This document shows, piece after piece, positions 1 through 38,057 of a stretch of DNA of 38,057 nucleotides (position 1 is the stretch's first letter; each line of letters opens with the position of its first letter). The notes under the pieces were generated by a model that ran no database searches, was not told the DNA's origin, and saw only the letters and a program-made list of their open reading frames with translations. Source of the DNA: Patescibacteria group bacterium. Its GTDB lineage: Bacteria > Patescibacteriota > Minisyncoccia > Minisyncoccales > DG-74-3. The stretch is from assembly GCA_018813025.1 (NCBI GenBank), contig JAHJCL010000018.1:1-38057 (forward strand), read 5' to 3'. The translations under genes were made by a program, and so were the position numbers.

Positions 1-39
1 ATTCTATATTATTCTATATTATTCTATATTATTCTATTG
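1..39. repeat. Short tandem repeat, 10-bp unit attctatatt (3 full copies plus a partial), truncated by the window edge
   Basis: attctatatt attctatatt attctatatt attctat read directly; the array runs into the glmS stop codon. Confidence 0.85.
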
Positions 40-1867
40 TAACTGATTTTGCCAAATTTTTTGGCTTATCGATATCGCGACCTAATAAATCGGCAATATG
101 ATAAGCAAAAAGATGTAAAGGAATTGTAGTTAATATTGGCGTTAACATTTCCAATGTCTTAGGTATATAAATAACATCATCGACTATTTTTTTAATTTCT
201 TCATTGCCTTCAGTGGCTATTGCTAGAACCAATCCCTTACGAGCTTTGATCTCCTGAATATTGGATATCATTTTTTCGTAAACTGAATCTGATGGACAGA
301 TTGCAATAGTTGGAACATTTTCATCAATCAAAGCCAAAGGACCGTGTTTTAATTCTCCGCCAGCCGTTCCTTCAGCATGAAGATAGGAAATTTCTTTAAG
401 TTTTAACGCTCCCTCCAAAGCAATCGGATAATTATATTTTCTGCCAATAAAGAAAAAATTATGGTATTTTTTGTATTTTTCCGCCAATCTTCTAATTTCT
501 GAATCTGTTTTGAGAATTTGATTAGCTAAATCTGGTAGTTTAACCAATTCAGAAACAATTCTTTTTCCCATCACTAAACTCATTTCTCTCTGACGGCCTA
601 AATAAACAGTGAATAAAATTAAGGTTGTTAATTGACCAATAAACGCCTTAGTTGAAGCGACAGCTATTTCAGGACCGGACCGGGTATAGACTCCTGCGTC
701 GGTTTCTCTGGCTTGAGACGATCCGACAACATTAGTAATTCCAAGGGTTAGCAAACCCTTATTTTTAAACTCTTTCAAAGTAGCTAAAGTGTCAGCTGTT
801 TCACCTGATTGAGATACAAAAATGGCTGCTGTTTTTTTATCCAAAATTGGCTTGCGATAGCGAAGCTCGGAACCAATATCAAACTCGCAGGGAATACCGG
901 CATATTCTTCTATCATATACTCTCCGACTTGACTGGCAAAACTAGCAGTACCGCAACCAATCAAAAATAATTTTTCAATATTCCTCAATCGGCTTTCAAC
1001 ACTGTCTAATCCACCAAGTTTAACATTACCATCGTCTTCAATCAATCTTCCTAAAATTGCGTTTTGAATCGCTTCCGGCTCTTCCATTATTTCTTTTAAC
1101 ATAAAATGTTTGTATCCTCCTTTTTGAGCTTCTTCTAAATCCCAATCAATCTCATCAATAACTTTTTCTTTTTTAATATTGTCTAAATTAAAAATATTAA
1201 AATCGTTTGGAGTTAAAACTGCCACCTCGTCATCATTCAGATAAACTACTTTTTTGGTTCTACCGATCACAGCCGAAGCGTCAGAAGCCAGTATATTTTC
1301 TTTCTCGCCAACGCCGATTAAAAGCGGGGATGATTTTCTGGCAGCAACAATTTTATTGGGGTCTTTTTGAGAAATCACCACTAAAGCATAAGTACCCTCA
1401 ATCAATTTAAGCGCGCTCATTACCGCTTCTTCCAAATTTCCTTTAAAAAACTTCTCGATTAAATGGGCGATTATTTCAGTATCAGTATCAGAATAAAATT
1501 TATGGCCTTCTTCTGATAATCTTTGTTTTAAAACTCTGTAATTTTCGACAATCCCATTGTGGACAAGAAATATGTTTTTATGACAATCATAGTGAGGATG
1601 AGCATTGGCATCGGTAATTCCTCCGTGAGATGCCCATCGGGTGTGAAAAATAAAAGGATTGCCGATTTTAGGAAAAACGCTTTTGTTTATTTCTTCTTCT
1701 AAGGATTTAATTCTACCTGTTTTTTTAATGTAAAATATTTCTTTTTTCTCATCATTAAACCAAGCAGCTCCGGCTGAATCATAACCGCGGTATTCTAATC
1801 TTTTGAGAGCGTTCAGCCCTAATTCAATATTGGTGTTTTGGCCGATATAGCCGAATATTCCGCACAT
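29..1867 (-). CDS. glmS: Glutamine--fructose-6-phosphate aminotransferase (isomerizing)
   Basis: MCGIFGYIG with N-terminal Cys after the second Met, two SIS domains, C-terminal KPKNLAKSVTIE. Start trimmed to the MCGIFGYIG Met. Confidence 0.97.
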   Translation of the reverse strand: MCGIFGYIGQNTNIELGLNALKRLEYRGYDSAGAAWFNDEKKEIFYIKKTGRIKSLEEEINKSVFPKIGNPFIFHTRWASHGGITDANAHPHYDCHKNIFLVHNGIVENYRVLKQRLSEEGHKFYSDTDTEIIAHLIEKFFKGNLEEAVMSALKLIEGTYALVVISQKDPNKIVAARKSSPLLIGVGEKENILASDASAVIGRTKKVVYLNDDEVAVLTPNDFNIFNLDNIKKEKVIDEIDWDLEEAQKGGYKHFMLKEIMEEPEAIQNAILGRLIEDDGNVKLGGLDSVESRLRNIEKLFLIGCGTASFASQVGEYMIEEYAGIPCEFDIGSELRYRKPILDKKTAAIFVSQSGETADTLATLKEFKNKGLLTLGITNVVGSSQARETDAGVYTRSGPEIAVASTKAFIGQLTTLILFTVYLGRQREMSLVMGKRIVSELVKLPDLANQILKTDSEIRRLAEKYKKYHNFFFIGRKYNYPIALEGALKLKEISYLHAEGTAGGELKHGPLALIDENVPTIAICPSDSVYEKMISNIQEIKARKGLVLAIATEGNEEIKKIVDDVIYIPKTLEMLTPILTTIPLHLFAYHIADLLGRDIDKPKNLAKSVTIE

Positions 1868-1871
1868 ATGC

Positions 1872-4280
1872 TTAAATAACAAAATTAATTATTTGATCGG
1901 GAATAAAAATAACTTTTTTAATCTCTTGATTCTTAATCCAGGTTTTAACTTTTTCTTGACTTAAAGCCATTTTTGTTGCTTCTTTTTCTGAAAGACCAGT
2001 TTCAATTTCTATCTTATCCCTTACTTTTCCATTAATTTGGATTATCAAATTAATCCTTTCTTCTCTAATCATCTTAGAATCGTATTGAGGCCATTTTTGT
2101 TGATGGACAGAATCACTATGAGCTGAACTGTGCCACAACTCTTCACTGATATGAGGCGCAAAAGGAGCTAATAATAAAACAATTCTTTCAACTATATCTT
2201 GACCGATTTTTTCTTTATTGGCAGTGGCAAAATTAAGAAATTCCATAAACGCGGCAATCGCGGTATTAAATTTGATATTCTCCAAATCCTCATCTATTTT
2301 TTTATTTAATTTATGAATTAGCTTAATTGCTTCATCATCGCTTTTAGTATTGTTCTTACATTCTTCAACTAAATTCCAGATTCTGTCTAAAAATCTATAT
2401 ACACCGCTTACTCCCTGAGTATTCCAGATAATGGTTTGATCAAACGGTCCCATAAACATCTCATAAACTCTCAAAGCGTCTGCTCCATATTGACTAACAA
2501 CTTCTTCGGGATTAATAACATTATTGAAAGATTTAGACATCTTGCGACCATCTTCAGCTAAAATCATCCCGTGAGAAGTTCTTTTTTGATAGGGCTCTAA
2601 ATTGGGAACCATACCAATATCAAAAAGGAACTTATGCCAAAAACGAGAATATAATAGATGTAAAGTAGTATGTTCCATTCCGCCGTTATACCAATCAACC
2701 GGTAGCCAATAATCAAATACTTTTTTGTATTTGGAAATTGGAAATTGGAAATCAGAAACTCCTTGCATTAAATAGGCAAGATAATACCAACTGGAACCGG
2801 CCCAATTAGGCATGGTGTCGGTTTCTCTTTTAGCCGGTTCATTACATTTAGGGCACTGAACATTAATCCATTCTGAAATTGTTGCCAAAGGAGATTCTCC
2901 AGTGGTGGTTGGTTGATATTTTTCAATATAAGGCAGTTGGACCGGCAAATCTTTTTCCGGAACGGCCACTGCTCCGCATTTAGGACAATGAATAACAGGA
3001 ATCGGCTCTCCCCAATAATGCTGACGAGAGAAAATCCAATCTCTTAATTTATATTTAACTGTCTTTCTTCCTAACTTCTTTTTCTTTAAATAATCTGTAA
3101 TCTTTTCTATCGCCTCTTTTGAAGATAATCCATCAAAATCTCCGGAGTTGATTAATGTCCCGTAATCAACAAAAGCTTCTTCGGATATATTTCCTCCGGA
3201 TACAACTTCCTTGATTTCAATACCATATTCTTTGGCGAAATCATAATCTCTTTTATCGTGGGCCGGCACAACCATAACCGCGCCACCTCCATAAGTTCCA
3301 ATAACATAATCACCCACCCAAACACTAACCTTTTCATTATTAATCGGATTATTGACGAAAATTCCCTTCAATTGAACCCCTGTTTTTTTCTTTTCTATCT
3401 CAATTCTCTCAAATTCAGTTTTTTCTCTGGATTTTTTAATATAATTTTGGACTTTTTCCCAATTTTTGATTTTTAATTTCCAATTTTCAATTAATCTGTG
3501 TTCTGGCGCCAAAACTATAGCAGTGACGCCGAAAATAGTATCAGCCCTGGTAGTAAAAACTTTAATTAATTCATCATCTGTTTTGAAATCAATTTCAGTT
3601 CCGTAACTCCGGCCTATCCAATTAATTTGCTGAGTTTTAATTTTTTCACAAAAATCAACTTCCTTTAGGTCGTCTATTAATCTATCAGCGTATTTAGTGA
3701 TTCCCAACATCCACTGTTTTATCTTTTTCTGTTCAGACATTGTTCCGCACCTTTCACATTTATTATCAATCACTTCTTCATTAGCTAAACCGATTTTACA
3801 AGACGGACACCAATTAACCGGTATTTCTGATTGATAAGCCAATCCATTTTCAAAAAATTTTAAGAAAATCCACTGAGTCCATTTATAATAATCAGGGTCA
3901 GTAGTGTTAATCTCCCTGTTCCAATCAAAAGAAACACCCAAGCTTTTTAGTTGTTTTTTAAAATTAGAAATATTTTTTTTAGTGGCTATGCTGGGGTGAA
4001 TCCCGGTTTTAATAGCATAATTCTCTGTTGGTAAACCAAAAGCGTCCCAGCCAATCGGGAATAAAACATTAAAACCTTCCATCCTTTTCTTGCGGGCAAC
4101 AGCGTCAAGAGCTGAATAAGGACGACAATGACCAACATGAAGACCAGCTCCTGAAGGATAAGGAAACTCAATTAAAATATAGAGTTTTTTCTTTTTAGAA
4201 AAATCTTGGGCTTGATAGAAATTATTCTCTTCCCAATATTTTTGCCACTTGGACTCAATCTCTTGCGGACTGTATTTCAT
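1872..4280 (-). CDS. leuS: Leucyl-tRNA synthetase
   Basis: FPYPSGAGLHVGH (HIGH) and KMSKS motifs, editing domain, zinc-binding Cys pairs. Confidence 0.97.
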   Translation of the reverse strand: MKYSPQEIESKWQKYWEENNFYQAQDFSKKKKLYILIEFPYPSGAGLHVGHCRPYSALDAVARKKRMEGFNVLFPIGWDAFGLPTENYAIKTGIHPSIATKKNISNFKKQLKSLGVSFDWNREINTTDPDYYKWTQWIFLKFFENGLAYQSEIPVNWCPSCKIGLANEEVIDNKCERCGTMSEQKKIKQWMLGITKYADRLIDDLKEVDFCEKIKTQQINWIGRSYGTEIDFKTDDELIKVFTTRADTIFGVTAIVLAPEHRLIENWKLKIKNWEKVQNYIKKSREKTEFERIEIEKKKTGVQLKGIFVNNPINNEKVSVWVGDYVIGTYGGGAVMVVPAHDKRDYDFAKEYGIEIKEVVSGGNISEEAFVDYGTLINSGDFDGLSSKEAIEKITDYLKKKKLGRKTVKYKLRDWIFSRQHYWGEPIPVIHCPKCGAVAVPEKDLPVQLPYIEKYQPTTTGESPLATISEWINVQCPKCNEPAKRETDTMPNWAGSSWYYLAYLMQGVSDFQFPISKYKKVFDYWLPVDWYNGGMEHTTLHLLYSRFWHKFLFDIGMVPNLEPYQKRTSHGMILAEDGRKMSKSFNNVINPEEVVSQYGADALRVYEMFMGPFDQTIIWNTQGVSGVYRFLDRIWNLVEECKNNTKSDDEAIKLIHKLNKKIDEDLENIKFNTAIAAFMEFLNFATANKEKIGQDIVERIVLLLAPFAPHISEELWHSSAHSDSVHQQKWPQYDSKMIREERINLIIQINGKVRDKIEIETGLSEKEATKMALSQEKVKTWIKNQEIKKVIFIPDQIINFVI

Positions 4281-4352
4281 ATCTCTTATCTTATCTTTTC
4301 GACTTCAATTTGTAAAATATAAAGAAACCAATAAAAAACCAAGAAATTATGA

Positions 4353-4358
4353 TATAAT
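4353..4358 (+). promoter_or_regulatory. Extended -10 promoter element (TGATATAAT) for the mevalonate cluster
   Basis: TG-n-TATAAT located about 18 nt upstream of the ATG at 4377. Confidence 0.5.
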
Positions 4359-4376
4359 TATTTATCAGAATTAAAA

Positions 4377-5384
4377 ATGATTACAGCATCAGCGCCAGGC
4401 AAAATTATTTTATTCGGAGAACACGCTGTTGTCTATAATAAAATAGGCATTGCTTGTACGATAAATAAAAAATTCTCGGTAAAAATATCTCCTATAAAAG
4501 AAGATTTTATTGTTTTTAACGCAAAAGATTTAAAAGTCAAACATTCTCTAACAAAAGAATGTTTATTTTCTTTTTTGGAGAAAATTAATGATTTGGAAAA
4601 AAATAAGAAATTTGAAGAAATAAAAGAAATTCGGCGGAAAAACAAGTTTCCGCCAAGTCTTTTTATTGTTGCGAATATTTTAAAAAAATATGGATTTATC
4701 GGAATGAAAATTGAGAGTGAATCAAAAATACCAAAAAATCTTGGTTCAAGTTCAGCCGCGTTTGCTGCGATAAGCTTAGGTGTATTAAAATATTTAGGAA
4801 AAAAACATTCTAAAAAAATCGTGTCTGATATTGCCTATCAAGGAGATGTCTTGGCTCATAGCGGAACTCCTTCAGGAATAGACAATACTGTAGTTACTTA
4901 TGGCGGGTATATAAAATACAAAAAATCTGAAGGGATTAAGCCATTAAAGATTGATTTTAAAATTCCTTTACTGATTGTTGACAGCGGCCAAAAAGCGGAA
5001 ACGGCAAAAACTGTTTCATATATTAGAAAACAAAGAAAGGAAAAACCAAAACGCGTAAATGCTATTTTAAATTCATTAAATGATATATCAAAAAGAGCTT
5101 TAAAATCTTTACACAACCGCGATCTTGATGAAATGGGAAAACTAATGGTTGAATATTATAAAACACTTAAAAAATTAAACGTATCTACTCCCAAACTAGA
5201 CCGAATAGTAAAAATAGCCATAGCAAACAAAGCTTTAGGAGCCAAGCCAACCGGAGGTTGGGGCGGAGGCTGTTGTCTGGTTTTGGCAAGAAATCAAAGA
5301 GATATAACTCTTCTAAAAAAGAAATTCAAAAAAGCTGGGTTTAATTCTTTCCAGGCAAAAATCGGAGTAGAAGGAGTAAAATAA
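4377..5384 (+). CDS. mvk: Mevalonate kinase (GHMP family)
   Basis: SAPGKIILFGEHAVVY, PKNLGSSSAAFAA, KPTGGWGGGCC GHMP motifs. Confidence 0.92.
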   Translation: MITASAPGKIILFGEHAVVYNKIGIACTINKKFSVKISPIKEDFIVFNAKDLKVKHSLTKECLFSFLEKINDLEKNKKFEEIKEIRRKNKFPPSLFIVANILKKYGFIGMKIESESKIPKNLGSSSAAFAAISLGVLKYLGKKHSKKIVSDIAYQGDVLAHSGTPSGIDNTVVTYGGYIKYKKSEGIKPLKIDFKIPLLIVDSGQKAETAKTVSYIRKQRKEKPKRVNAILNSLNDISKRALKSLHNRDLDEMGKLMVEYYKTLKKLNVSTPKLDRIVKIAIANKALGAKPTGGWGGGCCLVLARNQRDITLLKKKFKKAGFNSFQAKIGVEGVK

Positions 5385-5396
5385 ATTAATAAAACT

Positions 5397-6395
5397 ATGA
5401 AAACCACCGCAATAGTCAATTCTAATATCGCTTTAGTGAAATATTGGGGTAAAAGAGACGAAAAATTAATACTACCGAACAATAGTAATATTTCCGTTGC
5501 TTATGATAAATTAAATACCATTACAACAGTTGAGTTTAATCTAGATTATAGCAAAGATATTTTTATTTTAGACAGTAACGAAATAACAGATGGACCTGTC
5601 TTCAAAAAAACAACTGAACATTTAAATATAATAAGACAAAAAGCTGGTATAGAAACAAGAGCTAAAGTAGTTAGTAAGAATAATTTCCCTACTGCAGCAG
5701 GATTAGCAAGCTCTGCTTCCGGTTTTTCAGCTTTAGCTTTTGCCGGCAGTAAAGCCGCCGGATTAAATTTAGACCAAAGAGAATTATCAATTTTAGCAAG
5801 ACTGTCCGGATCCGGGTCTGCTTCTAGAAGTTTGATTGGAGGATTCGCCGAATGGATGAAAGGAGAAAAAGCGGACGGCTCGGACAGTTATGCTATCCAA
5901 ATAGCCAAACCTGATTATTGGCCGGAATTTAGAATTATCGTGGCTATTATTTCAGAAGCACGAAAAAAAACATCAAGTACTGACGGTATGAATTTAACAG
6001 TCAAAACCTGTCCTTTATATCAAGGTTGGCTTAACACAATAGAACAGGATTTAGAAAATGTAAGAAAAGGAATTGCTGAAAAAAACTTTACTTTGATCGG
6101 TAGTACGGCTGAATTTAATTGTTTAAAAATGCACGCTACTATGATAACAACTCAACCGTCACTTATTTATTGGATGCCGGAAACATTAGAAATTATTCAT
6201 TCTGTTTTAGATTGGAGAAAGCAAGGTCTAGAGGGTTATTTCACAATTGATGCCGGACCGCAAGTAAAAATTATTTGCCTGGAAAAAGATGTTGAAGAGA
6301 TTAATAATAAATTATGTTCGATTCCAAGCGTAAAAAAGACAATTATTTGTAAGGTTGGGAAAGAAGCAATATTAACTGATAATCATTTATTTTAA
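5397..6395 (+). CDS. Diphosphomevalonate (or phosphomevalonate) decarboxylase
   Basis: NIALVKYWGKRDEKLILPNNSNIS, FPTAAGLASSASGFSALA, KKTSSTDGM, DAGPQVK motifs. Confidence 0.88.
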   Translation: MKTTAIVNSNIALVKYWGKRDEKLILPNNSNISVAYDKLNTITTVEFNLDYSKDIFILDSNEITDGPVFKKTTEHLNIIRQKAGIETRAKVVSKNNFPTAAGLASSASGFSALAFAGSKAAGLNLDQRELSILARLSGSGSASRSLIGGFAEWMKGEKADGSDSYAIQIAKPDYWPEFRIIVAIISEARKKTSSTDGMNLTVKTCPLYQGWLNTIEQDLENVRKGIAEKNFTLIGSTAEFNCLKMHATMITTQPSLIYWMPETLEIIHSVLDWRKQGLEGYFTIDAGPQVKIICLEKDVEEINNKLCSIPSVKKTIICKVGKEAILTDNHLF

Positions 6396-6404
6396 ATAAA
6401 AAAT

Positions 6405-7190
6405 ATGGAATTAATTATCTTAAAAATTGGCGGGTCAATAATAACTTATAAAGACAGGTCTAAACCAGAGGTGAATTTTAAAAATCTAAGAAAAATTATT
6501 AATGAGCTTATTGGAATAAAGAAAAAATTAATCTTGATTCATGGCGTTGGTTCTTTTGGTCATCAAATTGTCAAAAAAACCGGAATAGATAAAGGGATTA
6601 AAACAAAAAATGATTCAGTTAATTTTGCTGAAACGCAAAGATTACAAAACAAACTTAACTGTATTGTTACAGAAGAATTAATTAAAAAAGGGCTACCTGC
6701 TTTTCCTTTTCAGGCATCATCATCTGCGATAATGAAAAATGGAAGATTAATTAAAATGGATTTGGATGTAATAAAAGGATTAATAAAACTTGGTGTCATT
6801 CCTGTTTTATACGGCGTTCCGGCATATGATAAAGAAAAAGGATGCTCTATTCTTTCTGGCGATCAAATTGCTCCGTATTTAGCAAAAAATCTAAAAATAA
6901 AAAGAATTATTATGGCTGGAGACACAGACGGAGTTTTTACTGCCAATCCTAAAAAAGATAAAAACGCTAAACAAATAAAAATAATCAGCAGAAAAAATTT
7001 TAAAGAGGTTAAAAAAATGATAGAAGGATCTTCTTTTATTGATGTTACTGGTGGAATGGCTGGAAAAGTTGTAGAGCTAATTAATGGAGCGCGCGAAGGA
7101 ATTTCGGCTCAAATCATAAATGGAACAAAAAAAAATTCTATTAAAAATGCACTTTCAGGAAAAACTATTGGAACTATAATTAAATGGTAA
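6405..7190 (+). CDS. Isopentenyl phosphate kinase (amino acid kinase fold)
   Basis: LKIGGSIIT, HGVGSFGH, LSGDQIAPYLA, DTDGVFTANP, DVTGGMAGKV. Confidence 0.88.
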   Translation: MELIILKIGGSIITYKDRSKPEVNFKNLRKIINELIGIKKKLILIHGVGSFGHQIVKKTGIDKGIKTKNDSVNFAETQRLQNKLNCIVTEELIKKGLPAFPFQASSSAIMKNGRLIKMDLDVIKGLIKLGVIPVLYGVPAYDKEKGCSILSGDQIAPYLAKNLKIKRIIMAGDTDGVFTANPKKDKNAKQIKIISRKNFKEVKKMIEGSSFIDVTGGMAGKVVELINGAREGISAQIINGTKKNSIKNALSGKTIGTIIKW

Positions 7191-7210
7191 TTTACTTTTA
7201 CCTTTTTTAT

Positions 7211-7239
7211 TTGACAGAAATGTCTAATATTGTTATAAA
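7211..7239 (+). promoter_or_regulatory. Sigma70-type promoter TTGACA-17 nt-TATAAA
   Basis: TTGACA 7211-7216, TATAAA 7234-7239, spacer 17. Confidence 0.7.
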
Positions 7240-7263
7240 TAGTGCAGAATTGGAGTGATTCAA

Positions 7264-7452
7264 GTGAGTCAAAATGAAAAAGTAGGTCAAATTTTAATTG
7301 AAAAATTGAAGAAACAAGGCACGGTTACTGACGCATTACAATTGATGGTTTTTGCTAAAGAAGCGAAATTAAAAACCTCTTCTAAAGAACAAAGGGAAAG
7401 TGCCTTGCGAAGTCTCAAAACCTACGTGCCCAACAAGGATCCATTTGAATAA
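7264..7452 (+). CDS. Small hypothetical protein (62 aa)
   Basis: GTG start at 7264 preceded by TGGAG; own promoter upstream and terminator downstream. Confidence 0.6.
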   Translation: MSQNEKVGQILIEKLKKQGTVTDALQLMVFAKEAKLKTSSKEQRESALRSLKTYVPNKDPFE

Positions 7453-7471
7453 TGGATCTAATCCAACTAAA

Positions 7472-7500
7472 GAGAGAATAATTTCTCTCTCCTTTTTTTA
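7472..7500 (+). terminator. Intrinsic terminator of the 62-aa ORF
   Basis: agagagaa-taa-tttctctct followed by ccttttttt. Confidence 0.75.
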
Positions 7501-7529
7501 TAAAAAATAGAATTTGATTGGTATTACAA

Positions 7530-7552
7530 TTGGATAAGCTTAGCTTATCCAA
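7530..7552. repeat. Perfect 10-bp hairpin at the tatD 3' end
   Basis: TTGGATAAGC-tta-GCTTATCCAA overlaps the tatD stop; no strong T-run on the minus side. Confidence 0.6.
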
Positions 7553-8387
7553 GGTTGTTTAAGCTAAATAATAATTTAGCGTTTTTAGTAGTGATTTTAG
7601 CTATTGTTTCTATATCAACTCCCTTTAATTCAGCTATTCTTTTAGCAATATATTTTACATACATTGGTTCGTTTCTTTGCCCCTTGAACTCGATTGGAGG
7701 CAAATAAGGGCAATCGGTTTCAATTAAAATTCTTTCTAAAGGAGTTTTTTTGATTATTTCGTCAAGATTTAATTTAAAAATAATTCCATTAAAACCCAAA
7801 TAAAAACCTAATTCCATATATTTTTGAGCCTGCTCCCAAGTTCCGGTAAAGCAATGAATTACTCCTCTTAAATTAGTATTAGGAATTAAGTGTTTAGTAT
7901 TAAGGATTTCGATTAAATCCTCATGAGCCATTCGACAATGAAAAATTATTGGTAAATTCAATTCTTGAGCTAATTTCAATTCTTTTGACAGTAAATCTTT
8001 TTGTTTCTGTTTAAATTGCTCCATTTTCCCGGTTGTTTTTGGTTTCCAATAATAATCCAAGCCCACTTCCCCGATAGCCACCACTTTATGGTTTTCAGCC
8101 AATTGTTTGTATTTCTGATAATCAAAATCTTTTTCCAGATGATTGCCTTCTTCTTCACTAAATTTAGCCTTTACCAGCCCAGTGTCCAAATCTATCGGAT
8201 GTAAACCAATAGCAGCATAAACTCCAACTGGATATTCCTGAGAAATGGCAACAACTTCTTGAGATGTTTTTAAATTAATACCAACATTAATCATCCAAAC
8301 ATTATTGTCCAAACTTCTTTTTATAACCTCTCCCCTGTCTTCATTAAAAGAAAAAAAATTAATATGAGAATGGGTATCAATTAACAT
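7545..8387 (-). CDS. tatD: TatD family metal-dependent hydrolase
   Basis: LIDTHSHINF, AIGEVGLDYYW, IIFHCRMAHED, VIHCFTGTWEQA, LIETDCPYLPP. Confidence 0.93.
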   Translation of the reverse strand: MLIDTHSHINFFSFNEDRGEVIKRSLDNNVWMINVGINLKTSQEVVAISQEYPVGVYAAIGLHPIDLDTGLVKAKFSEEEGNHLEKDFDYQKYKQLAENHKVVAIGEVGLDYYWKPKTTGKMEQFKQKQKDLLSKELKLAQELNLPIIFHCRMAHEDLIEILNTKHLIPNTNLRGVIHCFTGTWEQAQKYMELGFYLGFNGIIFKLNLDEIIKKTPLERILIETDCPYLPPIEFKGQRNEPMYVKYIAKRIAELKGVDIETIAKITTKNAKLLFSLNNLG

Positions 8388-8404
8388 AGATTACAATATA
8401 TAAA

Positions 8405-9817
8405 TTAAAGTTGAGGGAAAAGAATATCCCCTTTTCTTTCTTTTACTTGCTTGAATATCTTCTCTGATGTCTCTGGTAAAAACGGCTTTAATAATTTAGA
8501 AATATAATCCAAGGCCGATAACAAATCTTGAAGTACTTGTTTTTGATTAGTTGATTGCTCCCATGGCTTAGTTTGGTCAATATATTTATCGCAAACCCCA
8601 ATCAATTTCCAGATAGCAACTAAAGAATCATTAAATTTTAATTGTTGAAGAGAATTGTCGCATTCTTGTTGAGCTTCTTCTATTGCTAGTTTTATTAAAA
8701 TATTTTCAATTTTATCATTCTTCTTAACATCCAATTTATTAGCTAAGGTTATAATTCTGGCCGTTAAATTCCCCAGTCCCTTAGATAAATCAGCTGTATA
8801 TCTATCTTCAAACTTCTCATAAGTGAAATCTCCATCCTGAGTTGGAGGCATTTCCCTTAAAAGAAAATATCTTACAGCGTCTGTTCCGTATTTTTCAACT
8901 AATTCAAAAGGGTCGACGATATTTCTAAGGGATTTTGACATTTTTTGACCGGCAACATTAATAAAACCATGGACTAAAATTTTCTTGGGCAAAGACAATC
9001 CTAAAGAAAACAACATCCCCGGCCAAATTAAACAATGGAATTTGGTTATATCCTTTCCGACACAATGCACGTCAATAGGCCAATATTTTTCGAAATTAGT
9101 TTTTTCCAAACCGGAAATATAATTTATCAAAGCATCAGCCCAAACATAAATCGTTTGACTTTCATCTTCGGGCACCGGAATCCCCCAGGTCAGATTTTTA
9201 CTTGAACGGGAAAAACTCACATCTTCCAGTCCTTGCTCCACAAAAGTCATCATTTCATTCTTCGTCGCTTTTGGAATAATTATAATTTCATCTTTTTTAA
9301 TTGCTTCGCTGATTTCTTTTTGATATTTTGAAAGTCTAAAAAAATAATTTTCTTCCTCAATAATTTCCGGCTCTTTTTGATGGACAACACACTTCCCGTC
9401 AACTAAATCTTTCTTCATTATAAAAGCTTCGCATCCGACACAATAAAGGCCCTTATACTTCTTTTTGTAAATATCGCCCTTTTCTTTAATTTTAGACCAG
9501 GCCTCCCGAACAATCGGCCAGTGACGGTTTTTATCGGTAGTTCTGAGAAAATAATCATTGGATAAATTTAATATTCTTTTTAAATCTCTGAATTTAGCTG
9601 AAATCTCATCAATGAATTCAGTCGGTGTTTTTCCTTCTTTTTCAGCGGCTTTCACGACTTTTATTCCATGTTCGTCGGTTCCGGTTAAAAAGAAAACATC
9701 ATCGCCTAAAATTCGATGATATCTAGCTAAAACATCTGCTTGGATTGACTCTAAAGCAAATCCTATGTGGGGCCCTGCATTGGTATAGGCGATACTAGTT
9801 GTAATATAAAATTTCAT
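8405..9817 (-). CDS. metG: Methionyl-tRNA synthetase
   Basis: YTNAGPHIGFALE, TDEHGIKV, KMSKSLRN. Confidence 0.96.
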   Translation of the reverse strand: MKFYITTSIAYTNAGPHIGFALESIQADVLARYHRILGDDVFFLTGTDEHGIKVVKAAEKEGKTPTEFIDEISAKFRDLKRILNLSNDYFLRTTDKNRHWPIVREAWSKIKEKGDIYKKKYKGLYCVGCEAFIMKKDLVDGKCVVHQKEPEIIEEENYFFRLSKYQKEISEAIKKDEIIIIPKATKNEMMTFVEQGLEDVSFSRSSKNLTWGIPVPEDESQTIYVWADALINYISGLEKTNFEKYWPIDVHCVGKDITKFHCLIWPGMLFSLGLSLPKKILVHGFINVAGQKMSKSLRNIVDPFELVEKYGTDAVRYFLLREMPPTQDGDFTYEKFEDRYTADLSKGLGNLTARIITLANKLDVKKNDKIENILIKLAIEEAQQECDNSLQQLKFNDSLVAIWKLIGVCDKYIDQTKPWEQSTNQKQVLQDLLSALDYISKLLKPFLPETSEKIFKQVKERKGDILFPQL

Positions 9818-9819
9818 AC

Positions 9820-10845
9820 TTAACGGAATTCTTGTTCTTTTTTAGCTTTAAGAAAATCAGTACAGAATTCAAATAAAATACCAGTTATTGGAATAGCTAA
9901 AATAGCGCCCAGAATACCTAATAATTTCGCTCCGGCTGCCAAAGATATCAAAACTAAAGCCGGCGGTAAACCGACAAACTTTTTAGTTAGGATGGGGGTT
10001 ATAAGGTTTCCCTCTATTTGCTGGATTAAAGAAAATGCCCCAAGAACAAATAACGCTTTCAGCCAAGAATCAAGACCAACCAACATGAAAGCGACGAACC
10101 CGGTCAAAAGCGGACCGACTATCGGAATAATTTCTAAAATACCGGCAATAAAAGCCAGAGTAAAAGCATACTTAATATTAAATACCTTCAAAGCAATAAA
10201 AGTCAGTATCCCAATAAAAATTCCTGTTAATACTCTAGAGCCAAACCAACCGGCTGTTTTTGCTTGGCATCTGTTCCAAAGATTTAACGCATATTGTTCA
10301 TGTTGCTTTGGAATAAAAACCATTAACATTTTTTCCGTCCCTCTTTCTTCTAAAGAAAGAAATAAAGCAATAAAACCAATAAACATCGTTGAGCCAATGC
10401 CACCAAAAATAGCTGAAAGAGCGCTTAGAATATCAGTCGAAGCATTTTGTAAAAAATCACCCAAGGCGTCGATAAAACTTTCCATACTTTCAAACGCTTC
10501 TATGCCTAATCCTTTTAAAGGAGGGGCAATTCTTTCAAAATATTGCGGAAAAAGCTGAGAGAATTGCTTAATCTCAGTGAAAAGTATTGGAAAAAGACAA
10601 TAAATCGTCAAAGCCAAAATTCCAAAAATGAAAATATAAACGGAAACTACCGATAACGACCTTGGTAATCCCTTACGATTTAAAAAATTAATTGCTGGTT
10701 CAAAAAGGATAGAAATAATTAGGGCAAAGCCAAACCCAACTAGAATATCTTTTATTAAATAAATAATATAAAAACAAAAAGCAGCAAAGGCAATTTTAAA
10801 AATAGTTTCCCAGGAGATATCTAAAAGTTGAATTTTCTGATTCAT
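9820..10845 (-). CDS. AI-2E (PerM/UPF0118) family transporter
   Basis: Multi-TM protein with IPIVGPLLTG and Q(Q)IEGNLITPILTKK signature. Confidence 0.88.
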   Translation of the reverse strand: MNQKIQLLDISWETIFKIAFAAFCFYIIYLIKDILVGFGFALIISILFEPAINFLNRKGLPRSLSVVSVYIFIFGILALTIYCLFPILFTEIKQFSQLFPQYFERIAPPLKGLGIEAFESMESFIDALGDFLQNASTDILSALSAIFGGIGSTMFIGFIALFLSLEERGTEKMLMVFIPKQHEQYALNLWNRCQAKTAGWFGSRVLTGIFIGILTFIALKVFNIKYAFTLAFIAGILEIIPIVGPLLTGFVAFMLVGLDSWLKALFVLGAFSLIQQIEGNLITPILTKKFVGLPPALVLISLAAGAKLLGILGAILAIPITGILFEFCTDFLKAKKEQEFR

Positions 10846-10849
10846 GATT

Positions 10850-12115
10850 TTAAATCTTCAGTAGCTTTTCAAATTGTTTTTTGTCTTCAAATGGACCGAT
10901 TAAAGCTAAATTAAGTTTACTTGACTGAAAAATATCATTAGCTACTTTTAAGATATCATCTGCTGTAACTTTTTCAATTCTGGATATTTCTTCGCTCGGA
11001 GAAAGTATTTTATTCTTTGATAGCTCCTGGTCGGCATAAAAAGCAGCTTGAGCATCAGATGATTCTAAAGATAAATAGAAAGACCCTTTAATATTATCTT
11101 TAGCTTTCTGCAATTCTGATTTAGATACCTTTCGATTTTTAATCTTACAATATTCTTTTAGAATAAGACTGATAGCTAATTTGACTTTCTGGTGGTCAAT
11201 TCCAGCACGGGTTACTAAAAAACCAGTATCAGTCATTTCTTCGGCATTAGTTTTAACATAATAAGCTAAACCCTTTTTCTCTCTGACCGATATCCAAACC
11301 CTAGAGCTCATATAACCGCCTAGAATCGTAGCTAATACCAATTGGGCATACTTTGAAGGGTTAAACATACTATAACCCCGAACGCCTAAATGAAGATGAG
11401 TTTGATCCGTCTTTTTATAATGAATTAGAACTTCCGGATTTATTTGTTTTTCAATCACTTTTAAAGACGGTGTTGGTTCTTTAATTTTAATTCTTTTAAA
11501 ATATTTTCTTACTTTTCGTTCAGTAATTTCCGGTTCTATGTTTCCGGCAATACAAACCACGGTATTAGAAGCTAGATAATGTTTCTTTTTATAATCTACA
11601 AAATCTTTTCTCTGGAACCGCATTATATTATCTTTTTCACCGATAACCGGCCAGCCGGATGGCTGATTGCCATAAAGCAGTTTTTCCCAAACATTTTGAA
11701 TATTGATCATAGGAGTATCTAAATACATTTTCATTTCTTGAATAATCACTCCTTTTTCTTTATTTATTTTTTTTTCGTCAAATTGGGAATTTAAAAAAAT
11801 ATCAGAAACCCAATCTAAAACAATATCTAAATTCTCAGAATTAGCTTTAGCCCAAAAGCCGGTTTGTTCTTTGCCGGTAAAAGCATTATACATTCCGCCA
11901 ACTCTATCTAATGGTTCAATTATAGCGGTAGTGTTTGGTCTTTTTTTGGTCCCTTTAAAAAACATATGCTCCAAAAAATGAGAAATCCCGTTGATTTCTT
12001 TAGTCTCATTCTTTGAACCGACTCCGACTAAAACTAAAACAGTTACTGCTTGGGTTCCTTTCATTGGAACAGTAATGATCCTAAGTCCATTTTTTAAAGT
12101 CCTCTTATTGTGCAT
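10850..12115 (-). CDS. M16 family zinc peptidase
   Basis: ISHFLEHMFFKGTKKRP (HxxEH) and distal E region. Confidence 0.92.
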   Translation of the reverse strand: MHNKRTLKNGLRIITVPMKGTQAVTVLVLVGVGSKNETKEINGISHFLEHMFFKGTKKRPNTTAIIEPLDRVGGMYNAFTGKEQTGFWAKANSENLDIVLDWVSDIFLNSQFDEKKINKEKGVIIQEMKMYLDTPMINIQNVWEKLLYGNQPSGWPVIGEKDNIMRFQRKDFVDYKKKHYLASNTVVCIAGNIEPEITERKVRKYFKRIKIKEPTPSLKVIEKQINPEVLIHYKKTDQTHLHLGVRGYSMFNPSKYAQLVLATILGGYMSSRVWISVREKKGLAYYVKTNAEEMTDTGFLVTRAGIDHQKVKLAISLILKEYCKIKNRKVSKSELQKAKDNIKGSFYLSLESSDAQAAFYADQELSKNKILSPSEEISRIEKVTADDILKVANDIFQSSKLNLALIGPFEDKKQFEKLLKI

Positions 12116-12117
12116 TT

Positions 12118-13446
12118 TCAGTTATTTAATTTTTCACTAATAAAATCCATTAAATTATCTATTTTAATTCTTTCCTGCTTCATTGTGTCTCTATCGCGCA
12201 CGGTAATAGTATTATCCTCTAATGTTTGAAAATCAATTGTTAATGCAAAAATGACGCCGATTTCATCAGCTCTCCTGTATCTTCTTCCGATTGATCCAAT
12301 CTGATCATATTGACAGGAAAATTTTGGCTTTATAATTTTATAAACCTCTTTGGCTTTGGCTACAATTTTAGGATTATTTTTAACTAATGGCAAAATAATA
12401 GCTTTAATTGGAGTAATATTTTTATCAAATTTCATAACTACTTCTTGTTCTTTAACTGCTTCAGTAGTTGTGGTTCTACCACCTTTTATTTCTTTATAGG
12501 CATTAACTAAAAATACGAACAACGATCTTTCCACTCCAACTGATGTTTCAATGATATGGGGAAAATATTTTTCATTAACTTCTTCGTTAAAATATCTTAA
12601 ATCCTGTCCGGAGTTCTTGGAATGGTTAGATAAATCCCAATCCCCGCGGTTATGAATCCCTTCGATTTCCCCCCAGCCAAACGGAAAACGGTATTCAATA
12701 TCAGCTTGTCTTTGAGCGTAATGAGCTCGGTCTTTTTTATCAATCTCTATAACTCTCAGATCTTTTTTATCAATTCCTAATCTAAGATACCAATTTACTC
12801 TCTCCTCTTTCCAATAATCAAACCATTTGTCGGCTTCTTTGGGATTACAAAACCACTGCATTTCCATTTGCTCAAACTCCCTGGTTCTAAAGATAAAATT
12901 TTTAGGATTAATTTCGTTTCTAAAAGACTTACCGATTTGAGCAATTCCAAATGGTAATTTCTTTCTCATAGACGATCTAATATTTTCAAAGTTAACATAA
13001 ATACCCTGACAAGTTTCAGCTCTTAAATAAGCGATTGACGCTTCATCCTCTACCGGACCGACAAATGTTTTCATCATCAGATTAAACTTCCTGGGTTGAC
13101 CAAGCTTGCCTCCGCATTCAGGACAAACATCTTTCTCTTTGTCTTCTTTTTTAAATCTTTTTTTACATTTTTGGCACTCGGTTAACTCGTCCGCAAAACC
13201 GGCGGCTAAATGACCTGACGCCTGCCAAACTTTCGGGTTCATTAAGATAGCAGCATCCAAACCGACAATGTCTTCGTGATTATTAATCATTTCCGACCAC
13301 CATACCTGCTTTAAATTTCTTTTCATTTCAACTCCGAGTGGTCCGAAATCGTAACTTGACCCAAAACCGCCATAAATTTCCGATGACGGAAAAATGAATC
13401 CTCTTCTTTTAGTTAAAGATATAATTTTTGAAATTGTATCATCCAT
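12118..13446 (-). CDS. glyS: Glycyl-tRNA synthetase, single-chain alpha2 type
   Basis: RRGFIFPSSEIYGGFGSSYDFGPLG, zinc CxxC pairs, ARRxADEIG-like RRYRRADEIGV. Confidence 0.94.
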   Translation of the reverse strand: MDDTISKIISLTKRRGFIFPSSEIYGGFGSSYDFGPLGVEMKRNLKQVWWSEMINNHEDIVGLDAAILMNPKVWQASGHLAAGFADELTECQKCKKRFKKEDKEKDVCPECGGKLGQPRKFNLMMKTFVGPVEDEASIAYLRAETCQGIYVNFENIRSSMRKKLPFGIAQIGKSFRNEINPKNFIFRTREFEQMEMQWFCNPKEADKWFDYWKEERVNWYLRLGIDKKDLRVIEIDKKDRAHYAQRQADIEYRFPFGWGEIEGIHNRGDWDLSNHSKNSGQDLRYFNEEVNEKYFPHIIETSVGVERSLFVFLVNAYKEIKGGRTTTTEAVKEQEVVMKFDKNITPIKAIILPLVKNNPKIVAKAKEVYKIIKPKFSCQYDQIGSIGRRYRRADEIGVIFALTIDFQTLEDNTITVRDRDTMKQERIKIDNLMDFISEKLNN

Positions 13447-13460
13447 AAAAATATCAATAA

Positions 13461-15116
13461 TTACTGAACAATGCCGCCGGCTGTATCAATATCGTCAAGC
13501 GATCCGGTATTTAATCCATTAACTGAGAATCTGATTGTTTCCTTTGTCCAACCGTCTTCTCCAATAATTTCAGCTGAACTGATTATTTCCGGCATTTGTC
13601 CTATTTGGGAGTTGTTAGGAGTAAAAGAAACTTGAAAAGCGACATTAGGAGCCGGATTTAGTGTCCCTCGACCAACTTTTAATTCGCCGACGTCCCAAAT
13701 CACTTCTCTGGAACTGGAATCAAAGGTGAATTTAAGAGTTTCTTCTTCGGGAAAAATTAAACCGGTTAATTTGACGTTGTCAGATAATTTAGCTTTGACC
13801 TTAACATTATCAACATCATTATAGAAATTTTTAGCTTGCCACATAATTGTATAAGTTGTTGTTTCTGATGATCTAGGCGGAATAGGACCGGAATTACCAA
13901 ATATCTCATCGCTAAAATACCCTTTTTGGACTATTTCCATCTTGGAATTAACTTTTGTCTCAAATTCTTCTTGAGCTTGACTGATATAAATATTAGTTTT
14001 AATAACCTCTTGTCCGGTTGAAGAAGATATAGCCCAATTATCTTTTAATTTAACCCAGAATTCAACATTGCCGGTTTCTTTGATGTCTAAAAACTGAAGT
14101 TCTCCTATTTTTTTCCAATCCCAAACCAAAGAATTATCACCACTATTATAATCTGCTTGAAGCGCCTTAATTGTGGTCAAATCAAAATTATCGCCAATCA
14201 AAGTGATTAAAAGAGACAAATCAGTCAAAGGACTATCTCCAATATTTTTAAAAGAAATTTCGTAATGAAGCAAATCACCCGGATTAGCGATATATTCCAA
14301 ACTGCCATTAATTTTCTGACTGATATCTAAAGCTGGTTTAACAACCCTAACTCCTTTAAAAACCTCTTTTAATAAAACAAATTCGCCATTCTGCCAACTG
14401 CCAATTTCGGCTTTAAAAATACTCTCTTCTCCGACATTAACCTTAGCTCTACCGGTAATTTCAATTCTTCCGCCTTCAGCTTTATTTAAAGGGGGAATAT
14501 CCCATTCAACGCTTTCCAAAGATTTTGGGTTGGATTTTACAAATTCAAATCCGGAGGGATAATCTACTTTTATCCTCAAATTAGATAAAGGATAATCAAT
14601 ATTAGAAAAATAATTTAAATTGAAAGTTAAATCTTTGCCTGACTCAATCTCTGACGGTAAATCAAATCGGAAAGTTAAAGGAACAGATTGGATAACGGTA
14701 GTTAGTGTAGTTTTTGACTCAAAACGAGCATTAAGATTTTTTGGCTTATAACTTAATGATACTTTAGCAGTTCTGGCTTCTCCTTCTTTGCCTAAGAGAC
14801 GGACCTTGAAACTATAAGTTTTTTCCTCGCCAGGATAGATATCTTCTAAACTAATTTCTTTTCTTAGAAGATTTTCATCAACAATTGAGTAAGCCGGATA
14901 TTCAAAAATCAATTTAGGTTCTTCTAATCTGCTTTGGCCGTTATTTTTATACTTTACTAAGTACTCGAAATTCTCGGCAATATTTACTTTATCCGGACCA
15001 ATAATTTCTAACTTAAGTGTTTCTCTTGAATAAGAATTAGACCTCCAATAATACAAAGAGGTTAATGCTAAAGCTATTACTAAAAAAACAATTAAATTTC
15101 TTTTCATCTTTTTCAT
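13461..15116 (-). CDS. Membrane-anchored extracellular protein with repeated DUF11/CARDB-like beta-sandwich domains
   Basis: N-terminal TM helix, then repeated NIGDSPLTDL / YKNNGQSRLEEP type segments. Confidence 0.6.
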   Translation of the reverse strand: MKKMKRNLIVFLVIALALTSLYYWRSNSYSRETLKLEIIGPDKVNIAENFEYLVKYKNNGQSRLEEPKLIFEYPAYSIVDENLLRKEISLEDIYPGEEKTYSFKVRLLGKEGEARTAKVSLSYKPKNLNARFESKTTLTTVIQSVPLTFRFDLPSEIESGKDLTFNLNYFSNIDYPLSNLRIKVDYPSGFEFVKSNPKSLESVEWDIPPLNKAEGGRIEITGRAKVNVGEESIFKAEIGSWQNGEFVLLKEVFKGVRVVKPALDISQKINGSLEYIANPGDLLHYEISFKNIGDSPLTDLSLLITLIGDNFDLTTIKALQADYNSGDNSLVWDWKKIGELQFLDIKETGNVEFWVKLKDNWAISSSTGQEVIKTNIYISQAQEEFETKVNSKMEIVQKGYFSDEIFGNSGPIPPRSSETTTYTIMWQAKNFYNDVDNVKVKAKLSDNVKLTGLIFPEEETLKFTFDSSSREVIWDVGELKVGRGTLNPAPNVAFQVSFTPNNSQIGQMPEIISSAEIIGEDGWTKETIRFSVNGLNTGSLDDIDTAGGIVQ

Positions 15117-15140
15117 TGTAGCATAAAAATTATGAATTTA

Positions 15141-15866
15141 TTAATTGGAAAGAAAATTAAAAAACATAGAAGATACTTCTTGCATATTTATTAAATTATC
15201 TTTGGTTATCTTTAATTTAGAGAGAATTATCCAATTTTTTTTCAAAATCAACCTAATGATCTTAATTGATTCAGCTTCAATTGAAATTGACTCATCTTTT
15301 TGACTTTTCTCAAAACAACCTGAACAAATTATTCCCCCAACTTCGGGTACAAACATCAACCCTGTCGGGATTAATTTTTTATGACAAAAAACACATTTAT
15401 AAACTTGAGGTTCATAGCCTAAAATAGAAACCAAATTCCAAAAAAAATAATAATAAAGCAAGCGTAATCTGTTTAAAGAAAGATTCAAATTGTTAAGTCT
15501 TGTCAATGTTTCTTCCAATAATTCCCATATCTTTTTCTCTTCTTGTTCTTTTCTAACCAAACCATCTAAAATTTCAGCAATCTGATAACCGGCTTTCATT
15601 CTTTTAAGGTCTTTTTTTATTCGGACAAATTCTCCAACATTTAAAGCGTTAACCAATGTTTTATGATTTTTACCTTGGATAAACTCTAATTCAATTAAAT
15701 TAAATAATTGAAAATTTCCTTTTAGCTTAGCATCTATCTTTCTAATCGCCTTAGCTAAAATTTTTATCTTCCCAGTGTTCTGCGTATAAACAGTAAATAA
15801 TTGGTCGGCTTCCCTGATATCTTGCTTTTTTAAAATAAATCCTAAGGCACGATAACGAATAGCCAT
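15141..15866 (-). CDS. recO: DNA repair protein RecO
   Basis: N-terminal OB fold RYRALGFILKKQDIREADQLFTVYT; CxxC...CSGC zinc finger. Confidence 0.85.
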   Translation of the reverse strand: MAIRYRALGFILKKQDIREADQLFTVYTQNTGKIKILAKAIRKIDAKLKGNFQLFNLIELEFIQGKNHKTLVNALNVGEFVRIKKDLKRMKAGYQIAEILDGLVRKEQEEKKIWELLEETLTRLNNLNLSLNRLRLLYYYFFWNLVSILGYEPQVYKCVFCHKKLIPTGLMFVPEVGGIICSGCFEKSQKDESISIEAESIKIIRLILKKNWIILSKLKITKDNLINMQEVSSMFFNFLSN

Positions 15867-15867
15867 T

Positions 15868-18738
15868 TTACTTCTTCTTAATTGCCAACCAAATCTGTTC
15901 TTGACCGCTTCCTATTGTTTTTTCAGCATCAAAATCGGACTTTTTGCCATACTCAACAGAGTCAGCTTTTATTTCAGTTAAGATATTTTGAGTATTTTTG
16001 ATAATAATTTCTTTAATTGCGTCAGAAGCATCATAAAAAAATGCTATTCTGTCAACTGGCTTCAAACCCAAGCCTTTTCTTAAAGATTGAGCTTGACGCG
16101 TTATATCTCTTAACATTCCCTCTTCTTTAAGATCAGAAGTAATGTTAGTATCAAGCTCTATTTCTTTCTTAATATTAGAATCGTAAATAATTTTTTTAAC
16201 ATTTATTTCTTGCTTAATTAAATCTAATAATTCGTCATTTTTAATCTCTGATTTTTGATTTTTAATTTTGAGCGAAGCGAGTGGCTGTCTTACTTTTATG
16301 TTTAACCCTTTCCTTTCGGCTAAAGCCGAAGAAACAATAACTCTAACTTTTTCCATTTTTTCTTCTAAATCCAGATTAATTTTCTTTTGATCCGATTTCG
16401 GCCAATCGTATAGATGCACTGATTCAAGCATATCCCCTCTTTTAAGGTTTTGATAAATTTCCTCAGATAAGAAAGGAACTATCGGAGCCATTAGTTTAGT
16501 TAAATTCAAAAGAACATAATAAAGAGTATTAATGATTTCTTTTCTGTCATTGTCGTTTTCCGGTTTTTGTAATCGAGAACGAGATCTTCGAATGTACCAT
16601 AGAGATAAATCGTTAATAAAAAATTCTTCGATAGATATAGTGGCTTTATCAACTTTAAATTCATCTAGATTTTTAGTAGTGGTTTTAATCAAATTATTAA
16701 AGCGAGAAACAATCCACTGGTCTAAAATATTTTGGGTCTTAGGAACCGAATCATTATTGGGAAATTCTTCTTCAGTTGTGTAAGTTTTTAGAAAAATTAA
16801 ACTGTTCCAAAGAGTTAATAATTTTCTTCTAACATCTTCGACTGCACTGTAACCGAATTTCAAATCAATGGTAATGTTCTGTTTAGAATACAACCATCTC
16901 ATCGGATCAGCCCCCATTTTTTCAACTCCATCGTCGAACCAAATGGCATTACCTTTGGACTTATGCATCTCTTCGCCTTTTTCATCTTTGACCGTAGCAT
17001 AACCGAAAATTGTCTTCACCGGAGCTCTGTTTTCCATAACCTGACTCATCACTAATAGAGAATAGAACCAATTTTTAAACTGGCCGGGGAATGATTCGCA
17101 AATCAAATCAGCCGGAAACCACTTGCTCCAGTATTTTTTATCTGAAGAATAATTCAATGTTGAAAAAGGAACTATTCCGGCATCAAGCCATGGACTGCCG
17201 ACATCAGTAATTCTGGAGACTTCTTGTCCGCATTTAGAGCATTTAATCTTTACTTCATCTATTTGAGGACGATGAGGGGAACGACCATTAAACTTATCCC
17301 AACCGGAGACAGCTCTTTTAGCTAATTCTTCTTTTGATCCGATAACTTCAAAGTTGCCGCAAGAACATTCAAAAATCGGCAAAGCCAATCCCCAATATCT
17401 TTTTTTAGATATCATCCAATCGTGCATATTATTCAGCCAATCTATTTCTCTTTCCTTGCCAAAATCAGGAATCCATTGAATTGTCTCAGTTGTTTTCTTT
17501 AATGACTCTCTCAATGGATCCATGGCAATATACCATTCATCAACCAATCTGAAAATTAATTCCGATTTGCATCTCCAACAAGTGGGATACCGATGAGAAT
17601 AATCTTCAATTTTGAAAATAAATCCTTTATTCTTCAAGCTGTCAAAAATTAAATCTCGGGTTTCCGACTTCACTACTGATTTACCGGTTAAAAAACCGAG
17701 ACCGTCAATGTATTTATTTTCATTGTCAACCGGATCAATAACAGGTAATTTTAATTCTTTACCCAAGTGAAAATCTTCTTGACCGGAGCCGGGAGCAATA
17801 TGGACAATACCGGTTCCCTCTTCAAAAGAAATGTCTTTCCATAAAATAACCTGGTGCTTATAATCACCTAAACTTTTTAAAACTATCGGTAATTCGTCAA
17901 AAATTCCCTGATATTCCAACCCTTTTAACTGTTGCCCTTTAAAAGTTTTAATTATTTTTCCTTCAGATATTAGATTGACTTTTTCTTTAATTAAAATAAA
18001 TATTTCTCCATCTTTTTCAATTTCTACATAATCTAATTCAGGATTAACAGCTAAAGCAACGTTCCCGGGAAGGGTCCAGGGAGTAGTAGTCCAAACCAAA
18101 AAGTAAGTGTTTTTTCTTTCTCTGATTGGAATCTTTAGAAAAATTGATTTATGAATAATCTGTTTATATTCTTCAGTCAAAATCTCATGTTGAGAAATAG
18201 ATGTTCCACATCTCGGGCACCAAGGCACAACATCTTTACCTTTATATAACAATCCCATTTCATGACATTTTTTGAGAAATCCCCAAATAGTATAATTATT
18301 CTCATCGGACATAGTAAAACAGGAATTACTCCAGTCCAACCATTCTCCCAAACGTTTAAATTGTTCTGTTTGGATTTGGGAGTATTTTTTTACTCTTTCT
18401 TTGCAGGCCTCAATAAATTTTTCTATACCAAAAGCCTCTATGTCTTTTTTAGATTTAAAACCTTTTTCTTTTTCCACCTCGACCTCAACCCAGAGACCCT
18501 GACAATCAAAGCCATTTTGGAATCTTTGCTCATATCCTTGCATATTCTTATATCTCCGAAAAAGGTCTTTATAGGTTCTACCCCAAGCATGATGCACACC
18601 CAACGGATTATTAGCAGTAATCGGACCGTCTAAAAAAGACCAACGTTTTTTACCTTGATTTTTCTTTTGATATTTATCGAAAATTTTGTTGTCATTCCAA
18701 AACTTTAATATTTTATGTTCGTTTTCAACAAAATTCAT
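15868..18738 (-). CDS. ileS: Isoleucyl-tRNA synthetase
   Basis: DGPITANNPLGVHHAWGRTYKD (HIGH-like), MHKSKGNA (KMSKS variant). Confidence 0.95.
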   Translation of the reverse strand: MNFVENEHKILKFWNDNKIFDKYQKKNQGKKRWSFLDGPITANNPLGVHHAWGRTYKDLFRRYKNMQGYEQRFQNGFDCQGLWVEVEVEKEKGFKSKKDIEAFGIEKFIEACKERVKKYSQIQTEQFKRLGEWLDWSNSCFTMSDENNYTIWGFLKKCHEMGLLYKGKDVVPWCPRCGTSISQHEILTEEYKQIIHKSIFLKIPIRERKNTYFLVWTTTPWTLPGNVALAVNPELDYVEIEKDGEIFILIKEKVNLISEGKIIKTFKGQQLKGLEYQGIFDELPIVLKSLGDYKHQVILWKDISFEEGTGIVHIAPGSGQEDFHLGKELKLPVIDPVDNENKYIDGLGFLTGKSVVKSETRDLIFDSLKNKGFIFKIEDYSHRYPTCWRCKSELIFRLVDEWYIAMDPLRESLKKTTETIQWIPDFGKEREIDWLNNMHDWMISKKRYWGLALPIFECSCGNFEVIGSKEELAKRAVSGWDKFNGRSPHRPQIDEVKIKCSKCGQEVSRITDVGSPWLDAGIVPFSTLNYSSDKKYWSKWFPADLICESFPGQFKNWFYSLLVMSQVMENRAPVKTIFGYATVKDEKGEEMHKSKGNAIWFDDGVEKMGADPMRWLYSKQNITIDLKFGYSAVEDVRRKLLTLWNSLIFLKTYTTEEEFPNNDSVPKTQNILDQWIVSRFNNLIKTTTKNLDEFKVDKATISIEEFFINDLSLWYIRRSRSRLQKPENDNDRKEIINTLYYVLLNLTKLMAPIVPFLSEEIYQNLKRGDMLESVHLYDWPKSDQKKINLDLEEKMEKVRVIVSSALAERKGLNIKVRQPLASLKIKNQKSEIKNDELLDLIKQEINVKKIIYDSNIKKEIELDTNITSDLKEEGMLRDITRQAQSLRKGLGLKPVDRIAFFYDASDAIKEIIIKNTQNILTEIKADSVEYGKKSDFDAEKTIGSGQEQIWLAIKKK

Positions 18739-18791
18739 ATTATTTTTTCATATTCTATAGGTTAAAATTAGCACTTTAATACTGTTTTTTC

Positions 18792-18821
18792 AAATAAAAA
18801 AGCTAAGTTTATTTACTTAGC
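18792..18821 (-). terminator. Intrinsic terminator downstream of the zinc-ribbon microprotein
   Basis: GCTAAGT-ttattt-ACTTAGC; minus strand continues into TTTTTTATTTG. Confidence 0.65.
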
Positions 18822-18839
18822 CTAGTTTATTTTTCACTC

Positions 18840-18977
18840 CTATGGAAAATAGGGGTTGATATTATGACCGCATTTGAGGAGAAGAATCTCTATGGTGCCA
18901 TCAGGCAGATTGGTAAGGGTTTCGGATATTTCCTTTCTTTCCTCGCATTCAGGACATTTAATTTTACTTTCTGGCAT
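18840..18977 (-). CDS. 45-aa zinc-ribbon-like microprotein MPESKIKCPECEERKEISETLTNLPDGTIEILLLKCGHNINPYFP
   Basis: Manual translation; CPEC...CGH metal-ligand pattern; TATAAT and AGGAG upstream; terminator downstream. Absent from the ORF track. Confidence 0.6.
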   Translation of the reverse strand: MPESKIKCPECEERKEISETLTNLPDGTIEILLLKCGHNINPYFP

Positions 18978-19046
18978 ATTTTCACTTCGTCTCCTATTAA
19001 ATTTCTAATTATAGTCTACTCATTGTTTTAAAAAAGTCAACTCTAA

Positions 19047-19071
19047 TCCATTAACAACCGTCGTTAATGGA
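19047..19071. repeat. Perfect 9-bp hairpin in the region upstream of the RT
   Basis: TCCATTAAC-aaccgtc-GTTAATGGA. Confidence 0.7.
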
Positions 19072-19184
19072 TATTTTCATAGAACAGCCATTTTTCTTAT
19101 TTTAAGTTCTTTTATAAGTTCAAATTACCATTTTCACCCTCTCTTTTCAGACCAGAACTATTTGGAGTGAATTCTCAACCAATA

Positions 19185-19213
19185 TTGACAGAATAAAATT
19201 ATTAGATTAAAAC
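19185..19213 (+). promoter_or_regulatory. Promoter-like element ahead of the RT-associated RNA (TTGACA-17 nt-TAAAAC)
   Basis: Consensus -35 at 19185-19190; weaker -10 at 19208-19213; predicted start about 19220. Confidence 0.45.
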
Positions 19214-19219
19214 AAAGTC

Positions 19220-19351
19220 GGGACCAACCGGGCTAGACAACTTCACTAGTCGCCGGTAGTCTTCAACCTCAAATAAGGCGGTTGGCAGAATCTGCCAATT
19301 AGTAGTGAGGACTGCCCCTCGCCCAATAGAACTTAGTAGCTTGGAGGTCCC
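19220..19351 (+). ncRNA. Putative structured RNA upstream of the RT, bounded by inverted repeats
   Basis: GGGACC (19220-19225)/GGTCCC (19346-19351); CCAACCG (19224-19230)/CGGTTGG (19279-19285); TTGGCAG-aat-CTGCCAA (19282-19298); GTGAGG-actgcc-CCTCGC (19305-19322). Some of these pairings are mutually exclusive. Confidence 0.5.
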
Positions 19352-19382
19352 ACCTTATGTTCTTTTAAAAAGAGGATTAAGA

Positions 19383-20429
19383 ATGAGACAAACTAGAATA
19401 GATGAATGGTTTAGTGAAACGAAGCAAAAAAAGAAACTAATTGCTAAAATACAGAAAGTGTCTGCTTTGACAAAAACTCGGCCAGAGTCTTTTTGGGAGA
19501 AATTGGAAAAAGCTTTACCTTTAAGAAAAGATTACCGGGAAGCAAAAATTCCAAAAAGAAGCGGTGGATATCGAACTATTTATATGCCTTCACCCGAACT
19601 AAAAAAGGTTCAAAAAAACATCCTACGCTATCTCCAAGAAATATGGCAAGTCCATTATGGTCCTGTGCATGGATTATCTCCAGGAGGTTCATGTGTAAAA
19701 CACGCAAGAATTCATAGCGCTTCAAGATGGATTTTTCAATTTGATATCAAAAATGCTTTTCCCTCCACGAACATTATTACATTAAGAAAACTACTCTCTC
19801 AAATAATTCCCGTAGAAGTCAACCTAGGAGAAAATGCTACAAAAATTGCCTATACCAGAGCTGAGTTAATTATAAAATTAACCACCTTTCAAGAAGGGCT
19901 TCCCCAGGGAGCTCCCACTTCACCATTCCTGTTCTACATTGTCCTCACATCAAGGAAAATAATACCAGCGACAACAGGTGGAGAGATACGGCTAACAGGG
20001 TTATTTTATAAACTTTGGAGTGCTTGCCCTCGTGGATATAAAATCAGTTGCTATGTGGATGGGTTTGTGATTTCTGGACCAAAACCAATTTCTCCTAAAA
20101 CCCAAGAGAAGATATTCAAAACTATTAGAAAGGAAAGCTTTGAAATCAATCAGAAAAAAACTCGAATTCAAGATTGCCGGCACGGAACAGTGATGATTTG
20201 CGGACTCGCAGTAGATGGAAAAGGACGAATTTCCCTTCCCAAAAAGACTATCAGGAAATGGCGAGGAATAATCGGAAAAGCGCGTTTTGATCCTGAGAAT
20301 CTTGAACTAAGACAGAAAATTGAAGGATTCGTTGCTTCTTTAAAGCCTATCTATGAAAAAGGTACTCCTCCTCAAATTACTAAGCCCTATAATCGCTACC
20401 AACGAGAATTGGTCAAGACAACATCTTGA
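19383..20429 (+). CDS. Retron-like reverse transcriptase, 348 aa, with divergent YVDG motif C
   Basis: IPKRSGGYRTIYMPSPELKKVQKNIL, VHGLSPGGSCVKHARIH, FQFDIKNAFPST, GLPQGAPTSPFL, CYVDGFVISG, VMICGLAVDGKG. Start at MRQTRIDEWF preceded by AGAGG. Confidence 0.85.
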   Translation: MRQTRIDEWFSETKQKKKLIAKIQKVSALTKTRPESFWEKLEKALPLRKDYREAKIPKRSGGYRTIYMPSPELKKVQKNILRYLQEIWQVHYGPVHGLSPGGSCVKHARIHSASRWIFQFDIKNAFPSTNIITLRKLLSQIIPVEVNLGENATKIAYTRAELIIKLTTFQEGLPQGAPTSPFLFYIVLTSRKIIPATTGGEIRLTGLFYKLWSACPRGYKISCYVDGFVISGPKPISPKTQEKIFKTIRKESFEINQKKTRIQDCRHGTVMICGLAVDGKGRISLPKKTIRKWRGIIGKARFDPENLELRQKIEGFVASLKPIYEKGTPPQITKPYNRYQRELVKTTS

Positions 20430-20824
20430 CCATCTTTTTTTAAAATAAAAAATCCCGCTAAATATTGTTTTAGTGGGAAATTATTTTTTCTTTGTTTCCA
20501 CCGCTCCATTGCTATCTCTAATATTTGTAAAAGTTCCAGTTTGACTTTTTCTCTGGTTTTATACGGCTGTACTACCATATAATAGATTCCCCTTCTAGAG
20601 TATCTCTCTTCTTCTTTTTGATTATAACTGCTTTTCACCTGAATGCGGATTTCTCTTCCCTTATTCGGAAAAATTATAAAGTCTATCCCTCGCAGATCAT
20701 CTTCGCTAAATGGAAACGTCCAGCCGAAACTCTTGATATTACCGTCTTTCTCTATTTTTTCCAAAGCATCAAAAGTCTTCTGTTCAGCTATCTTCCCTTT
20801 TTCATCGGTATTTATCTTCCTCAC
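20396..20824 (-). CDS. PD-(D/E)XK-like nuclease family protein, 142 aa, GTG start
   Basis: KIAEQKTFDAL ... RGIDFII ... REIRIQVKSS pattern (E...D...QxK). Confidence 0.55.
   Translation of the reverse strand: MRKINTDEKGKIAEQKTFDALEKIEKDGNIKSFGWTFPFSEDDLRGIDFIIFPNKGREIRIQVKSSYNQKEEERYSRRGIYYMVVQPYKTREKVKLELLQILEIAMERWKQRKNNFPLKQYLAGFFILKKDGQDVVLTNSRW
20411..20441 (+). terminator. Intrinsic terminator overlapping the RT stop codon
   Basis: GGTCAAGA-caaca-TCTTGACC followed by atcttttttt. Confidence 0.75.
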
Positions 20825-20976
20825 CTCTTTTCTTTAATGAACTGTGTTTGTTGTTCACTTTCACATAATTTTAATATTTCGTCAATGATTAATAAATAAT
20901 GTTGACAAAAAATTAAATTGGTGATAAAAATAGGACTAGATAAATTTTCGTCTATATAAATGAAAGAAGTGTTGAT

Positions 20977-21072
20977 ATGGGAAAACGAGACAAAAGAAGA
21001 CAAAGAGAGAAAAACAAAGAACGACGAGAAGAACTACAAAAACTACCACAAAGAGGGGGAATTATAAAGTAA
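20977..21072 (+). CDS. 31-aa highly basic microprotein MGKRDKRRQREKNKERREELQKLPQRGGIIK
   Basis: Manual translation; terminator arm begins inside its last codons. Confidence 0.4.
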   Translation: MGKRDKRRQREKNKERREELQKLPQRGGIIK

Positions 21073-21097
21073 ATAATCTCCCCCTCTCATTTTTTTA
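21052..21097 (+). terminator. Intrinsic terminator
   Basis: AGAGGGGGA ... TCCCCCTCT followed by cattttttt. Confidence 0.75.
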
Positions 21098-21121
21098 CCC
21101 GGCTCCATAATGGTGCGGGTT

Positions 21122-22855
21122 TTACATTTTATTTGGAGTATCAATACCTAAAAGAGCAAGAGAATTTTTTAATATTTGAGCTACAGCTGTAGTGATAGCC
21201 AGTCTTAATATTTTTGATTCTTCTGTTTCAGCTTTAATAACCGGATGAAACTGATAAAAAAGATTGTATCTTTGACTTAAGTCAAAAATAAAACTGCAAA
21301 TTAAATTTGGTGAAAACTTTTGAACCGCTTCTCGAACTATTTCCGGAAAACGACTGATATCCCTCAAAATATCTTCTTCCTCAGAATTTAACTTAATATT
21401 TTTTATCTTCTTTAAATCTAATTTAGTTTTTGTTTTTCTTAAAATACTAATACAACGGGCATGAGTATATTGAAGATAAGGACCAGAATTACCCTTGAGA
21501 TTTAATATTTTATCCCAATCAAAAATAATATCTCGGCTATGGTGTTGTGAAAGGTCATTGTATTTTACCGCGCCGATACCGACTATTTTTGCTATCTCTT
21601 CTTTTTCTTGATTGGATAAATTTTTAATTGCCTCCGAGTTTTCAATCATTTGCTTGGCTCTCTTAATTGCTTCAATAAGAATTTCTTCTAAATGAATCGT
21701 TTGTCCTTTTCTGGTAGAAAACTTTCCTGTTCTAGAGCGGTAGAGACCATGAGAAATATGGACCAATTTATCCTTACTTGTCCATTTCAAAAGCTCAACC
21801 GCCTCAAAAAGCTGTTTGAAATGGAGGGTTTGTTCAGCACCAGTTTCATAAACAATCAAATCCGGTTTCCATTTCTTAAGGCGATACTTAATTGCAGCTA
21901 AATCTCGAGTGAAGTAATTCGTGGCTCCATCAGATTTTAAAATAATTACCGTGGGTAATTTATCTGGATAATCAATAATAACAGCTCCTTGGCTTTTAAT
22001 AGCAATTTTTTTATCAATCGCTTCTTGGACGATTGACATCATTTTTCCTTCGTAGAAACTTTCTCCAAAAGCATAATCAATCTTTATCCCCAATAAATCA
22101 TAGATTTTATTAAATTCTTTCAAACTGACATTGACGCAAATCTGCCAGATATCTTTAGCTTCTTTATCTCCGTTCTCTAATTTTTTAAACCACAAACGAG
22201 CTTCTTCCTCAATCTCCGGATGGTTTTCAATTTCTTGATGGAACCGAATATAAAGTTTTTCCAAATCATTAACAGTTAAATCGTTAAAATTATCCTGTTT
22301 TACCCATTTTTTTATAGCCACTATCATCTTACCGAATTGCGTACCCCAATCTCCCAAATGATTATCACCTATACACTTAAAACCAAAAAATTTATAAAGA
22401 TTATAGATTGATTGACCAATAATAGTTGACCTGAGGTGACCGATTCCAAATGGCTTGGCAATATTGGGTGCAGAATAATCAATGACAATTGTCTTTTTAG
22501 TATTGCCTGCTCCGTACTTATCTTTTTCTTTTAATACTTTACTTAATTCGCTGATCAAATAATCTTTTGCGAGAAAAAAGTTAATAAATCCCGGACTGAC
22601 AACTTCAATTTTATTAAACAGAATTGACGGTTCTTCTAAAATTTTATTTTTAATGATTTCGGATATTTTAAGCGGATTTTTCTTCAACATCTTTCCTATC
22701 TCTAAAGCAATACTAACTGCATAATCTCCGTGTTTTTTATCTTTAGGAGATTCTATTTTTATTTCGGAAATATTTAAAGCCGACCAATTCTCTTGTTTTT
22801 GACAAGATTGAATTGCTTCTAAGGTAATTTGAGAAATTTTATCTTTAATCATCAC
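21122..22855 (-). CDS. argS: Arginyl-tRNA synthetase
   Basis: SAPNIAKPFGIGHLRSTIIGQ (HIGH), SRTGKFSTRKGQTIHLEE, DALR anticodon-binding domain. Confidence 0.96.
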   Translation of the reverse strand: MMIKDKISQITLEAIQSCQKQENWSALNISEIKIESPKDKKHGDYAVSIALEIGKMLKKNPLKISEIIKNKILEEPSILFNKIEVVSPGFINFFLAKDYLISELSKVLKEKDKYGAGNTKKTIVIDYSAPNIAKPFGIGHLRSTIIGQSIYNLYKFFGFKCIGDNHLGDWGTQFGKMIVAIKKWVKQDNFNDLTVNDLEKLYIRFHQEIENHPEIEEEARLWFKKLENGDKEAKDIWQICVNVSLKEFNKIYDLLGIKIDYAFGESFYEGKMMSIVQEAIDKKIAIKSQGAVIIDYPDKLPTVIILKSDGATNYFTRDLAAIKYRLKKWKPDLIVYETGAEQTLHFKQLFEAVELLKWTSKDKLVHISHGLYRSRTGKFSTRKGQTIHLEEILIEAIKRAKQMIENSEAIKNLSNQEKEEIAKIVGIGAVKYNDLSQHHSRDIIFDWDKILNLKGNSGPYLQYTHARCISILRKTKTKLDLKKIKNIKLNSEEEDILRDISRFPEIVREAVQKFSPNLICSFIFDLSQRYNLFYQFHPVIKAETEESKILRLAITTAVAQILKNSLALLGIDTPNKM

Positions 22856-22919
22856 TTTTAATATATCAAAACCGATGTCTAAAACAAGCTTAAACGTTTT
22901 TATGTTAAGATTAAAATAT

Positions 22920-23363
22920 ATGGAAACAATTGTAGAAAATAAAGGGGCTTACAGGAAATACCAAATTTTAGAGAAAATAGAAGCTGGTATTTCTCTAACC
23001 GGCCGAGAGGTAAAATCAATTAAATCCGGGAGAATTAATCTCAACGGTTCTTATGTAATTATTAAAGGAACTCAGGCCTATTTAATCGGAACTAACATCC
23101 CGGCTTATCAGCCTAATAATAAAACCTCCAAATATGAGCCGGACAGAAACAGGACACTACTTTTAAAGAAATCAGAAATCCGTTATCTTATAGGAAAATC
23201 TCAGCAAAAGAGCTTGACTTTAGTGCCCTTGAAAGTTTATACTAAACGCGGTATAATAAAGCTCGAATTTGGAATAGTGAAAATATTAAGCAAAATCGAT
23301 AAAAGAGAATCAATTAAGAAGAAAGAGGTCGAAGAAAGAATTAGAAAGATATTTAGGGGGTGA
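22920..23363 (+). CDS. smpB: SsrA-binding protein SmpB
   Basis: NKGAYRKYQILEKIEAGISLTGREVKSIKSGRINLNGSYV; start trimmed to METIVENKGAY. Confidence 0.94.
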   Translation: METIVENKGAYRKYQILEKIEAGISLTGREVKSIKSGRINLNGSYVIIKGTQAYLIGTNIPAYQPNNKTSKYEPDRNRTLLLKKSEIRYLIGKSQQKSLTLVPLKVYTKRGIIKLEFGIVKILSKIDKRESIKKKEVEERIRKIFRG

Positions 23364-23691
23364 AAGTTTCGACAGAGTTTTGAATAAAAGTTTGCAGGTC
23401 GAGATTCTGGATTCTCGTTAAATCTCCAGAAAAACAAAAGTGCCAATTTATTTGCACAACCTGCTCTAGCATTCGCTTAAGCAGCATTCAAATAGTTGAT
23501 TCTCGATAGGCTATTCTGAGTGTTATATTATCGGGACCGACAAGTTTAGACTCCGGAAACTTGTTTAAATAAAGGAGTAAAAATACTAAAGTTTTGTCTA
23601 TTTCCAATTTAGTATTAAATCAAATAGACTAAATCTGTAGATTGCTTTTAGGAAAACTTTGGACGCGAGCTCATCCTCGCCACCTCCACCA
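23356..23691 (+). ncRNA. ssrA: Transfer-messenger RNA (tmRNA) with encoded CCA; tag ORF 23442-23480 gives ANLFAQPALAFA
   Basis: 5' GGGGGTGAAAGTTTCGACAGAG, 3' CACCTCC-A-CCA acceptor with G3-U pair; ALAFA* tag; adjacent to smpB. Confidence 0.93.
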
Positions 23692-23717
23692 AAAAAATTA
23701 AATTAATAGAAAATTAA

Positions 23718-24230
23718 ATTAATAACATCAGTAAATCATTAGCTAATAATAAAATAAGGGCGGTTGAGGTGAGAGTTGTCGATGAAAGTGGAAAACAGCT
23801 GGGTGTTATGAGTTTGAGCAACGCAATTCAAGTAGCTCAAGAGCATGGTTTGGACTTAGTTCAGGTAACTAAAAAAGTTAAACCACCGGTTTGCCGAATA
23901 ACCGATTACGGTAAATATCTTTACGTTGAAGAGAAAAAGAAAAGACAGCTTAAAACAAAAAAAACTGGAGAATTAAAAGGAATCAGGTTGGGTTTTAATA
24001 TCTCCACTCATGACTTGGAAACAAGAGCCAAGCAAGCAGAAAAATTTCTGGCCAGAGGCGATAAAATAAAAGTTGAAGTAATTCTAAGAGGACGCCAGAA
24101 AGCATTATCAGACATAGCTAATGAAAAGATAAAAGAGTTTATTCAAATATTAAGCGCTAAAACAAATATCAAAATAGAGAAAAACTTAGAAAAAAGAGGA
24201 CGAACCCTTATTATGATAATAAGTAAATAG
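23718..24230 (+). CDS. infC: Translation initiation factor IF-3; 5' end uncertain (GTG at 23769 is the first canonical start)
   Basis: VRVVDESGKQLGVMSLSNAIQVAQEHGLDLVQV, PPVCRITDYGKY; conserved NNKIRAVEVR encoded in frame upstream of the GTG. Confidence 0.85.
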   Translation: MNNISKSLANNKIRAVEVRVVDESGKQLGVMSLSNAIQVAQEHGLDLVQVTKKVKPPVCRITDYGKYLYVEEKKKRQLKTKKTGELKGIRLGFNISTHDLETRAKQAEKFLARGDKIKVEVILRGRQKALSDIANEKIKEFIQILSAKTNIKIEKNLEKRGRTLIMIISK

Positions 24231-24296
24231 GAAAATAAAAAACCGTTCGTTGCTTCGCTCCTCAAAACCTTGTTTTTCTCTCATTTTATTTAAAAA

Positions 24297-24485
24297 ATGG
24301 CTAAAATTAGAAAATCAATTTCAAAACGTTTCAAATTCACTAAAACCGGCAAGGTCCTAAGAAGAGCGGTCGGTCTTGATCATAATTTAGCTAAAAAAAC
24401 CGGGAACCAAAAAAGAAAAAATAAAAAATGGGTTTTAGTTGGAAAATCAGAAGCTAAAGTAATCAAAAAGTTATTAAAATACTAA
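24297..24485 (+). CDS. rpmI: Ribosomal protein bL35
   Basis: Small basic protein, KRFKFTKTGKVLRR, infC-rpmI-rplT context. Confidence 0.92.
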   Translation: MAKIRKSISKRFKFTKTGKVLRRAVGLDHNLAKKTGNQKRKNKKWVLVGKSEAKVIKKLLKY

Positions 24486-24486
24486 T

Positions 24487-24831
24487 ATGGCTAGAGTAAA
24501 AAGGGGTCAAGTTCATAAGCAAAAAAGAGAAAGGTTATTGAAATACACCAAAGGCTTTCGTTGGGGAAGAAAATCAAAATTAAGATTGGCTAAGGAAGCC
24601 CTTATTCATGCTTGGATGCATTCCTATAAGCACAGAAAGAATAAGAAAGGAGATTTTCGGAAGCTTTGGCAGACTCAAATCAATGCCGCTTCCAGACAAC
24701 AAGGTATTACCTATAGTAGACTCATCAATGCCTTAAAAATAAAATCAATTACTTTAGACAGAAAAGTCTTATCGGAAATCGTTCAGAAACATCCCAAAAT
24801 ATTTGAAAAAATAATTGAACAAGTAAAATAA
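24487..24831 (+). CDS. rplT: Ribosomal protein bL20
   Basis: MARVKRGQVHKQKRERLLKYTKGFRWGRKSKLRLAKEALIHAWMHSYKHRKNKKGDFRKLW. Confidence 0.96.
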   Translation: MARVKRGQVHKQKRERLLKYTKGFRWGRKSKLRLAKEALIHAWMHSYKHRKNKKGDFRKLWQTQINAASRQQGITYSRLINALKIKSITLDRKVLSEIVQKHPKIFEKIIEQVK

Positions 24832-24832
24832 A

Positions 24833-24861
24833 AAAAACCGCCTTACTTATAGGCGGTTTTT
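24833..24861. terminator. Bidirectional intrinsic terminator between convergent genes
   Basis: AAAAACCGCC-ttacttata-GGCGGTTTTT. Confidence 0.85.
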
Positions 24862-24863
24862 GT

Positions 24864-25781
24864 TCATTTCTTCAACGATGTTTTGATAATAATTTCTTGA
24901 GGTATCTTCTTTGAATAACTTAGTAATAGCTCAACAGCCTTATCAATCATTGCCTTTTTAATCTCTTTTCCAAAGCCTCTAATTAAAACGGTTGGACCGG
25001 CAAAATTATCCGGTTCTAATACAATATCATTAGGTTTCTTTAATTTTAATATTTGTCTGTTATCTCTCTCTTCCCGTCCGATTACTAACATAATTTTTTT
25101 ATCCCAGACAATCCGACCGTTTTTTAGGATTAAACAATCTGAGCTATCGCAATCAGGTATTTTATTAAAAAGATATTTTAATTTCTTAGCATAATTAATG
25201 TCAGTTAAAATGCATCCACCTGCTGGACTGGGAAAATCTTTTATCTTGAATTTTTTAGTTAAAGCGATTTGCGTCTTTCTTGATTTTCCACTGACATCAA
25301 AAAGCTTAGATCTTTTTACTAAGCCTTTCTTTTCCGGAATTGTTATCGGTAATAGTTTAGCGGAAAGCGGTCTTAAAATTAAACCCTCTAAATCAAGCTC
25401 TTTTTCAACTAAAGTAAAAACATTTCTATTCTGAGAAAAAGGCCTTTCATTCAGAACTTCTCCGGTTGCTAAAAAATCATAACCATCTCTGATCATAATT
25501 TCTTTAGCTGTTTTAATCATAAATAAATGGCAATCAATACAAGGATTCATTCCTTTACCAACTGATCTTTTTGGATTTTTAATAATATCCAAATGTTTTT
25601 TAGAGATATCAACAATTTTCAATTTTAAGCCCAAATCCTTAATTGTTTTTTGAGCTAAAGAGCAACCAAAAAATAAACTTTTAAAACAAACCGGAACAAC
25701 TTTAATTTTTTGTTCCATTAAGATTTTAGCGACTAAAATTGAATCCAACCCTCCGGAAAAAAGCAGTAACGCCTTAGTCAT
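24864..25781 (-). CDS. MnmA/ThiI-like tRNA thiouridylase-family protein (PP-loop ATP pyrophosphatase)
   Basis: LLLFSGGLDSILVAKIL PP-loop; NPCIDCHLFM; TGEVLNERPFSQ. Confidence 0.75.
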   Translation of the reverse strand: MTKALLLFSGGLDSILVAKILMEQKIKVVPVCFKSLFFGCSLAQKTIKDLGLKLKIVDISKKHLDIIKNPKRSVGKGMNPCIDCHLFMIKTAKEIMIRDGYDFLATGEVLNERPFSQNRNVFTLVEKELDLEGLILRPLSAKLLPITIPEKKGLVKRSKLFDVSGKSRKTQIALTKKFKIKDFPSPAGGCILTDINYAKKLKYLFNKIPDCDSSDCLILKNGRIVWDKKIMLVIGREERDNRQILKLKKPNDIVLEPDNFAGPTVLIRGFGKEIKKAMIDKAVELLLSYSKKIPQEIIIKTSLKK

Positions 25782-27517
25782 ATATTTTTAAAAAATTTTA
25801 ATAAATCTTTTACGGGCAATGTATTCAATATGTCGCTTTTCTCTGCCCAGCCTCGACGAGCTTGAATGATACCAAAATTAATATAATTAAGCATTGTTTT
25901 ATGATGAGCATCGCTACTAATTACCATCTTAACTCCAACTGACTTAGCTTTTTTAATATTCTCATCATTTAAATCCAGTCTTCTGGGACTAGAATTAATT
26001 TCTAAAGCAACGTTATAATCCTTGGCGGCTTTTAATATTTTATCTAAATCAATTTTATATTCATCTCTTTCTTGAAGAATACGACCGGTTGGATGAGAAA
26101 TAATCTTAATATAAGGATTCTGCATAGCTTTAAGTATTCTTTCAGTCATATCTTCTTTTTCCATCTTATGGTTAGAATGAACCCCGGCTACGGCATAATC
26201 TAATTTAGCCAGTACTTCATCGGAAATATCAATTGAACCATCGTCTAAAATATTAGTTTCAGCTCCTTTAAGAATTCTAAAATTTGTGTTTTTGCTTTGA
26301 AAAACCCTATTTAATTTATCGATTTCTTCCATTTGAGCAATGAGTTTTTTTTCGTCCAATCCCTTCTCTATTCTCAAGAAATAAGTGTGGTCAGTAATTC
26401 CCAAATACTGATAACCCATTTTTATCGCTGACTGGGCTAACTCTATTATCGTGCTTTGACCGCCGTTCCAATCAGAATGACAATGAATATCTCCTTTAAT
26501 ATCTTGTTGGTTGATAATTTTGGGTAATTTATCTTTCAGAGCAGCTTTTATCTCTCCTCTGTTTTCCCTTAGTTCTGGCTCAATGTAAGGCATTTGCAGG
26601 GCTCTATAAACGCTGGTTTCATCTGAACCGGCAATCGCCTTACCCTGCTTAAAAACTCCGTACTCATTCAACTTCAGTCCGCAACTAATAGCAATCCTTC
26701 TGGTGGCAATATTATGCTCTTTAGAGCCGGTAAAATATTGAAGGGCTGATCCATAGCTTTTTTTAGCCACTACCCTTAAATCAACATCAAAGCCATCTTT
26801 TATTCTTATGGATGATTTAGTTTTTCCTTTACTCCAAACCTTAATAACTCCTGGCATAGAAACAAAAAAATCCATCACCTTATCCGGCTTTTTAGCTATA
26901 ACCAATAAATCAACATCTCTAACCGTTTCTTTACCTCTTCTTATTGACCCTGCCACATCTATTTTTTCTATTTCTTGGAGTTTTTTTAATTGTTTTATGA
27001 TTTCCTTTACTTTTGGCAAAATATCTCCTAATAAAAAACGACCTCCTGTTTTTTGCAAAAAAAGAATTCCTTCAAGAAGATTAGCTTCTGTTTTTTGTCC
27101 AAAACCGAATAAAGAAGAAACTCGACCTGCTTTAATCTCTCTTTCTAAATCATTAACATTTTTAATTCCTAATTTTTGATAAAGAGTTTTAATTTTTTTA
27201 GGCCCTAAACCCTCAATAGCGTTCAATTTTTCCATATCTATCGGCGTCTTCTTTTTTAATTGTTCAAAATATCTAATTTTTCCTGTTTTAATATATTCTT
27301 CTATCTTTTTGGCAATACTTTCACCGACTCCAGGGATATCACTATTAAGAGACTCTACTCCTTTTCTTAAATAAACATCTTCTATATCCTCCTGAAAATT
27401 TTCCAAAACAAAAGCAACTTTTCGATAAGCATTTGGCTTAAAAGGAATATCGTCCATTTCTAAAAAGTCAGCAATTTCGTAAAATATTTTAGCTAATTCT
27501 TGATTTAACATCAGCAA
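25778..27517 (-). CDS. polX: DNA polymerase/3'-5' exonuclease PolX
   Basis: HhH repeats, GSIRRGKETVRDVDLLV pol X site, C-terminal PHP GDIHCHSDWNGG...ITDH. Confidence 0.93.
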   Translation of the reverse strand: MLMLNQELAKIFYEIADFLEMDDIPFKPNAYRKVAFVLENFQEDIEDVYLRKGVESLNSDIPGVGESIAKKIEEYIKTGKIRYFEQLKKKTPIDMEKLNAIEGLGPKKIKTLYQKLGIKNVNDLEREIKAGRVSSLFGFGQKTEANLLEGILFLQKTGGRFLLGDILPKVKEIIKQLKKLQEIEKIDVAGSIRRGKETVRDVDLLVIAKKPDKVMDFFVSMPGVIKVWSKGKTKSSIRIKDGFDVDLRVVAKKSYGSALQYFTGSKEHNIATRRIAISCGLKLNEYGVFKQGKAIAGSDETSVYRALQMPYIEPELRENRGEIKAALKDKLPKIINQQDIKGDIHCHSDWNGGQSTIIELAQSAIKMGYQYLGITDHTYFLRIEKGLDEKKLIAQMEEIDKLNRVFQSKNTNFRILKGAETNILDDGSIDISDEVLAKLDYAVAGVHSNHKMEKEDMTERILKAMQNPYIKIISHPTGRILQERDEYKIDLDKILKAAKDYNVALEINSSPRRLDLNDENIKKAKSVGVKMVISSDAHHKTMLNYINFGIIQARRGWAEKSDILNTLPVKDLLKFFKNI

Positions 27518-27538
27518 ACTTATTAAGGATTATTTAGA

Positions 27539-28537
27539 TTATTTGTTTCTGTTATTTTCTTCTTTTAATAAATAATTTTTAAGGAGATTGATGCCTAATT
27601 TAGATAAAATTACCAACCCGGCCAACGCTATGATTGTTTCGACTATTCTAATAATAATAGCAAAAGCCGTAGCTGAAGAAGCACTGAACCCTAATGAATT
27701 AAAAGTGAAAACTTGAACTAACTCATGAGCCCCGGCCCCGGCCGGAATCGGGACGATTAAAGCCAAAAGACTGAAGCATAAAACCGATAAGGCGTACCAA
27801 GCGGTTATTTGCTGTTTTAAAAAAATAATTAAAATAAATGTCCTCAAATACATTATTGATATTCTCAATAAAGATAATGCTCCAGTTATCCATAGTGCTC
27901 TATTTTTAATATCAAAAAAACTGAATATTTCTTTTTCAACTTCTTGAGGGGCTCCATTTAAGTCTCTCTTGAATAAATTACCTAAAGAAACAACTATGCT
28001 TTCTTTTTTAAAAACTTTTATATAGAAGAGAGATAAAACCACGATAAAAAACAAAATTAATCCTCCGAACAGAAGAGTCAAATTGGCAGGAAGCAGAAAA
28101 ACTTTACTAAGAAAAACGACCAAACCAATTACAATAATAATTAAATTAATACTAAATTCTAAAACCCTATCAATAATAATTGAAGCTGTTCCTTTAGACC
28201 AACTAACTGAATTTTTCTGTTTGATAATATAGGCCCTGATAAACTCTCCGCCTAAAAATAAAGCTGGAGCTAGAAATATAATGGAATAACCGGCTAAATA
28301 TGATTTAAGAGTATCAAAAAAGGGAAGTGAGACACCTTCCCCCTTTAATACTTCATGCCATTTAAAAGCTCCTATTAAGGTTATTAAAATCGTTAAAGCT
28401 AAAATTATAAGTCCTTGTTGTAGAGTAAAGTTAACAATAAAATTTTTAACTTCTGTCCAACCTATTGCTTTATAAATCTCTATTGACAAATATGTCCCTA
28501 AAGAAAGAGATAATAAAAAAAGAATGACTTTTTTCAT
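27539..28537 (-). CDS. Lysylphosphatidylglycerol synthase TM region/UPF0104 family membrane protein
   Basis: Multi-TM; ALFLGGEFIRAYIIKQKNSVSWSKGTASIIIDRVLEF and PIPAGAGAHELV. Confidence 0.8.
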   Translation of the reverse strand: MKKVILFLLSLSLGTYLSIEIYKAIGWTEVKNFIVNFTLQQGLIILALTILITLIGAFKWHEVLKGEGVSLPFFDTLKSYLAGYSIIFLAPALFLGGEFIRAYIIKQKNSVSWSKGTASIIIDRVLEFSINLIIIVIGLVVFLSKVFLLPANLTLLFGGLILFFIVVLSLFYIKVFKKESIVVSLGNLFKRDLNGAPQEVEKEIFSFFDIKNRALWITGALSLLRISIMYLRTFILIIFLKQQITAWYALSVLCFSLLALIVPIPAGAGAHELVQVFTFNSLGFSASSATAFAIIIRIVETIIALAGLVILSKLGINLLKNYLLKEENNRNK

Positions 28538-28567
28538 AACTGATTAATTCTCTGGTTTCTTCCTTGG

Positions 28568-29257
28568 TTAATTTTTTTTTGGACTTTTCCGATTTTTATA
28601 AAATCTGCTTTCTAATTCTTCAGTAAATAGGAAACAGGCATTGTTATCACACTTCTCAAAAACCCATTCCCATAAAAAATCAATCGATATGGTAGGATCG
28701 GCTTGGTTATACTGAATCCCTTTCAATAAAACCGCTAAAACGTTTAATTGATTTAAAAACCTAGCTTCAGCGCTATTAAGAGTTTTATAGTCGTCAAAAA
28801 GGGCAATAAACTCATCTCTCAACGGAGCAGACAATTTTTTGGTAAGTTTTTGTAGTGCCTTTCTCTCCTTTTGATAATCTTGAGCAAATTTTTTTTCTTT
28901 TTCTTCTTTAAATAACCGAGGCCATTTCTGAAAAACCTTTTTTCCCATGGCTTTTTCCTTATTAGTAATTTTTCTATAAGGAGTGATCAAATCTCCTGTA
29001 TAAATTGAAGTAATCTCATGACAAAGAGCCATTTTTAAAAGCTTTTCATGGTTAAGCCGTTTTTGCTTTTGGCCAAAAATCCAAGCCATAAAGGTTAAAG
29101 ATAGAGTATGACCGGCTACTGTTTCCGGATTATCAATACCCATTAATGCCCAAACTTTTCTGGGCATTTTTTTTAATTCCTCAACTTTTAAAAGAAATTC
29201 AACTAATCCATTATATTCTGCTTTTGTCTTTTTATTAGATTGAGTAGCTTTAATCAT
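28568..29257 (-). CDS. HD-domain phosphohydrolase (YfbR/5'-deoxynucleotidase-like)
   Basis: ETVAGHTLSLTFMAW ... ALCHEITSIYTGDL HD motifs. Confidence 0.75.
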   Translation of the reverse strand: MIKATQSNKKTKAEYNGLVEFLLKVEELKKMPRKVWALMGIDNPETVAGHTLSLTFMAWIFGQKQKRLNHEKLLKMALCHEITSIYTGDLITPYRKITNKEKAMGKKVFQKWPRLFKEEKEKKFAQDYQKERKALQKLTKKLSAPLRDEFIALFDDYKTLNSAEARFLNQLNVLAVLLKGIQYNQADPTISIDFLWEWVFEKCDNNACFLFTEELESRFYKNRKSPKKN

Positions 29258-29340
29258 ATTTTTTTATTGATATTAGTGATTTACTTTAAAAAACATTTAA
29301 ATGACATCTGAATATATTAAAACACCATTTTACCCTTTTT

Positions 29341-29377
29341 ACAAACAAAACAATCTGGTCTTTATTAAGCCAGATTG
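29341..29377 (-). terminator. Intrinsic terminator of greA
   Basis: CAATCTGG...CCAGATTG; minus strand continues TTTTGTTTG. Confidence 0.65.
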
Positions 29378-29385
29378 TTGTGGAA

Positions 29386-29859
29386 TTAACTGAGATGATA
29401 TTTAATCTTTTTTATCTTGTATTCCACTCTAACCGGAGAATTTAGGATTATTTCACTTCCGATTTTTTGGTCTATTAAAGCCCTACCGACCGGCGAATCA
29501 ATTGATATTTTTCCTTGACCAGGATTGGCTTCTAAAGTTCCGACAACCATAAATTCATTCACTTCCCCGTCTTTTTCTTCCAGTGTGACCGTCGCTCCGA
29601 TTTTGACTATATTTTTATCAGATGGAGCAACTATTAATTCTGTGTTCTTTAAAATATTTTCTAATTCAACTATCCTTCTTTCCAAGAAAGTCATATCTTC
29701 TCTGAACGAAAGATACTCCGGATTTAAATCTTCTGAATGTAAAATAGAAGGAGCTTCTCCTCTGATTTTAGCCAGTTTCGTTTTTCTTAATTCCTCGTAT
29801 TCTTTTTTTATTTTTTCTAACCCTTTTTTAGTTAGATAAAATTTATTTTCTCCTATCAT
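29386..29859 (-). CDS. greA: Transcription elongation factor GreA
   Basis: FYLTKKGLEKIKKEYEELRKTKLAKIRGEAPS; GTLEANPGQGKISIDSPVGRALI. Confidence 0.93.
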   Translation of the reverse strand: MIGENKFYLTKKGLEKIKKEYEELRKTKLAKIRGEAPSILHSEDLNPEYLSFREDMTFLERRIVELENILKNTELIVAPSDKNIVKIGATVTLEEKDGEVNEFMVVGTLEANPGQGKISIDSPVGRALIDQKIGSEIILNSPVRVEYKIKKIKYHLS

Positions 29860-29885
29860 ATGTGTAAATATTTATTAAAACACAG

Positions 29886-29906
29886 GAGCCTCCCATCAGG
29901 AGGCTC
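29886..29906. terminator. Strong hairpin GAGCCTCC-catca-GGAGGCTC between the 43-aa ORF and greA
   Basis: Perfect 8-bp stem; T-run on the plus side, TTTT about 5 nt after on the minus side. Confidence 0.6.
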
Positions 29907-29937
29907 AGTAGTTTTTTTATTTAATATTGACTTCTGT

Positions 29938-30069
29938 CTACCGATCGCCCCTGATAATAAGTGTGTTAATAGTGAGTTTCCTAATAAATCCAAAGACATC
30001 ACCGTTTGTGTTTAAATAGCAAAATTGAATTATTGTCTTCTGATTTTTCATATTTTTGTTATCCTGCAT
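29938..30069 (-). CDS. 43-aa candidate microprotein MQDNKNMKNQKTIIQFCYLNTNGDVFGFIRKLTINTLIIRGDR
   Basis: Promoter TTGACA-16 nt-TAAGAT upstream, AAGGTG SD-like, hairpin downstream; could instead be an ncRNA. Confidence 0.4.
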   Translation of the reverse strand: MQDNKNMKNQKTIIQFCYLNTNGDVFGFIRKLTINTLIIRGDR

Positions 30070-30110
30070 TAAACACCTTAATCTTAGTCAATTACAAATA
30101 ATTGTCAAGT

Positions 30111-31358
30111 CTATAAGAGAGCTGATTGTTTGGAGGTATTTTTACGTTCTGATTGAGAAAAAATTTTAATCTTGCCAAAAACTCCATCATATCCTGGATT
30201 GATTAAAACCTTGCCATCTCTAACTCTTATTATTCCTTCAACAATCTCCGGCAAAGAAACTTTTTCCAAATCAGTCCTGGGAGTACTCAATAAAATTTCC
30301 AATTCATTTTTAAAACTACTTATTAATTTTTGATATTGATTAATCACTTCTTTAGTGGCTGATTTTACACCTAAAGATTCCTTAATAATTCCCTCTAAGG
30401 AAATCAAACTTTTAAATGGAATTGATTGGACAGGATTAAAATCAATCGGTCTATCAGCTAAAGCCTCAACTCGACTGAGAACTCCTATTGTTAATGGTTT
30501 TTTACAAACAGGGCAAATATTTTTATGCTTTCTCGTTTCTTCCGGAGAAAAAGAAATATTACAAAGCCGATGTCCGTCATAATGGTACTTTCCCTCCTCC
30601 GGAAAAAATTCAATAGTATATAAAAACTTATTGCGGTCCTTGGACTTAATAGCCTCTATAATAGAAAAATAATTTAAATTAGTATCAAGAACGTTAGCTT
30701 CCCTGCCGATTTTAGCCGGAGAATGAGCGTCAGAATTACTTATTAAAGAAACTTTATCTAACTCAGATAATCTCCAGTTCATCTGCGGATTTGAGGAAAG
30801 TCCTGTTTCAACTGCAAAAATATATTTGGAATATTCCTCAAAACATTCTTCTATAGAATCAAACCCTGATCTTGAACCAAAAAGAGAAAACCATGGAGTC
30901 CAGATATGAGCCGGAATAATAACACAGTCAGAAGATATATTTAAAATAATTTTAGCTAATTCTTTTGCATCCAAACCTAAAATTGGCCGGCCATCAGATT
31001 TAATGTTGCCGATTAATTCAAGGCGATCATTAATTTTCTTAACTATTTCTAAAGAAGGACTCAAAACAACCAAATGAATCTTGCGCGTTTTATCATTTTT
31101 AGAATAAATACAGCTTATTTCGCTACTTAAAAGAAAACGGGTGGCGGTCAAAGAATTACCTAAAATAAATAATCCAGGTTCAGCCGAGGTTAATTTATCT
31201 TTTAATTGTAAAAACCATTGAGGATGAGTAAAATCACCTGTTGCTAAAACATTGATTCCTTTAATTTGGGCCCACTTGTTTAAATTTTCTAAATCAGTAC
31301 TCGGTGAAGTTGCCCGAGAATATTTGGAATGTATGTGTAAATCAGCAATAATTTTCAT
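30111..31358 (-). CDS. PHP-domain endonuclease Q (EndoQ)-like protein
   Basis: IADLHIHSKYSRATSPSTDLENL, GDFTHPQW, CPVCKKPLTIGVLSRVEALADRP. Confidence 0.8.
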   Translation of the reverse strand: MKIIADLHIHSKYSRATSPSTDLENLNKWAQIKGINVLATGDFTHPQWFLQLKDKLTSAEPGLFILGNSLTATRFLLSSEISCIYSKNDKTRKIHLVVLSPSLEIVKKINDRLELIGNIKSDGRPILGLDAKELAKIILNISSDCVIIPAHIWTPWFSLFGSRSGFDSIEECFEEYSKYIFAVETGLSSNPQMNWRLSELDKVSLISNSDAHSPAKIGREANVLDTNLNYFSIIEAIKSKDRNKFLYTIEFFPEEGKYHYDGHRLCNISFSPEETRKHKNICPVCKKPLTIGVLSRVEALADRPIDFNPVQSIPFKSLISLEGIIKESLGVKSATKEVINQYQKLISSFKNELEILLSTPRTDLEKVSLPEIVEGIIRVRDGKVLINPGYDGVFGKIKIFSQSERKNTSKQSALL

Positions 31359-31361
31359 AGT

Positions 31362-32507
31362 TTAAAAAATTAAAGAAATTACTCCTAAAACAAAAAGTGT
31401 AATTAGAACGTATTCTGAAAATCGAGAGATATTTATGCTATATTCCGGCTTTCTATTTCCAAACGATTTAGCTTTTTTAAAAATCATAATTATAGCAATT
31501 CCTTCAATTGCTCCGATCAATGTACCAGCAATACCGATAACATTAATAAAATGACGCAACCCGCAGAGAAACAAAAAGATTGGCAAAGCCCAAGCAATAA
31601 AAAGAGATGAAAATCCTGAAATGCCATAATCATAGATTAAGGTATTTTTTAAATTAATACTGAGAATTAAAAATGAGTCAGCGATGGTTATTATCCCAGC
31701 TAATACTCCCAGAAAAATAATTCTACTATCTAGATACGGCAATAATCCGACAAAAGTTTCCTCGGTGGTATTAGAACCGCTCACGCCGACAACAGTCAAA
31801 ACAAAAATTAGATAAATACAAATAGCTGCAATAATTGAAAATATAATAGCTTTTTTTAATTTCTTTTTATCTTCATCGCTATTCAATATCTCAACCATTT
31901 CAGGGATAGCGCTCCAACCGGTTAAAGAAAATAAAATAACTCCGTAGGGGAGAAAAATATTCGATGAGTTGAATAAATAAAAATTATTGAAATCAAAATT
32001 CGGTAAACTAAAAAGAAAAACAAAAACAATAATTAAACCAAAAAGAATATTACTGATAAACTCTGTTTTAGCCACATTTTTTATTCCTCTGAATAAAAAA
32101 GGTAATAACAATAAAGCGAATACCAGACTTAGTCTAAAATCAGTAATATTGAGAAATGGAAGACAGAAACCAAGAAATATTTTTAAAAATCTGCCACCAA
32201 TAATAATATAGGCCACTAAAGCCAAAACAGTTCCCAAGACAATAGAAAAAGCCACCATAGAACTTCCTACACCGCCAAGATATCTTTTAGCATAACCGGC
32301 TAAACGTTGCTTTTCTTTTGTTCTTAAAACTATCTCCCCTAAAAATAAATGAATCAAAAAACTGACTCCGCCTAAAACTAAAAAATAAAAAAAGCTGGGG
32401 ATAATCCCGCTTTTAGCAGCAACATATGGTAGTCCAAAAATTCCAGCTCCAATAATTGTCCCCATAAGCAGGGCTGAAGATAAAAAAAATTTACCAATAT
32501 TAACCAT
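31362..32507 (-). CDS. Amino acid permease (aromatic amino acid/AAAP-type)
   Basis: About 11 TM segments; MGTIIGAGIFGLPYVAAKSG. Confidence 0.75.
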   Translation of the reverse strand: MVNIGKFFLSSALLMGTIIGAGIFGLPYVAAKSGIIPSFFYFLVLGGVSFLIHLFLGEIVLRTKEKQRLAGYAKRYLGGVGSSMVAFSIVLGTVLALVAYIIIGGRFLKIFLGFCLPFLNITDFRLSLVFALLLLPFLFRGIKNVAKTEFISNILFGLIIVFVFLFSLPNFDFNNFYLFNSSNIFLPYGVILFSLTGWSAIPEMVEILNSDEDKKKLKKAIIFSIIAAICIYLIFVLTVVGVSGSNTTEETFVGLLPYLDSRIIFLGVLAGIITIADSFLILSINLKNTLIYDYGISGFSSLFIAWALPIFLFLCGLRHFINVIGIAGTLIGAIEGIAIIMIFKKAKSFGNRKPEYSINISRFSEYVLITLFVLGVISLIF

Positions 32508-32557
32508 TTTATCAAATTCTAAAAAATCTAAGCTGTTTTTAAGCTAATATTTAAAAA

Positions 32558-32830
32558 TTAAGATTTATAAACGCGATATCCGTCCCTTACTTTTTCTTTT
32601 ACTTTTAAGCCGATAGCATCTTTTGCTTTAGCCGACTTAACCGGCTTATGGTCAATTTGCATGGCTTCAACTGATTGGGTAAAATCAACCTCTCCGCCGA
32701 TGATATGAATTTCATCGCCAACTTTTAACGCACCGGACAGATCAATAACCGCTACTCCTATCTTGTCAAAATAGTGATTAATTTTTCCTATTAATTTTTC
32801 TTCCTTGGGAAGAGATTTTTTGTTTATCAT
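32558..32830 (-). CDS. EF-Tu domain 2-like translation-factor-like small protein
   Basis: GKINHYFDKIGVAVIDLSGALKVGDEIHIIG beta-barrel pattern. Confidence 0.65.
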   Translation of the reverse strand: MINKKSLPKEEKLIGKINHYFDKIGVAVIDLSGALKVGDEIHIIGGEVDFTQSVEAMQIDHKPVKSAKAKDAIGLKVKEKVRDGYRVYKS

Positions 32831-32900
32831 ATTGAAATATATTAAATTACACCGACCTTTATTTAGTTATATCTCACTCTTTAATCATACTTGAACAAAC

Positions 32901-32930
32901 TAAAAAGGGAAAGCAAGCTTTCCCTTTTTA
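32901..32930 (-). terminator. Near-symmetric 14-bp terminator hairpin
   Basis: TAAAAAGGGAAAGC-aa-GCTTTCCCTTTTTA. Confidence 0.8.
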
Positions 32931-32931
32931 A

Positions 32932-33059
32932 TGAGAGGGAACGATCCTTTACAATATTAGCCGTTCCTCAAGTCAGTTTTGGACAAACTGGCAGCTGCTT
33001 TAGACCTCCATTATTAAGAATCGTTTGTCCATTAGAGAACAAGTCTCACACCCTCTCAC
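32932..33059 (-). ncRNA. Unidentified structured small RNA (possibly 6S-like)
   Basis: Closing stem TGAGAGGG/CCCTCTCA; TGGACAAAC/GTTTGTCCA; GAACG...CGTTC; promoter and terminator on the minus strand; no credible ORF. Confidence 0.6.
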
Positions 33060-33065
33060 TTTTTA

Positions 33066-33093
33066 ATGATAAATATTTATTAGCTCTTGTCAA
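33066..33093 (-). promoter_or_regulatory. Sigma70-type promoter TTGACA-16 nt-TATCAT for the ncRNA
   Basis: Complement of TGTCAA 33088-33093 and ATGATA 33066-33071. Confidence 0.65.
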
Positions 33094-33105
33094 GATTTAA
33101 AATTG

Positions 33106-33177
33106 TGTCTCTGGCAGGAATCGGACCTGCATTTGAAGCTCCGGAGGCTCCTGTTCTATCCATTAGACTACAGAGAC
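33106..33177 (-). tRNA. tRNA-Arg (anticodon CCG), CCA not encoded
   Basis: GTCTCTG...CAGAGAC acceptor; GGAGC-CTCCGGA-GCTTC anticodon arm; GCAGGTCCGATTCCTGC T arm. Confidence 0.93.
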
Positions 33178-33866
33178 TTTTTGGCTATCAAATAGATATT
33201 CCGACGATTCCCCTCTTTGTTTTTAATAATACTTATATCTTGAACCTCAAATTCTGATTTTTCTAATAAATTAACTAATTCTTTTTGGGAAAAAATATGA
33301 TAATATCTCTTTGTTTGATCGCCCCAGTCATAAAGTACGTCTCCTAAATCTAATTCTGACTTTTGTAATAATTTTAAAATAGTATACTTAAGAAGCGAAA
33401 AGATTGTTTTTTTCTGATGGAACTTCCAGACTGTTAGTATTAATAATCCCCCCGGTTTTAAAACTCTTTTGACTTCTTTTAAAAATCTAAGACGGAATTC
33501 CTCAGATGGAATTTGATGGAATACGGCAATACTGTAAACTTTATCAAAATAATCATCTGAAAACGGCAGATTAAGTGCATTAGCTTTAATAAAATTAGTA
33601 TCGGGATATTTAGTTTGAGCAATTTTAATCAGTTCTTCTGAATTATCTAATCCGAAATATTCAACCTCCCTTTTTTTAAAAGACTCCAACCATCTTCCAT
33701 TACCGCATCCTAAATCTAAAACTACATCCCCTTTTTCCAGCAGTTTTTCAAACAAGAAATCGATTTCTGGCCAGGCAAACTCTCTGGTTCTGGAAAAATC
33801 AGAGGCAATCAGATTATAATCATCGGTAGTTTTTTCTAATAAAAATTGAGCGTACTCTTTTTTCAT
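33168..33866 (-). CDS. Class I SAM methyltransferase, Trm9/ALKBH8-like
   Basis: YNLIASDFSRTREFAWPEI, VLDLGCGNGRWLE, LNLPFSDDYFDKVYSIAVFHQ, TKRYYHIFSQKELVNLLE. Confidence 0.8.
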   Translation of the reverse strand: MKKEYAQFLLEKTTDDYNLIASDFSRTREFAWPEIDFLFEKLLEKGDVVLDLGCGNGRWLESFKKREVEYFGLDNSEELIKIAQTKYPDTNFIKANALNLPFSDDYFDKVYSIAVFHQIPSEEFRLRFLKEVKRVLKPGGLLILTVWKFHQKKTIFSLLKYTILKLLQKSELDLGDVLYDWGDQTKRYYHIFSQKELVNLLEKSEFEVQDISIIKNKEGNRRNIYLIAKKSL

Positions 33867-35441
33867 ATGCAAATTGACGAAGTCATAATTAAGGAATTAG
33901 TAAGACCGGGAATTAAAACCCAGGCTGATTTAATGCGAGCTAAACGTAGGATAGCAAAAAAAACTCGCACTTCCTTTATTAAAAACTCCAACTTACTAAA
34001 GATTTACCATAAATTAGTCCAAAACAAAAGAATTAAAAGGTCAGAAAAATTAGAAAATATACTCAAAACCAGACCAATTCGGTCTTTGTCCGGGATTGTT
34101 AATGTTTCGGTTTTAACTAAACCCTATCCTTGCCCCGGCAAGTGTATTTATTGCCCCAGCCAGGAAAACGCACCAAAAAGCTATTTAGATAACGAACCGG
34201 CAGTTATGAGAGCTATTTCCAATAAATATAAACCTGTCAGACAAGTGAAAACCAGAATTCAGATGCTTGAAGAAAACGGCCATCCCACTGATAAAATTGA
34301 GCTTAGAATAATTGGCGGAACTTGGAGTTTTTATCCTAAAAAATACCAAACTAATTTTATAAAAAACTGCTTTGATGCTTGCAACCAAACAAAAAGCGTC
34401 AATCTGAAGCAAGCCCAGCATAAAAATGAAAAAACAAAACATCGGATTGTCGGGTTGTCTATTGAGACAAGGCCTGATTTTATTGATGAAAAGGAAATAA
34501 AAAGAATGAGAAGTTTGGGAATTACCAGGGTGGAGTTGGGAATACAAAGCATTTATAATGATGTTTTAAAAATCAATAAACGAGGCCATAAAATAGAATC
34601 TGCTATTAAAGCCACTAAACTATTAAAAGACGCTGGATTCAAAGTAAGTTATCAGATGATGCTTAATCTCCCTGGGTCTGATATTAAGAAAGACCTAGAA
34701 ATGTTTAAGCAATTATTTCATAATTCCGATTTTCAACCTGATTTATTGAAAATTTACCCCACCGCTCTGTTAAAAGAGGCGCCTCTATATAAGTGGTGGC
34801 TAAAAGAGCGATACCAACCATATATATCTGAGCAATTAGTTAGCCTTATCAAATCTATTAAAAAATACATTCCTTATTATGTAAGAATAGAAAGAATCAT
34901 CAGAGATATTCCATCTACCAGTATTGTGGCCGGGCCGATTAAAATATCAAACCTGAGGCAATCAATAGCTAAGGAGATAGAAAAAGACGGTTGGCATTGC
35001 CACTGTATCAGGTGCCGAGAGATAGGAAAAGATTATGATAAAAATGAAAAATTGAAATTATTCAGAGAAGATTATGATGCCTCGCAAGGAAAAGAAATCT
35101 TCCTTAGCTTTGAAGATAAAAAAAGAAACAAAATTTACAGTTTGTTAAGATTAAGAATTGCACCTATAGAAAAACACTTTCTTCCCGTTTTAAATAATAC
35201 CGCTATTATTAGAGAGATTCATACTTATGGGCAACAATTGGCTCTTGGGCAGGAAAAAATGCCAAACCTCTCGGTTCAGCACAAGGGCTTGGGAAAGAAA
35301 CTTATTCTTGAAGCAGAAAAAATAACTCAAACGGAATTTAATTTAAAAAAAATAGCCGTTATTTCCGGCATAGGCGCAAGAGAATATTTCAAAAAACTTG
35401 GCTATAAACTGCAAGACGAATACATGATTAAGAATCTCTAG
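33867..35441 (+). CDS. elp3: Elp3-type tRNA U34 carboxymethyltransferase (radical SAM + GNAT)
   Basis: TKPYPCPGKCIYCPSQENAPKSYLDNEPAVMRA; C-terminal GNAT SVQHKGLGKKLILEAE. Confidence 0.93.
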   Translation: MQIDEVIIKELVRPGIKTQADLMRAKRRIAKKTRTSFIKNSNLLKIYHKLVQNKRIKRSEKLENILKTRPIRSLSGIVNVSVLTKPYPCPGKCIYCPSQENAPKSYLDNEPAVMRAISNKYKPVRQVKTRIQMLEENGHPTDKIELRIIGGTWSFYPKKYQTNFIKNCFDACNQTKSVNLKQAQHKNEKTKHRIVGLSIETRPDFIDEKEIKRMRSLGITRVELGIQSIYNDVLKINKRGHKIESAIKATKLLKDAGFKVSYQMMLNLPGSDIKKDLEMFKQLFHNSDFQPDLLKIYPTALLKEAPLYKWWLKERYQPYISEQLVSLIKSIKKYIPYYVRIERIIRDIPSTSIVAGPIKISNLRQSIAKEIEKDGWHCHCIRCREIGKDYDKNEKLKLFREDYDASQGKEIFLSFEDKKRNKIYSLLRLRIAPIEKHFLPVLNNTAIIREIHTYGQQLALGQEKMPNLSVQHKGLGKKLILEAEKITQTEFNLKKIAVISGIGAREYFKKLGYKLQDEYMIKNL

Positions 35442-36385
35442 TTATTACGTGAGACTCTTATCAATCCGGAACAAGGAATAATTTTTATTCCTTGTTTTTC
35501 TAATTCATCTAAAAATAAATTGACCCCTAAAGAATCGGATGAAAGATGTCCGGCAATAACCACATTGAGGCCAGCTACTTCAGCTTCTTTTTTATTGCTC
35601 TCTCCCATATGCATACCGACAACAGTACCGATTCCGGCAATGGCCAATTTTTCATAAATTTTAGAGGAACCTTCGGCTCCGCCAGTTAGTTCAGTCAAAG
35701 CAATTTTACCGCAACGATTATCTTTATTGCCAACAAAAATTTTAGGACCGGCACCAAAACAACTGGCTTTTTGATATTCGGGTATTTCTCTTAAGAGATC
35801 AACTAAATCTCCTATTCTAAATAAATTAGCAGCTTCTATTTTGTCTTTTAAAAACTTGGCAGCCAGATTGTCGCAAACAGTATGAAGACACATTAAATTA
35901 AATCCAAGTATTTTAGCAGTATCAACAGGTCTCTGATGATTCAATCCATTTATTCCCCTGGCTACCTCTGAAATTCTTTCTTTCATTAAACGTTCAGCGA
36001 TATTGATAGGTATTCCATACTGATTCAAAACATCGCATTGTAAATTCATTACATCTGATAAATTAGCCAAGCCCTTACCTAAAGGGTGATGACCTATTAT
36101 TAAGTCAATATCACCAATTTCTTTAGCTAATAAAATTTCGGCGGGATCAATATCAATCCCGACTAAAATTTTCTCGATTTCCTTTTCTTGAGCAATGTTT
36201 AAGATTTTTGAATCTGAATAAGGGTTAGTTAGGGCATCAATATCAAAATATTCTTTCTCTTTTTCAGACAATTTTTCATATTTTTTCTTTTTGTTTTGCA
36301 GATACCTCTCAATTCCTTCTTTTCCCCTGAAATCAGCTTCTATCCCAAGTTTAATGGCTAAATTATATATTTCTTGGACTTTCAT
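35438..36385 (-). CDS. Nif3-like dinuclear metal centre (DUF34) protein
   Basis: GIDIDPAEILLAKEIGDIDLIIGHHPLGKG and C-terminal GHLSSDSLGVN. Confidence 0.78.
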   Translation of the reverse strand: MKVQEIYNLAIKLGIEADFRGKEGIERYLQNKKKKYEKLSEKEKEYFDIDALTNPYSDSKILNIAQEKEIEKILVGIDIDPAEILLAKEIGDIDLIIGHHPLGKGLANLSDVMNLQCDVLNQYGIPINIAERLMKERISEVARGINGLNHQRPVDTAKILGFNLMCLHTVCDNLAAKFLKDKIEAANLFRIGDLVDLLREIPEYQKASCFGAGPKIFVGNKDNRCGKIALTELTGGAEGSSKIYEKLAIAGIGTVVGMHMGESNKKEAEVAGLNVVIAGHLSSDSLGVNLFLDELEKQGIKIIPCSGLIRVSRNN

Positions 36386-36386
36386 T

Positions 36387-36518
36387 TTATTTAACGCTTT
36401 GATATAGTTTTAGAATTTTTTTATCTATCTCTTCCAAACTTAAAGGACTCCGACGAATTCGGGATTTTTCTTTGCGAATATGCTTTTTCAAGCTTTTTGG
36501 TAACTTCTTTTTTTTCAT
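36387..36518 (-). CDS. 43-aa basic microprotein MKKKKLPKSLKKHIRKEKSRIRRSPLSLEEIDKKILKLYQSVK
   Basis: Manual translation; 1-nt gap to the downstream Nif3-like gene; absent from the ORF track. Confidence 0.5.
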   Translation of the reverse strand: MKKKKLPKSLKKHIRKEKSRIRRSPLSLEEIDKKILKLYQSVK

Positions 36519-36545
36519 GTAATTTTATTATGCGCTTATCTTATA

Positions 36546-37445
36546 CTAAACTTTGATTTCTTTCAAGGCGCTGATTCTTTCTTCAGTCGGAGGATGAGTC
36601 ATAAAGAGTTTCGATATCCAATTATTAGTCTGTTTATTTTTAAAAGGATTAGAAATATATAAATGAGAAGTAGTATTATTAGCGACTCTCAAAGGAGTTG
36701 GATCATTAGAGATTTTTTCCAGAGCTCTGATTAATCCATCGGGATAACGAGTTAATAGGGCCCCTGAAGCATCAGCTAAAAACTCTCTTTTCCTTGAAAT
36801 TACTAAACGAATTAAAGTAGCGGCAATTGGAGCTAAAATAGCGGCGACTATACCAAAAAGAAAAAGAATTGATGCTCCCGAACCTCTGTCTCTTTTTCTA
36901 CCACCTCCCCAATAACTTATTCTTAAAAAGAAATTGGATATCATGGAAACAATCCCGACTAAAACCACTATCATAGTACTTAAAAGCATGTCCTTATTTC
37001 CAATATGTGATAGCTCATGGGCTATCACTCCTTCTAATTCTGTTCTGTCTAATTTTTCTAAAAGTCCTCTGGTCACTGCTATTACTGCGTGTTTTGCGTC
37101 TCTACCGGTAGCGAAAGCATTGGGTTGAGATTCTTCAATAATGTAAATTTTTGGAATAGGCAGACCGGCTGTTATTGAAAGATTTTCAACAACCCTATAA
37201 AGTTCCGGATTGTCTGCTTTCTCAATAAGTCTGGCCTTAACCATTGTTAAAACAATTTTATCGGAATACCAATAACTGACAAAATTCATTAAAATGCTGA
37301 AAATTACAGCTATCCATAAAATAACTGGACTATCCAATAAATAACTAAAAAACCAACCAAGAGCTATTATGAAAAGCAAAAAAAGGGTAACAAATAACCA
37401 AGTTTTTTTTATATTAGAATCTGCTTGGGTGTAAAGAGTAGACAT
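36546..37445 (-). CDS. htpX: HtpX-type M48 membrane protease
   Basis: GVIAHELSHIGNKDML; PNAFATGRDAKHAVIAVTRGLL; FLADASGALLTRYPDGLI; THPPTEERISAL. Confidence 0.95.
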   Translation of the reverse strand: MSTLYTQADSNIKKTWLFVTLFLLFIIALGWFFSYLLDSPVILWIAVIFSILMNFVSYWYSDKIVLTMVKARLIEKADNPELYRVVENLSITAGLPIPKIYIIEESQPNAFATGRDAKHAVIAVTRGLLEKLDRTELEGVIAHELSHIGNKDMLLSTMIVVLVGIVSMISNFFLRISYWGGGRKRDRGSGASILFLFGIVAAILAPIAATLIRLVISRKREFLADASGALLTRYPDGLIRALEKISNDPTPLRVANNTTSHLYISNPFKNKQTNNWISKLFMTHPPTEERISALKEIKV

Positions 37446-37538
37446 TTTAATGATTAGTAATTAATTACTAATATCTAAATAAACCGGAATTTTCAAATTC
37501 CAATTACTAAAATAATTAGGAATTATATCAATTATAAT

Positions 37539-38057
37539 TTAGAACTTAACTTGCGGAGTTTCTCTTTCAGTGGCAACGGATACTTCAAACATTTCCATCT
37601 TCTTAAAATTAAACAGATTAGCAATTAAACTATTGGGGAAACTTTCGATTTTGATATTGAGGTCTCGAACATTACCATTGTAAAACCTCCGAGCTGCTTG
37701 AATTTTATCTTCAGTGTCTCTTAACTCTTTCTGTAATTCCAAAAAATTCATTGAAGCTTTTAGTTCAGGGTAATTTTCACTAACAGCAAAAAGAGTTTTA
37801 AGCGTGCTTGATAAAGCATTTTCTGCTTCCAATTTTTCTTTAGGATTTTGAGCTCCCATTGCTCTACTTCTGGCTTCAGAAACTTTTTCAAAAACACCGC
37901 TCTCGTGCTGCATGTATCCCTTAACAGTTTCAACTAAATTAGGGATTAAGTTATAACGGCGTTTTAACTGGACATCAATATCTGCCCAAGCTTCTTTAGC
38001 TCTGTTGCGTAAAGAAATAAATCCATTAAAAATAGCGACTACCCAAATGATTAAGAC
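37539..38057 (-). CDS. lemA: LemA family protein, 5' end beyond the window
   Basis: Open frame continues upstream of the track Met as LIIWVVAIFNGFISLRNRAKEAWADIDVQLKRRYNLIPNLVETVKGYMQHE; adjacent to htpX. Confidence 0.92.
   Translation of the reverse strand, partial: VLIIWVVAIFNGFISLRNRAKEAWADIDVQLKRRYNLIPNLVETVKGYMQHESGVFEKVSEARSRAMGAQNPKEKLEAENALSSTLKTLFAVSENYPELKASMNFLELQKELRDTEDKIQAARRFYNGNVRDLNIKIESFPNSLIANLFNFKKMEMFEVSVATERETPQVKF

Follow-up and report, generated by a model that had tools for sequence, protein, structure and literature searches.

A stand-alone retron-type lineage of Patescibacteria with an altered active site, a miniature msd-equivalent and putative retron DNA synthesis

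Organization of the locus

The window, i.e. the whole stretch of 38 057 nt that was analysed, belongs to a patescibacterial assembly of 0.54 Mb that is 96 % complete. Between ileS and argS, both named by inspection, lies a reverse transcriptase (RT) gene preceded by a structured RNA segment. The unit is isolated, as an earlier sequence-only reading had described it, and has no linked effector. The following features were located.

19183-19211 (+): promoter-like element, with TTGACA at 19183-19188 and a poor −10 (TAGATT / TAAAAC), ending just before a1
19220-19235 (+): a1, 5′ strand of the bounding stem, with outer GGGACC at 19220-19225 and inner CCGGGCUA at 19228-19235
19236 (+): candidate priming (branch) guanosine, unpaired, immediately 3′ of a1 (GCUA/G)
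19237-19279 (+): variable msr segment, its length varying between homologues in alignments
19280-19300 (+): msr-type hairpin GGUUGGCAG-AAU-CUGCCAAUU, 9-10 bp with a 3 nt loop, presumed RT recognition element
19306-19334 (+): msd-equivalent and presumed template, 29 nt, with a weak 4 bp hairpin
19337-19351 (+): a2, 3′ strand of the bounding stem, with inner UAGCUUGG at 19337-19344 and outer GGUCCC at 19346-19351
19383-20429 (+): reverse transcriptase, 348 aa, stop codon at 20427-20429
20410-20439 (+): intrinsic-terminator-like hairpin of 9 bp with a T run (TCTTTTTTT), overlapping the end of the RT gene

GGGACC (19220-19225) and GGTCCC (19346-19351) do bound a segment of 132 nt, inclusive, upstream of the RT gene, and the RT landmarks IPKRSGGYRTI, FQFDIKNAFPST, KHARIH and VMICGLAVD were recovered where they had been placed from sequence, together with LPQGAPTSPFL. 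The preferred start of the RT is the ATG at 19383, with AGAGG ahead of it; a longer frame from a GTG at 19305 is disfavoured, as it would run through the RNA segment. The terminator proposed for the RT gene is a good one, its 9 bp hairpin and T run spanning 20410-20432. The proposed promoter fared less evenly: TTGACA is present, but in the window alone the element is weak, having a poor −10 and being unlisted by a simple promoter scan. In six of eight homologous loci TTGACA is again found about as far from a1, and L015 has a perfect promoter (TTGACA-16-TATAAT).

Classification of the RT

The gene at 19383-20429 encodes a retron-class RT. Its Pfam match is RVT_1, and retron types head its PADLOC list (best score 117.6 bits). 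Among NCBIfam models, retron St85 scores 107 bits, as opposed to 52.8 bits for group II maturases (TIGR04416, cut-off 300). The protein scores below the NCBIfam cut-offs, which marks it as a distant retron member. Retron models matched all seven proteins scanned (the window RT and relatives), and no DRT model was among the 25 families listed for them. Solved retron RTs were the best matches of the window RT in a sequence search of the PDB. The AlphaFold model of the protein (pLDDT 83, pTM 0.77) gave the same result: the best 14 structural matches were all retron RTs (Eco2, Eco7/Ec78, Ec86, Ec83 and Eco8), and after these ranked G2L4, Eco8, group II, DRT9, DRT2 and DGR RTs. The fold match to retrons has an E value of 4.6e-15, versus about 1e-8 for DRT2/DRT9. 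Placement among group II introns had been named beforehand as one outcome that would speak against a retron. It was not obtained, the group II score being far below those of the retron models; no maturase domain was seen in the window RT, and an Rfam search returned no intron RNA at the locus.

Relatives and distribution

Relatives were sought in about 950 genomes, drawn from the order, the class and the phylum. Scans of genome contigs and viral contigs with the single window protein returned none, and alignment queries were required. The clade so defined has eight members, each from a different genus (the window, L015, L016, L027, L028, L050, L052 and L010). In a tree of 51 RTs, which holds retron-like RTs only and no reference outgroup classes, the eight form a group with 100/99 support, and L044 and L046 are their sisters (100/96). 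Membership of L052 is tentative because of its long branch and divergent RNA. The L010 RT ends at a contig edge within motif C (YADN). The distribution of the clade is scattered and rare; a genome of the same genus as the window, G001, has no match, and searches of the IMG/VR, phage and plasmid collections returned only remote retron-like RTs.

The upstream RNA

The 132 nt segment has a folding energy of −56.8 kcal/mol; the mean for shuffled sequences is −42.8 (z −3.4). Pair probabilities are 0.9-1.0 for a1/a2, a stem of 14 pairs in the window RNA, and for the hairpin, except for the last hairpin pair (0.6). A related RNA lies ahead of the RT in every clade member having 5′ sequence; no Rfam family matches it. 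The RNAs of the window, L015, L016, L048 (= L028) and L064 (= L050) align in the inner a1/a2 stem and the hairpin. MAFFT misaligned the long L048 insert in the full RNAs, so helices were counted on alignments from which the variable msr middle had been cut out, a choice made by hand.

Among these five RNAs 94 % of cells are paired and double changes number 8, compared with 2.4 for shuffled alignments (0/500). When L010 and the sisters L044 and L046 are included, 95.6 % of cells are paired, 20 cells are changed on both sides (7.6 in shuffles) and the covariation score is 0.479, compared with 0.176 for shuffles (0/500); the signal is lost when the partner is shifted by 1-3 columns. Six pairs in the eight-RNA alignment carry a double change, against 4.7 in shuffles (112/500); taken alone, this count does not exceed the shuffled level. 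Compensatory changes occur in the inner 8 pairs of a1/a2, e.g. A-U/U-A beside the branch site. The msr hairpin is paired in 100 % of cells in the eight sequences, with two pairs changed on both sides and a 3 nt loop that reads AAU, AAG, UAC, UAU or UAA. A covariance model built from the five sequences finds the L010 RNA, which was outside model construction, with 34 bits, the match coming from the msr hairpin part; the L052 RNA scores an unconvincing 12 bits (E 3). Conservation and covariation of the upstream segment across homologous loci, set out in advance as a check, are thus both observed. The idea of a divergent retron clade stands, on RT class, covarying RNA and clade support; that of a wholly new RT class does not, as the protein sits inside the retron-like RTs.

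Within the order, exact matches to the conserved hairpin are confined to RT loci, including a partial second copy in G158. Those matches with one mismatch that were inspected lie in loci without an RT, and as a DNA pattern the hairpin is absent from viral contigs. This second copy of the RNA (L016, 4525-4643; GGCUAG... GGUUGGCAGAAUCUGCCAGCUG) has no RT of its own and precedes the complete one by about 300 nt.

In retrons, the a1/a2 stem is 8-30 nt long and ends at the priming G, mostly within TAGC and sometimes CAGA; there are one to three msr hairpins of 7-10 bp with loops of 3-10 nt, and the msd stem is 10-50 bp (PMC6868368). A G at the position of G19236 is invariant in all eight aligned RNAs, in the context GCU[A/U]G, and its location makes it the candidate priming G. 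The segment between the hairpin and a2 is 27-30 nt in 6/6 clade RNAs, and its sequence is not conserved. It mostly folds no better than shuffles, forming stems of about 4-6 bp, and the msd stem of 10-50 bp was not found in the clade. A match of the 29 nt template to a phage was considered and set aside, no exact match of 23 nt being present in viral contigs.

The RT active site

The window RT has FDIKNAF in motif A, LPQGAPTS in motif B, YVDG in motif C, HARIH in region X and ICG in region Y. Two catalytic aspartates, D121 and D226, are kept, and the second aspartate of motif C, termed essential in HIV-1 RT (PMC3388302), is replaced by glycine, a change on which the sequence-only reading had not remarked. 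Where retrons have YxDD, each of the eight clade members reads YxD[N/G]. Region X is HAxxH, with His for Asn, in seven of the eight, where retrons have NAxxH; the accepted retrons Ec48 and Mx65 likewise vary at this Asn. Region Y is ICG in the window RT and L052 and ITG or VTG in five relatives, and VTG variants occur in accepted retrons. The motif A Asp, LPQG and the first motif C Asp are invariant across very divergent members, which speaks for retained catalysis. To judge from these residues, catalysis has probably been altered rather than lost.

The second motif C Asp is absent from 15 of the 51 RTs in the tree, through at least six separate changes. Fourteen of the 15 come from genomes of the phylum Patescibacteria; the other, L085, is from a viral contig; its branch, at 3.92, is longer than any other in the tree, and its alignment is uncertain. 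That the loss arose only once was rejected (p-AU 2e-10), the group having been named after the motif was seen. RTs lacking this Asp also tended to lack the Asn of region X (Fisher p 0.0003); on independent pairs the association was not significant, and the correlation is therefore not claimed. Outside the window clade, the patescibacterial retron-like RTs L008, L032, L033, L037, L047 and L056 have YxDN, WTDN or YADA. L008, with YADN, forms a lineage apart and has both a TTAGC site and a long hairpin of msd type.

Genomic context

No neighbouring gene is common to the loci having flanks, which are surrounded by housekeeping or unrelated genes, and neither a linked effector gene nor a fused domain was found in them. 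By inspection of translations, the neighbours are pheS-like and pyrE-like in L015, hicA-like with a membrane protein in L087, and infB-like, two to three genes away, in L089. In L087 (716-1211), a HicB/HicA-like pair lies directly upstream of the G447 retron RNA.

G001 has argS and a block found just upstream of the cassette in the window (19096-19149, 93 % over 55 bp). In G001 (L097) the interval between argS and this ileS leader block holds genes of 210 and 433 aa and no retron. As other genes separate the block from argS, this is a variable cargo site; mobility of the cassette with precise ends was not demonstrated.

Two further reading frames lie close to the unit. A 142-aa protein encoded at 20396-20824 (−), convergent with the RT, has a D...IQVK pattern and weak, sub-threshold matches to DUF4365/NERD, and is possibly PD-(D/E)xK nuclease-like; its gene was not seen beside the RT relatives. 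Between ileS and the retron, a 45-aa ORF at 18840-18977 (−) has a zinc-ribbon-like pattern, CPEC...CGH.

Proposed mechanism and alternatives

The reading that we favour, with some reserve, is a stand-alone patescibacterial retron-type unit that makes a branched DNA of about 30 nt by priming from G19236. A single transcript would start at a1, fold as an msr-msd-like RNA closed by a1/a2 and run on into the RT gene. The C-terminal region of the RT should bind the 19280-19300 hairpin; in Ec86, region Y of the RT binds an 8 bp msr stem with a UUU loop (PMC6868368). Synthesis would be primed from the 2′-OH of G19236, the segment just inside a2 (19306-19334) would be copied into DNA of about 30 nt, and the branched RNA-DNA would stay bound to the RT as a ribonucleoprotein (RNP). 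Because the second motif C Asp is Gly, catalysis would have to rely on the two aspartates that remain, D121 and D226. Since the flanked loci have neither a fused nor an adjacent effector, the RNP is supposed to act directly or with an unlinked partner. Its most likely role would be defence against mobile elements, proposed by analogy only because there is no conserved effector.

A retron reading is supported by the sister loci L044 and L046, which have YADD and carry textbook retron RNAs, and by L008, in which YADN goes with a long msd-type hairpin. It is opposed by the lack of the second Asp (PMC3388302) and of a 10-50 bp msd stem; YVDG and the very short msd also cast doubt on an RT-dependent DNA product. 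The same features are what an RNP of retron origin that has ceased to make DNA would display. In such an RNP the RT would bind the msr RNA, catalysis would be lost or residual, and the msd would be a spacer of about 30 nt with a structural role. YxD[N/G] co-occurs in the clade with a short, weakly folded and unconserved msd, and the hairpin and a1/a2 are still conserved. However, the motif A Asp, LPQG and the first motif C Asp have been held over very divergent members, template length is kept at 27-30 nt, and L008 pairs YADN with a normal msd, so that we regard a DNA-free RNP as rather unlikely.

A DRT/UG-like RT with an upstream non-coding RNA, giving a repeated or long product and not being a retron, would also account for a two-component locus with no effector, as in DRT2 and DRT9, and repeated copying of a fixed, short template is conceivable. 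Retron folds match far better than those of DRT2/DRT9, an invariant G where a1/a2 ends is a retron feature, and the sister loci carry retron RNAs; this makes a DRT-like system very improbable. The rare, scattered distribution and the lost Asp would suit a decaying remnant, or a fragment of a group II intron or other RT with a fortuitous RNA fold. Such an origin is scarcely credible given the intact ORF, covariation, promoter and terminator, and given a group II score of about half the 107-118 bits of the retron models with no maturase domain seen.

To the wider statement, that this is a retron lineage without the second Asp and the long msd, with either a two-Asp RT making msDNA of about 30 nt or a DNA-free RNP, we assign an even chance. 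Retrons were named by DNA length, Ec48 being the shortest named in the literature consulted, and a 30 nt msDNA, if real, would be shorter than classical msDNAs. Loss of the Asp at least six times, nearly always in Patescibacteria, would then point to a general route and not an accident. YxDD is regarded as indispensable in RTs, and a conserved, RNA-paired YxD[N/G] retron lineage makes that rule testable. The locus also offers a natural minimal msr-msd, of about 132 nt with a 30 nt template, and documents retrons in the tiny genomes of Patescibacteria. Full-text searches of a literature set outside which the principal papers classifying and surveying retrons lie returned nothing relevant on patescibacterial retrons; priority is not established.

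Comparison with known systems

Group II intron RTs share the RT core with the window RT, which differs in its low model score and in that neither a maturase domain nor an intron RNA was seen. The DRT2 and DRT9 defence RTs resemble the locus in combining a single RT with an upstream non-coding RNA and no separate effector; they differ in their weaker fold match and in RNA anatomy.

The sisters L044 and L046 follow the RNA plan of the window clade, with GCUUG and a GGCAGUCAG-triloop hairpin, and likewise have a TTGACA promoter and a stand-alone arrangement; they differ in having YADD, NTKEH/NAKCH and an msd of 43-52 nt with hairpins of 8-9 bp; the L044 RNA folds into a complete textbook msr-msd. 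Unlike known retrons, the window clade has YxD[N/G], HAxxH for NAxxH, an msd of about 30 nt without a long stem and no linked effector, and among the genomes searched its lineage occurs only in Patescibacteria. With the retrons Ec86/Eco1, Ec67/Eco2, Ec83, Ec78/Eco7 and Eco8 (PADLOC types III-A, XII, XI and VI) the window shares RT fold and motifs, an upstream RNA closed by a1/a2, an unpaired G ending a1 and an msr hairpin of 7-10 bp with a 3 nt loop. G19236 sits where retrons have their priming G, in TAGC and CAGA contexts (PMC6868368).
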